Positions 1-48,452 of a DNA stretch of 48,452 nucleotides are shown here, piece by piece (the stretch's first letter is position 1; each line of letters opens with the position of its first letter). The stretch lies in the NCBI GenBank assembly GCA_026707285.1, contig JAPOXD010000051.1:1-48452 (forward strand), written 5' to 3'. The notes under the pieces are model-generated. The model made no database searches. It was not told the DNA's origin and worked only from the letters and a program-made list of their open reading frames with translations. The position numbers were made by a program, and so were the translations under genes. Source of the DNA: Chloroflexota bacterium (GTDB lineage: Bacteria > Chloroflexota > UBA11872).

Positions 1-467
1 TCGTGCCGCGCGGCACCGGCATCTGCTGGAACGACGGCATGTGGTGGTTCGACCCGCGGCCGGGGCGCCCGAACAGCCTGCGGCCCCGCTCGTTCGGCCT
101 CAGCAACATGACGCCCGCCATCGTCACGCGCGGTGGGCGCCCGCTGCTCGCGGTGGGCGCGTCCGGCGGACGCCGCATCACCAACTGCGTCTCGCAGATT
201 ATTTCCCACGTCGTGGATCACCGGATGGGCGCGCAGCAGGCCATCGACGCGCCGCGCATCGACGCCAGCACGCCGTGGGTCACCGCCGACGCCCGCCTGG
301 GCGACACCGTGCACGAGGACCTGCGGGCACGCGGCTGGGACGTGCAGGTGCCGCCCTATCCCGAGCAATCGGCCTTCGCCAGCCCGGTGACGATCCTGGC
401 CGGTCCGGACGGCTCGCTGCGAGGTGGGGTCGATACCTTCCACTCCGCCGAGGCGCGCGGGTGGTGA
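1..467 (+). CDS. ggt: Gamma-glutamyltransferase, C-terminal part (5' truncated by window)
   Basis: This is the C-terminal end of a gamma-glutamyltranspeptidase, the N-terminal nucleophile hydrolase that cleaves the gamma-glutamyl bond of glutathione and related compounds, usually outside the cytoplasm. The frame is open to the window edge, so the true start and the catalytic Thr at the processing site lie upstream. What is visible is the end of the small subunit: the SNMTPAIV segment, the LAVGASGGRRITNCVSQI loop corresponding to the family GSPGGSRI motif, and the AIDAPRID segment that matches the family EAVDAPRFH. It stops at TGA 465-467 and overlaps the start of the next gene, so the two are probably co-transcribed. 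The family call is secure; substrate specificity cannot be judged from this part. Confidence 0.88.
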   Translation, partial: VPRGTGICWNDGMWWFDPRPGRPNSLRPRSFGLSNMTPAIVTRGGRPLLAVGASGGRRITNCVSQIISHVVDHRMGAQQAIDAPRIDASTPWVTADARLGDTVHEDLRARGWDVQVPPYPEQSAFASPVTILAGPDGSLRGGVDTFHSAEARGW

Positions 468-706
468 CCGGCGCTCCGCCGGCGGTTGACCAGGTCCTGG
501 AGCACGCAGCCGACCAGATGGCCGTCGACGGCGGCGGGCTGCGGTATTTGGGCTTTACGCCAGACCGGTACGTGAAACTCCAACTCACCGGCGCCTGCGC
601 CACCTGCCCCCGCCGCATGATGACGCTGGACCTCGCCATCGAGACGCCGCTCCGGGCCATCGGCGCCGCGCGTGGTGTCGAGATCATTCCATCCGCGACG
701 GCGTGA
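464..706 (+). CDS. NifU-like C-terminal domain Fe-S scaffold protein
   Basis: This small protein of about 80 residues is a stand-alone NifU C-terminal (Nfu-type) domain, which carries or delivers [4Fe-4S] clusters in the cytoplasm. The signature DGGGLRYLGF is followed by VKLQLTGACATCPRRMMTLDLAIE, with the cluster-binding cysteines at about residues 45 and 48 (CATC). I chose GTG 464 because it overlaps the upstream TGA as GTGA, a typical coupled start, and because the domain needs nothing further upstream; GTG 461 is the alternative. A longer reading of the frame is only a shadow of the upstream gene. Translational coupling to a gamma-glutamyltransferase is unusual and may simply reflect compaction. 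Confidence 0.85.
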   Translation: MTGAPPAVDQVLEHAADQMAVDGGGLRYLGFTPDRYVKLQLTGACATCPRRMMTLDLAIETPLRAIGAARGVEIIPSATA

Positions 707-761
707 GATCTCTTTCAGCGCTGTTCAGACGGTCCTTGCAGTTCATCGAGGGCGGTGGCAG

Positions 762-1391
762 ATGGATATGAAAGACATCCTCCAGTTTGCCCTCGCGGGA
801 GCGGCGCTGTTCATAGCATTCGCCTCCCTAGTAGCCACCACTTGGTTCAATAGAAAAGCACTACAACTTGAGATGGACAAAGTTGATAAAGAATCTCAGC
901 GTGAGGTTGAGCACAAAGTACGCCAGATGGCAAATGACATGCTTGCAAAGTGCGTACTACTAAACCGCGAGTGGGCTGAAATAGAAGAATCTGGAAGAAT
1001 TGGATATCGTGTGCTCACTGAGGAAGAATTGGCTCCAATGCGGGACGCAATGTTCGGCCTTGATTTCACGCGAGGGTCTCTAGAAAGTCTAATCGCGTCA
1101 CCGGGAGCTAATACGCATAAACTTGCAAATTGGACAAAAGTACTCTTAGAGTCATACTCGTTCGCGACAGGTCAGTTTGAGAAAGCTGGAATGCTCCACG
1201 AAATAAAACACGATCCAATTGGCATAGGAGTAATGAGGTCAGATCTGGATGACTTAGCTAGAAGTCACGATGTTCAGCTCCTTGACATCGGAGATCCGAG
1301 CGTGTTTGCCGCATTGCGACAATATAAGAGAGAAGACGAAGGTCGACAGTCTGCGAAAGCTGGTAGCGATCGCCCATCACCTGATGAATGA
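762..1391 (+). CDS. Hypothetical single-pass membrane protein, AT-rich
   Basis: I do not recognise this family. The protein of about 209 residues starts MDMKDILQF and has one strong N-terminal membrane segment (about residues 6-26, LAGAALFIAFASLVATTWF). A charged, probably coiled-coil helix (QLEMDKVDKESQREVEHKVRQ) and a soluble helical region follow. This matches a widespread pattern of anchored cytoplasmic hypothetical proteins of DUF4760-like type, but that link is a guess. ATG 762 is preferred over earlier in-frame starts because it puts the membrane helix at the N-terminus. The gene is much richer in A and T than its neighbours, with many AAA, ATA and AGA codons, which suggests recent horizontal acquisition. 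Confidence 0.72.
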   Translation: MDMKDILQFALAGAALFIAFASLVATTWFNRKALQLEMDKVDKESQREVEHKVRQMANDMLAKCVLLNREWAEIEESGRIGYRVLTEEELAPMRDAMFGLDFTRGSLESLIASPGANTHKLANWTKVLLESYSFATGQFEKAGMLHEIKHDPIGIGVMRSDLDDLARSHDVQLLDIGDPSVFAALRQYKREDEGRQSAKAGSDRPSPDE

Positions 1392-1582
1392 GGCAAAGGA
1401 GACGGCCAGTGGCGCGACCTCAGCCCGCTAGACATAGGGCAGATTCCTGTAGTTGGTGGCATCGCTCGAGTGGCTGCAACGCGACTAAGTGATCTGTGTT
1501 TCGTTTCTTCCCAACCGTCGCGCCACCGCGGACGTAGGGTCAGGAGAAGGCCACGGTCGTCGCAACGAATCGCGAGCGCCGC

Positions 1583-3049
1583 ATGAAAAGAACGCCCAGC
1601 CTTAGCCGTCGCGGACTGCTGCGTGGCGCTGTCGTCCTTGCACTGGGCAGTGCCGCGAGCGCGTTGCTGGCCGCTTGCGGCGAGCCGGCGATCAGCGACG
1701 ACGCCTCCACCCCGTCCGCCGGCCCGGCCGCGCCAACCTCGGCGCCTCGCACCGCCGCCGCGGCAACACAAGCCCCAACACCGCCGACGGCCTCCCCGAC
1801 TCCGCCGACCGCCACCCGGGTCGACATGCTTCCACGGGCCACCGCCGTTCCGACGACCCCGCCAGCGACCCCTGCGCCATCCCCCACGGCCACGCCGGTT
1901 CAGGCGGCTGACATCGTCCTCGCCGATGGCGCCATCACCCTGCCGGGAAGCGTCGTCGCTCGACGCGAGCCGCGCCTGATCGCGGCCGAGTCACATGACC
2001 GGGGACAGATCGAGATCTGGCGGTCGGGCGGCTGGCAGACCAACTTCGAGCTCAGCGTGGTCTCCTACGGGGAGATCCTTTCCGGCGGCGTGCCGCGCGA
2101 CGGCATCCCCCCGATCGACGCGCCCAAGTTCGTCACCGCTGCCGAGGCGGACGAGTGGCTCAATGACCGCGAGCCCGTGGTGGTCTACGCCAACGACGGA
2201 GACGTGCGGGCCTACCCGCTCCAAATCCTGACCTGGCACGAAATCGCGAACGACGTGGTCGGCGGACGACCCGTCGCCGTGACCTTCTGCCCGCTGTGCA
2301 ACTCGGCGTTGGTGTTCGACCGCGAGGTCCTCGGGGCCACCATGCGCTTCGGCGTCTCGGGCAACCTGCGCAACAGCGACCTCATCATGTGGGACGACCT
2401 GACGGAAACCTGGTGGCAGCAGCTCACGGGCGAGGCCATCGTGGGCGATCTGGCCGGATACTTTCTCGACCCCCTGCCCGCGCAGCTCATTGGCTACGGG
2501 GAATTCAAGGCGTCGTTCCCCAATGGGGTGGTTCTCGGACGCGACACCGGCTTTCGCCGCGACTACGGCCGCAATCCCTACCCCGGCTACGACGCGGCCC
2601 GCGGCAGCCCATTTCTGTTCCGTGGAGACCTGGACGACCGGCTGCGGTCCGGGGAGCGGGTGGTGGCCATTGAGCTTGGCGGCGAAGCCGTCGCCTATGC
2701 CTTCACCCACCTGCAGAGCGTCGGCGTGGTCAACGACGTGGTCGGCGGCGTGCCGGTTGTCGTGTTCTGGTCACCCGACACGGCCAGCGCGCTCGACGCC
2801 CGCTCCATCGCCGACGCCAAGGCCGTGGGATCGGGCGTGGCGTTTGGCCGCGAGGTCGCCGGCCGCACGCTGACCTTCGAGCCTGGGGACGGGGTCTTCA
2901 CCGACCGCGAAACCAGTTCTACCTGGTCAATCTCCGGCGAGGCGGTGGCGGGGGCCCTGGAGGGCATTCAACTCCCGCCGGTCGTCCACGCCAACCACTT
3001 CTGGTTCGCGTGGGCGGCGTTCTACCCGGAAACCCGCCTCGTCAAGTAG
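1583..3049 (+). CDS. DUF3179 domain-containing Tat lipoprotein
   Basis: This is a secreted, lipid-anchored DUF3179 protein of 488 residues; the biochemical role of the family is not established. The N-terminus has a twin-arginine signal (SRRGLLRG), a hydrophobic stretch and a lipobox ending LLAAC at about residue 32. A Pro/Thr/Ala-rich linker follows to about residue 107. The DUF3179 core shows VVVYANDGDVRAYPLQIL, WHEIANDVVGG, and a cysteine pair in TFCPLCNSALVFDR near residue 235. A second related lobe with VAYAFTHLQSVGVVNDVVGG and VVVFWSPDT follows, and the protein ends with the family-typical HFWFAWAAFYP. ATG 1583 gives the complete signal peptide. The CPLC pair could bind metal or form a disulphide, but this is inference. 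Confidence 0.88.
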   Translation: MKRTPSLSRRGLLRGAVVLALGSAASALLAACGEPAISDDASTPSAGPAAPTSAPRTAAAATQAPTPPTASPTPPTATRVDMLPRATAVPTTPPATPAPSPTATPVQAADIVLADGAITLPGSVVARREPRLIAAESHDRGQIEIWRSGGWQTNFELSVVSYGEILSGGVPRDGIPPIDAPKFVTAAEADEWLNDREPVVVYANDGDVRAYPLQILTWHEIANDVVGGRPVAVTFCPLCNSALVFDREVLGATMRFGVSGNLRNSDLIMWDDLTETWWQQLTGEAIVGDLAGYFLDPLPAQLIGYGEFKASFPNGVVLGRDTGFRRDYGRNPYPGYDAARGSPFLFRGDLDDRLRSGERVVAIELGGEAVAYAFTHLQSVGVVNDVVGGVPVVVFWSPDTASALDARSIADAKAVGSGVAFGREVAGRTLTFEPGDGVFTDRETSSTWSISGEAVAGALEGIQLPPVVHANHFWFAWAAFYPETRLVK

Positions 3050-3178
3050 AAGGCGCGCCCTCGTGGTGAACGGCTGCCACCTGGCTCTCGACCTACGCCG
3101 CTACCGCATGTACCGTGCGCCGCGGCCCTTGCGGTTGTCGGCCGCCACGACCGGCGTCGGCTCGCTACCCTTGCCCTG

Positions 3179-3379
3179 ATGCACACCCTTGGCTTTTGGC
3201 TTGTCGTCGGAATCCTCGCCGTCGTCCAGGCCGCCGTTGTCGTCACCGCGCTGCGCATGCGCGTGCGGTCCACGGCGGCCCGCAGCGTCGTCGGCGGCCG
3301 GCCGGCCGAGATCTCGTGGACGCTGCTTCCGGCACTGCTGCTCGCGGTGCTGGTTCTGGTGTCATCGCAGGCCCGGTAG
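3179..3379 (+). CDS. Small two-helix membrane protein, CoxB-like, upstream of ctaA
   Basis: This 66-residue protein has two predicted membrane helices (about residues 5-25 and 46-63). The connecting segment and second helix, GGRPAEISWTLLPALLLAVLVL, resemble the N-terminal membrane hairpin of cytochrome c oxidase subunit II (ExxWTxxPAxxL) but without the copper domain. It lies 15 bp upstream of ctaA and reads in the same direction, so a role in oxidase or haem A membrane assembly is plausible. No strong ribosome-binding site is visible. It could also be a relic of a former coxB. The coding call is moderately supported by position and composition. Confidence 0.55.
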   Translation: MHTLGFWLVVGILAVVQAAVVVTALRMRVRSTAARSVVGGRPAEISWTLLPALLLAVLVLVSSQAR

Positions 3380-3394
3380 AAGCGCAGCGACACC

Positions 3395-4282
3395 TTGAAC
3401 GCCTCGGAGAATCCGCTCGCCGTTTGTGTGCGCCGTGCCGGGCAGTGGGCCATGGGCGCCGCGGTGCTCACCATTGGCCTCATCACTTACGGCGCCTGGG
3501 TGCGCGTGTCCGGGGCCGGGCTGGGCTGTCCCGACTGGCCGCTGTGCGAAGGCGTGATCGTCCCTGAGCTCGAGGGCGCCACCGCCATTGAGTTCGGTCA
3601 CCGCGTCTACGCCGGCGTCACCATGCTCGCCACCGCCGTGGCCGCCTGGTACGCCTTCCGCGCCCGCACGCTTGATTCCCTGACCAACCGCCTGCTCCTG
3701 TGGGCGCTGGCGGCCATCGTCGCCCAGGCCGGGTTGGGCGGCGCCACCGTGCTCACCGAGTTGCACGGCATGGTGCGGCTGGCCCATCTCACTTTCTCTC
3801 TGCTCACCCTGGCCCTGCTGACCATCGGCGCGCTGCACGCGCTGGGTTGGACCCGCGCGGCGCTGCCTGGCGTGCGTCGCACGCGGGCGCTGGTTGTCGC
3901 GACCGCCTTCGTGGTGCTGGTGGGAGGCTCCATCGTGGGCACCAACTCCAGCGCCGGCTGCCCCACGCTGCCGCTCTGCGACGGCAGCGTCGGCGCGGAG
4001 AACCTGACCCTGCACATGCTGCATCGGGCCGCGGCCTCGGCGCTCCTGCTCACGTTTTTCTTTACCGCCTGGCAGGTCTGGCGGCGCGCGGGACTCGGTC
4101 TTCCGTTCACCTTGAGCCTGGCCGCGGGCCTCGTTTCATCCGCGCAATTCGCCGTCGGCGTCACCTCGATCGCCATCGGCCTCTATCCGGAGCTGCGCGT
4201 GCTCCATTTGGCGCTCGCCACCCTGCTCTGGTGGGTTGTGGTCATTCATTTCGGTCTGGCGCTCCACCCGTGGCGCCGCTAA
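3395..4282 (+). CDS. ctaA: Haem A synthase (COX15/CtaA family)
   Basis: CtaA is the integral membrane enzyme that oxidises the C8 methyl of haem O to give haem A for cytochrome c oxidase. The 295-residue product has about eight membrane helices in two halves. The conserved histidines are visible in FGHRVYAG, ELHGMVRLAHL, MLHRAAAS and VLHLALATL, and the first-loop cysteine-containing segment GLGCPDWPLCEG has a counterpart GCPTLPLCDG in the second half. The TTG start at 3395 gives a short cytoplasmic N-terminus; a downstream start is possible. The stop TAA overlaps the ATG of ctaB by one base, so the pair is translationally coupled. Confidence 0.93.
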   Translation: MNASENPLAVCVRRAGQWAMGAAVLTIGLITYGAWVRVSGAGLGCPDWPLCEGVIVPELEGATAIEFGHRVYAGVTMLATAVAAWYAFRARTLDSLTNRLLLWALAAIVAQAGLGGATVLTELHGMVRLAHLTFSLLTLALLTIGALHALGWTRAALPGVRRTRALVVATAFVVLVGGSIVGTNSSAGCPTLPLCDGSVGAENLTLHMLHRAAASALLLTFFFTAWQVWRRAGLGLPFTLSLAAGLVSSAQFAVGVTSIAIGLYPELRVLHLALATLLWWVVVIHFGLALHPWRR

Positions 4283-5154
4283 TGCCCAACCTGGCGCGCC
4301 ACTTCTTCTCACTCGCCAAGCCCCGCATCGTCCTGCTGCTCGTCGTGACGGCCGCGGCTGGGGCGTGGAAAGCCGCCGCCGGCAGCCCCGAGCCCGCGGT
4401 ATTGCTGGCCGTCGTGCTCGCCGGCGCCGTGGCCGCCGCCGGGGCCAACGTCATCAACCAGGGGTTGGAGGCTGACATCGACGCCCGGATGCGACGCACC
4501 CGCGAACGCGCCGTGGCGTCGCGCCGGGTCGGCCCGACCGCGGCCGTCATTGCCGGCGTGGTGCTGGTGGCGATCGCCGTCGTCGCCCTCGCCATTACCA
4601 CCAACCTCCTCGCCGGGCTGCTCACGCTCGCCGCGGCCGCGGTCTATGTGCTCGTCTACACCGTCCTCCTCAAGCGCCGTTCGTGGAACAACATCGTGAT
4701 CGGCGGCGCCGCCGGCGCGTTTCCGCCGCTGATCGGCGCGGCTGCCGTGTCGGGCCACATCGACGCTGTCGGCCTTTACATGTTCGCCTTTGTGTTCTTC
4801 TGGACGCCGCCGCACTTCTGGACGCTGTCGCTGGTGCTGCGCGATGACTACGCGGCGGCCAAGATTCCAATGCTGGGGGCCGTTGCCAGTCCTCGCGATA
4901 CCGCTGTGCAGATCATGCTGTACATCCTGCTGCTCACGGCCCTGGCATGGCTGCCGCTGGCCGCCGGCTACGGCGGGCTGGCGTTCGCCCTGGCGGCGAC
5001 GCTGCTCGGGGCCTACTGGCTGCGCGCCTCCTGGCCCCTGCGCCACGGCGCCGGCGCCAAGCAGGCGTTGAGCGCCTACAAGTTCTCGCTGGTCTACCTC
5101 GCGCTGGTGTTCCTGGTGCTAGCCGTTGAACCGATGCTGCCGTGGTATGCGTAG
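4282..5154 (+). CDS. ctaB: Protohaem IX farnesyltransferase (haem O synthase)
   Basis: CtaB is a UbiA-superfamily membrane prenyltransferase that adds a farnesyl group to haem B to make haem O, the substrate of CtaA. The 290-residue product begins MPNLARHFFSLAKPRIVLLL. Both aspartate-rich sites are visible: NVINQGLEADIDARMRRTRER after the second helix, and FFWTPPHFWTLSL followed by DDYAAAKIPML. The ATG 4282 is embedded in the ctaA stop as TAATG. Gene order, with ctaA before ctaB, and full family length support function. No cytochrome oxidase subunits follow: the next gene is on the other strand. Confidence 0.94.
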   Translation: MPNLARHFFSLAKPRIVLLLVVTAAAGAWKAAAGSPEPAVLLAVVLAGAVAAAGANVINQGLEADIDARMRRTRERAVASRRVGPTAAVIAGVVLVAIAVVALAITTNLLAGLLTLAAAAVYVLVYTVLLKRRSWNNIVIGGAAGAFPPLIGAAAVSGHIDAVGLYMFAFVFFWTPPHFWTLSLVLRDDYAAAKIPMLGAVASPRDTAVQIMLYILLLTALAWLPLAAGYGGLAFALAATLLGAYWLRASWPLRHGAGAKQALSAYKFSLVYLALVFLVLAVEPMLPWYA

Positions 5155-5220
5155 GCCGGGATCGCCATCGAGCGAGCGTGCGGTCGTCCTCCTCGTTCCC
5201 GGTATGGGCTGACTGCCGGC

Positions 5221-6432
5221 TCACCCCCGCGATCGCGTCGCATACCGGAGCGTAGCCACGATGGGCAGCGCGGCCAGGACGACGGCCGCCGCCGCGTAGA
5301 ACGGCAGGCCGGCCATGTCCTCGAATTGCCCGGCCAGCCGCCCGCTGCCGGCCGCGCCGGCGGCGACGCCCAGCGAATACACCGCATAGAAGACCCCAAA
5401 CACCCTTCCGCGGCGCCTGGGGCCGGTGGCTTCCGTGACCAACGCCGCCGCCGCCGGAAATACGAGCCCGTACCCGAGGCCGAAGACCGCCATTCCGATA
5501 GCAATCCCGGCGTAGCCGGCGGACGTTCCGACCACGGCCAGCCCGGCGGCTACGCCAAAGAGCCCAACAATCAGAGGAATGAAGCGCCCGATGCGATCGC
5601 TCGCGCCGCCGATGGGACTGGCCATCACCAGCATCGACACCAGCGCGTAGATCGCGAAGCTGACGCCGGATCGTGCGGCGGTCTCTCCTTGGTCTTCCAG
5701 CACGAGGGGCAGGTGCGTCACCAGGACGCCGACGCCGACGGTGATGGCGAACTGCGCGGCATAGGCCGACCACAGCAATCGGCTGCGCCACAGGGCGGGA
5801 AGCGGCTCGGCGTCGCTTGCGCGGGTGCGCGAATCCGGCGGGCGCCATGCCCCGCGCGAGGTGGACGCAAAGATGACGAGCGTGGCGATCACGAAGGCGC
5901 CGTCGGCCAGGAAAACGGCGTTTGCGCCCCACGCGTCGCGAAGCAGCCCGGCGGCCGGCGGTCCGATCATGGCCGGGACCGCGATCAGGGCGCCGGCAAG
6001 CGCCATCGCCCGCGCTCGCCGCTCGGTCACGGCGCGGTCTCCCAGGATGGCGAATGCCCCCGGCGTGAGCGCGGCCGCCCCGAGGCCGTGAATCGCTCGC
6101 GCGGCTAGAAGCTGCTCCGGCGAGCGGACAATCGCGTAGCTGAGCACGGCCAGCGCCGTGATTCCCAGGCCGAGAAGCACTGGAAGTCGACGGCCCCATC
6201 GGTCGAGCACGAAACCGGCCGCCAGATTGCCGAAGAGATTCGTGACCGAGTAGGCCGCGACGATTACGCCGACCAACGTGGCCGACGCGCCGAGGTCCCG
6301 GGCATGCGGCGCCATGATCGGAAACTGCATGAAGAGATCGAAGAACGCCGCCAGCACCACTATGCGCGCGGCCCAGGTGGCGTAGCGCGTGACGCCCTCG
6401 GAGTGGTTATTTGCGGAGTTCGCCTGTGCCAC
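5221..6432 (-). CDS. Major facilitator superfamily transporter
   Basis: This is a 12-helix MFS permease of about 403 residues, probably a drug/proton antiporter or small-solute exporter. The first half contains the loop 2-3 signature GFVLDRWGRRLPVLLG, corresponding to the family GxxxDRxGRR, and the second half has a matching GGASDRIGRFIPLIVG. I placed the start at GTG 6432 (VAQANSANNHSEGVTRYATWAARIVVL) because the first membrane helix begins soon after it and no ATG occurs nearby. The open frame continues upstream into the divergent ABC gene but codes nothing recognisable. It is divergent from the ABC exporter across about 200 bp, so the two export systems may share a control region. Substrate is unknown. 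Confidence 0.85.
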   Translation of the reverse strand: MAQANSANNHSEGVTRYATWAARIVVLAAFFDLFMQFPIMAPHARDLGASATLVGVIVAAYSVTNLFGNLAAGFVLDRWGRRLPVLLGLGITALAVLSYAIVRSPEQLLAARAIHGLGAAALTPGAFAILGDRAVTERRARAMALAGALIAVPAMIGPPAAGLLRDAWGANAVFLADGAFVIATLVIFASTSRGAWRPPDSRTRASDAEPLPALWRSRLLWSAYAAQFAITVGVGVLVTHLPLVLEDQGETAARSGVSFAIYALVSMLVMASPIGGASDRIGRFIPLIVGLFGVAAGLAVVGTSAGYAGIAIGMAVFGLGYGLVFPAAAALVTEATGPRRRGRVFGVFYAVYSLGVAAGAAGSGRLAGQFEDMAGLPFYAAAAVVLAALPIVATLRYATRSRG

Positions 6433-6634
6433 GGAGCGGATTTCCCGAAATCCTTCGACTAGGCAGCGAGTATGGCGAACTCGAGCTTCCGTGCCGACGC
6501 CTCCGGGCTCACGCGAGCCGTGGTCCCCCGCCAAACCCGCTTGCTGAGGTCGATAGCACGTCTCCGCTTGCTTCAGCCGCGCGGTTGCGCTGCTAGCCTC
6601 TAGTCTAGGTCGAGACTCGGATCCCATCGCCCTC

Positions 6635-8491
6635 ATGGATTTCGCGCACGGGCGGTCGTCGGGACGGGCTTCCTTCAGCCCGCGCGAGTTCGCGCGCGCC
6701 CTCGGCGCCACCTTCGCCTATACGCCGCGCGTGATGGCCATGGTGTGGCAAACCAGTCCGGGGCTCACCGCGGGCGTAGCCGGCGTCACGGCGATTCGCG
6801 CGCTCATTCCGGCGGCCACGATCTGGCTCACGAAGCTGGTGATCGACGCGGTCGTCGAGGCCATCGCCGTCGGCGGCACCGGCGACTCGGTCAACCGCGT
6901 GGTGACGCTGGTCGTACTGCAGCTGGCCCTGGCGTTGGTCGGCACGGCGCTCGATCACGGGGGCAACGCGCTGCAAGCGATGCTGGGCGATCGCTTCTCC
7001 AACCGGATCAACATCATGATCCTGGAGAAGGCGGAGACGCTGGATTTGGCCTATTTCGAGGACTCGACGTTCTACGACATGCTGGAGCGCGCCCGCCGCG
7101 AGGCCAACATGCGCCCAACCGGGCTCGTCACCAACGTCTTTTCGCTGGCTGGCAGCTTCATCCAGCTGGTGTCGGTGGCGGCGCTGCTGGCGGCGCTCGC
7201 GTGGTGGATTCTGCTGGTGGTGGCGGTCACGTCCATCCCCTATCTGGGCGCCGACATGTGGTTCGCCCGCGCGCGCTACCGGATGAACTGGCGGCGCGCG
7301 CCCGACGCCCGCCGGCTCTGGTATCTGGGCTACGTGATGACGTCGGACGAAACGGTCAAGGAGGTGCGGCTCTTCGACCTGGGCGGCCATCTGCTGGCGC
7401 AGTACCGCCGCACCTTTGCCCGGTTCTACCGCGAGAATCGCAAGCTCACGCTCTCGCGCGAGAGCATCACCTTCGCCCTGGGCATCGTGTCCGCGGGCAC
7501 GGCGTCGGGGCTGTACATCTTCGTGGCGCTGGCCACCATCGCGGGGCGGCTGACGCTGGGCGACCTCACGCTCTACCACCAGGCGCTGGTGCAGACCCAG
7601 GAGCGGCTGCGGCGAATCTTCTCCGGCGTGAACTCGATGTATGAGGCCAACCTGTTTCTGACCAACCTGTTCGACTTCCTGGCCTTCGAGCCGACGATTC
7701 GCCCCGATCCGGGGCAACGCCCGGTGCCGCGACCGATTCGCGAGGGGATGGCGTTCCACGACGTCCACTTCAGCTATCCCGGCGTGCGCGATCCGGTGCT
7801 GCGCGGCATCGACCTCACCATCAACCGCGGCGAGACCATCGCCCTGGTCGGCGCAAATGGCGCGGGCAAGACCACCATCGTCAAGCTGCTCACCCGCCTC
7901 TACGATCCCTCGCGCGGGCGCGTCACGCTGGACGGCGTGGACCTGCGCGAGTACGACGTCAGAAGCGTGCGCAGTCAGATCGGGGTGACGTTTCAGGACT
8001 TCGTGCAGTTTCACGCCACCGCCAACGACAACATCGGCTACGGCAACCTGCCGCTCAAGGACGTGCGTTCGCTGGTGGAGTCAGCGGCGCAACGCAGCGG
8101 TGCGGCGGAAACCATCGAGGGGCTGCCCGACACCTACGACACCACGCTGGGGCGCTGGTGGGGCGACGGCACCGAGCTTTCCGGCGGCGAGTGGCAGAAG
8201 ATCGCGCTGGCCCGCGGCTACATGCGCGACGCCCAGTTGCTCATCCTCGACGAGCCCACCGCATCGCTCGACGCGCGCACCGAGTACGAGGTCTTCCAGC
8301 GCTTCAGGGAGCTGACCGCCGACCACATGGCGGTGCTGATCTCGCACCGCTTCTCGACCGTGCGGATGGCCGACCGCATCTACGTGATCGAGGACGGGCG
8401 GGTGTCCGAGCACGGCACCCACGAGGAGCTGCTGGCCCGCGGCGGAACCTACGCCACCTGGTTCGGCATGCAGGCGTCGGCCTATCGGTAG
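6635..8491 (+). CDS. ABC exporter, fused permease and ATPase
   Basis: This 618-residue protein is a half-size type-I ABC exporter that would dimerise to move lipids, peptides or drugs outward. The N-terminal membrane domain spans about residues 40-330 with six helices. The ATPase domain follows, with Walker A GANGAGKTT near residue 405, the signature LSGGEWQK near 514, Walker B LLILDEP near 534 and the switch histidine in LISHRFS near 567. The Q-loop is in GVTFQDFVQFH. ATG 6635 fits the expected length. It may work as a homodimer, because no partner half-transporter is adjacent. Confidence 0.92.
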   Translation: MDFAHGRSSGRASFSPREFARALGATFAYTPRVMAMVWQTSPGLTAGVAGVTAIRALIPAATIWLTKLVIDAVVEAIAVGGTGDSVNRVVTLVVLQLALALVGTALDHGGNALQAMLGDRFSNRINIMILEKAETLDLAYFEDSTFYDMLERARREANMRPTGLVTNVFSLAGSFIQLVSVAALLAALAWWILLVVAVTSIPYLGADMWFARARYRMNWRRAPDARRLWYLGYVMTSDETVKEVRLFDLGGHLLAQYRRTFARFYRENRKLTLSRESITFALGIVSAGTASGLYIFVALATIAGRLTLGDLTLYHQALVQTQERLRRIFSGVNSMYEANLFLTNLFDFLAFEPTIRPDPGQRPVPRPIREGMAFHDVHFSYPGVRDPVLRGIDLTINRGETIALVGANGAGKTTIVKLLTRLYDPSRGRVTLDGVDLREYDVRSVRSQIGVTFQDFVQFHATANDNIGYGNLPLKDVRSLVESAAQRSGAAETIEGLPDTYDTTLGRWWGDGTELSGGEWQKIALARGYMRDAQLLILDEPTASLDARTEYEVFQRFRELTADHMAVLISHRFSTVRMADRIYVIEDGRVSEHGTHEELLARGGTYATWFGMQASAYR

Positions 8492-8618
8492 CGGACCCGC
8501 TTCCCAGCGGCCGCAATTACTGCGAAAATGACCAAAATGCGTCGGGGACTCAGCGATGCGCGGGTCGCCGGACGCGACGGAGGGATCGAGTGACGTGTAA
8601 CCGGCTTGCGCCAGCCAA

Positions 8619-8978
8619 ATGACGCCGGAGCTGATCGGCATTCTGAGCGTGGGCGCGGCCCTGGCGACCCTCAACCTCGCCGTCGCCGCCTGGCTGCGTG
8701 CCGACATCCGAGACGTGCGCACCGAACTCCACGCCGTGCGGACCGAGTTGAAGTCCGATATCCACGCCGTGCGGACCGAGTTGACGACTGAAATCCACGC
8801 CGTGCGGGCGGAGTTGGGGGCCGAGATTCGTGAATTGCGGACGGACGTGCACGGACTGGACCAACGGACTTCGCGCATTGAAGGCGTGATCGAAGGGCTG
8901 TTCGTCGGCATGAATGGGCGCGGGCGCGCGACACCGCGCGGCGCCGGACAGGAAAGCGGCGAGGAAGAAACGTCCTGA
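8619..8978 (+). CDS. Membrane-anchored coiled-coil protein with 33-bp tandem repeats
   Basis: I do not recognise a named family. The 119-residue protein has an N-terminal membrane helix (about residues 4-27) and then three near-identical 11-residue units of the form HAVRTELKSDI, each encoded by a 33-bp repeat between about 8730 and 8815. Eleven-residue periodicity with hydrophobic positions four and seven apart is typical of a right-handed or hendecad coiled coil. The C-terminal 25 residues are charged and disordered. The pattern resembles small bacterial proteins annotated as hypothetical or DUF1640-like, but that is a structural resemblance only. Repeat number may vary between strains. Confidence 0.68.
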   Translation: MTPELIGILSVGAALATLNLAVAAWLRADIRDVRTELHAVRTELKSDIHAVRTELTTEIHAVRAELGAEIRELRTDVHGLDQRTSRIEGVIEGLFVGMNGRGRATPRGAGQESGEEETS

Positions 8979-9082
8979 CGATGGTCGTCGCGCGCTCCTT
9001 CGTCTGAGGAGAAAGGCCCCGCGTTGTGGGCGGGGGCGGCGGCTCGTACGATCGCGGTAGCTACTTCCGCGGGAGATGTGTC

Positions 9083-9550
9083 ATGTCTGAGACGACAACG
9101 TTGAAAGTGGGCGACGAGGCCCCGGATTTCGAGCTTCCGACGGCCCCCAGGGACGCCGAGCCGTTCAAGCTGAGCGACCATCGCGGGTCGACGGTGGTGA
9201 TCAACTTCGTGCCAGCCGCGTTCTCGCCGGTATGCAGCGACCAGCTCCCGATCATCCAGGAGAAGCTGGGCGGGCTCGCGGACACGGTGACGGTCGCAAT
9301 CTCGACGGATAACACGTGGTCGTTGAAGGCCTGGGCCGAGCAGTCGGGCGTGAGCTATCCGGTGCTGAGCGACTTCAATCCGCTCGGAGCCACCGCGAGC
9401 GCTTACGGCGTGCTGATCGAGGACATGAACATCGCCAACCGCGTGATCGTCGTGGTCGACGGTGACGGCAAGGTCGCGCACATCGAAACCGCGCCAGAGG
9501 TGGCCGAACTGCCCGACTACGACCCCGTGATGGCGTGCCTGTCGGGCTGA
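9083..9550 (+). CDS. Peroxiredoxin (AhpC/TSA family, AhpE-like)
   Basis: This 155-residue thiol peroxidase reduces hydrogen peroxide and organic peroxides in the cytoplasm. The active-site pattern PxxxSxxC is present as PAAFSPVC, with the peroxidatic cysteine at residue 51, preceded by the family LSDHRGSTVVINF strand. A second cysteine lies near the C-terminus in MACLSG (residue 152) and could act as resolving cysteine. ATG 9083 is chosen because GGGAG lies about 7 bases upstream; longer readings add a non-homologous, Gly/Arg-rich extension. It is one of three thiol-redox genes within 3.5 kb. Confidence 0.9.
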   Translation: MSETTTLKVGDEAPDFELPTAPRDAEPFKLSDHRGSTVVINFVPAAFSPVCSDQLPIIQEKLGGLADTVTVAISTDNTWSLKAWAEQSGVSYPVLSDFNPLGATASAYGVLIEDMNIANRVIVVVDGDGKVAHIETAPEVAELPDYDPVMACLSG

Positions 9551-9606
9551 GGCCCGGAGGCGGCAGTTGCCGCTGACAATCCCGCCGCGGTTGGCAAGAC
9601 AAAGTC

Positions 9607-9630
9607 AGAGGCCACCCTGGGGTGGCCTCT
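9607..9630 (+). terminator. Hairpin after the peroxiredoxin gene
   Basis: AGAGGCCACC at 9607-9616 and GGTGGCCTCT at 9621-9630 form a perfect 10-bp stem with a CTGG loop, 57 bp after the peroxiredoxin stop. No clear U tract follows, so it may be a Rho-assisted or U-poor terminator. It lies between two same-strand genes and would separate the peroxiredoxin from the aldolase operon. Confidence 0.6.
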
Positions 9631-9779
9631 TCCCAGCCGCCGAAGCAACTGGGGGAATTACCCTTAGAGTCTGACTGCCTCCATGGGCTTGTCAATGACT
9701 CGGCGGAGGCATCGCCCACGACAGCCCGCCCGGTGCGTCACAATCAGGTCAGCAAGTCCGTGCGAAACGGAGGACGTTT

Positions 9780-10535
9780 GTGAGATTGCCGAATCCGGTC
9801 TTGGCCACGCTGCGCCGAGGCGAAGTGTCCATTGGCTCCTGGCTCAACCTGGCGTCGCCCCTGGCCGCCGAAGTGATGGCGGTGGGCGGCTGCGAGTGGC
9901 TGGTGATCGACGCCGAGCATGCGCCCTGGGACCTGGGGATGATCACGGAAGGGCTCCGGGCCATCGAGTCGCAGGGATGCGTGCCGCTCGTGCGTCCCTG
10001 GACCAACGACCCAGCGTGCTTCGGGCAGATCCTGGACGCTGGCGCCATGGGCCTGGTCGTCCCGCACGTGAGCACGGTCGAGCAGGCCGAGGCCATTGCC
10101 GAGGCCGTGCGCTATCCGCCCCGCGGGCACCGCTCGTCCGGCACCTCGCGCGCCACCATCGACCGCGCCTGGACCGCGCAGGCCAACGACAACCTGATCA
10201 TCTGCCCCCAAATCGAGGACCTGGAGGGCGTCGCCAACACCCAGGCGATCATGGAGGTCGACGGCATGGACGTGGCCTACATCGGACCGTCCGACCTGGC
10301 GCTGTCCATGGGGCTCACCAGTGCCGACATGTTCACGAACCCGGATCACGCGGACGCCATCGCTGGGGTCCTGGCCGGGGCGCAGGCCGCAGGCAAACCG
10401 GCCGGCTTGCCCGCGCCGAACGTGGAGCGGGCGCGCCAGCTCATCGCGCAGGGATTCACGATGATCGACTACTCGAGCGACTACCGCATCCTGCAGGCCG
10501 CGCTGGTTGAGCAACTCGCCGCGGTGCGGGCCTAG
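9780..10535 (+). CDS. HpcH/HpaI family aldolase
   Basis: This 251-residue protein is a class II, metal-dependent pyruvate aldolase of the HpaI/2,4-dihydroxyhept-2-ene-1,7-dioate aldolase family, which cleaves 4-hydroxy-2-oxoacids to pyruvate and an aldehyde. The catalytic base His47 (VIDAEHAPW), Arg72 (LVRPW), metal ligand Glu146 (PQIED) and metal ligand Asp172 (GPSDL) are all present. The start is GTG 9780, preceded by ACGGAGGACG. The stop TAG shares its last base with the GTG of the next gene, so the aldolase and the dehydrogenase are coupled. That suggests the dehydrogenase acts on a product or substrate of the aldolase, which is inference. Confidence 0.91.
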   Translation: MRLPNPVLATLRRGEVSIGSWLNLASPLAAEVMAVGGCEWLVIDAEHAPWDLGMITEGLRAIESQGCVPLVRPWTNDPACFGQILDAGAMGLVVPHVSTVEQAEAIAEAVRYPPRGHRSSGTSRATIDRAWTAQANDNLIICPQIEDLEGVANTQAIMEVDGMDVAYIGPSDLALSMGLTSADMFTNPDHADAIAGVLAGAQAAGKPAGLPAPNVERARQLIAQGFTMIDYSSDYRILQAALVEQLAAVRA

Positions 10536-11575
10536 TGGGCGCGGCGGGCGGCGTGAACTACCTCACCAGCGACCAGGTCGCCGTGATGGGCGCGGCGGGC
10601 GCCGTGGGATCCAATCTCGTCCAAGCGCTGCTGTCCACCGGCACGGCCAACACCGTCGCCATGTACGACCCATTCGGGCCCGGCCTGGAGGGCGCGGCGG
10701 AGGAGATCTACCACTGCGCCTTTCCCGGCGCCGACGTGACCTGGACGACGGACGCGGGCGAGGCGCTGGACGGCGCGGCCTATGTGCTCAGCTCCGGCGG
10801 CGCGCCGCGCCGCGAGGGCATGACGCGCGAGGACCTGCTGCGCGGCAACGCGGAGATCGCGGCGCAACTGGGGCAGGACATCAGCCGGCACGCGCCCGAA
10901 GCCAAACTGGTGGTGATCGTGTTCAACCCGGCGGACGTCACCGGCCTGGTGACCCTGGTGCACTCGGGGCTGCCGCCCCAGCGCGTGACCACGCTGGCGG
11001 CGCTGGACAGCACGCGCTTGCAGACTCGGCTGGCCCAGCACTTCGGCGTGCCGCAGCACCGTGTGGACGGCTGCCGCACCTACGGCGGGCACGGCCAGGA
11101 AATGGCGCTCTACAAGGGCGCGATTCAGATCGACGGCGTGCCGCTCAACGACATCGTGAACGGCGGCGCCCAGGCCAACGGCGTGGGATTGGACGCCGAC
11201 GGCTGGCAGGCGATCCGCGAGCACGTGCTCGGCGGCGGCGCGCGTGTCATCAAGCTCCGGGGACGCTCATCCTTCCAGTCGCCGGCGCACCTCACCGCCA
11301 TGATGGTGCGGGCGGCGTGCGGCGGCGAGCCGTTCGAGTGGCCGTGCGGCGCGTTCGTGACCGGCGAGCCCTATACCAACGTCATGATGGCCATGCCCAC
11401 CACGCTCGGTCCGGGCGGCGTTGCCTGGCGACTGCCCGAAGGCGACGCGGACGAACGGGCGGAGCTTGACGCGGCCTATACGCACCTGCAGCACCTGCGC
11501 GACGAGACGATCGAGATGGGCCTGATTCCGGCCGTCCCCGATTGGGGCTCGGTGAACCCGCACCTCGCGGGCTGA
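10535..11575 (+). CDS. Malate/lactate dehydrogenase family protein
   Basis: This 346-residue NAD-dependent 2-hydroxyacid dehydrogenase belongs to the malate/lactate dehydrogenase superfamily. The Rossmann glycine motif is GAAGAVGS (residues 19-26). The substrate loop contains GGAPRREGMTREDLLRGN, the LDSTR segment follows, and the proton-acceptor histidine is in TYGGHGQEM near residue 187. GTG 10535 overlaps the aldolase stop by one base. It is longer than typical bacterial malate dehydrogenases (about 310 residues), with extra sequence around residues 185-215 and at the C-terminus, so it may not be the main citric acid cycle enzyme. Pairing with an HpaI aldolase suggests a catabolic role on a hydroxyacid. 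Confidence 0.85.
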   Translation: MGAAGGVNYLTSDQVAVMGAAGAVGSNLVQALLSTGTANTVAMYDPFGPGLEGAAEEIYHCAFPGADVTWTTDAGEALDGAAYVLSSGGAPRREGMTREDLLRGNAEIAAQLGQDISRHAPEAKLVVIVFNPADVTGLVTLVHSGLPPQRVTTLAALDSTRLQTRLAQHFGVPQHRVDGCRTYGGHGQEMALYKGAIQIDGVPLNDIVNGGAQANGVGLDADGWQAIREHVLGGGARVIKLRGRSSFQSPAHLTAMMVRAACGGEPFEWPCGAFVTGEPYTNVMMAMPTTLGPGGVAWRLPEGDADERAELDAAYTHLQHLRDETIEMGLIPAVPDWGSVNPHLAG

Positions 11576-11582
11576 CGCGCGG

Positions 11583-12041
11583 TCAGCCGTAGGTGCGCAT
11601 TAGCTCTTCGGGCGTGAGGCGGCCGGCGTTGGTGGCCGAGTAGACGGCCGCTTCGACGCGGCCGTCCGCGTCCAGCACGAATGCGGTGGCCTGGAAGGCG
11701 CGGCGGCGCTCGAAACGGTAGGCGCCCACCGCGTCGAGGGCGTCGGGGTAGGCCAACTCGCCCACCAGTGGGAACTCAAGGCCCAGGCGCTCCGTCAGCG
11801 CCGCAATGTCCTCACGCGGATCGACGGAGAGTCCCACCACGTCGACGCCGATCGCGTCAAGGGTGTCGAGCAACCAGTTATAGCCGGCCAACTGCCGGCG
11901 ACAGTGCGATCACCAGTGGCCGCGGTAGAACAGCAACGCCGTGCGCCGATCCCCCAGGTCGTCGGGCACGCGGAATGGCGTGCCGTCGCCGAGCACGCCT
12001 TCCAGCGTCGGAAACGCATCGCCGAGGTTTAGCCTGCCCAT
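11583..12041 (-). CDS. Predicted selenocysteine-containing peroxiredoxin-like redoxin (in-frame TGA = Sec44)
   Basis: Read from ATG 12041 the frame gives MGRLNLGDAFPTLEGVL and then LLFYRGHW, an in-frame TGA at 11910..11912, and SHCRRQLAGYNWLLD, continuing to a TGA stop at 11583. Translating the inner TGA yields a complete 152-residue thioredoxin-fold redoxin of the AhpC/TSA-like type, including the VVGLSVDPRED segment and AFVLDADGRVEAAVYS. Cysteine homologues have RGxWCPxCxxQL, so the TGA replaces exactly the first redox cysteine to give U-S-H-C. Reading on both sides is intact, an AGGGGGG Shine-Dalgarno lies about 10 bases before the ATG, and a SECIS-like hairpin follows the TGA. Selenocysteine is therefore more likely than a nonsense mutation. 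A shorter reading from a TTG at 11891 would lose the active site. No sel genes are in this window. Confidence 0.8.
11883..11912 (-). promoter_or_regulatory. Candidate bacterial SECIS element with Sec UGA codon
   Basis: On the minus strand the TGA codon (11912..11910) is followed by 10 bases and then the perfect hairpin GCCGGC-AGTTG-GCCGGC (arms 11899-11894 and 11888-11883). The five-base loop contains GU and starts 17 nt after the UGA. Bacterial SECIS elements recognised by SelB are hairpins in the coding region just downstream of the UGA, with a G early in a small apical loop, so geometry and loop fit. GC richness makes some chance hairpins likely, so the call rests on position together with the redoxin reading. 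Confidence 0.65.
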
Positions 12042-12130
12042 CGATCAGCCCCCTTTGCCGAAGGTGCCAGTATGACCGACGGCCGCGTTGGCTCCGGTGC
12101 CGGGCATCTGGGTCGGTAGGGCCGTCCGCC

Positions 12131-12159
12131 GTTGGTGGTGAGCCTGTCGAACCACAAAC
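12131..12159. repeat. Short palindrome carrying GAGCCTGTCGA
   Basis: GTTGGTGGT and ACCACAAAC form an imperfect 9-bp stem around a GAGCCTGTCGA core in the region between the divergent redoxin and glutaredoxin genes. The same core occurs at 40549-40559, also inside a hairpin, so this is one copy of a dispersed intergenic repeat. Confidence 0.55.
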
Positions 12160-12250
12160 GGATTCGCCGGCCATTACCGACCGGGGCCCCGATTTGACAC
12201 AATTGGGCGACGACATGCCCGGACCGCCGGGATTTTTCTGGAGACAAACC

Positions 12251-12598
12251 ATGGCAACCCAATCCACGCCTGAGATCGTCGCCTATCTGAAGCCCGTCTG
12301 CGGCTGGAGCGCCGGCGTCCGCGCCGTCCTGGACAAGTACGACCTCGGCTACGAGGACAAGGACATCATCAACAGCCCGACGAACTACCACGAGATGGTG
12401 ATCAAGAGCGGGCAGCCGCTGTCGCCGTGCGTGGTGGTTGACGGCCGCATGCTGGCCGACGTCAGCGGCGAAGAAGTCGAGGCCTGGCTGGCCGACAAGG
12501 GCTACATCGCCAAGAACAACCTGCCCACGCCGGTCCCCATCGACCGCGCCTGCGCCGACGAGGTCCACGCCGCCAACGTCACGTTCGAGGACCTGTAG
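12251..12598 (+). CDS. Glutaredoxin-like protein with CGWS motif
   Basis: This 115-residue cytoplasmic thioredoxin-fold protein is glutaredoxin-like. After the first strand (EIVAYLKPV) comes the redox motif C17-G-W-S20, a CxxS form in which the second cysteine is serine, so it probably acts by a monothiol mechanism. The cis-Pro segment is QPLSPCVVVDGRML, and the C-terminal 30 residues extend beyond a minimal glutaredoxin. ATG 12251 has GGAG about 8 bases upstream. It is divergent from the candidate selenoprotein across a 209-bp gap, and the two may share regulation. It could reduce the selenoprotein or form mixed disulphides with it, which is inference. Confidence 0.82.
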   Translation: MATQSTPEIVAYLKPVCGWSAGVRAVLDKYDLGYEDKDIINSPTNYHEMVIKSGQPLSPCVVVDGRMLADVSGEEVEAWLADKGYIAKNNLPTPVPIDRACADEVHAANVTFEDL

Positions 12599-12639
12599 CG
12601 CCGGACGCTCAGCCGGATCCGCCGCCGTGGGGCCGGCTC

Positions 12640-15162
12640 TCAGCCCCGCAACTCCGCGCCCAGCCGGTGCTGGAGGGCGCGAACTACCCGGTTGTGCGCC
12701 CTGTCCGCTTCCTTGTCCGTGAGCGTCCGGTCCGGGGCGGCATAGCTGAGCGCGTAGGCCAGGCTGCGCTTGCCGGCGGCAATCTGCTCGCCGCGGTACT
12801 CGTCGAACATGCGCACCGAGGCCAATAGCGGACGCCCCGCGCGCTGGATCGTCTCCAGCACCTCCGCTTGGGCCACGCCCTCGTCGACGACGACCGCCAG
12901 GTCACGCAGCGCGGCGGGATACTCCGACCACGCCGCGAACGACGGCGGGCCGGCCGAGGCTGCGCGCAGCGCGCCCACGTCCACCAGCAGGGCCCAGGCG
13001 CGTTCGTCCAGGCCATAGGCCGCGGCCACCTCGGGCTCGATGGCGCCATATGCGGCCAGCGCCCGACCGGCTTGCGTCGCTGCCGCCGCCTGCCCCGCCG
13101 CGAACGTCGGGTGCTCGACCTCCTCGTGGCTGACCGTGGACAGGTCAACGCCTGATCGCGCCAGCACTTCGTCCACGATGCCGCGAACGAATGGAAGCTC
13201 GACGGACGCGGTTTCGTCCCAGCGCGCGGCGCTCAGGCGCTCGCCGAACACAGCTGTGAGCAGCAGCGGCTCCTCCGGCAGATCGTCCTGGCGCGGCAGG
13301 AATGTCGGCTGGCACTCGAAGAGGAGCAGATCTCGGTCGGTGTGTCGGCGGTTGGCGCGCAGGGTTTCCAGCATCGTCGACAGGCCGGTAAGCCGAAGGG
13401 TCGACTCATCGGACGACAGCGGATTGCGAATCGCCAGCGGCGCTCGGTGCAGCGGCAGCAGCCGGTCGGTGAGCGCGCGCCCGGCGTCGTTCATCGCGGA
13501 ACAGTGAACCGTTTCCCAGGTTTCGGGGTCGCCCAGCGGCGTTTCCGGATCGGCGTCCAGCAGGTCCGGCGACACCAGCCGCGCCAGGCGGGCCTCGCTG
13601 GTCAGCGCATAGGTCACGCACTCGGTGAATCCAAGGCCGACCATCACGTCCCGCAGCTCGTCGTCGCGCGGGTCGAGCTCGCCGGGCACCACGTCCGTCA
13701 CGCCTCCGGTGGGCAGCGTATTCGGGATGCGGTCATAGCCGAGCAGGCGCGCCACCTCTTCCACCACGTCGGCTGGCGTCGTGACGTCGCGGCGCCAGAA
13801 CGGCGGCTGCACGTGCAACACGTCGTCGGTCTCGGTCACGGCGAAGGCCAGCGCCTCGAGCGCGCGCCGCACCTCGGCGCGCTCGTAGGCCAGGCCCATC
13901 AGGCGCTCGATGCGCTCGAACCCGAGCGAAACCGGCTCGGGCTGGCTGGGCGCCGGGTAGGCGTCGGCCGAAAGGAACTCCCCGCGTCCCGCGCCGATCG
14001 TCTCGATGATCTGCACGCAGCGTCGCAGCGCCGGTTCGGTGAGCTCCGGCGGCAGGCCCTTCTCGAACCGGCGCGACGCCTCGCTGCGCAGCGCCAGCCG
14101 GTGCGCCGTGCGGCGAATGCTCACGGGGTCGAAGGTTGCCGATTCCAGCAGCACCGTCGACGTGGCGTCGGTGACCTCGGTGGCCAGTCCGCCCATCACG
14201 CCGGCCAGTGCCACCGGGCCCTCGCCGTCCACGATGCAGAGCGTTTCGCCGGTCAGCTCGCGGTTCTGGCCGTCCAGCGTCACCAGCCGCTCGCCGGGCC
14301 TGGCCGTGCGAACGCCGATCATGCCTCCGCGGATGGTGTCCCAGTCGAAGGCGTGCAGCGGCTGCCCGGTTTCCAGCATCACGTAGTTGGTCACGTCCAC
14401 GATCGTGTTGATCGGCCGCATGCCCGCCAGCTCCAGCCGCTTGCGCAGCCAGGCCGGAGACTCGTCCACCTCCACGTCGCGGATGAACGCCGCCGAATAG
14501 CGGGCGCAGAGCGCCGGATCGTCGATCTCCAGGTGCACCGACGGCCATGCATCGCCGTCACTCGCCCGAGCGTCGGGGATCGGCGATTTGACCTCGGTAC
14601 CAAAGAGCGCGGCGGCCTCGCGCGCGATGCCCAGCACCGAGAGGGCGTCCGGGCGGTTGGCCTTGAGCTCGAATTCGATCACCTCGTCGCCGAGGACCTC
14701 GGTCAAGGGCCGGCCGACCGGGGCGTCGGGCTCGAGAATCAGGATGCCCTCGTGGTCGTCGCTCAGCCCCAACTCCCGGTTGGAGCACAACATGCCGCGT
14801 GAGACCACGCCGCGAATCTTGGTTGGCTTCAGCTCCTTGAGACGCGGCTCGTCGGAGTAGGCGTCCCACAGCCGCGCGCCCTCGTGCGCGAAGGCGATCC
14901 TGTCACCGACGCCGAAGTTCCACGCGCCGCACACAACTTGGATCTCGTCGGCGCCGGTGGTCACCGTCGGCAGGTTGAGCCGATCAGCGTTCGGATGCGG
15001 GTCGATGCGCACGACCTCGCCCACCACCACGCGGTCCCAGTGCTCGCCGGTGCGATGAATCTCGGCGACCTCGAAACCGGCGTCGGTCAGCCGCCGCGCG
15101 ACCTCGTCAACCGGCGCGCTTATGCCCGATAGCTCGCACAGCCATTCGTAGGGCACTCGCAT
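12640..15162 (-). CDS. pheT: Phenylalanine-tRNA ligase beta subunit
   Basis: PheT is the beta chain of the alpha2-beta2 enzyme that charges tRNA-Phe. The 840-residue product begins MRVPYEWLCELSG. It contains the EMAP-like tRNA-binding domain (VVVGEVVRIDPHPNADRLNL near residues 45-64), the B3/B4 editing domain with NRPDALSVLGIAREAAALFG, the B5 domain, and the catalytic-like core with HRLALRSEASRRFEKG. A C-terminal ferredoxin-fold anticodon-binding domain starts at EYPAALRDLAVVV and ends at ALQHRLGAELRG. Length is typical (about 800). It starts three bases after the pheS stop, so the two subunits are co-translated. Confidence 0.96.
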   Translation of the reverse strand: MRVPYEWLCELSGISAPVDEVARRLTDAGFEVAEIHRTGEHWDRVVVGEVVRIDPHPNADRLNLPTVTTGADEIQVVCGAWNFGVGDRIAFAHEGARLWDAYSDEPRLKELKPTKIRGVVSRGMLCSNRELGLSDDHEGILILEPDAPVGRPLTEVLGDEVIEFELKANRPDALSVLGIAREAAALFGTEVKSPIPDARASDGDAWPSVHLEIDDPALCARYSAAFIRDVEVDESPAWLRKRLELAGMRPINTIVDVTNYVMLETGQPLHAFDWDTIRGGMIGVRTARPGERLVTLDGQNRELTGETLCIVDGEGPVALAGVMGGLATEVTDATSTVLLESATFDPVSIRRTAHRLALRSEASRRFEKGLPPELTEPALRRCVQIIETIGAGRGEFLSADAYPAPSQPEPVSLGFERIERLMGLAYERAEVRRALEALAFAVTETDDVLHVQPPFWRRDVTTPADVVEEVARLLGYDRIPNTLPTGGVTDVVPGELDPRDDELRDVMVGLGFTECVTYALTSEARLARLVSPDLLDADPETPLGDPETWETVHCSAMNDAGRALTDRLLPLHRAPLAIRNPLSSDESTLRLTGLSTMLETLRANRRHTDRDLLLFECQPTFLPRQDDLPEEPLLLTAVFGERLSAARWDETASVELPFVRGIVDEVLARSGVDLSTVSHEEVEHPTFAAGQAAAATQAGRALAAYGAIEPEVAAAYGLDERAWALLVDVGALRAASAGPPSFAAWSEYPAALRDLAVVVDEGVAQAEVLETIQRAGRPLLASVRMFDEYRGEQIAAGKRSLAYALSYAAPDRTLTDKEADRAHNRVVRALQHRLGAELRG

Positions 15163-15165
15163 GGG

Positions 15166-16188
15166 CTAGTGGAACTGCCTGAGGAATCGCAGGTCGTTGC
15201 GGTAGAAGCTGCGGATGTCGGTCACGCCGTATTTCAGCATGGCGATCCGCTCCACGCCCATGCCGAAGGCGAAGCCCTGGTACACCTCGGGGTCATAGCC
15301 CACGTTCGCCAGCACCGTGGGGTGCACCATGCCGGCGCCGAGGATCTCGATCCAGCCGCTGCCCCCGCAGACCGAGCAGCCGTCGCCGCCGCAGGCGTGG
15401 CACGACATGTCAGCCTCGGCGCTTGGTTCGGTGAAGGGGAAGTAGCTGGGGCGAATTCGCAGGTCGCGATCGGGGCCGAACATCGCCCGTACGACGTGGG
15501 TGAGGGTGCCGCGCAGATCCGCCATGGTGATGTACTCGTCCACCGCAAGCCCTTCGACCTGCATGAACTCAGACTCATTCTTGGCGGAGCGGTCTTCGTA
15601 GCGATAGACCTTGCCCGGCACGATCACGCGCACCGGCGGTCGCACCTGCTCCATCACGCGCGCCTGCACCGGCGAGGTGTGAGTCCGCAGCAGCAAATCG
15701 CCGGGGCGCGCTTGTTGCTGGAGGTGGAAGGTGTCCCACATGTCGCGCGCCGGGTGGTCGGCGGGAATGTTGAGCAGCTCGAAGTTGTATCGGTCCCACT
15801 CCACTTCCGGTCCGCTGACGGCGCGGAAGCCCAGCGGCGCAAGCACCGCGCGAATCTCACGCAGCGTGCGCGTTAGCGGATGCAACCGGCCCAGGCGCAC
15901 CGGATATCCGGGCATGGTGACGTCGGCGCCAGTCGCGTTCGACTGGCGGCTCAGGCTCTCGCGATGAGCGGCAAGTGCTTCCTCCAGCGCCTGCCGCGCG
16001 GCGTTGGCGGCCTGCCCCGCGGCCCGACGATCCTCCGGGGCCAGCTCGCGGATCGACCGCAGGATGCCGGTGAGCGCGCTGCGCCGTCCCAGGTGCGCCA
16101 CGCGCCACGCCTCGAGCGCCGCATCGGAGCCGGCTTGCGCCAGCTCGGCCTGCGCCGCGGCCAGCAACTCGTCAATCCGCTCGCGCAC
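15166..16188 (-). CDS. pheS: Phenylalanine-tRNA ligase alpha subunit
   Basis: PheS is the catalytic alpha chain of phenylalanyl-tRNA synthetase. The product of about 340 residues has an N-terminal coiled-coil (ERIDELLAAAQAEL) and a class II core with TSPVQARVMEQVRPPVRVIVPGK, motif 2-like YRYEDRSAKNESEFMQVEG, and motif 3-like GFAFGMGVERIAMLKYGV. A CxxCGGxGCxxC cluster (CHACGGDGCSVC) is present, as in PheS versions that bind zinc. GTG 16188 is chosen because AAGGA lies about 8 bases upstream and it gives the normal family start; the frame stays open upstream without homology. It overlaps the end of the rRNA methyltransferase gene by 17 bp. Confidence 0.95.
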   Translation of the reverse strand: MRERIDELLAAAQAELAQAGSDAALEAWRVAHLGRRSALTGILRSIRELAPEDRRAAGQAANAARQALEEALAAHRESLSRQSNATGADVTMPGYPVRLGRLHPLTRTLREIRAVLAPLGFRAVSGPEVEWDRYNFELLNIPADHPARDMWDTFHLQQQARPGDLLLRTHTSPVQARVMEQVRPPVRVIVPGKVYRYEDRSAKNESEFMQVEGLAVDEYITMADLRGTLTHVVRAMFGPDRDLRIRPSYFPFTEPSAEADMSCHACGGDGCSVCGGSGWIEILGAGMVHPTVLANVGYDPEVYQGFAFGMGVERIAMLKYGVTDIRSFYRNDLRFLRQFH

Positions 16189-16990
16189 CGGGGTCCTTAT
16201 TCGTGGAATTGGCGGCGCGCTGCCGCGCGGCCTCGAACAGGATAACGGCGGCCGCGGCGGCCGCGTTGAGCGATTCCACCTCACGCTGCATCGGTACGCG
16301 GACCGCAGCGCGGCTCGCGGCGCGCCAGTCGGGCGAAACACCCGCCGATTCGGCGCCCACGATCAGGCCGCAGGGGACAGTCCAATCGATGTCGTGGTAG
16401 GCCAGATCGGCGTCGGCGCTCGCCGTGTACATGTCGACATCGGGGGCGACCGACTCAAAGTCCGCCGGTTCGGGCGCTTTCCGAATGGGCACGCGAAGCT
16501 GACCGCCCGCGCCCGCCCGCATGGCCTTGGGGCTGTAGGCATCCGCCGTGCCGGGGGTGCAGATCACGCCCGTCGCGCCCGCAGCGGCGGCGCTGCGGAC
16601 CATGGCGCCGACGTTTCCCGGATCTTGCACCCCGTCAAGCACTAGGAGCAGCGCGGGCCCGGGGGGCGGCGGCGGGTCGGGCGTGGCGATTACGGCGAGA
16701 ATCCCTTGCGGCGTCTCCGTGTCGGCGACGGCGTTGAATACCCCGTCGGTGCAGCGGCGCACGGAAATCCCCCGCGCTGCGGCCTCGTCGACAGCTGCCG
16801 CGGCGGCCGGTGATGGGTCCTTCACGCACAGCACTGACTCAACCACGCCCGCATGCAACGCCTCGGCCACGAGCTTCGGCCCCTCGACGACCGTGTGACC
16901 GGCGCGGCGGCGCGCGCTCGCGCGCTGAAGCGAACGCACATGGGCAACCGCCGGGTTGCGGGCACTGCGGATGAGCGGCGCCGGAGCCAC
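16172..16990 (-). CDS. SpoU family 23S rRNA 2'-O-methyltransferase
   Basis: This 272-residue SPOUT-class enzyme transfers a methyl group from S-adenosylmethionine to a ribose 2'-OH of rRNA, as in the RlmB/TsnR group. The N-terminal substrate-binding domain starts LIRSARNPAVAHVRSL. The knotted catalytic domain shows motif 1 LVLDGVQDPGNVGAMVRSAAAAGA, motif 2 LIVGAESAGVS and motif 3 VPMQREVESLNAAAAAAVILFE. The start is GTG 16990. It lies between rplT and pheS, an arrangement common in several bacterial phyla. The exact target nucleotide cannot be inferred. Confidence 0.9.
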   Translation of the reverse strand: MAPAPLIRSARNPAVAHVRSLQRASARRRAGHTVVEGPKLVAEALHAGVVESVLCVKDPSPAAAAAVDEAAARGISVRRCTDGVFNAVADTETPQGILAVIATPDPPPPPGPALLLVLDGVQDPGNVGAMVRSAAAAGATGVICTPGTADAYSPKAMRAGAGGQLRVPIRKAPEPADFESVAPDVDMYTASADADLAYHDIDWTVPCGLIVGAESAGVSPDWRAASRAAVRVPMQREVESLNAAAAAAVILFEAARQRAANSTNKDPGARAD

Positions 16991-17003
16991 GGCCCCACCG
17001 CGC

Positions 17004-17357
17004 CTAGGCGGCGGCTTGCGCCGCCTTCACCAGGTCTTCGAAGGCCTCGGGCTCGTTGAGGGCCAGGTCCGCCAGCACCTTGCGGTCGAGGTCAATGTTG
17101 GCCCGCCGCAGGCCGTGCATGAACTGGCTGTAGGTCATGCCCAGCGCGCGAGCGCGAGCGTTGATGCGCAGGATCCAGCCGCGCCGCATGTCGCGGCGCC
17201 GGGTGCGCCGGTGGGCGTAGGCATATTGCCGCGCGTGCATCAGGTCTTCGTGGGCGGCCTTGAACTGACGGCTGCGTGCGCCCTTGTGACCGCGCACCGC
17301 CTTGAGAACGCGGCGGCGGCGCTTGCGACTCGCGACGCTGCGCTTGACTCGTGCCAT
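17004..17357 (-). CDS. rplT: 50S ribosomal protein L20
   Basis: L20 binds 23S rRNA early in large-subunit assembly. The 117-residue product starts MARVKRSVASRKRRRRVLK, and has the signature AHRRTRRRDMRRGWILRINA and the conserved LNxPEAFxxLV end (LNEPEAFEDLV). It follows rpmI by 12 bp. In many bacteria L20 also represses its own operon by binding leader RNA, but no pseudoknot leader can be identified with confidence here. Confidence 0.97.
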   Translation of the reverse strand: MARVKRSVASRKRRRRVLKAVRGHKGARSRQFKAAHEDLMHARQYAYAHRRTRRRDMRRGWILRINARARALGMTYSQFMHGLRRANIDLDRKVLADLALNEPEAFEDLVKAAQAAA

Positions 17358-17369
17358 CGACGATCCGTC

Positions 17370-17564
17370 CTACCCGGCGAGCAGGCGCTTGGCCTGCTTG
17401 AGCTGACCGCCGGTGATGGGCTGCTCGTGCCCCTTGGCGCGCCGCGCGCGGCGGCTCTTCTTGCGCCGCAGCGTCTGCGCCGTGCTCTTGGCGCACGTCA
17501 CCTTGCCGTTGGCGGTTTTGCGCAGCCGCTTAACGGCGGCTTTTCGTGTTTTGAGTTTTGGCAT
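17370..17564 (-). CDS. rpmI: 50S ribosomal protein L35
   Basis: L35 is a small basic large-subunit protein. The 64-residue product MPKLKTRKAAVKRLRKTANGK is the standard N-terminus, and a KxxRRARRxKG-like stretch follows. It is the first gene of the rpmI-rplT-rlmB-pheS-pheT run. infC, the usual upstream neighbour, is absent; instead the transposon boundary lies 83 bp upstream of the start codon. No good Shine-Dalgarno sequence precedes the ATG. Confidence 0.96.
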   Translation of the reverse strand: MPKLKTRKAAVKRLRKTANGKVTCAKSTAQTLRRKKSRRARRAKGHEQPITGGQLKQAKRLLAG

Positions 17565-17577
17565 AGGACAACAAAAC

Positions 17578-17596
17578 CGCGGCGCTGCACGCCGCG
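17578..17596 (-). promoter_or_regulatory. Leader hairpin just upstream of rpmI
   Basis: In the rpmI direction CGCGGCG-TGCAG-CGCCGCG forms a 7-bp GC stem, followed by GTTTTGTTGT and the rpmI ATG 13 bases later. A GC stem plus a T-rich run resembles an intrinsic terminator or attenuator. It could equally be the terminator of a lost upstream gene such as infC. No competing antiterminator was identified. Confidence 0.45.
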
Positions 17597-17647
17597 ATGC
17601 TTCAGGGTAGCACGGCCCGACCCGAACCTTCCGCGTCGCTCGGTAGT

Positions 17648-17670
17648 GGGTAGTGGGTCATTTTGAGTTG
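17648..17670 (+). repeat. Left terminal inverted repeat of the transposon
   Basis: The 23 bases beginning GGGTAGTGGGTCATTTTGAG are the exact reverse complement of 20994-21016. Similarity ends sharply on both sides. The preceding GGTAGTGGG partly duplicates the repeat itself. Confidence 0.85.
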
Positions 17671-17749
17671 TGAGCCGTGTGTCCAGAAATTATTGACAGC
17701 CGATCCGGGCGTCGGCCATAGTGCCGACACCGCCAAGGGAGTGGAACCC

Positions 17750-17953
17750 ATGAAGCAGGACTTTAGCCAACTGGCGCGGGCGCTGGTCGAAGAGGCCACG
17801 CGCGAGGACGAGGACGAGCCGGTCGAAGAGACGCCAAAGGCCGTCGCGGGGCGCAAGGGCGGCCAGGCCCGCGCTGCGGCCCTGAGCGCCTCGGAGCGGT
17901 CCGCCATTGCGGCCAAGGGCGGGGAGGCCCGCTGGGCCGCCAGCTCGGAGTAG
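17750..17953 (+). CDS. Small KGG-motif protein, transposon cargo
   Basis: This 67-residue protein begins MKQDFSQLARALVEEATRED, has an acidic middle, and ends with two related basic units, GRKGGQARAAALS and AAKGGEARWAAS. Such KGGxAR segments occur in small stress-related or DNA-associated bacterial proteins, but no function is established here. ATG 17750 has GGGAG about 9 bases upstream. It ends six bases before the methyltransferase start and is likely co-transcribed, so it may be an accessory or regulator of that enzyme. Confidence 0.7.
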   Translation: MKQDFSQLARALVEEATREDEDEPVEETPKAVAGRKGGQARAAALSASERSAIAAKGGEARWAASSE

Positions 17954-17959
17954 GCCGCC

Positions 17960-19371
17960 ATGCAGCCGTCGGCCAATGCGCTGTACTACGGCGACTGCCT
18001 CGACTGGATGGGCCAGTGGGACGACCAGTCGGTTGACCTGATCTATCTGGACCCGCCGTTCAACTCGCAGTCGTCCTACAACATCCTCTTCGGCAAGACG
18101 CCGGGCGGCGCCCAGTTCCGAGCCTTTGACGATACGTGGCATTGGGACCATGAGGCCGCCGACCGGCTCGCGGCGTACCGGGCGGCCATTGCCCGGCCCG
18201 CGCACGCCGCCATCGTTGGCCTGGAGACCGTTCTAGGACCGTCGGGGATGCTGTCATATCTCACCTATATGGCCGAACGGCTGGAGCACTGCCACCGGCT
18301 GCTGAAGCCGACGGGTAGTATCTATTTGCACTGTGACCCGACGGCAAGTCACTATCTAAAGATAATCCTAGACTCGATATGGGGGGGGGTAATTTTAGGA
18401 ATGAAGTTATATGGCACTACTATAATAAGTATGCTGCGGGAACACATGCCTTTGGCCGCAATTATGACCAAATCTTATTCTATGCAAGGTCGAAGGGCGC
18501 GACATTCCATCCGCAACGAGAAAAACGAGACAAGCCGCGTCGCCAATTAGTGCGTGAGAACGTCGGCGGCGTGCTCAAGAACAAGCGCGGGCCTGATGGC
18601 AAGGTCACCTATCGAACCGCGACGCATCGCAAGGTGGATGCGGTCTGGTCAATGCCCACACTGGTGCCGGCCTCGCGCGAACGGCTGGGATACGCCACCC
18701 AAAAGCCTGTCGCGCTTCTGCGGCGCATTCTGGCGGCCTCCAGCAATCCGGGTGACGTGGTGCTTGACCCCTTCTGCGGCTGTGGGACTACCGTTGCCGC
18801 CGCCCAGGAACTCAATCGCCAGTGGATCGGCGTGGACATTTCGGCCTTTGCCATTGACGTGATCCGCAAGCGACTGGGCGATCCGGCCATCCCCGCCTAC
18901 GGCATTCCCTTCGACGTGGCGGGCGCCGCCAAGCTGGCGCGTGAGCGCCCGTTCGCGTTCGAGACGTGGGCCGTGACGCGCCTCAACGGCTTTGTGCCGA
19001 ATACCAAGCAGGTCGCGGATGGCGGCGTGGACGGGCGCGGCACCGTGTGGGAGCAACCGGAGGCCGACGTGACGCGGCTGGCGCTCGCGCAGGTCAAGGG
19101 CGGCGCGTTCAGTTTGAGCGGGCTGCGAGACTTTGGCCGCGTGATTGACCGGGACCGAGCGGCCTTGGGCTGCTACGTCACGCTGGACCGCGTGGACACG
19201 CACGCCGCCCGTTCGGAGACGGCTGGCATGGGGCATATCCGCATTGACGGCATGGCCTACCCACGGCTCCAACGTTGGTCGATGGCCGACTATTTCGACG
19301 ACCGCTCGCCCCTGCTGCCGCTCATGGCGGACCCCTACACCGGCAAGCCATTACAGGCCCGTTTGATTTGA
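17960..19371 (+). pseudogene. Site-specific DNA methyltransferase with C-terminal nuclease-like domain, frameshifted at a G9 tract
   Basis: The product would be a beta-class amino-DNA methyltransferase of about 470 residues. The first frame (from ATG 17960) carries the catalytic motif DPPF at residues 31-34 (IYLDPPFNSQSSYN) and ends in YLHCDPTASHYLKIILDSIW. At 18381-18389 a run of nine G breaks the frame. The continuation GGGNFRNEVIWHYYNKY begins one frame over and runs to the AdoMet motif DPFCGCGTT near 18770. Ten G would give the family-like spacing IWGGGNFRNE. The last 130 residues contain GGVDGRG and LALAQVKGG, a pattern like a PD-(D/E)xK nuclease core. The stretch 18330-18540 is markedly AT-rich compared with the rest. 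Phase variation, a recent mutation or a base-calling error all fit. Confidence 0.8.
18381..18389 (+). repeat. G9 homopolymer inside the methyltransferase gene
   Basis: Nine consecutive G bases lie at the point where the methyltransferase frame breaks. One added G, or two removed, would restore a single open frame. Slipped-strand changes at such tracts switch genes in other bacteria; sequencing error in homopolymers is the main alternative. Confidence 0.7.
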
Positions 19372-19430
19372 CACTGGCCCCAGGATAATTCATAATAACC
19401 TATACAGCTTAGCACTAGGTCTTAGGTCAT

Positions 19431-20330
19431 ATGCACCGGCTCACCCGCGAGCAACGCGCGCAGATTCTCAACATGCAGATCGAGGGCGTCTCCATCCGCG
19501 CGACGTGCCGCCTCACGGGCCGCTCCAAGGGCGCGGTCACCCGGCTGATCGTCGAAGCGGGCCAGGCGTGCGCCGAGGCCCACGGGGCGCTGGTGCGCGA
19601 CCTACGGTGCGAGCAGGTCCAGGTGGACGAGCTGTGGGCCTACGTGGGCATGAAGCAGAAGCGCGTCCCCGCCGAGCGCAAGGGTGAGTTTGGCATCGGC
19701 GACGTGTGGACGTTCACCAGCATCGACCCGAAGACCAAGCTGGTCCCCACGTGGCTGATTGGCCGACGCGACGCCACGACGGCGCGACAGTTTCTGGTGG
19801 ACCTGGGGCGGCGGATTCAGGGCCGGTTCCAGCTCACCAGCGACGGCGCGAGCTTCTACCGCGAGGCCGCCGCCGAGGCGTTCGGCGCGGCCATCGACTA
19901 CGCGCAGCTCGTCAAGCTGTACAGCGCCGCGTCAGACGGTGAGCGACAGTACAGCCCGCCCGTGTGCGTGGCGGCGCGACCGGAGCCGGTCACGGGCAAT
20001 CCCGACCCCGAGCACATCAGCACCTCGCATGTCGAACGGCAGAACCTGAACATCCGCATGGGCCTACGCCGGTTCACCCGCCTGACGAACGCGTTCTCCA
20101 AGAAGGTCTACAACTTGAGCTGCGCGACGGCGCTCTACTTCTTCCACCACAACTACGTGCGCCCGCACGGCACGCTCACCAAGCAGGCGAACGGGCGGCC
20201 CACAACGCCAGCCATGGCCGCGGGGCTCGCCTCGAAGCCGTGGACGATGGCCGACATCGTGGAGCTGATCGAGGAACGCGAGGAATCGGCCAAGGACGTG
20301 GGCGCCCGCCGCAAGGATCGGCGGAGCTAG
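19431..20330 (+). CDS. IS1-like DDE transposase
   Basis: This 299-residue transposase has an N-terminal helix-turn-helix (LTREQRAQILNMQIEGVSIR with RLTGRSKGAVTRLI). The catalytic domain has likely acidic residues Asp66 (VQVDELWAYV), Asp138 (LTSDGASFY) and Glu202 (STSHVERQNL). The segment RRFTRLTNAFSKK and HHNYVRPH after the Glu are typical of IS1-family-like single-frame transposases. Unlike classical IS1, no frameshift is needed. It lies within 23-bp inverted repeats together with cargo genes. Its TAG overlaps the convergent TAG of the next gene in the palindrome CTAG. Confidence 0.87.
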   Translation: MHRLTREQRAQILNMQIEGVSIRATCRLTGRSKGAVTRLIVEAGQACAEAHGALVRDLRCEQVQVDELWAYVGMKQKRVPAERKGEFGIGDVWTFTSIDPKTKLVPTWLIGRRDATTARQFLVDLGRRIQGRFQLTSDGASFYREAAAEAFGAAIDYAQLVKLYSAASDGERQYSPPVCVAARPEPVTGNPDPEHISTSHVERQNLNIRMGLRRFTRLTNAFSKKVYNLSCATALYFFHHNYVRPHGTLTKQANGRPTTPAMAAGLASKPWTMADIVELIEEREESAKDVGARRKDRRS

Positions 20331-20641
20331 CGCGTCAGGGTGTAGGGAGGGTACGGCACGCGCCGCAGCGCCCCCGCGAGATTCCGGCGGGTGAGCGACT
20401 CGTGCAGTTCCTCGCAGCGGGTGTGTGTCTGCTCGTAGTCCTCGATGAGCGCCCGGAGTCCCTCCAGGGCCGTCAGTGTCGCCATGTCAAGGTGCAGCCC
20501 GGTGTCGATGTTGAGACCCAGATGCTTCAACATCGTCTTGATCTTCGTAAAGCGATTGTTGAGGGCTTCGAGGCACGCCAGTGATTCCTGGTACGCATCC
20601 AGGACCTCACGGTCGTCTCGCTGGCGTTCCTCTGGCGTCAT
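20327..20641 (-). CDS. Small helical protein, transposon cargo (downstream of a pair)
   Basis: I do not recognise this family. The 104-residue protein begins MTPEERQRDDREVLDAYQES and is almost entirely predicted helix with charged heptads, ending in a basic RRVPYPPYTLTR tail. It starts 4 bases after the stop of the gene at 20646..20978, so the two form an operon convergent with the transposase. The general look (all-alpha, about 100 residues, paired genes) recalls accessory proteins of mobile elements, but no function can be assigned. The coding call rests on length, ATG start and tight spacing. Confidence 0.62.
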   Translation of the reverse strand: MTPEERQRDDREVLDAYQESLACLEALNNRFTKIKTMLKHLGLNIDTGLHLDMATLTALEGLRALIEDYEQTHTRCEELHESLTRRNLAGALRRVPYPPYTLTR

Positions 20642-20645
20642 GCCC

Positions 20646-20978
20646 CTAGGACCGAATCAGGTCGCGATAGCCGAGATTATCGAGGCGAATCTTCAGATCG
20701 CGCTTGCGGCGAAGGGCGTCGTGAAGTTCGGTCAAGCGACGCGGGGTCTCCGATATCGCCTCGACCGCGCGACTCGACAGCGACGACAGTTCCGCCAGTA
20801 GGGATGCCTCCCTGGACGATGTATGGTCGCTGTCACTCTCTTTGAGCAGGGCATCGATTTTGGCCAACGTCTGCGCCGCGTCGCGGACGCCGGACGAGAG
20901 ACACGCGATATCCTCGCGGGACTGCTTGTAGTTCTGAAGCAGGCAGCCCAGAGTCTCGGCGCGTTCGGTGCCCGTCAT
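20646..20978 (-). CDS. Small helical protein, transposon cargo (upstream of a pair)
   Basis: I do not recognise this family. The 110-residue protein begins MTGTERAETLGCLLQNYKQSR and is predicted to be helical throughout, with an internal Ser-rich segment and a charged RRKRDLKIRLDNLGYRD end. Its start lies only 16 bp inside the right inverted repeat, so its promoter must lie within or beyond the transposon end. That raises the possibility that the end sequence supplies the promoter. It resembles its downstream neighbour in size and predicted fold, and they may be distant paralogues or interacting partners. Confidence 0.6.
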   Translation of the reverse strand: MTGTERAETLGCLLQNYKQSREDIACLSSGVRDAAQTLAKIDALLKESDSDHTSSREASLLAELSSLSSRAVEAISETPRRLTELHDALRRKRDLKIRLDNLGYRDLIRS

Positions 20979-20993
20979 GCCCCCATCCTACCG

Positions 20994-21016
20994 CAACTCA
21001 AAATGACCCACTACCC
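20994..21016 (-). repeat. Right terminal inverted repeat of the transposon
   Basis: This is the exact reverse complement of the left end at 17648-17670, ending with ATGACCCACTACCC. One base beyond its TGACCCACTACC part, a reversed partial copy (GGTAGTGGGTCA) begins, forming a palindromic junction. Confidence 0.85.
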
Positions 21017-21028
21017 GGTAGTGGGTCA
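21004..21028. repeat. Palindromic junction at the transposon right end
   Basis: TGACCCACTACC (21004-21015) and GGTAGTGGGTCA (21017-21028) form a perfect 12-bp inverted repeat with a 1-bp spacer. The right half belongs to flanking DNA. Compared with the left transposon end, GTAGTGGGTCACTTGGAGTCC matches at 17 of 21 positions, so it looks like the end of a related element. Confidence 0.65.
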
Positions 21029-21034
21029 CTTGGA

Positions 21035-21090
21035 GTCCGTCATTCCCGCGAAGCCTGTCCGCGCGAAGGCGGGGAGCGGGAACCCATCCG
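21035..21090. repeat. Dispersed hairpin repeat (copy 1)
   Basis: GTCCGTCATTCCCGCGAAG opens the copy and GCGGGAACCC closes it, giving an inverted-repeat element of about 55 bp. The same sequence in reverse orientation occurs at 38602-38658. It lies between the transposon and the end of the first LRR gene. Confidence 0.65.
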
Positions 21091-21183
21091 CGCACGGCAA
21101 CGAACGAATCGAGGTGCCCGCCGGTGTTGGGTCGCCGTGCAGCGCTCAGATGTCTAAGTCGCCCACCACCAGACGCCCAGGCT

Positions 21184-23193
21184 TCAGCTCGCCTCGCAGA
21201 ACGGCAGCCCGAGCTCGTCGGTGTCACTGTTTTTAGTGGGCAATCCCAGAGGGATGCACCCCGTGAATTGGTTGCCATCGCCGAGATGCACCAGGGCTAG
21301 ATTGGCGAGGTCACCCAACTCAGATGGAATCTCCCCACTGAGTTGGTTGCGGCCGAGGTAAAGGAGTTCCAGGTTGGCGAGACGGCCCAACTCGGACGGA
21401 ATCGGTCCGCTCAACTGGTTCGACCGCAGATTCAGCCGCTTGAGATTGACGAGGCGGCCCAACTCCGACGGAATCGCTCCACTGAGTTGGTTGTCATTAA
21501 GGGACAACGAACTCAAATTGGCGAGACTTCCCAAGTCAGGCGAAACCTCCCCACCGAGCTGGTTGGCATTGAGGCCTAATGACTTCAAATTGGCGAGAGT
21601 CCCAAATTCAGGCGGAATCTCCCCACTGATTCGATTGCGGCCGAGGTAAAAGAGTTCCAGGTTGGCGAGGCGGCCCAGCTCGGACGGAAGCGGTCCGCTC
21701 AACTGGTTCGACCGCATGTCCAGCAGCTGGAGATTGGCGAGGCGGCCCAGCTCAGGTGGGATCTCCCCACTGAGTTGGTTCCCGTGGAGGAGGAGCCTTC
21801 GCAGGTTCACGAGGTTTCCGAGCTCAGGCGGGATCGCCCCGCTCAGCTGGTTCTCACCGAGGTCCATCGCCTGCAGATTGATGAGGCCGCCAAGTTCTGG
21901 CGGAATTTCTCCGCTGAGTTTGTTCCACCGGAGATCCAGACGTTCAAGATTGGCGAGGCGACCCAGTTCCGACGGGATCACTCCAACTAGCAGGTTGTTG
22001 TCGAGCCGCAGTTCCGTGACGTGGCCGGCGGCATTCGTAAAGACGCCGTGCCAGCGACCAAGCGGCGCGTCGGTCGCCCAGTTGCGATTGGCGCGCCAAT
22101 TCGCTCCGTCGGTCGCGCGGTAGAGCTCAATAAGCGCGGCTTTGTCCATTGGGGATGCGGGGGGAGCGATCAGGGCACCGCACTCCAGCAGTAAGTGTTT
22201 GGCGATATCGTCGCGAGATAGACCGTCTAACGCCTCGGGGACGCACCCCGTGCTGCCGTCGGTCGTGTGGTAGAGCGCGATCTGCACCTCACGGTGGACG
22301 GGCGAGGCGGCCGCGCGGGCTGCACCCCCGCAGAGCGGCAACCCGAGTTCCGCGACATCGCCGCGCCCAACAGCGCCTAAGGCTACGGGAATGCAGCCCG
22401 TGAAGTGATTGCTTCCGGCAAGCCACAGCTCTTGCAGGTTGGCGAGGCGGCCAAGCTCCGGCGGGAGCGGCGAACTGAGCTGGTTCTCTCGGAGCGACAG
22501 CAATGTCAGGTTGGAGAGGGCCCCCAACTCGGGCGGAATTTTCCCAGTTAGCCGGTTGTCACTCAGCCGCAACTCTCGCAGGTTGCTCAGACGGCCCAGT
22601 TCCGGCGGGATCGACCCGCTCAGCTGGTTCTTCGAAAAATCTAGCTCGCGGAGCATGGACCGGCGTCCCAGACGGGGTGGGATCGATCCAGCTAGCTGAT
22701 TGCTATCGAATTCGAGCTTTTCGATCAGGAAGAGGCGTCCAAGCGAGGACGGTATTCCCCCACGCAGCCGGTTCCTGCTGAGCCCCAGGTGTTTCAGCCT
22801 GCCGAGGCCGCCGAGCTCCGACGGAATCTCACCCGTTAGTTGGTTGTCACTAAGCAACAGGTATTCCAGGCTCGAGAGGAGTCCCAACTCCGGAGGGATC
22901 TCGCCACGCAATCGGTTGTACGCGAGGACGAGGCTGGTGACCTTGCCGTAACGGTCCGTGTGGACGCCGTACCAGTCGCTGAGCGGCTCCCCGCTCAGCC
23001 AATTGGCGTTGTTATTCCAGTTGGGTCCGTCGGTCGCGTGGAAGAGCGCCACCAGGGCGGCCCGATCAGGCCCGGCGGAACCCAGCGTCGGTGCCGAGTC
23101 AGCCGCCTCTCGCGTGTCGACGGGCGCGTCGCACGTGGCCGCCATGAGCGCCATTGCCAAAAGGAGTGCGAGCGCGGCGGCACGGTGGGTCAT
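21184..23193 (-). CDS. Leucine-rich-repeat lipoprotein 1
   Basis: This surface lipoprotein of about 669 residues is built of plant-type 24-residue LRRs with the pattern IPxELGxLxNLxxLxLxxNxL. The start MTHRAAALALLLAMALMAATC aligns with the leader of the third paralogue, so ATG 23193 is preferred over 23217. The mature part begins with a DRAALVALFHATDGPNWNNN capping module, an LRR block ending in GCIPVALG, then a collapsed module (TDGSTGCVPEAL, near 22240-22290). A second complete block ends FTGCIP and LGLPFCEAS. Cysteines before and after each block probably cap it by disulphides. Such repeats usually bind proteins or glycans; adhesion or host interaction is inference. Confidence 0.88.
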   Translation of the reverse strand: MTHRAAALALLLAMALMAATCDAPVDTREAADSAPTLGSAGPDRAALVALFHATDGPNWNNNANWLSGEPLSDWYGVHTDRYGKVTSLVLAYNRLRGEIPPELGLLSSLEYLLLSDNQLTGEIPSELGGLGRLKHLGLSRNRLRGGIPSSLGRLFLIEKLEFDSNQLAGSIPPRLGRRSMLRELDFSKNQLSGSIPPELGRLSNLRELRLSDNRLTGKIPPELGALSNLTLLSLRENQLSSPLPPELGRLANLQELWLAGSNHFTGCIPVALGAVGRGDVAELGLPLCGGAARAAASPVHREVQIALYHTTDGSTGCVPEALDGLSRDDIAKHLLLECGALIAPPASPMDKAALIELYRATDGANWRANRNWATDAPLGRWHGVFTNAAGHVTELRLDNNLLVGVIPSELGRLANLERLDLRWNKLSGEIPPELGGLINLQAMDLGENQLSGAIPPELGNLVNLRRLLLHGNQLSGEIPPELGRLANLQLLDMRSNQLSGPLPSELGRLANLELFYLGRNRISGEIPPEFGTLANLKSLGLNANQLGGEVSPDLGSLANLSSLSLNDNQLSGAIPSELGRLVNLKRLNLRSNQLSGPIPSELGRLANLELLYLGRNQLSGEIPSELGDLANLALVHLGDGNQFTGCIPLGLPTKNSDTDELGLPFCEAS

Positions 23194-23427
23194 GGGTGCG
23201 GCAACTACGGCTTGCAATCACCTCGCTTGAGGCATGGTACTTAACGACCTCATCGACCGATAGATGTCACCCAGTTCGGTCGGAATCTATGCGCTGGGCA
23301 TCAGTCGTTTTGGCCAAGCCTCCGGGTTGAATCGCCTGGCGGATCCGTCGCCGATTTCCACCGTCAATCCCGACAAGAGTGGCGGATCTGGCCTCGCCCA
23401 CGACTCGTCTGGCGGGCACCAAGCGAT

Positions 23428-23562
23428 TCAGCCGCCGGAAGCGGAGGCCGGGTCGGCCGCTGCGCCCTCACGCGCGACTATTTCCCCTTCAGCACGCCTC
23501 GTGCACGTTGCGAGGGTTGCGGACGTTCGCGCGAATCGGAGCGCGGCGGCCCGGATGGTCAT
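23428..23562 (-). pseudogene. Vestigial leader of a fourth LRR lipoprotein
   Basis: On the minus strand a GGGAGG ribosome-binding site precedes ATG 23562 and MTIRAAALRF. The surrounding reading WATWEALAMTIRAAAL parallels PTWEAWPMTIRTATL at the start of the third LRR gene (28729). After about ten residues the hydrophobic core is lost (ARTSATLATC), and the frame ends after 44 codons with no repeats. This is best read as the remains of a duplicated LRR gene, in the 419-bp gap between LRR genes 1 and 2. Confidence 0.6.
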
Positions 23563-23612
23563 TGCCAGGGCCTCCCACGTTGCCCACTGCACATCGCTCT
23601 GACTGCTCGGCC

Positions 23613-25427
23613 TTACCTCTCCCCACAGAGTGGCAGACCAAGCTTGTCGAGGTCGCTGTCGGGTACATCGCGCAATCGCTCGGGGATGCAGTCCGTGAAC
23701 TGGTTGTACGCGAGCTCGAGCGACCGCAGATTCGAGAGCCGTCCGAGCTCGGGCGGAATCGATCCGCTGAGATGGTTGCGGTCCAGCCGCAGGTGCACCA
23801 GCCGGCCGAGGTTGCCGAAGTCGGACGGAATCGGCCCGTGCAGCCGGTTCCCCGCGAGAACCAGCACGCGCAGGCTGGAGAGCCGGCCGAGTTCGCGCGG
23901 GACCGGTCCGCTGAGTTGATTCTCCGCGAGCGCCAGCGCCGTCACGCGACCGCTGACATCCGTGATGACCCCGGTCCATTCGCCGAGGGGCGCCCCGCTG
24001 AGCCAGTTGGTGCTGTGCACCCAGTTCGGTCCATCGGTCGCGCGATAGAGCGCGACCAGTGCCGCTCGGTCGGTGGCGATGGCGACCCGCAGTCCCCCGG
24101 CCGACGCCGGATCCGCGACCACGCAGAACGGCAGACTGAGTTCTTCGAGATCACTGCGCGGCAGCTCGGCCAAGGTCGCGGGGATGCATTCAGTGAACCG
24201 GTTGCCACCGGCGAGACGCAGCAGCGTCAGATTGGTGAGGCGACCGAGTTCGGAAGGAATGGCTCCCCGCAGCTGGTTGTCACTCAGCCACAGCTCGTCC
24301 AAGTCGGCCAGGCGGCCGAGCTCGGAAGGGATCGCCCCGCTGAGCTGGTTGTCGCTGAGGTCCAGCCCAACCAGGCTTGAAAGACGGCCCAATTCGGGCG
24401 GCAGCGTTCCGCTGAAACCGTTGTCCCTGAGGTTGAGGCGTATCAGATTCGCCAGCTGGCCCAGTTCGGGTGGGATCGGCCCGCTGAGCCGGTTGGAACC
24501 GAGGTCCAACCCGTACAGCTCGGTGAGTTGACCCAATTCGGGCGGGATCGGCCCGCTCAACCGGTTGCCGAATAGGGCCAGCTCTTGCAGGTTGCTCAAG
24601 CGGCCCAGCTCTGGCGGGATCAGCCCGTCCAGCAGGTTCCCACGCAGATCCAAGAGTTCCAGGTTGGCGAGTTGGCCCAACGCCGGCGGAATCGTCCCGC
24701 TCAGCTGGTTGTCCCGCAGGACCAGCCCTGCCAGTCTCGAGAGTCGACCCAATTCGGGCGGGATCGGCCCGCGTAGTTGGTTCCCCCGGAAATCCAACAG
24801 TTCCAGGTTGACGAGTTGGCCCAACGCAGCCGGGATCGCGCCGCTCAACCGGTTGAAACGGACCTCCAGCCGTCGCAGCCGGAAGAGATCGCCCAATTCC
24901 GGCGGGATCGCCCCACTGAGCTGGTTCCCAGAGAGCCACAGCGCCACCAGCCTGTCGAGGCGGCCCAGCGCAGCCGGTAGTTCCCCGATCAACTGGTTGT
25001 CATCGAGCGCCAGCCGCGTGACGCGGCCCGTTCGATCCGTGGTGACGCCACTCCAATCACCGAGCGGCGCGTCGCTCAGCCAGTTGGCGCTGTTGTTCCA
25101 GTTCGGTCCGTCCGTCGCGTGGTAGAGCGCCACGAGCACTTCCCGGTCAAGGCTGGAGGTGGGTCCGCCGGTCCGCATCGCCGTCGCGTCGGGCATCGCA
25201 GTCGGTGTTAGCGCGACCGGCGCGGTCGGGATTGGGTCCGGTGTCGGAGCGGGCGAGACTTTCGGCGCCGCGGTGGGGTCGGGCGTTTGAATTGGCGTGG
25301 ACGGCTGGGCCGGAGTCGTCGCCGGCGCCGCGTCCGCGGTCGCAAACGCATCGGCGGGGGCGTCGCACGCGAGCGTCAGGAGCGCGAAAGCGAGCAGGAC
25401 CATGAGCGCGACGGCGCGGATGGTCAC
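23613..25427 (-). CDS. Leucine-rich-repeat lipoprotein 2
   Basis: This protein of about 604 residues is a paralogue of its neighbours. Starting from GTG 25427 the leader is VTIRAVALMVLLAFALLTLAC, with a good lipobox (LTLAC). A Pro/Thr/Ala-rich linker of about 70 residues follows, then a DREVLVALYHATDGPNWNNS cap, a block of plant-type LRRs ending in FTECIPATLAELP, and a second cap DRAALVALYRATDGPNWVHS with a short LRR block ending FTDCIPERLRDVP. The GTG was chosen by alignment with the paralogues; the frame extends about 36 codons upstream without a signal peptide. The linker would project the repeats away from the membrane or cell wall. Confidence 0.87.
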   Translation of the reverse strand: MTIRAVALMVLLAFALLTLACDAPADAFATADAAPATTPAQPSTPIQTPDPTAAPKVSPAPTPDPIPTAPVALTPTAMPDATAMRTGGPTSSLDREVLVALYHATDGPNWNNSANWLSDAPLGDWSGVTTDRTGRVTRLALDDNQLIGELPAALGRLDRLVALWLSGNQLSGAIPPELGDLFRLRRLEVRFNRLSGAIPAALGQLVNLELLDFRGNQLRGPIPPELGRLSRLAGLVLRDNQLSGTIPPALGQLANLELLDLRGNLLDGLIPPELGRLSNLQELALFGNRLSGPIPPELGQLTELYGLDLGSNRLSGPIPPELGQLANLIRLNLRDNGFSGTLPPELGRLSSLVGLDLSDNQLSGAIPSELGRLADLDELWLSDNQLRGAIPSELGRLTNLTLLRLAGGNRFTECIPATLAELPRSDLEELSLPFCVVADPASAGGLRVAIATDRAALVALYRATDGPNWVHSTNWLSGAPLGEWTGVITDVSGRVTALALAENQLSGPVPRELGRLSSLRVLVLAGNRLHGPIPSDFGNLGRLVHLRLDRNHLSGSIPPELGRLSNLRSLELAYNQFTDCIPERLRDVPDSDLDKLGLPLCGER

Positions 25428-25969
25428 GGGCAGGATCTCGCCAAGCGGCAATCGCGCGGCTTTGTCGTGCACCGTGCGGCCCGTGAACACCAGTCGGATC
25501 GCGTCCAGCATGGCCCGTGCCCGCACGCCGGACAACCACGGGCGGGGCGGCTCTGGATTTGAACTCGGCGCCGAAACCCGGATCGAAGGCCCGGCACTCG
25601 CTGACGGCCGCCCCGGTCGAAAGCATGCGCCACGGCGATATCGAGATCGAGGCGTTTCTCAATCGGGCCGACCACCTCATCACCTGCCAGCTGGAGGCGC
25701 ACGGGTGGTCCGCGGCGAAGGGCATTCCGCGCTACCGCCGGCCGCCGTCACTGGGCAACGTGCTCCTGCGCGAGCTTGACGCGCGCCAGGACGGCAGCGC
25801 GTCCATGCCACGTAGGAAGCGGTCTTGTCGCGTCTGGGGCGGCTCCTCCGCCCATACTCCACGTTGGCAAATGAACGCTGCGGGTGCATCACCGCCTCAC
25901 CGGATCTTTGTCACGTCTGAGCACAGAATCCGCGGGCGAGCCGCCACCCCGGATCAAGTCAGAGCGTTC
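25428..25969. other. Gap between LRR genes 2 and 3, no confident gene
   Basis: This 542-bp stretch has no convincing gene. A plus-strand frame around 25625-25800 reads RHGDIEIEAFLNRADHLI and could be a fragment of a lost gene, but it has no clear start context or family match. No strong hairpin was recognised. Confidence 0.4.
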
Positions 25970-28729
25970 TTAGGGGTTGGGCACCTCGAAGAGAAGGCCC
26001 TCGATGTCGATTTCCAGGTCTATCAATCCCGGGTCGATGTCGAACACCACGGCAACCGTGATCGCCTGTCCGCCTGGAACGGCCTCGAGCAGGAACAGCG
26101 GGCGGCCTTCCGTGGCCATGCCGAAGAGCGCATCGAGGCCCGGCGAGTCCACGGCAATATCGTTGCCGTCCGGTTCGACTAAGGAGATGTTCGCATTGGA
26201 GACGACGATGTTTCCGCTGTCGTTGGTGTTGCTGAACGTGATGGTCACGACCAGAAACATGCCGCTCTTGGGACGGAACGCTGAGCCGTGAACCTGCGCC
26301 AACTCCTCGAACCGCTGCACCGAAACCAGCGACACCTCCAGCCCGTCTTCCCTAAGCAGCGTGTCGCCCACCGTGGGAAGGCCGGTGCGCGATACGGCGG
26401 TTTGCACCAGGGGTCCAGACGTGGCTTCAGCCGTGACCTCGGCCTCAGTCTCAGTCTCGGCTGCATCCTCGCTAGTCTCGCAGAGCGCCAGCCCGAGTTC
26501 GGCAAGGTCGGGGATTTCGACATCCCGCAGCCCCGATGGGATGCAGCCGGAGAACTGGTTGCCATCGCCGAGCCACAGCGTGTCCAGGCTGGCAAGGCCG
26601 CTCAACTCAGGCGGAATCGCTCCCTGCAACTGGTTGCCATAAAGCACCAAATCTTCGAGTTTCGATAGGCGACCCAACTCGGGAGGGATGGACCCACTGA
26701 GCTGATTCCCTGAGAGATCCAGGTACCTCAGGTTGGCGAGGTCGCCCAGCTCCCGCGGAATTGCTCCACCCAGCTGGTTCCCGCCGAGCCATAGCACTAT
26801 CAGCTTGGCCAGGTTTCCCAACTCGGGCGGGATTGCCCCACCGAGCCGGTTCAACCCGAGGTGAAGGTCTCTCAACTGGGAGAGATCGCCCAGCTCGGGA
26901 GGAATTTCTCCACGCAACTGATTAATGCTCAGGTCCAGATAGTGCAGGTTGGACAGGCCGCCCAGCCCGAAAGGGATGGCCCCACTGAGTTGGTTCTCGT
27001 AGAGATGCAGCGTTTCCAGGTTGGCCAGGCGGCCCAACGTCGCCGGGAGTTCTCCACGCAACTGGTTGTTCCCGAGGTCCAGCTGCGTGACGTGGCCCAT
27101 GTCGTCCGTCGAGACGCCATACCAGTCGCCGAGCGGCGCGTCGCTCAGCCAGTTGGAGTTGTTCAACCAGTTCGGTCCGTCAGTTGCTTCGTAGAGCGCC
27201 ACCAGCACCTCTCGGTCTGGGCTAGGACCGGGCGTGGCGGTCGACGTAGCGGTCACGGTCGGGGTTGGGTCCGGTGTCGCCGTAGGGGTCGGGTTGGGTG
27301 TCGGGCTGGGGTCCACCGGCACGACCTTGACCACGACGACGGTAGACGCGGAAGGCTCGGGCGGCTTGCCACAGATTGGCAGCCGAAGCACGGACAAGTC
27401 GGACGGCTGTCCATCCAAACTGTGACGTTCCAGCTCGCTGGGGATGCACCCCGTGAATTGATTGCCCCCGGAGAGAATCAGCCACCGCAGATTGGCAAGG
27501 CCACCCAGTTCGGAAGGGATTTCTCCACTGAGCCGGTTGTCACTGAGCCAAAGTGACTCCAATTTGGAGAGACGTCCCAGCTCAGGCGGGATCGCCCCTT
27601 CCAACAGGTTCTTACTCAGGTCCAACCGCTGCAGATCGGCGAGGCTGCCGAGTTCGGAGGGGATGGCGCCGCTCAGTTGATTGTCAGAGAGATGCAGCGA
27701 CGCCAGCTTGGAGAGGTTGCCCAGCTCGGATGGGATCGAGCCGGTGAGCTGATTCGCAAAGAGCCACAGCGACCACAGATTGCCGAGGTTTCCCAGCTCC
27801 GGGGGGATCCGGCCGCTCAACTGGTTGTCGCTGAGCACCAGCGACGCCAGGTTGGAAAGCTGGCCGAGCGCCGAGGGGATCGCCCCGGTGAGCTGATTCC
27901 GGTTGAGAAGAAGCTGCTCCAAGCTGGAAAGACTGCCCAACTCCGGAGGAATCTCCCCGCTGAGCGCATTCGCGGCCAGCCACAGCTCTTTCAGGTTGGA
28001 GAGGTTGCCCAATTCGGGCGGAATGGCCCCGGTGAGCTGGTTCCCGTGCATGTGCAGCACTTCCAGGCTCGCGAGAAGCCCAAGCTCGGCGGGAATCGCG
28101 CCGCTGAGCTCGTTGCTATTGAGCAGAAGCTCCTCAAGGTTGGCGAGGCGGCCCACCTCGGCAGGAATGGCCCCACTCAACTCGTTGCCCTTGAGCCGAA
28201 GCTGTTTGAGCTCGGCCAGGCTGCCGAGCTCGGGTGGCAACTCGCCGCGCAACTGGTTGTCGCTGAGCCACAGCGCGGTAACCCGACCGGCAGCGTCCGC
28301 CCAGACGCCATACCACTGCGAGAGCGGCTCCTGACTGAGCCAGTCGCGGCTGTTTCTCCAGTTCGCTCCATCGGTGGCGTGGTAGAGCGCGACCAGCACC
28401 TCTCGGTCGTGATCGCGGCCGGGCGTTGGCGAGGGAGCCACCGTTGGCGTTGGGACGGGCGTGGGCGTGACCGTCGGCGTCGGGTTTAGGGTAGGCGTCG
28501 GCGAAGGCGGGACCGTGGGCGTCGGCGTTGGGTTTGACTCGGGCGTTGGGGTAGGCGCGACGGTCGGCACCGCGGTCGGGTCGGGTGCTGGGCTGGACAC
28601 GGCCGGCTGGGCCGGGGCTGTCGTCGACGCCGGTTCCGCGGTCCCAGGCGCGTCGGCCGGCGCATGGCACGTGGCCGCCATGAGCGCGAATGCCAGCAGG
28701 ACCACGAGCGTGGCGGTACGGATGGTCAT
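25970..28729 (-). CDS. Leucine-rich-repeat lipoprotein 3 with C-terminal DUF4352-like domain
   Basis: This is the largest paralogue, about 919 residues. ATG 28729 is supported by GGAGG seven bases upstream and by the leader MTIRTATLVVLLAFALMAATC. A Pro/Thr repeat linker (PTPTP-type, about 80 residues) leads to the first cap DREVLVALYHATDGANWRNS and a long block of plant-type LRRs ending FTGCIPSELE. A second PTPTP linker, a second cap DREVLVALYEATDGPNWLNN and a second LRR block ending FSGCIPSGLRD follow. The last 160 residues form a beta-rich domain with LEVSLVSVQRFEELA and FLVVTITFSNTNDSGNIVV, like the DUF4352/telokin-like Ig fold. Surface exposure and ligand binding are inferred. Confidence 0.88.
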   Translation of the reverse strand: MTIRTATLVVLLAFALMAATCHAPADAPGTAEPASTTAPAQPAVSSPAPDPTAVPTVAPTPTPESNPTPTPTVPPSPTPTLNPTPTVTPTPVPTPTVAPSPTPGRDHDREVLVALYHATDGANWRNSRDWLSQEPLSQWYGVWADAAGRVTALWLSDNQLRGELPPELGSLAELKQLRLKGNELSGAIPAEVGRLANLEELLLNSNELSGAIPAELGLLASLEVLHMHGNQLTGAIPPELGNLSNLKELWLAANALSGEIPPELGSLSSLEQLLLNRNQLTGAIPSALGQLSNLASLVLSDNQLSGRIPPELGNLGNLWSLWLFANQLTGSIPSELGNLSKLASLHLSDNQLSGAIPSELGSLADLQRLDLSKNLLEGAIPPELGRLSKLESLWLSDNRLSGEIPSELGGLANLRWLILSGGNQFTGCIPSELERHSLDGQPSDLSVLRLPICGKPPEPSASTVVVVKVVPVDPSPTPNPTPTATPDPTPTVTATSTATPGPSPDREVLVALYEATDGPNWLNNSNWLSDAPLGDWYGVSTDDMGHVTQLDLGNNQLRGELPATLGRLANLETLHLYENQLSGAIPFGLGGLSNLHYLDLSINQLRGEIPPELGDLSQLRDLHLGLNRLGGAIPPELGNLAKLIVLWLGGNQLGGAIPRELGDLANLRYLDLSGNQLSGSIPPELGRLSKLEDLVLYGNQLQGAIPPELSGLASLDTLWLGDGNQFSGCIPSGLRDVEIPDLAELGLALCETSEDAAETETEAEVTAEATSGPLVQTAVSRTGLPTVGDTLLREDGLEVSLVSVQRFEELAQVHGSAFRPKSGMFLVVTITFSNTNDSGNIVVSNANISLVEPDGNDIAVDSPGLDALFGMATEGRPLFLLEAVPGGQAITVAVVFDIDPGLIDLEIDIEGLLFEVPNP

Positions 28730-29079
28730 GGGCCATGCCTCCCAGGTAGGCGACCGCGCCGCGTTCCTCACCGCGTGGTGTCCACGGGCGACTGTTTCAT
28801 CACGATAGCGCGGGCAGGCATCACCCAAGCCCTGGTGACGGGCAACGGGGGGGGGCGCTGTTCAACCCCTGGGGCATGCCGCGACGTGCCGAACCGGGCG
28901 GACGCTCGGTACACCGGGTGCGTCCGTCGTCGAGTCAACGCAAGGTTCCCGCGTCCGCGCGATCGACGGAAAAGCGTGGGCGCACGATCCGGCTCACCAA
29001 TGCCGTGCGGTACATTCGCCAGCGAGGGAGGCTGGCCGTTGCGCTGTCGCGCGCCCCAAGTCCCCGCTCAACGCGCCTC
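28730..29079. other. Divergent intergenic region with a G9 run
   Basis: These 350 bp separate LRR gene 3 from the phosphoesterase. They must hold the promoter of the LRR gene, including its GGGAGG site at about 28737-28742. A run of nine G at 28847-28855 lies about 120 bp upstream of the LRR start. No gene was recognised. Confidence 0.5.
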
Positions 29080-29808
29080 ATGCACATTGCCGTCGTTTCC
29101 GATGTCCACGCCAATCTGACCGCGCTGCGCGCGGTGCTTCGGGACATCGACGACCACGGGCCCTTCGATTTGGTGGTATCCAACGGCGATCAGATTCTCG
29201 GAGGACCGCGACCGCTGGAAACCTGGCGGGAGCTTGAGCGCATCGGCGCTTACTGCCTCTGCGGCAACACCGAGCGCGATCTCGGGACCGGCGAGTTCCC
29301 CCCGGCCCCCGCGGGCGGCGAGTGGCGCGAGCGCATCCTCGAAGTCTTCGACTGGACGATCGAGGCGCTGCCGGACGAGGTGATCGCGCGCGCGGCGGCG
29401 CTGCCGCGCCGGCTGGAGCTGGGCATCGATGGTGGGCCGCTGCTGGTCGTCAGCCATGCCAACGGCGCTAATCTCGACGAGTTCATCTGGGCCGACACCG
29501 ATCCCGCGGAGCTCGACCGCTTGATGGGCGCGCCGCGCCCGGCGCTGTTGGTCGTCGGGCACATCCACGCCCCGCTGGACTTGCAGGTCGGACCCACACG
29601 CGTGCTGCGGGCGGGCAGCGTGGGCTTGATGTACGAAGCCAATGCCTACAACCAGGCCCATTGGACCGAGATCTCGTGGGATGCGCCGAGGCGCGCGTGG
29701 ACGGCCGAGCCGCACGCCGTGATCTGGGACCACACGGCCGAGATCGCGGCGGGCCGCGCGGCGGGATATCCGGGCACGGAGATCCTGCCGGGCTACGAGC
29801 GCGCCTAG
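29080..29808 (+). CDS. Metallophosphoesterase, YfcE/MJ0936-like
   Basis: This 242-residue cytoplasmic protein is a calcineurin-like metal-dependent phosphoesterase. The metal ligands are visible in order: D-x-H in VVSDVHANLTAL, GD in VVSNGDQILGG, GN-x-E in LCGNTERDLG, the histidine in VVSHANGANL, and GHxH in VVGHIHAPLDL. ATG 29080 places the first motif at residues 7-10, as in the family; upstream codons in the same frame have no homology. Small-molecule or cyclic phosphodiesterase activity is typical of such proteins, but the substrate is unknown. Confidence 0.88.
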   Translation: MHIAVVSDVHANLTALRAVLRDIDDHGPFDLVVSNGDQILGGPRPLETWRELERIGAYCLCGNTERDLGTGEFPPAPAGGEWRERILEVFDWTIEALPDEVIARAAALPRRLELGIDGGPLLVVSHANGANLDEFIWADTDPAELDRLMGAPRPALLVVGHIHAPLDLQVGPTRVLRAGSVGLMYEANAYNQAHWTEISWDAPRRAWTAEPHAVIWDHTAEIAAGRAAGYPGTEILPGYERA

Positions 29809-29878
29809 CGGGCGTCTTGTTCGCGTGCGCAAGGGCTGCGATGCTTGCTGGTGAGAGATATGGCGCTTGGAGGCGACG

Positions 29879-30199
29879 ATGGACGCACCCCTGGCGGAAG
29901 AGACGATTCGCGACTCTCTGCGCGAGGTGATCGACCCCGAGATCGGCATCAACATCGTGGACCTGGGACTGATCTACGAGATCGACGTGGCCCCAGCCGA
30001 GTCCGACGCCCACGACGTGTCGGTCACCATGACCCTCACGACGCCCGGATGCCCGGCCGGACCGCAAATCCTGCAGCAGGTGAAGCAGGTGGTGGAGGCC
30101 GTCCCCGGCGTGAGCAGCATGGATCTCGATCTGACGTTCAGCCCCTTGTGGAACGAGGAGATGCTGAGCGAGGACGTCCGCTGGATTCTGGGTCGCTAG
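29879..30199 (+). CDS. MIP18/DUF59 family iron-sulphur assembly protein
   Basis: This 106-residue protein is a MIP18-family (DUF59, SufT/PaaD-like) factor that helps mature Fe-S proteins. The signature IDPEIGINIVDLGLIYEI and the TTPGCPAGPQILQQV segment with its reactive cysteine are present, and WNEEMLSEDVRWILG matches the usual W-x-x-DxMSEDAR-x-xLG ending. ATG 29879 is chosen because GGAGGCGACG precedes it directly. It may act with the NifU-like protein encoded 29 kb away; no suf genes are nearby. Confidence 0.9.
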   Translation: MDAPLAEETIRDSLREVIDPEIGINIVDLGLIYEIDVAPAESDAHDVSVTMTLTTPGCPAGPQILQQVKQVVEAVPGVSSMDLDLTFSPLWNEEMLSEDVRWILGR

Positions 30200-30206
30200 T
30201 GCCAAC

Positions 30207-31013
30207 GTGGGGTCGGTGGAGCGTGGCTCGCTTCAGCGTTGGGCGCAGGAGTCGCTCCTGACCCTGACGTCTTGCTGGTTGCTGCGCGGGCGGCTCTATG
30301 CGGCGTGGCTCGCGGCCCATGGTCTGCTGGCCGTGCTGCCGGTGACGAGCCGCGGACGTCTCGACTGGCCGCCATTCAATTCCTGGGTGATCCCCTTGGA
30401 AGGGAACGTCGGGGAGGATACGCCGACCATTATCTGGGTGTCTCCCTTGGAAGCAAACGTCGAGGTCACCCCGATCAATACCTATACGATCGTGCTCTGG
30501 AGCATCGTGGCCGCCCTGGCGCTCGCACAAGCAGTCCGACCGGCCAATGGCCGTGGCGGGATGTGGCTGGTCGGCTGGATATGTACAGGGGGCATCGCAG
30601 CGATGATCGCGGTGGAGGAGTATCTCGAAAGGAAAGGCTATCTCGCTCAAGGAGTCGAGTGGTTGGAATTCATACCCTCCAATGTTCGCTGGGAGTTTGT
30701 CGTCGCACCATTCGTAGCCGTTCCAGGAGTTATGGCCGGCTATGTGATCTATAAGTCAGTGACGAGGAATCCTGCATTGGCTATGCTGTCAGTAGCCGCG
30801 ATTGTTTTTGCTGTTACCGGATTAGCTCGTGAACTCATCTCTGGTAACTTGTGGATGGATCTCATGGAAGAAGGGTCGGAAATGATGGCAGGATCGATAA
30901 TCACCGTGATTTTGTTTGAGCTCCTTGTTCAATATTATACTGAGGTTAAGCACGAGGATCTGCGGATAGGATCAAAAGCAGGATTATGGCGCAGGTGGCG
31001 AGGCCAAGCGTGA
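30207..31013 (+). CDS. Hypothetical polytopic membrane protein
   Basis: I do not recognise this family. The 268-residue protein has about five hydrophobic segments, including LYAAWLAAHGLLAVLPV, TYTIVLWSIVAALALAQ, MWLVGWICTGGIAAMIA, FVVAPFVAVPGVMAGYVIY and LAMLSVAAIVFAVTGLA. Near residues 57-90 two similar units occur, VIPLEGNVGEDTP and VSPLEANVEVTP, encoded by an imperfect tandem repeat. The start GTG 30207 is one of two close options. The last third of the gene is AT-richer than the first, and its end overlaps the convergent gene at 30946 by 68 bp, hinting at 3' extension by drift or fusion. Confidence 0.6.
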   Translation: MGSVERGSLQRWAQESLLTLTSCWLLRGRLYAAWLAAHGLLAVLPVTSRGRLDWPPFNSWVIPLEGNVGEDTPTIIWVSPLEANVEVTPINTYTIVLWSIVAALALAQAVRPANGRGGMWLVGWICTGGIAAMIAVEEYLERKGYLAQGVEWLEFIPSNVRWEFVVAPFVAVPGVMAGYVIYKSVTRNPALAMLSVAAIVFAVTGLARELISGNLWMDLMEEGSEMMAGSIITVILFELLVQYYTEVKHEDLRIGSKAGLWRRWRGQA

Positions 31014-31722
31014 TTAGCGCACTCCACCCGGCGGCATACCCGATGACGCTGCGCCAGTGACCACGCTCGTGGATTCCCCACGCGGCGACGACGCCAAATA
31101 CGATGAGCAGACCCCATAGTGCTGCGTCCACAACAAGGAATAATCGCCAAGGATCGGACTTGACTAGGTGTTCCAGCACTCGGCCGCCGCGACCAATCCA
31201 ATAGGGCCGCATAGCAAGGTCAAATTGCGCGCGAGAGGTGTCGCCGTTGATCGATACCTGACCAGCCGGATTCATGTCCGAGCTGGTGATACCAAGGAAC
31301 AGATACGGGAGCGGGCCGCTGAGGGTAGTGAGCTCGAGGACATAGAGCACTCCGCGACTGTCGGAAATCGGCGAAAATCGAATCTTGATCGGTGCGCCGG
31401 CCTTCGATGGGTGGGTGACCCTGACGCGGCTTTCACGGATCGGGGCGTCGGCTCCATGGGGGATTACGCGGGCAATTACGTCGCCCGCGGCCCCCGCCTC
31501 GCCGCCGTCGACATAAGCCCATACGTCGATGCGGGATAAGTTGTCATGTGGTACTCGGAACGGCTGTGCAATCTTCGAGACGGGGCCGGCGTGGAAACCG
31601 CGCTGCATGTGTCCCCACCCGTCGGCCTGACGCTCAAATTCGGCGAAGAGCGCGATGCCGGCGACGATACAGAACGTGACCGCGACGCACAGGCTGAGAA
31701 TCACCCCGGGAAGGCGCCGCAT
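30946..31722 (-). CDS. Hypothetical membrane protein with extracytoplasmic domain
   Basis: I do not recognise this family. The 258-residue protein has an N-terminal membrane helix (LPGVILSLCVAVTFCIVAGIALF). It then has about 140 residues of beta-rich extracytoplasmic sequence (FRVPHDNLSRIDVWAYVDGG, RVIPHGADAPIRESRVRVTH), and two C-terminal helices. The middle resembles the carbohydrate-binding-like domains found in membrane proteins of polysaccharide clusters, but this is a weak resemblance. The large membrane protein at 42747..45797 has a comparable Ig-like portion. It converges with the preceding gene with a 68-bp overlap. Confidence 0.62.
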   Translation of the reverse strand: MRRLPGVILSLCVAVTFCIVAGIALFAEFERQADGWGHMQRGFHAGPVSKIAQPFRVPHDNLSRIDVWAYVDGGEAGAAGDVIARVIPHGADAPIRESRVRVTHPSKAGAPIKIRFSPISDSRGVLYVLELTTLSGPLPYLFLGITSSDMNPAGQVSINGDTSRAQFDLAMRPYWIGRGGRVLEHLVKSDPWRLFLVVDAALWGLLIVFGVVAAWGIHERGHWRSVIGYAAGWSALITLGLATCAIILLLILSADPRA

Positions 31723-31847
31723 GGGCTGCAGGATACGCCACCCATGCGGCTACACGGGATGCGCCGCATGGCGCTGACAGGCGCCGTGGGCATACCCCAC
31801 GCCGCAGATCCACGCCAAGCCCGCAATCTGTACCATCAATAGCCGGC

Positions 31848-32594
31848 ATGACTGCGCGGCGCTCGACTCGGCTCAGCTTCACCAAGCTGTCGCTCTTCGA
31901 GTTTTGCCCCACGGCCTATCGCTATCGCTACGTTGAGCGCGTGCCCACGCCCTTCGTTCCTCGGATCGTCGTGGGGGCGATCGTTCACGCGGTGCTCCAG
32001 CGGCTTTTCGAGCGGCTGCAAGATCGCCGTCGGGTCGACAAGCAGGTCCTCGACCGTCTGCACGCCGACTACTGGAACGATGCGCCGCGGCTCGACCGTG
32101 AGCGGTTCCCCGACATGTGGCGAGATGGGCAAGCGTTACTGGACGGCTACTGGTCAGCCAACCACGCTGACCTCGGCCAACCGGTGCTGCTCGAGTCGCG
32201 CTTCCGCTTTCGTCCTGACCCCGCGGCCGGCTATTCCATCGAGGGCGTGATCGATCGGGTGGATGAGACGCCGTCAGGCGCGGCCATCATCGACTATAAG
32301 AGCGGTCGCCGCCCCGACCGGCTGCCGGATCGCCTGCGCGCCCAGTTGCACACCTACGCGCTGGGCGTGGAGCAGGTGCACGAACGGCGCGTCGAACGCC
32401 TGGACGCCTATTTCCTGACCGACAACGCCGGCATCTCAATCGCGCCCGACCCTGACTACAGCGCCGCGTTGCTGGAACGCTATGCGACGACGGCGGACCG
32501 TGTCGAGGCCGGCAGCTTCACGGCCACTCCCGGGCCGCACTGTGCCTGGTGCGACTTCCGTGACCGGTGTCCGTTCCGCGCAACGGACGCCTAG
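31848..32594 (+). CDS. PD-(D/E)XK nuclease family protein, RecB-like with Cys cluster
   Basis: This 248-residue protein is a stand-alone RecB/Cas4-type nuclease domain. It begins TRLSFTKLSLFEFCPTAYRYRYV, the usual SYSxLxxFExCPxxY entry motif. The conserved histidine is in VVGAIVHAVLQ, followed by the catalytic pattern IEGVIDRVDE, IIDYKSG and QLHTYALG. A cysteine in FCPTAY and three in HCAWCDFRDRCPF make a likely four-cysteine Fe-S cluster, as in AddB and Cas4. No helicase or CRISPR genes flank it, so its role (repair, or processing of DNA ends) is open. Confidence 0.87.
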   Translation: MTARRSTRLSFTKLSLFEFCPTAYRYRYVERVPTPFVPRIVVGAIVHAVLQRLFERLQDRRRVDKQVLDRLHADYWNDAPRLDRERFPDMWRDGQALLDGYWSANHADLGQPVLLESRFRFRPDPAAGYSIEGVIDRVDETPSGAAIIDYKSGRRPDRLPDRLRAQLHTYALGVEQVHERRVERLDAYFLTDNAGISIAPDPDYSAALLERYATTADRVEAGSFTATPGPHCAWCDFRDRCPFRATDA

Positions 32595-32597
32595 CGC

Positions 32598-33896
32598 TCA
32601 GCCCGCGCGGCCGTTGCCGTTCGCGGTGAAACAGGTGCCCGCGGCGCAGTAGTGGTCGCGGATGTGGGCCTCGAACTCGTCGCGGAAGCGGCTGGCCGCG
32701 CCGCGCACCGGCTGGTGTGCAAAGTGTCCCAGCCCACAGAACGACGCCATCATGCTGGCGCCCAGTTCCTCCAGCAGGTCGAGATCGTCCATCGTGCCCT
32801 GGCCGTGCATGATGCGCTCGCAGATCTGGACCAGGTTGGGCGTGCCCTCGCGGCAGGGGATGCAGAAGCCGCAGCTCTCGTCCTCGAAGAACAGCGCGTC
32901 CCGGTAGGCCGCGTCGACCATGCAGGCCGTGTCGTCGAACACGACGACGCCGCCGGTGCCCATGATCGTGCCCAGCTCGGCCATGGACTTGGGCTCGAGC
33001 GACGCGTCGATCTCGGCTGGGGTCAGCGGCGCCGAGGACGCTCCGCCGGGCTTGAAGCCCTTGAAGGTCCGCCCCTCCGGCACGCCGCCGCCGTGGTCCA
33101 TGATCACCTCGCGGGCCGTGACGCCGAGGGGCAGCTCCACGCAGACAGGGTTCACCACGTTGCCCGAGAGGCAATACATCTTGGTGCCCGCCGCGTCGCC
33201 GATGCCCAGGTCCTTGAACCACTCAGCGCCGTTCATCACGATGGCGGGCGCGGCGGCCAGCGTCTCGACGTTATTGATCGCGGTCGGCAGCCCCCACACG
33301 CCGAAGTTGGTCGGGAACGGCGGCTTGAACCGCGGGTTGCCGCGCTTGCCTTCCAGCGAGTTGAACAGCGCCGTCTCCTCGCCCACGATGTAGGCGCCGG
33401 CGCCGCGCCGAAACTCGACCTCCAGGTTGAAGTCGTCCCGGCCGCAAATGCCCTGCCCGAGATATCCGGCCTCATACGCCTCGCGCAGCGCGGCCTTCAC
33501 TCGCTCGTGCGACAACCCATATTCGCCGCGGATGTAGAAGTATCCGCGCTCGGCGTTCGAGGCGTACGCGGCGATGATCATGCCCTCGATGGTCATGTGC
33601 GGGTCCAGCTCGAGGGACAGGCGGTTCACATAGGTACCCGGCTCGCTCTCGTCGGCGTTCACCACTACGTAGCGCGGCGTCTTGGGGTCCTTGCGGACAA
33701 ACTCCCATTTGAGGCCGGTCGGGAAGAAGGCGCCGCCGCGGCCCGTGAGATTCGAATCCTTGATGAGGTCGCTCACGTCCTCTGGCGTCATCTCCTTCAG
33801 GACGCGCTCGAGGGCCTCATAGCCACCGGCTTCGCGGTAGCTCGCCAGCGTCCAGGACTCGGGGCGGCCGAAGTTGCGCGTGACGACCAGCTCCAT
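32598..33896 (-). CDS. nuoF: NADH dehydrogenase subunit F (NuoF family)
   Basis: NuoF is the flavoprotein that oxidises NADH and passes electrons to an Fe-S chain. The 432-residue product has the FMN/NADH site LTGRGGAFFPTGLKW and NADESEPGTY, the GAGAYIVGEETALFNSLEG region, and the [4Fe-4S] ligands CGFCIPCREG followed by the distal FCGLG. ATG 33896 (MELVVTRNFG) overlaps the nuoE stop by one base. The frame is open about 80 codons upstream, but this only shadows nuoE. No other complex I genes are here, so NuoEF may serve a soluble dehydrogenase or an unlinked complex I. Confidence 0.94.
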   Translation of the reverse strand: MELVVTRNFGRPESWTLASYREAGGYEALERVLKEMTPEDVSDLIKDSNLTGRGGAFFPTGLKWEFVRKDPKTPRYVVVNADESEPGTYVNRLSLELDPHMTIEGMIIAAYASNAERGYFYIRGEYGLSHERVKAALREAYEAGYLGQGICGRDDFNLEVEFRRGAGAYIVGEETALFNSLEGKRGNPRFKPPFPTNFGVWGLPTAINNVETLAAAPAIVMNGAEWFKDLGIGDAAGTKMYCLSGNVVNPVCVELPLGVTAREVIMDHGGGVPEGRTFKGFKPGGASSAPLTPAEIDASLEPKSMAELGTIMGTGGVVVFDDTACMVDAAYRDALFFEDESCGFCIPCREGTPNLVQICERIMHGQGTMDDLDLLEELGASMMASFCGLGHFAHQPVRGAASRFRDEFEAHIRDHYCAAGTCFTANGNGRAG

Positions 33897-34426
33897 CAGC
33901 CCGCGCCGTTCCTCAGGTCGCCGAGCAAGTCGGGCACGTCGTCCGGCATCACCGGGCCATGCTGATCCAGGTTGACCAGCAGGGCTGGCTGCTTGTCGCA
34001 CAGACCGAGGCACGAAACCACTTCCACGGTGAACCGGCCGTCGGGGCTGGTGTGTCCGCGCGGCACGCCCAATTCCTTCTCGAGCGCGCCGATCAGCTTC
34101 GGAGCGCCGGCCAGGTGACAGCTCAAGTCGCGGCACACGCGCAACACGTAGGGCGGCTGCGGCTCGAGGGAGAACATGGTGTAGAACGTCACCACGCCGA
34201 ATACCTGGCTCTCGGGGATGCGCAGCTCCTCGGCAATCAAGGTGATGGCTTCGGGCGGCACGTACGAGAACAGCTCCTGGGCCGCGTAGAGCGCCTCGAT
34301 GGACGAGCCGGGCAGATCCTTGAGCGGCTGCAGCTGTTCCCGCAGCGTCTCCAGCTTGGGTCGCTCGGACTCCGGCAGCGGCTCGCGGCCAGGCGGCGTC
34401 TCGAGCTCAGTGTGGTGAATGGCCAT
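33896..34426 (-). CDS. nuoE: NADH dehydrogenase subunit E (NuoE family)
   Basis: NuoE is the thioredoxin-like [2Fe-2S] subunit partnered with NuoF. The product of about 176 residues has the N-terminal helical part with ALYAAQELFSYVPPEAITLIAEEL and VFGVVTFYTMFSLEP, and the cluster cysteines in CRDLSC and CLGLC. ATG 34426 (MAIHHTELETPPG) is chosen for family length; GTG 34486 would add 20 residues. The stop TGA overlaps the nuoF ATG as TGATG, so the two are coupled. Confidence 0.93.
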   Translation of the reverse strand: MAIHHTELETPPGREPLPESERPKLETLREQLQPLKDLPGSSIEALYAAQELFSYVPPEAITLIAEELRIPESQVFGVVTFYTMFSLEPQPPYVLRVCRDLSCHLAGAPKLIGALEKELGVPRGHTSPDGRFTVEVVSCLGLCDKQPALLVNLDQHGPVMPDDVPDLLGDLRNGAG

Positions 34427-34569
34427 GCAGCAAGGGCGCGCGGCAGCGCGTCCGATCACCTGAAAAATGGCGGGTGAGTTTAGCACCCATCCCTGCGGCA
34501 GCCCGCGATGGACGCCCCGTCCGCTGCACGGGAACGCGTGGTGCTAGCGTGGCGCCCTGGGGAGGCCCA

Positions 34570-34791
34570 ATGGCGCTAACGGAACAGCAAGCCCGCGAGC
34601 TGCGCAGTCTAGCGGCCAGCTGGAATCGAGCCTCGATGGCGGTCGGCAACCTGCTGCGCGACGGCGCCGTCACGGCGGACGGCATCGACATGCAGGCGCT
34701 GCGCGACGCCACCGACCGGCGCGCCCAGGCTGAGCACCTGCTGGTCGACTTCTGGATCAGTGTCGCCCGAAACCAGTCCGGCGACGCATAG
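34570..34791 (+). CDS. Hypothetical small helical protein
   Basis: I do not recognise this family. The 73-residue protein MALTEQQARELRSLAASWNR is predicted mostly helical, with no membrane segment and no cysteine. ATG 34570 follows GGGGAGGCCCA, a strong ribosome-binding site, which supports a real gene. It lies 46 bp upstream of folC on the same strand and is divergent from nuoE, so it may be the first gene of the folC-DUF2203-recQ run. Confidence 0.65.
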   Translation: MALTEQQARELRSLAASWNRASMAVGNLLRDGAVTADGIDMQALRDATDRRAQAEHLLVDFWISVARNQSGDA

Positions 34792-34837
34792 CCGGCGGAC
34801 GCGGCGCGCATGTCCGAGCGGCAGGAGCAAACAGGCG

Positions 34838-36205
34838 ATGGCTGACCCGCGACCCGAGCCCTCCGCGCCGGTCGACACCGAGGAAATGGCCGCCGGCCGT
34901 GCCGCCGCCGCCTACATCAACGGCCTCATCCGCGGCCCCGCCGGCCCCACGCAGCCCCGGGCCCCGGTCCACCAACGCCGCCGAGGCCGCGAACGCCTGG
35001 CGCGCATGCGTCGCTTTCTCGATGCGCTGGGCCATCCTCAAGCCGGCCTGCCCGTGGTGTTGGTGGCGGGCACCTCGGGCAAGGGCTCGGTGGCGGTCAA
35101 GATCGCGGAGGGACTGCGGGCCGCCGGCTATGCGACCGGCCTGCACGTCACCCCCTATCTGCAGACGCCGCTGGAGAAGTTTTGGCTCGACGGCCGGCTG
35201 GCCCGTCCCGGCGAGCTGGCCGATCTGGCGGCGTGGATCCGGCCCGTCGTCGAGCGCGCCGATCCTCGCCAGCCGCCGACCTACGGCATGGTCTGGGTGG
35301 CGCTGACGTTCGAATACTTCCGCCGCGCCCGTGTCGACGCGCTGGTCTTGGAGGTCGGCGCGGGCGGACGTTTCGATCTGACGAACGTCTGCGACCCGCT
35401 GCTCAATGTGATCACCACCGTCGGGATGGACCACGAGAAAAGCCTCGGGCCGAAGCTGGCCGACATCGCCTGGCACAAGGCCGGCATCGCGCGACCGGGC
35501 GTGCCCACGGTCGTGGGCGGCATGCCCGCGCCGGCGCGGGCGGTGGTGATCGACGAGGTGCACCGTGCCGGGGCGACCCTCATCGAAGCCGGGCCAACGG
35601 CCCCCGACGACTTCCGGGCGACGAATGACCGCCTGGCGGAAGCGGTCCTCGATGCCCTTTCGGCGAGAGGGTTCGCTCGCATTGACGCCGCCGCGCGCGA
35701 GGCCGCGCGCGGCAGCGCCCTGCCCGGGCGCTACGAACGCATGCCGTCCCCCGATGGTCCCGCCGTCATCCTCGACGGCGCGCACAATCCCGATAAAGCC
35801 CGTGCCCTGGCGGACCTTTGGCGACGCGAGTGCTCGCCGCACGCCGGCGTCCTCGTGGCCGGCACCGTGGGCTATCGGTCGCCGGCCGCCGTCCTCGCCC
35901 CGCTGTGGCCCACGGTCCAGGCGTGGATCGCCACCGAGCCCCAGGTCTTGGGCAAGCCGCCCACGCCCGCGGCGGCTGCCGCCCAGGCCGGAAGCGACGC
36001 CGGGTATCCGGCCGTCGCCGCCGAGCCTGACCCGCTGCGCGCATTGGACCGTGCCCTGGAGATCTGTCCCCCAGGCGGACGCGTGCTCGTGGCGGGATCC
36101 CTCTACCTGGCGGGCAACATCCGGCCGCGCTGGTATCCCACGGAGGAGATCGAACGGCAGCGCACCATGTGGCCGCTGCGCCATACTGCGCCCGACCATG
36201 CATGA
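34838..36205 (+). CDS. folC: Bifunctional folylpolyglutamate synthase/dihydrofolate synthase
   Basis: FolC adds glutamate to dihydropteroate and folates in the cytoplasm, a Mur-ligase-type ATP-dependent reaction. The 455-residue product has the P-loop VVLVAGTSGKGSVA, the family segment LHVTPYLQTPLEKF, the VLEVGAGGRFDLTN motif, the TTVGMDHEKSLG segment and the C-terminal domain with VILDGAHNPDKA. The Omega-loop phrase reads GLHVTPY rather than the usual YTSPHL, a variant seen in divergent members. ATG 34838 has AGGAG about 11 bases upstream. It overlaps the next gene by 8 bp. Confidence 0.88.
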   Translation: MADPRPEPSAPVDTEEMAAGRAAAAYINGLIRGPAGPTQPRAPVHQRRRGRERLARMRRFLDALGHPQAGLPVVLVAGTSGKGSVAVKIAEGLRAAGYATGLHVTPYLQTPLEKFWLDGRLARPGELADLAAWIRPVVERADPRQPPTYGMVWVALTFEYFRRARVDALVLEVGAGGRFDLTNVCDPLLNVITTVGMDHEKSLGPKLADIAWHKAGIARPGVPTVVGGMPAPARAVVIDEVHRAGATLIEAGPTAPDDFRATNDRLAEAVLDALSARGFARIDAAAREAARGSALPGRYERMPSPDGPAVILDGAHNPDKARALADLWRRECSPHAGVLVAGTVGYRSPAAVLAPLWPTVQAWIATEPQVLGKPPTPAAAAAQAGSDAGYPAVAAEPDPLRALDRALEICPPGGRVLVAGSLYLAGNIRPRWYPTEEIERQRTMWPLRHTAPDHA

Positions 36206-36632
36206 CGAACCCGAAGCGCTGCACGGCGACGAGCCCGAAGAGCCGGAGCTTCGCCGTTACACGCTGAGCGAGGCCAACGAGCTGCTGGTCGAGGCGCGGC
36301 CGGTGCTGGCGAAACTGCGGCGCATCTGGCTGGAAGCGGACCCGGATCGTCAGGCCTTCGAGCGCGTCCAGGAGTCCGACGCCGGCGCCGTCGACGTGAG
36401 CCTGGCGCATCAGCGCCTCATCGCCGGGCTGTGGGACGTCCAGCCGCTGGTGGCCTGGCTGCGCGCCCGCGACATCCTCCTGCGCGACCCCGCCACCGGG
36501 CTGATCGACTTCCTCTCGGAGCTCGACGGCGAGGACTGCTACCTCTGCTGGCGCCTCGGCGAAGAGGACATCGCCTACTGGCACGGCACCGACGAGGGCT
36601 TCGACAACCGCAAGCCGTTGCCCGGCGTCTAG
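36198..36632 (+). CDS. DUF2203 family protein
   Basis: This 144-residue protein belongs to DUF2203, small cytoplasmic proteins of unknown function. The N-terminal helix YTLSEANELLVEARPVLAKL is followed by GLWDVQPLVAWLRARDILLRDPATGLIDF and the conserved end EDCYLCWRLGEEDIAYWH, then GFDNRKPL. The YLCWRxGE and W-x-x-xDxGFxxRxxL motifs are diagnostic. It overlaps folC by 8 bp and ends one base before the recQ start, so translation is probably coupled along the three genes. Confidence 0.9.
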   Translation: MHDEPEALHGDEPEEPELRRYTLSEANELLVEARPVLAKLRRIWLEADPDRQAFERVQESDAGAVDVSLAHQRLIAGLWDVQPLVAWLRARDILLRDPATGLIDFLSELDGEDCYLCWRLGEEDIAYWHGTDEGFDNRKPLPGV

Positions 36633-36633
36633 C

Positions 36634-38505
36634 TTGTCCACGTTCCGCGGCGTCGCGACGGACGAGCTCGACATTCGTCAAATCCTGAGGGCTCGCTTCG
36701 GCTACGACGAGTTTCGTCCGCTCCAGGCCGAAATCATCAGCAATGTGCTTGCCGGGCAGGACACGCTAGTGCTCATGCCTACCGGCGGGGGCAAATCGCT
36801 CTGCTATCAGCTGCCGGCGCTCTGCTTTGACGGGCTGACCCTGGTCATCTCGCCGCTGATCGCGCTCATGAAAGACCAGGTCGACGCGCTGCGAACGAAT
36901 GGCATCGCGGCGGCGTTCATCAACAGCTCCGTGCCGCTGCATGAAGTGAGCAGCATATATGCCGCGGCGCGGGCGGGGCGGCTCAAGCTGCTCTACATCG
37001 CACCGGAGCGCCTGGCGGTTCCCGGATTCGAGGAGTTCCTCCGAGGGCTAGGCGTCGCGCAGGTCGCCATCGACGAGGCCCACTGCATCTCCGAGTGGGG
37101 TCACGACTTCCGGCCGGACTACCGCAATCTTCGATCGCTGCGCGCGATGTTTCCCCGAGCTCCCGTGATGGCGCTGACGGCCACCGCCACGGCCAAGGTC
37201 CGCGACGACATCGCCGAGCAACTCATGATCCCGCAGGCGCGGTGGTTCATCGCGAGCTTCAACCGTGAGAATCTGACCTATATCGTCCGTCCCAAGCGCC
37301 GCCCCTTTGACCATCTGGTCCGGAAACTGCGCCGTCATGCTGACGGGGCGTCGATCGTTTACTGCCTCTCGCGCGACGGCACCGAAAGGCTGGCGACGAA
37401 GCTCTCACAGCACGGCTTGCCGGCGCTCCCGTACCACGCCGGTCTCGACCCGAGCCTCCGCCGGAACACGCAGGAGCGGTTCATTCGGGACGAGGCGCGG
37501 ATCATCGTGGCGACCATTGCCTTTGGCATGGGGATCGACAAGCCCGACGTGCGACTCATCGCCCACTACGATCTACCCAAGACGCTGGAGGGCTACTACC
37601 AGGAAACCGGACGGGCGGGGCGCGACGGCTTGCCAAGCGAATGCGTGCTGTACTTTTCCGCCGGCGACCGGGCCAGATTCACGCACTTCATCAACGAGAT
37701 CGAGGACCCGGCCGAACGCGCGCGGGCCCAGCAGAAGCTGGAGCAAATGATCGCCTACGGCGAGGCGCGGACCTGCCGGCGGGCGTTCGTTCTCCACTAC
37801 TTCGGCGAAACCTACGACAAGACGGACTGCGGCGGTTGTGACGTGTGCCTGGCCGAGCGCGAGGCGTTCGATGCGACTGAAATCGCCCAAATGGTCCTGT
37901 CGGCGGTAATCCGTACCGGCGAGCGATTTGGACCCGCCCACGTCATCAATGTGCTGCGCGGCTCGCGCGCCAAGAAGGTATTGGAGTGGCGTCATCACGA
38001 GTTGCCGGTGTACGGCATTGCTCGGGCGTATGACCGCGACGAACTCAAGGAAATTCTGGATCTATTGGAAGACGAGGGGCTGCTGCAGCGGAGTCCTGAC
38101 AAATTCGCGACCATCTCGGTGACGGCGGCTGGCTATTACTTCCTGCGCCGGCGCGAGACGCTAACCCTTAATCGCATCAGGCGCGGGGCGTCCCAGACCC
38201 AAGCCGGCCCGCGCGATCCACGGGCCACATCCGATGTCCCCCGGACCACCGGCGAGACGCTCGGCGCTAACCGCGAGCTATTCGACTGCCTCCGCGAGTT
38301 GCGGCGGCGCCTGGCCGAAGCCAGGGACCAGCCGGCATTCGTGATCTTCAGTAACCGGACGCTCGAGGAAATGGCGCGCGCCATGCCCCGGGACCACGCG
38401 GGCTTCGCCGACCTACCAGGCGTCGGCCCGGCGAAGCTGGAGGAATTCGCCGACGACTTCCTTCAGGTGATCCGCGAGTACACGGCGTCAAGGGATGCTG
38501 AGTAG
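36634..38505 (+). CDS. recQ: ATP-dependent DNA helicase RecQ
   Basis: RecQ is a 3'-5' helicase in recombination and fork repair. The 623-residue product has motif 0 RPLQAEII, Walker A LMPTGGGKSLCYQLPAL, DEAH box VAIDEAHCISEWGHDFRPDY, motif VI QETGRAGRDG, and the zinc site CRRAFVLHYFGE with CGGCDVC. It also has an RQC winged-helix segment, and a C-terminal HRDC domain with LRELRRRLAEARDQPAFVIFSNRTLEEMA. The TTG start at 36634 is the only reasonable start codon near the beginning and sits one base after the upstream stop. All motifs look intact. Confidence 0.95.
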   Translation: MSTFRGVATDELDIRQILRARFGYDEFRPLQAEIISNVLAGQDTLVLMPTGGGKSLCYQLPALCFDGLTLVISPLIALMKDQVDALRTNGIAAAFINSSVPLHEVSSIYAAARAGRLKLLYIAPERLAVPGFEEFLRGLGVAQVAIDEAHCISEWGHDFRPDYRNLRSLRAMFPRAPVMALTATATAKVRDDIAEQLMIPQARWFIASFNRENLTYIVRPKRRPFDHLVRKLRRHADGASIVYCLSRDGTERLATKLSQHGLPALPYHAGLDPSLRRNTQERFIRDEARIIVATIAFGMGIDKPDVRLIAHYDLPKTLEGYYQETGRAGRDGLPSECVLYFSAGDRARFTHFINEIEDPAERARAQQKLEQMIAYGEARTCRRAFVLHYFGETYDKTDCGGCDVCLAEREAFDATEIAQMVLSAVIRTGERFGPAHVINVLRGSRAKKVLEWRHHELPVYGIARAYDRDELKEILDLLEDEGLLQRSPDKFATISVTAAGYYFLRRRETLTLNRIRRGASQTQAGPRDPRATSDVPRTTGETLGANRELFDCLRELRRRLAEARDQPAFVIFSNRTLEEMARAMPRDHAGFADLPGVGPAKLEEFADDFLQVIREYTASRDAE

Positions 38506-38601
38506 TCCGAGGGATTTGGTCGGTTGGAGAGTCCGACGATGCGTCGGATAGAGCGTCAATTTCCTGGATCCGATCCCTTGGTTTGGTTGGCGACGCATAG
38601 G

Positions 38602-38658
38602 GGGTGGATTCCCGCCCCGTATCGAGCACGGGGCAGGCTCTTCGCGGGAATGACGGAC
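38602..38658. repeat. Dispersed hairpin repeat (copy 2)
   Basis: GATTCCCGCC opens and TCGCGGGAATGACGGAC closes this element, with an inner perfect stem GCCCCGT/ACGGGGC. Its reverse complement matches the copy at 21035-21090 over GTCCGTCATTCCCGCGAAG and CCTG. It lies in the 235-bp gap after recQ. Confidence 0.68.
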
Positions 38659-38740
38659 TGCCCGCCTGCGGGGCCATTGACGGCCGGCCAGGCCAGCCGT
38701 AGGGTCGAATCCGCCGCCAATCCGCGTTGAGGACCACCCC

Positions 38741-39280
38741 ATCGCCAAGCCGCCCGTCAGCGACGACGCCGTCGCCGCCAAGACCGGCAAAACGTGGGAC
38801 GAGTGGTGCGCCATCCTGGACGCCGCCGGCGGCAAGACCATCGGCCACACGGCCATCGCTGCGTACCTGCGCGACCACCACGACGTCCCGGCCTGGTGGA
38901 GCCAGGAAGTCACCGTGGGCTACGAGCGCATCCGCGGCCTGCGCGAGGAGCACCAGACCCCCCGCGGCTACCAGGTCAGCGTGAGCAAGACGCTGCCGGT
39001 CGCCGCCGAGACGCTCTACGAGGCCTGGGCGGAGGAAGAGTCTCGCCGGCGCTGGCTCGGCGACGACGAGCCCCACATCCGCACCGCGCGCCCCAACAAG
39101 TCGCTTCGCATCACCTGGATCGACGGTCGCACCAACGTCGAGGTGGCGTTCTATCCCAAGGCGCCGTCAAAGAGCCAGGTCGTGGTGCAGCACTCCAAGC
39201 TCGCGGACCGCGACGACGTCGAGGTCAAGCGTGCCTTTTGGAAGGCAGCCCTCGCCCGGCTCGCTGGCGAGGTGACCTAG
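38741..39280 (+). CDS. DUF4287/SRPBCC-like protein with apparent ATC start
   Basis: The reading KPPVSDDAVAAKTGKTWDEW resembles the N-terminus of DUF4287-type proteins (KTGKTxDEW). It continues through IGHTAIAAYLRDHHDVPAWW to an SRPBCC/START-like region (YQVSVSKTLPVAAETLYEAW and RRRWLGDD) and ends at TAG 39280, about 179 residues. No ATG, GTG, CTG or TTG occurs in frame between the upstream stop (38678-38680) and the homologous region. The best start by length is ATC at 38741, with GAGG about 9 bases upstream. An internal GTG at 38915 would lose the first domain. Either AUC initiation or a mutated start fits. Confidence 0.72.
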   Translation: MAKPPVSDDAVAAKTGKTWDEWCAILDAAGGKTIGHTAIAAYLRDHHDVPAWWSQEVTVGYERIRGLREEHQTPRGYQVSVSKTLPVAAETLYEAWAEEESRRRWLGDDEPHIRTARPNKSLRITWIDGRTNVEVAFYPKAPSKSQVVVQHSKLADRDDVEVKRAFWKAALARLAGEVT

Positions 39281-39322
39281 CCGCTCGCTACGCTCCGCAC
39301 GACCGCTCGACGGATCTCAACC

Positions 39323-40492
39323 ATGCTGCCCCGCGAACGCTATCTGCCTGCCGCCGGCGAAGACATCGCCCAGTGGCACTCGGTCAGCTACATCGACGCC
39401 GGCCTCACCCGCCTCGAGCGCTTTCAAACCAGCGGCGCCTCGGACGAGTACCACCAGTTCGAGCAGCGCACCTCACCCGACAACGGCCGCACCTGGACCG
39501 AGCGCGAAACGCTGCCCGGCATCGTGCAGGACCTCGACGGCGGCGGCATCGTCACCGCTCCGCCCGGCATTTACGTCGACCGCGCCCGCAACCGGCGCTA
39601 CCAGATACGTATGCGCCGGATCTGGCCCGGCCTGCCGGCCTATACCCATGCGTGGGGCTCCCACCGGCACCCGTGCAACGACCACGTCTTCGCCTGGGCT
39701 GACGACGAGCCCGAAACGCTGCTCCGATACGAGGAAGGGCCAGACTTCGATCCCGAGGATCCGTTTGACTCCGACTTCTGCGCCACCAACCGCGCCTATC
39801 CCGGCCAGGCCATCACCATCGGGCCCGACGGCACGGCCTATCTGCCCCTGGTGGCGCACCCTGCCGAGCTAGAGGCTGCGCACGCCAGCGGCGGTCTGGT
39901 CGTCATGCGCCGCGAGCCCCGGTCGAGCGAATGGCAGGCATCGAACATCGAGTTCCTCGGGCCGGAGCGCTCCTCACGCGGAGTGCTGGAGCCGGAAGTC
40001 GCGGTGCTGCGCGATGGCCGTCTGCTCACCGTCGTCCGTGCCAGCCACACCGCCACGACCCCGGGGCGGAAGTGGTTCAGCGTCTCCGACGACGGCGGCC
40101 GCCGCTTCGCGCCGTTTGAGGAGCTTCGCTACGACGACGGCTCTCGGTTCTACTCCCCGTCCAGCATCCATCGGTTCATCCGCTCCGAGCGCAACGGCAA
40201 GCTCTACTGGCTCGCCAACATCACCCCGGAGCCCCCGGACGGCAACAGTCCTCGCTACCCCCTCTACATCGCCGAGATCGACGAGGATGGCCCGGCGGTG
40301 CGGCGCGACAGCCTGCGGCTCGTGGACGACCGCGGCCCAAACGAACCTGAGGCGCTGCAGCTCTCGAACTTCAACATCCTCGAAGACCGCGAAACCCTCG
40401 ACATCGAGATCTACCTCACCCGCCTCGGCGAGGTCGCGGACCACTTTTGGCAGGGCGCTGTCTACCGCTACCTCTTCTCGCCACCGACCTAG
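39323..40492 (+). CDS. Sialidase-like BNR/Asp-box beta-propeller protein
   Basis: This 389-residue protein has the fold signature of exo-sialidases and related glycoside hydrolases. Asp-boxes SPDNGRTW (near residue 51) and SDDGGRRF are visible, separated by propeller blades with TIGPDGTAYLPL, AVLRDGRLLTVVRAS and NGKLYWLANITP. No signal peptide or membrane helix is present, so it is probably cytoplasmic unless exported by another route. Arginine residues that could form the sialic acid triad exist (for example in VVRAS) but cannot be confirmed by eye. Activity on another sugar, or no enzyme activity, is possible. Confidence 0.75.
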   Translation: MLPRERYLPAAGEDIAQWHSVSYIDAGLTRLERFQTSGASDEYHQFEQRTSPDNGRTWTERETLPGIVQDLDGGGIVTAPPGIYVDRARNRRYQIRMRRIWPGLPAYTHAWGSHRHPCNDHVFAWADDEPETLLRYEEGPDFDPEDPFDSDFCATNRAYPGQAITIGPDGTAYLPLVAHPAELEAAHASGGLVVMRREPRSSEWQASNIEFLGPERSSRGVLEPEVAVLRDGRLLTVVRASHTATTPGRKWFSVSDDGGRRFAPFEELRYDDGSRFYSPSSIHRFIRSERNGKLYWLANITPEPPDGNSPRYPLYIAEIDEDGPAVRRDSLRLVDDRGPNEPEALQLSNFNILEDRETLDIEIYLTRLGEVADHFWQGAVYRYLFSPPT

Positions 40493-40532
40493 AGAACCTC
40501 TGAGAAAGCTGCGCCAAAAGCGGACCTCAACT

Positions 40533-40580
40533 CCAATCCGTTCGCCCTGAGCCTGTCGAAGGGGTTATCGAACGGATTGG
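40533..40580. repeat. Long hairpin between convergent genes, GAGCCTGTCGA core
   Basis: CCAATCCGTTCG (40533-40544) and CGAACGGATTGG (40569-40580) are perfect 12-bp inverted repeats around CCCT-GAGCCTGTCGA-AGGG. The site lies between two converging genes and may serve as a two-way terminator. The core also occurs at 12140-12150. Confidence 0.72.
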
Positions 40581-40611
40581 GGTGAGGCACAGGGCCTCGG
40601 TCACACTTCTT

Positions 40612-42003
40612 CTAGCGGCGCGCGGTCATCAGATAGAGCCGGCGTTTCGAGTCCGCAATCGCGTCCGACCGCTGGGTCTCGAAGTGGCGGCCCAAGGCCG
40701 ACTCGAAGTCGGACCGCGTGTACCAGGGAAATTCGTGGTTCCGCATCGCCACCAGGCCAAGCACCATGTCGTCGTCGGGCGGCACGAACTCTATGAGGAG
40801 CTTCGGCCCCAGCGTCGCGAAAAACCGCGCCAGGCGGTCGAAGCCGGTGTTGTTGCCGATCGCCACGTGGTGAATCAGCGCCAGCGCCATCACCAGCCCG
40901 GCCGGCCCCCGCGCGGTCAGCGAGGCGATCTCGCGGTTGTCCCACCCAAGCGGGGGGCTGGGATTCGTGATGTCCGCCACGATCGGAAAGAGATTCGCCT
41001 CTCCAGCCGCCGCCATGCGCCGGTAGTTCAGGTCGACCGCTCCCGGATCGCTGTCGATTGACACCACCGGAACGCCGCGAGCCGCGGCCAGCCGGCTGAA
41101 GTCGCCCGTGTTGCCGCCGACGTCCCACACGGATTCCACCGAGACGGTGGCGAGGTAGTCGGCCACCAGACGCTGCTTGTCCGCCAGGGCGCGGCCGGAA
41201 TAGCTCGTCTGGTCGCCGTAGCCGGCCCAGGGCGTGTCGTCGGGATTCCATGAAATCCGGCGCACCGTCGACTCCAGGCTCTCCATCAAGGCGTCGAGCC
41301 GTCGCCGGCTCATGCGCCCGGCTAGGTCGGCGCGCTTGCGGCCGGCCGAAGCCGCGCGCGCCTGAGCCCGGCTGTGCAGATGGAGATGCATCAACAAGCC
41401 GGTCCGCAGCCTCGAGCGCCACGGCAGCAGCCGTGACGCCAAATCGAGCGGCAGGCCGTCCAGGTGGCGCTGCAGCAGGCCGCTCAAGCGTGCATCCGTG
41501 GAGGCCATCACCGCCAAAGGGGCCAGGAAGTGCTGGCAGAACTGGCGATAGCCCACCCACGGAAAGCCCGCCTCGTAGCGCTCGAACGACAGCGTGTCGA
41601 TCAGCGTTGGACGACCCGCGTGCAACTGGATGTTGCGCGCGCTCGCGTCCTTGAGCGACAGGCCGTGGTCCAGCGCGCGGCGCTGCACGCGCAAGGTAGC
41701 GAGCGCGGCGTCCTTCAGCTGCGAAAACGACCACTCGAACGGATAGGAGACGAACTTCAATTGCTCGGGACGGAGGACGGCCACGGCGCCGGGCTCCGGC
41801 GCCAGGTCCAGGTCCACGGTCTCGTGGGGAATGAGCAGGCCGTCGTCGACAAGGCTGGCATACAGCCCTGAGTCCATCAGGGTGCGGAACGTGGACTCGT
41901 AGGACCGGTTGACCTGTCGCAGATGCTCGCCGTCGCGCCGGAACATGAATCCCGCCGGATCGCGGAACGATCCTGGCAGGCGGGCCTCGGGGTCGGCGGT
42001 CAT
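40612..42003 (-). CDS. SAM-dependent methyltransferase, NoeA-like two-domain
   Basis: This protein of about 463 residues begins MTADPEARLPGSFRDPAG and has two parts. The N-terminal half (SYESTFRTLMDSGLYASLVDDGLLIPHE and DASARNIQLHAGRPTLIDTLSFERY) has a kinase-like look, with the D-x-x-x-x-N and ID segments. The C-terminal half is a class I methyltransferase with SVWDVGGNTGDFSR (AdoMet motif I) and VVSIDSDPGAVDLNY. The arrangement resembles NoeA-like nodulation proteins. ATG 42003 overlaps the upstream stop by 4 bp. Its location beside a YIDPGSG membrane protein suggests a role in glycan or lipid modification, which is inference. Confidence 0.82.
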   Translation of the reverse strand: MTADPEARLPGSFRDPAGFMFRRDGEHLRQVNRSYESTFRTLMDSGLYASLVDDGLLIPHETVDLDLAPEPGAVAVLRPEQLKFVSYPFEWSFSQLKDAALATLRVQRRALDHGLSLKDASARNIQLHAGRPTLIDTLSFERYEAGFPWVGYRQFCQHFLAPLAVMASTDARLSGLLQRHLDGLPLDLASRLLPWRSRLRTGLLMHLHLHSRAQARAASAGRKRADLAGRMSRRRLDALMESLESTVRRISWNPDDTPWAGYGDQTSYSGRALADKQRLVADYLATVSVESVWDVGGNTGDFSRLAAARGVPVVSIDSDPGAVDLNYRRMAAAGEANLFPIVADITNPSPPLGWDNREIASLTARGPAGLVMALALIHHVAIGNNTGFDRLARFFATLGPKLLIEFVPPDDDMVLGLVAMRNHEFPWYTRSDFESALGRHFETQRSDAIADSKRRLYLMTARR

Positions 42004-42269
42004 CCGTCCTCTCGACTGGCCTCCTCGGCCGAGGGGCTTGCCTCCGGCGTCGACCGGCGAAACCAGCCGATGATTCGCCCCAACACGTACCGAAACCACA
42101 GCCGCGCCGAAAGGAGTCCGCCCAAAACGGCCGCAATGATGATCTGGATCGCAAAGCTGCCACTGCCGGGATCGATATAGCTGCGTCTGCCTAGTTGAGC
42201 AACGACCAGCCGCGTGATCTGAAGGCCGAGAAGCAGTACGGCTAGGCCTCCACTCGATCTATTGGGCAT
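42000..42269 (-). CDS. Small membrane protein with YIDPGSGS motif
   Basis: This protein of about 89 residues has two hydrophobic segments (GLAVLLLGLQITRLVVAQL and FAIQIIIAAVLGGLLSA), separated by the conserved phrase RRSYIDPGSGSFAIQ, and a charged C-terminal tail. The YIDPGSGS sequence is typical of small membrane proteins found next to such methyltransferases; no function is established. ATG 42269 gives a compact N-terminus; GTG 42296 would add nine residues. The stop overlaps the methyltransferase ATG as ATGA, so they are coupled. Confidence 0.75.
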   Translation of the reverse strand: MPNRSSGGLAVLLLGLQITRLVVAQLGRRSYIDPGSGSFAIQIIIAAVLGGLLSARLWFRYVLGRIIGWFRRSTPEASPSAEEASREDG

Positions 42270-42446
42270 CGGCGCTCGCGAATCCTCGGCCGTCACGTCT
42301 GTGGCTCGTCACATTCATCGTGGGCGAATCGAACCCACGCCTCCGACCCACTGTGGACGACGGTGCCCACGGGCGCAAGATCGGAGCTTCGGGCAAGCTG
42401 CCGTAGCTCGCGGGCGGTGGAGCACTCGTCACCGCCCACTGGACCG

Positions 42447-42533
42447 TGGTGCCGAGGGCGGGATTCGAACCCGCACGAGCGGTTGCTCACAGCCTCCTGA
42501 GGACTGCGTGTCTGCCAGTTTCACCACCTCGGC
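42447..42533 (-). tRNA. tRNA-Leu (anticodon CAG), CCA encoded
   Basis: On the minus strand the gene begins GCCGAGGTGGTGAAACTGG and pairs with CCTCGGC at the end. The anticodon stem CAGTC/GGCTG holds the loop CTCAGGA, giving CAG, which reads CUG. The long variable arm, the T arm CGGGTTCGAATCCCG and an encoded ACCA end are all present. Confidence 0.96.
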
Positions 42534-42540
42534 CGGCCGG

Positions 42541-42612
42541 TAGCGGAGGCAGGAATCGAACCTGCGGCCAAGGGCTTATGAGTCCCCTGCTCTACCTCTG
42601 AGCTACTCCGCC
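42541..42612 (-). tRNA. tRNA-Met (anticodon CAT), CCA not encoded
   Basis: On the minus strand the gene begins GGCGGAGTAGCTCAGAGGTA and ends CTCCGCT plus A. The anticodon loop CTCATAA gives CAT. The T arm is GCAGGTTCGATTCCTGC. The anticodon stem has an A-G mismatch next to the loop (GGGGA/GCCCT), where usual elongator tRNA-Met has A-T. Pairing at position 1-72 is G-T. CCA is absent. An Ile2 (lysidine) identity cannot be excluded. Confidence 0.9.
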
Positions 42613-42746
42613 GCACCCCACACGAGTAGCGCTGGGGCTGGATTTGAACGGTACCACGGCAGCCCTGGGTGGGACCTTCGTGACTCCTGTCCACCATCGC
42701 GGGGCCTGGGAGATGGAACGCCGTTCGATGGCGGGAAGCCGCCCGC

Positions 42747-45700
42747 TCAGCGCGGCGTCAGGGCCGCCCCCTTGGCGAGTCCACCGTCGTAGCCCGTCCG
42801 CTGGTAAATCGAGCCGGACGCATGGTGCTCGATGGTCACGATGCCGGACAACACTTCATAGGCCACGCTGTTCTCCCCCACCGTCACACGCGCCAGGGGC
42901 ACGATGTGCTGGATCTCTACCAGACCGTAGCGCGGGTCCGTGCCCGCCACGTTGAGCGTCAGCAGGTAGGTCTTCCCGGGCGTGAGGCTGGACGCCGCGC
43001 CGCCGCCCGAATTGCCGTTGATTTCGAGTCGCCGCGCGTCGAACTCGATACGGGCGATCTGCTCGGGCGCCCGCATTGCCACGGGACCCGGCCACCACCG
43101 CAGCGACGCAGTCCGGGGATTCGGATTGTCGGGGTGCAGGTCCACCCCGAGCGGACTGGCTTCGTAGAGGCGAAACTCGGTGCCGGTCGTGAAGGCAATG
43201 TCCTCGGGATTCCGGAACCAGAAGTTGAGCACCGCGCGCTCGCCGTCCACGCTGCCGTCGAAGCCAAGGCCGGCGATGGGCGCATCCACGACCACCGCCG
43301 TGCCCGCGTGACGCGGCCGGATCTGGACGAATGGGGGAATCGCCGAGTCGGCGCTCAGGGTGAGTGCCCCGCAGTCGGGAACCGTGAGCTGCACGACCTG
43401 CGGCAGGCCGGTGAGCACGGTGTCCGTCGCGCCGGCCGTCATCCGCGTCCCAGGCTCGCCGAGCAGGTGCAGATCGACCTCGCCGTCTGCCGTCCCGCAC
43501 ACGGACCGCGCCGGCCCGGGCAGCGTCGCTGGGTCGCGCCCGACGCGCCAAAGGGGCGACCACGCCGACGCCAAGTCGTAGGCGCGCAACCCGTGACCCC
43601 TCCAAATCACCTCGGCGCGTGCCACCCCGAGCGCGGTCGGCTCCAGGGGTTCGGCCAGGACGACAATGCCGCGCTGCGGCAAGTCGGCCAGCGTCGTGAC
43701 CGGCGGCGTGAGCGTCCCGCGTTCGAACCCAACTCGGGTCGCGGATTGCAGCACCGCGCGATCAGCGAATGCGGACAGGGTTGCCCGGAGCTGAAACCAA
43801 GATAGCGATCCCAGCGCCGACACGGTTGCCTGTGGCGCGGCGAGCCGGCGCAGGGCACGATAGCTTGCGGAATCGGGAGCGGTCGCGCCGCCGCCGGGCA
43901 TGACCTCGAACACCCGGTGCCACGCGCCCGAGCTTGTGGAGATCTCCGCCACCAACTGGAAGTGCCGCGAATCGTCGAGCAGGCGTGTGGCGGAGGGATC
44001 CAGGGCGGACGCCGAGGCCGCCGTGAGGTGCACGTGGGTGACGCCCATATCCGAAAGGTCGTCGCGAAGCAGGAATCGCATCGCATCGACGTAAACCCAC
44101 GATGTGTTTCCGGAACTGAAGACCTGAAAGTCGCCGCCGGAGAAGGGTGCGGCGACGCCCGCCCCCGTCGCGCTCTCGCTCTTGTATGGCGTCAGGAGCC
44201 GCGCATCTGGGGGCAGGTGCCGACGCAGCCAGTCGTAGAGCTGCCAATGGGCCGCCAGATTCGGACCGAAGGCCGTTCGATCGCGGTAGTGATGTCCCGA
44301 GGCGTCGGCCAAGGGATCGGAATGCTGGAGTTCACGAAATGCCAGATGTAAGCCGCCGACCGCGCGCGGCAGCACGGTGGGAAGGATCACCACCAGGCCA
44401 ATCGCGACGGATGCGAGTACCTGGCCGCCCTTCCCGCGAAGCCTACCCACAAGCGCCCCTGTGCCCGCGAGGGCGGCCAATAGCGCCACCGCTTGGGCAA
44501 GCCAGATAACGCGACTGTCATGGCCGGCGATCCGCGACTGCAGCAGCTCCATTTGCAGCAGTCCACAGGCGCCGGCCGCCGCCAGAAAGGCAAGGCCCCA
44601 GCTTCGCCGCTTCCATGCCGCGAACGCGCCGACCACAATGAGCGGGATAATCCCGACTGTGGCCAGGGCCGGCCCCGCTCGCTGAAGCGGCAGAAAGTCG
44701 CCGGCGGCCGGCTCCCAGGCGACGCGCAGGTCGCCAACGGTGCCGCCACGGACAAAGAGCGCGTCGGATACGGGTCCGCCGGCGAGCATCACGAGCAGGG
44801 CGCTCGCCCCCAGTGCGGTGGCAATCGCCACTCGCTCGCGACCCCGTAGCCGAACAAGTCGAGCCACACCCACGAGCGCCAGCGCCGCCGCGCCAAATAC
44901 CATCAGCGCGGAGTTCGCCAGCGCAAGGTTGCCGGCCGCCGCCGCTAAAAGCGCCGCCTGCCGCTTCGCCGTGCCGGCCTGCAGCGAAGCCGCGACGAGC
45001 ACCACGCTCAGCACGCCCAATGGCCGTTGCAGCCGCTCGGTCCACACAAACGCCTGCTGCGCGAAACTTGACGACTCGAGCAGTGCAAGCCCCTCGAAGT
45101 AGCCGGTGCGGTGGCCGATATACACGCCGCCGTCGAAGAATCCAATGGCGGCGCCGACCCCCAGCGCCAGCGGCAACGGCGCGCCCACGTCATAGGCGAA
45201 CCCGGCGGCGGCGATCACGAGCGCCACGACCAGCAGGACTGACAGCGCGTCAAAGGCCGTCCACGGAAACGCGCTGGCGATGTTGATCATGCTGGCGGCC
45301 AGCAGGTTGGCGCCGTAGTGGTAGCCGATCCCGGCATCGAGGCCGAAGGGTGTTACGGGCGGAAACTCTCCGCGTGCCAGGCGAAATGCCAGCGCGGAAT
45401 GCCACCCCTCATCCGGCGGGTGTAGGTGCGGCCGATTGGCATAGGCGAGCACGAAAACGCCGACGGCCAGTAGGCCCATGGCCAGCAGCGCGGTCCGCGA
45501 TCCTGGTGGCAGGGGCCGCAGCGGACCGCCGCGCCGGGCGGCGAATACTCCCAGCACGGACGGCGCAACCAGCCCAAACCAAGCCGACGGCACTCCGGGC
45601 ATGACGTAGGCCGCAAGGTTGGTGACCAGCAGCACCACCGCCACGCCCACGATCGGCGCATAGAACGGCCAGACCAGGCGCGGGCGGTCCCGGAAGACCG

Positions 45701-45797
45701 CGTAGGCGATGAGCGCCCCGATGGCGGCGATCCACAGGCAGACCGCCACGGACGCGATCACCCCGGGCCAGGGGGATGCGGTTGGATCCAGGCTCAT
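42747..45797 (-). CDS. Large polytopic membrane protein, GT-C glycosyltransferase-like
   Basis: This 1016-residue protein has about twelve membrane helices in its first half and a long extracytoplasmic C-terminal region. After the first helices comes ANRPHLHPPDEGWHSALAFRLARGEFP near residue 125, with an acidic motif placed like the first-loop DE motif of GT-C glycosyltransferases. The C-terminal half has a segment with conserved-looking HYRDRTAFGPNLAAHWQLYDWLRRHLPPDARLLTPY and beta-rich stretches. A polyprenyl-phosphate-sugar or lipid-linked transferase is therefore plausible, but no family signature is decisive. ATG 45797 starts MSLDPTASPWPG just before the first helix. It is preceded by the AT-rich island. 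Confidence 0.72.
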   Translation of the reverse strand: MSLDPTASPWPGVIASVAVCLWIAAIGALIAYAVFRDRPRLVWPFYAPIVGVAVVLLVTNLAAYVMPGVPSAWFGLVAPSVLGVFAARRGGPLRPLPPGSRTALLAMGLLAVGVFVLAYANRPHLHPPDEGWHSALAFRLARGEFPPVTPFGLDAGIGYHYGANLLAASMINIASAFPWTAFDALSVLLVVALVIAAAGFAYDVGAPLPLALGVGAAIGFFDGGVYIGHRTGYFEGLALLESSSFAQQAFVWTERLQRPLGVLSVVLVAASLQAGTAKRQAALLAAAAGNLALANSALMVFGAAALALVGVARLVRLRGRERVAIATALGASALLVMLAGGPVSDALFVRGGTVGDLRVAWEPAAGDFLPLQRAGPALATVGIIPLIVVGAFAAWKRRSWGLAFLAAAGACGLLQMELLQSRIAGHDSRVIWLAQAVALLAALAGTGALVGRLRGKGGQVLASVAIGLVVILPTVLPRAVGGLHLAFRELQHSDPLADASGHHYRDRTAFGPNLAAHWQLYDWLRRHLPPDARLLTPYKSESATGAGVAAPFSGGDFQVFSSGNTSWVYVDAMRFLLRDDLSDMGVTHVHLTAASASALDPSATRLLDDSRHFQLVAEISTSSGAWHRVFEVMPGGGATAPDSASYRALRRLAAPQATVSALGSLSWFQLRATLSAFADRAVLQSATRVGFERGTLTPPVTTLADLPQRGIVVLAEPLEPTALGVARAEVIWRGHGLRAYDLASAWSPLWRVGRDPATLPGPARSVCGTADGEVDLHLLGEPGTRMTAGATDTVLTGLPQVVQLTVPDCGALTLSADSAIPPFVQIRPRHAGTAVVVDAPIAGLGFDGSVDGERAVLNFWFRNPEDIAFTTGTEFRLYEASPLGVDLHPDNPNPRTASLRWWPGPVAMRAPEQIARIEFDARRLEINGNSGGGAASSLTPGKTYLLTLNVAGTDPRYGLVEIQHIVPLARVTVGENSVAYEVLSGIVTIEHHASGSIYQRTGYDGGLAKGAALTPR

Positions 45798-45978
45798 GGA
45801 GTCATGCGACGAGCGGTAACGGCCAAGCTGAGAGCTACAGACGGCTACCTAGTTGGACCCGAGTCCAGGATGGGGAGCGGTGACTCACGCCTTAGCGCGA
45901 CTTGCGGTTGGGAAAGCCAAGCTGGAGGTGCACGTCGTGACGAGACACTCGGCGAAACATCACCTGGGACGCAACCTC

Positions 45979-46112
45979 TCATTGAAGGGAGATATCAATA
46001 TGTTCGAATCAGTTCATGAAACCTACAACATAATAATAATAGGTACAACATCGCCTTTGACACGTTTTGTCATTGAATGGAGACGTATATATGTGTTCGT
46101 TAGATCATGAAA
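45979..46112 (+). repeat. Pair of 43-bp direct repeats, each with a ribosome-binding site and ATG
   Basis: Copies at 45979-46021 and 46070-46112 match at 31 of 43 positions. Both contain TCATTGAA, a GGAG(A) site and an ATG at the same position (base 22), and both end in TCATGAAA. They are offset by 91 bp within an AT-rich island. A weaker third trace may begin near 46200. Confidence 0.65.
46000..46110 (+). CDS. Candidate small protein 1 in the AT-rich island
   Basis: ATG 46000 follows AGGGAG by about 8 bases and opens a 36-codon frame beginning MFESVHETYNIIIIGTTSPL and ending VFVRS. It is positioned identically in its 43-bp repeat to the second candidate. It contains a hydrophobic III run and basic residues. 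No family is recognised; the evidence is the ribosome site and duplication. Confidence 0.35.
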   Translation: MFESVHETYNIIIIGTTSPLTRFVIEWRRIYVFVRS

Positions 46113-46174
46113 TTTATATCATTATCGGACTAGTTAAAGGGACTCGAAACGCGCTGGTGCGGCACTATATGTAG
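46091..46174 (+). CDS. Candidate small protein 2 in the AT-rich island
   Basis: ATG 46091 follows TGGAG by about 8 bases and opens a 27-codon frame beginning MCSLDHEIYIIIGLVKG. H6, E7 and Y9 coincide with the first candidate (MFESVHETYNIIIIG), although the repeat has diverged by 12 of 43 bases. It overlaps the end of the first candidate in another frame. No family is recognised. Confidence 0.32.
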   Translation: MCSLDHEIYIIIGLVKGTRNALVRHYM

Positions 46175-46221
46175 ATTGATATGAAATGATCTACAGTAGA
46201 TCTGATATATGAGTGGCTAGT

Positions 46222-46620
46222 TCATGGCTGGCAGGCCGCAGGCATGAGTCTCCGGACGACCGTGCGTCTGCGAGCCGAGCGAATGGGCCAACTGAAGTTC
46301 AGCCCGCATGAGGCCCTGGATGTGCTCACCACTGAGGGGTGCGACACCGCTGACCGGTGGGTCCGCAGGTGTCGCAGCCTCCGCGCTGCATTGGGCCGGC
46401 GCCACGCGGCAGAGCGATTGGCTGAGCCGTTGTCCGTCACAGGCCAGCCAATGCGGGCTGTAGCAGGCACCGTCTTTCCACCTGCGCTTGCCAACTTGCA
46501 AGAAGCGGACCAGATTCTTGGAGTCCCGGTTGACCAGCTCCGCGGGGACAGTCCCGCTGGCAACGTACGACGGAGGGCCGGGGGCATGGGATCGGCGGGA
46601 GCACTCCGGGTGGCCCGCCT
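46222..46620 (-). pseudogene. Decayed IS481/IS3-like transposase fragment
   Basis: On the minus strand a frame reads VTDNGSANRSAAWRRPNAAR and then LRHLRTHRS, close to the integrase-core phrase TDNGSxYRSxxW...LRHLRTRPY of IS481-type transposases. A shift of frame then gives SGEHIQGLMRAELQLAH and HACGLPAMN, matching the KxERFIQTLLREWAYA...ALPxWLxxYN end. Insertions and lost catalytic context show that it is dead. The exact limits are uncertain. Confidence 0.52.
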
Positions 46621-46872
46621 GCGCGTGACGGGGCCTGCCTAGCTGCGCTGGCGCGCTGCGCGGGTCTCCGCTTTGGCCGTCGCGCCCGGACTCCTGCCGC
46701 ACCGCATGGCCGTGCCTGCGCGGCGTCGCCCTTCGAACGCCTGGCGCATCCGCTGCGGGCGTCGCGTGGCGTCAGCCGGCGGAAACTCGTCCGGGACGTT
46801 CGTGTGTGCTAACCGCAAGTCTCGCCAGAGGTTCCGCAACCGTCAGGCGACTCGCGGGCGCCCGGTGAGAGC

Positions 46873-48452
46873 CTACCCCGCTTCGGGCGGATCGACGCGC
46901 ACGGTGATGATATCCGTGCCGTGAAATTGCTGGTGGTTCACGGATGTGGCGTAGTGCCGCAGCAGCTGCAGCGAGAGCTCGCTCTCGGCCACGATCTCCG
47001 AGTCGTGCTGCTGGAGCTGGCGCACGCGGTCCTCCAGGTTTTCCTCGCTGCCGCCGCCGATGAACTCCAGATCCGCCACCGGGCCCTCGCTCGAGGCCAC
47101 CACGACCAGGCGACGTCCGTCGTCATCACCATCATCGTCGTCGTCGAGACTGAGTTTCATCGGCGCCAGCGTCAGCAGCGTTTCTTCCGCCACTGCGTTC
47201 AAACGGTTTTTCATCGCGGCGTCCCAGCCGCGGCGGTCGGCGAACTTGGTCACAAACGCCGAGAGCTCGGGAAGCACTTCGATGTGGAGCCTCGACTCGA
47301 ATCGCATCCGGCGATGGCTCGTCACTTCCATGAACAGGATCATCGCCACCACGGCGAACCCCCCCGTCGTCACGCCGCTCTTGAGCAGCGTGCCCCACAC
47401 CGTGCCAAGGTCCGGCAAGCTGAACAGCCCGAACTGAAACGCCGCCCCGATCCAGAACGAGAGGCCGGCAATGGTCAGCCGTTGGCGATTCTGTTCGGTC
47501 TGGATCACCGTCCGCGCGCCGTCCACGAACAGCGTTCCGGTCACCAGGATCAAGTAGCCCGCCATCACGGGTCCGGGCAGCGAGCTCAGCAGCCCCGACA
47601 CCTTGGGGAAGAACGCCAGCAGGATGAACAGGCCGCCGATGAAGTAGCCCACCCGGCGCGACGCGACGCCCGTGACTTGGGTGAACGACACGATGCCGGG
47701 ACTGACGATGGTGGGCACCGAGCCGGCGACGCCGGCGAGCACGTTGCACACGCCGGTTCCGGCCATCGCGCCCTGCACCTCGCGAAAGTCGATCGCCAGG
47801 TCCTCGCGCCGCGCCACCCGCTGCAGCGAGATGGATTCGCCGTTCACCTGGATGGAGATGATCACGCCCAGGAATAGAAACGCCGGCAGCAGCGTCCAGA
47901 AGGGAATGCCGAAGTCGAAGCCCAGCTGGGGCCCTTCGCTTGGCAGCCCAATCCAGCTCGCCTGCGTGATCCGGTCGAAGTCGTAGATGCCGAACGCCGC
48001 GGCAGCCACCGAACCGACCACGATGCCGATCATCGGCGCCCACAGCCGCCAGACCGGCGAACCGCGCAGGGTCAGCGCGGCGACGACGATGAGCGTGACC
48101 AGCGCCGTCAGCGGCGCCGCCACGGGTTCGACTTCGGCGGCCTCGTCCAGCAGTCCAAAGACCACCGAAGCCAGGGTGATGGAGAGGATCATCATCACCG
48201 TGCCGCCGATGGTCGGCGTCACGATGCGCCGCAAAATGAAGAGCCAGCGGGAAATGACCAGTTGGAACGCCGCCGAGGCGAGAATCAACCAGGTCAGCGT
48301 TGCCGGTCCCCCGTCCTTCAGCGCCGTAATGCAAAAGGGGATCGAAAACGCCGCCGTGAACAGCGGAAGCGAGGCTCCCGCGCCGACGAATCCAATCCGG
48401 CGAACCTGAAGAAAGGTGGCCACGCCAACGACCACCAGCGTGGCGAAGACCA
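46873..48452 (-). CDS. NCS2-type nucleobase permease with HATPase-like tail (5' truncated by window)
   Basis: This is a uracil/xanthine-type nucleobase:cation symporter of the NCS2/NAT group. The frame stays open to the window edge, so the start and first helix are missing. At least ten helices are visible, with GVATFLQV near the edge and the transport core GVIISIQVNGESISLQRVARREDLAIDFREVQGAMAGTGVCNVLAGVAGSVP. The last 150 residues form a cytoplasmic domain resembling an anti-sigma-type HATPase (LPELSAFVTKFADRRGWD and LNAVAEETLLTL). The ATP-site asparagine and glycine motifs appear missing, and the domain is interrupted by an acidic LDDDDDGDDDG stretch. The tail may be regulatory. Substrate is unknown. 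Confidence 0.85.
   Translation of the reverse strand, partial: VFATLVVVGVATFLQVRRIGFVGAGASLPLFTAAFSIPFCITALKDGGPATLTWLILASAAFQLVISRWLFILRRIVTPTIGGTVMMILSITLASVVFGLLDEAAEVEPVAAPLTALVTLIVVAALTLRGSPVWRLWAPMIGIVVGSVAAAAFGIYDFDRITQASWIGLPSEGPQLGFDFGIPFWTLLPAFLFLGVIISIQVNGESISLQRVARREDLAIDFREVQGAMAGTGVCNVLAGVAGSVPTIVSPGIVSFTQVTGVASRRVGYFIGGLFILLAFFPKVSGLLSSLPGPVMAGYLILVTGTLFVDGARTVIQTEQNRQRLTIAGLSFWIGAAFQFGLFSLPDLGTVWGTLLKSGVTTGGFAVVAMILFMEVTSHRRMRFESRLHIEVLPELSAFVTKFADRRGWDAAMKNRLNAVAEETLLTLAPMKLSLDDDDDGDDDGRRLVVVASSEGPVADLEFIGGGSEENLEDRVRQLQQHDSEIVAESELSLQLLRHYATSVNHQQFHGTDIITVRVDPPEAG

Follow-up and report, generated by a model that had tools for sequence, protein, structure and literature searches.

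A predicted selenocysteine-containing redoxin of the Prx-like UxxC type in a Chloroflexota family

On the minus strand of a Chloroflexota contig, a gene encoding a small redoxin carries an in-frame TGA codon, raising the question of whether this codon is decoded as selenocysteine (Sec) or reflects a broken gene, a faulty sequence or a changed genetic code. A first-pass annotation, made from the sequence of the window (the whole stretch of 48,452 nucleotides analyzed here), had favored the first of these readings. The gene and its principal elements are as follows:

11583..12041, minus strand: gene for a putative Sec-containing AhpC/TSA-type redoxin, 152 amino acids plus a terminal TGA stop (translation with TGA as U; PF00578 and PF08534 matches; orthologues)
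11910..11912, minus strand: in-frame TGA, codon 44, read as Sec (the U of U-S-H-C) and kept in all orthologues recovered
11901..11903, minus strand: TGT encoding Cys47, the partner of Sec44, in the position that the peroxidatic Cys has in true peroxiredoxins (translation and profile alignment)
12049..12056, minus strand: AAAGGGGG, probable ribosome-binding site, 7 nt upstream of the ATG (sequence)

The reading frame, whose strand the first-pass annotation had not given, extends from the ATG at 12041..12039 to the terminal stop at 11585..11583, and the TGA at 11912..11910 is the sole internal stop across the 152 codons. Translated with TGA as Sec, the product begins MGRLNLGDAFPTLEGVLGDGTPFRVPDDLGDRRTALLFYRGHW-U-SHCRRQLAGYNWLLDTLDAIG..., with the motif FYRGHW-U-SHC around codon 44. 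That the gene yields a whole redoxin only if the TGA is decoded, as originally proposed, is borne out by the otherwise open frame and by the AhpC-TSA domain (PF00578), which spans the TGA unbroken (residues 7–131; E = 9.9e-16; 58.3 bits against a cut-off of 26); PF08534 also matches across the TGA, more weakly. The ribosome-binding site noted upstream is likewise plausible. Under the standard code, only a 102-amino-acid fragment with a TTG start (11583..11891) is listed, so that ordinary gene calling truncates the gene, as had been anticipated. None of the NCBIfam redoxin or selenoprotein models (for example, SelL_rel_redox and PrxU) scored over its curated cut-off, the best match reaching 25.3 bits against a cut-off of 140 and SelL_rel_redox 18.5 against 120. 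When all 239 TGA codons of the window with 35 open codons on either side were compared, the codon-44 TGA had the most coding-like codon use of all on both sides, and it was unique among the 14 best in that its own frame was the best of six on both sides.

The TGA is conserved. Full-length orthologues with TGA at codon 44 were recovered from 18 of the 19 genomes of the same family and span two genera; the single genome lacking one is 76% complete. Protein identity is 95% to 97% within the genus and 61% to 71% to the sister genus, and all relatives start at the aligned Met. No relative has another internal stop, and the disabling mutations that the first-pass annotation had named as a sign against its reading are thus absent. 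In close pairs, 2 nonsynonymous versus 16 to 19 synonymous changes were counted downstream of the TGA (dN/dS 0.03–0.04, NG86 counts), and the gene is under purifying selection on both sides of the codon. These results bear on the possibility of a pseudogene or a sequencing error, in which a mutation or an assembly fault would have turned TGC or TGT into TGA. Such errors usually look like this, with a draft-genome gene intact but for one in-frame stop, and the window and most of the relatives indeed come from draft genomes; however, a sequencing error is excluded by the occurrence of the codon in 18 family genomes, which as independent sequences take the place of the resequencing that the first-pass annotation had named as a possible refutation. 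Selection also persists downstream, and the TGA recurs in homologues from many phyla. We therefore rejected this explanation as extremely improbable on the grounds of TGA conservation and downstream purifying selection. The terminal TGA of the gene is an ordinary stop; TAA or TAG takes its place in one close relative and in the more distant ones.

A further copy was observed in one genome of the window's genus (G004, contig C8, 1776..2225); it is 62% identical to the window protein, a value at the level of the sister genus, and possibly represents contamination or transfer. A Cys-form pattern search of 301 Chloroflexota genomes retrieved only four Cys homologues, which served as a control set and read FYRGHWCPFC, FYRGDWCSYC, FYRGDWCPFC and FYRGNWCPYC at the Sec column, in keeping with the cysteine relatives predicted for this position. 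The same pattern detected no Cys form in those family genomes to which it was applied.

The genome holding the window, a 3.21-Mb draft that is 97% complete, encodes the machinery needed for Sec decoding. It contains a tRNA-Sec (71.3 bits; gathering cut-off 47), called by ARAGORN as tRNA-SeC with the anticodon tca (UCA), and profile searches identified selA (495 bits versus a cut-off of 268), selB (309 versus 242) and selD (376 versus 125). With selA, selB, selC and selD all found, the bacterial Sec-decoding system is complete, which settles in the affirmative the check that had been proposed for this locus. Because selA also exceeded the cut-off in 39 of the 41 relatives examined, the ability to decode Sec is probably common to the lineage. 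Alternatively, UGA might have been reassigned throughout the genome (for example, to Trp or Gly), or termination might be leaky with insertion of another amino acid, and the frame is open whichever residue the TGA encodes. Yet a coding-like context is rare among the in-frame TGA codons of the window, the redoxin gene itself stops at TGA, and Trp is encoded by TGG in the codon directly before the TGA; moreover, the tRNA with the UCA anticodon is of the Sec type and is accompanied by all sel genes, and homologues hold Cys at the Sec position. We give next to no credence to either variant, stop reassignment having been rejected in view of the tRNA-Sec and sel genes and the scarcity of coding-like in-frame TGA codons.

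Other TGA-containing genes were observed in the same genome. The selD gene is itself a selenoprotein gene with an in-frame TGA (SPGAG-U-ACK; contig C12, 17346..18272, locus L027), and its UACK fits the UxxK motif listed for Sec-type SelD (PMC13188914). On contig C37 (locus L022), two more redoxin genes with in-frame TGA codons (3451..4551 and 5186..6199, both minus strand) have the motifs FYRAFW-U-TAC and FYRAFW-U-GTC. Both encode a lipoprotein-like stretch at the N-terminus and a linker rich in Pro and Thr; they sit amid genes for small cytochrome-like CxxCH proteins, have counterparts in relatives and are probable exported selenoproteins.

Decoding of UGA as Sec in bacteria depends on a hairpin in the message, and one candidate follows the codon:

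11883..11899, minus strand: SECIS-like hairpin GCCGGC-AGTTG-GCCGGC, whose loop G lies 20 nt downstream of the TGA, counted from its T (conservation and codon test)

All family members share the 6-bp stem at bases 13 to 29 from the TGA (T = 0) and a loop of AGTTG or AGTTA. In most of the sister genus, the encoded Ala-Gly is replaced by Val-Ala and the opposite arm of the hairpin is altered in step, with a compensatory change from C-G to G-C; a G-C pair has in addition become A-U in three loci and a G-U wobble in others. To separate the hairpin signal from coding constraint, we redrew codons synonymously according to each gene's own usage. All 48 of 48 stem pairs were observed in the family, against 30.2 expected and a maximum of 37 in 500 draws, and 379 of 498 were observed across 83 distinct Sec homologues, the divergent part of which was drawn from many phyla, against 276.3 expected (SD 8.3, maximum 303), an excess of about 12 SD over the synonymous-codon controls; because the sequences share ancestry, these figures are not strict probabilities. 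An unbroken stem of at least 5 bp in the exact register occurs in 42 of the 83 sequences (3.3 expected), and others may use a different register. The same geometry placed at 14 other offsets gave z values from −4.4 to +2.2. Every family member has TTA or TTG as the Leu codon of the hairpin loop; TTR makes up 18 of 255 Leu codons (7%) across five genes of the window, and the four Cys homologues all have CTG or CTC at this position instead. In an energy scan of the gene in 45-nt pieces, the SECIS region did not stand out, GC content being high throughout the gene, nor was the hairpin present in the free minimum-energy fold of every relative; it was the synonymous-codon test that set the region apart. 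Bacterial SECIS elements are described as small-loop hairpins with a loop G just downstream of the UGA (PMC1088965), features that the redoxin hairpin shares, and we identify it as the expected bacterial SECIS, under selection. Taken with the conserved TGA and the sel genes, this conserved hairpin at the bacterial SECIS place upholds the selenoprotein claim of the first-pass annotation, and we regard it as nearly certain that minus-strand 12041..11583 is a real selenoprotein gene of the Prx-like UxxC family.

How the product might work is suggested by its motif and predicted fold. The AlphaFold model (mean pLDDT 95.1, pTM 0.90) has as its top PDB match the Bcp4 peroxiredoxin 3hjp (TM 0.87), and ResA-type thiol-disulfide oxidoreductases also match. 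A profile alignment with peroxiredoxins of solved structure pairs Cys47 with their peroxidatic Cys and Sec44 with the Ser/Thr of the S/TxxC motif. The PxxxTxx(C/U) signature is absent, with Arg40 in place of Pro and Sec44 in place of Thr; since Arg40 occupies the place of the signature Pro, the protein is not a peroxiredoxin by signature, and membership in the true peroxiredoxins was rejected on this basis. We infer that in the living cell SelB and tRNA-Sec would decode UGA codon 44 as Sec, directed by the hairpin that opens 13 nt downstream of the first base of the codon, and that the product, which lacks a signal peptide, would be a small oxidoreductase of the thioredoxin fold (AhpC/TSA). 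Judging from the motif, a thioredoxin-like mechanism is most likely: Sec44 would act as the nucleophile attacking a disulfide or peroxide, Cys47 would resolve the reaction through a Sec44-Cys47 selenenylsulfide intermediate, and thioredoxin, a glutaredoxin-like protein or another thiol reductant would reduce this intermediate again. The likely function is thiol-disulfide or peroxide reduction. A different catalytic assignment, competing with this part of the explanation only, is that Sec is inserted into a true peroxiredoxin in which Cys47 is peroxidatic and Sec44 accessory. The alignment of both residues with archaeal Bcp-type peroxiredoxins and the best fold matches speak for it, whereas the replacement of the Pro and Thr of PxxxTxxC, the thioredoxin-type UxxC arrangement and the ResA-type matches speak against it, and we consider it rather unlikely.

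The surroundings of the gene are conserved as well:

12251..12598, plus strand: gene for a glutaredoxin-like protein (PVCGWS), a divergent conserved neighbor (PF00462, E = 2.1e-8)
10535..11575: lactate/malate dehydrogenase-like gene

These two genes flank the Sec gene in 18 of 18 family loci; on the far side of the glutaredoxin-like gene comes pheT, wherever the locus extends so far. From its position, the glutaredoxin-like protein is a possible redox partner or reductant of the Sec redoxin. The stronger proposition, that the USHC clade forms a Sec-only branch with a separate function and that the selenoredoxin and this neighbor act as a dedicated redox couple, is speculative and in our judgment improbable. 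The glutaredoxin-like protein also has weak matches to Uxx-star families, and a second AhpC/TSA redoxin, of the Cys type (FSPVC), lies near the Sec gene in the window (9083..9550, plus strand).

The locus indicates that a Chloroflexota family possesses the machinery for reading UGA as Sec and puts Sec into small redox proteins, the genes for which are truncated by standard annotation and named by no NCBIfam model over its cut-off. With it, the Prx-like UxxC family gains a well-supported branch, and the hairpin is a clear case of selection acting on a SECIS; existing knowledge of Sec decoding is left unchanged. The expectation that selenium use would reveal much about the lifestyle of the organism was overstated, as the redoxin points to selenium use and no further. 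A literature search with a limited set of terms found no paper on Sec in this lineage.

The protein had also been called a new selenoprotein, and here only the noun holds, because Prx-like UxxC proteins have been known for two decades. They were reported as "Prx-like" selenoproteins in the 2005 Sargasso Sea set (22 sequences; PMC1088965), as Prx-like 1 (pfam00578, UxxC) in the 2008 GOS set, with 225 sequences and 2,740 Cys homologues (PMC2398784), and as "Prx-like thiol:disulfide oxidoreductase, PF00578, UxxC" in a 2026 table of known families (PMC13188914, Table 1). Searching GTDB genomes with the DNA pattern F-Y-R-G-x-W-TGA-x-x-C returned at least 120 stretches; among the matches listed, 79 of 80 read as redoxins on inspection, from Proteobacteria, Acidobacteria, Gemmatimonadetes, Verrucomicrobia, Planctomycetes, Chloroflexi and others. 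Matched by domain, motif and SECIS, the Sec redoxin is assigned to Prx-like 1, with which it shares PF00578, Sec as the first residue of UxxC, a SECIS directly 3' of the codon and the existence of Cys homologues; it differs in having U-S-H-C where U-P-[YF]-C is common and in its host, a Chloroflexota family that yielded no Cys form. The PF08534 UxxC redoxins and the cd02970 Peroxiredoxin-like UxxS proteins (PMC13188914, Table 1) are alike in superfamily and general Sec site, but the PF08534 match is weaker here than that to PF00578, and the protein is not of the UxxS type because the second Cys is kept. The Sec-containing peroxiredoxin TxxU (PMC13188914) has the same fold; in the redoxin described here, by contrast, Sec occupies the Thr place rather than the peroxidatic one, and the PxxxTxxU signature is absent. 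What is new relative to these systems is the organism, the USHC motif and the conserved neighboring glutaredoxin-like gene.
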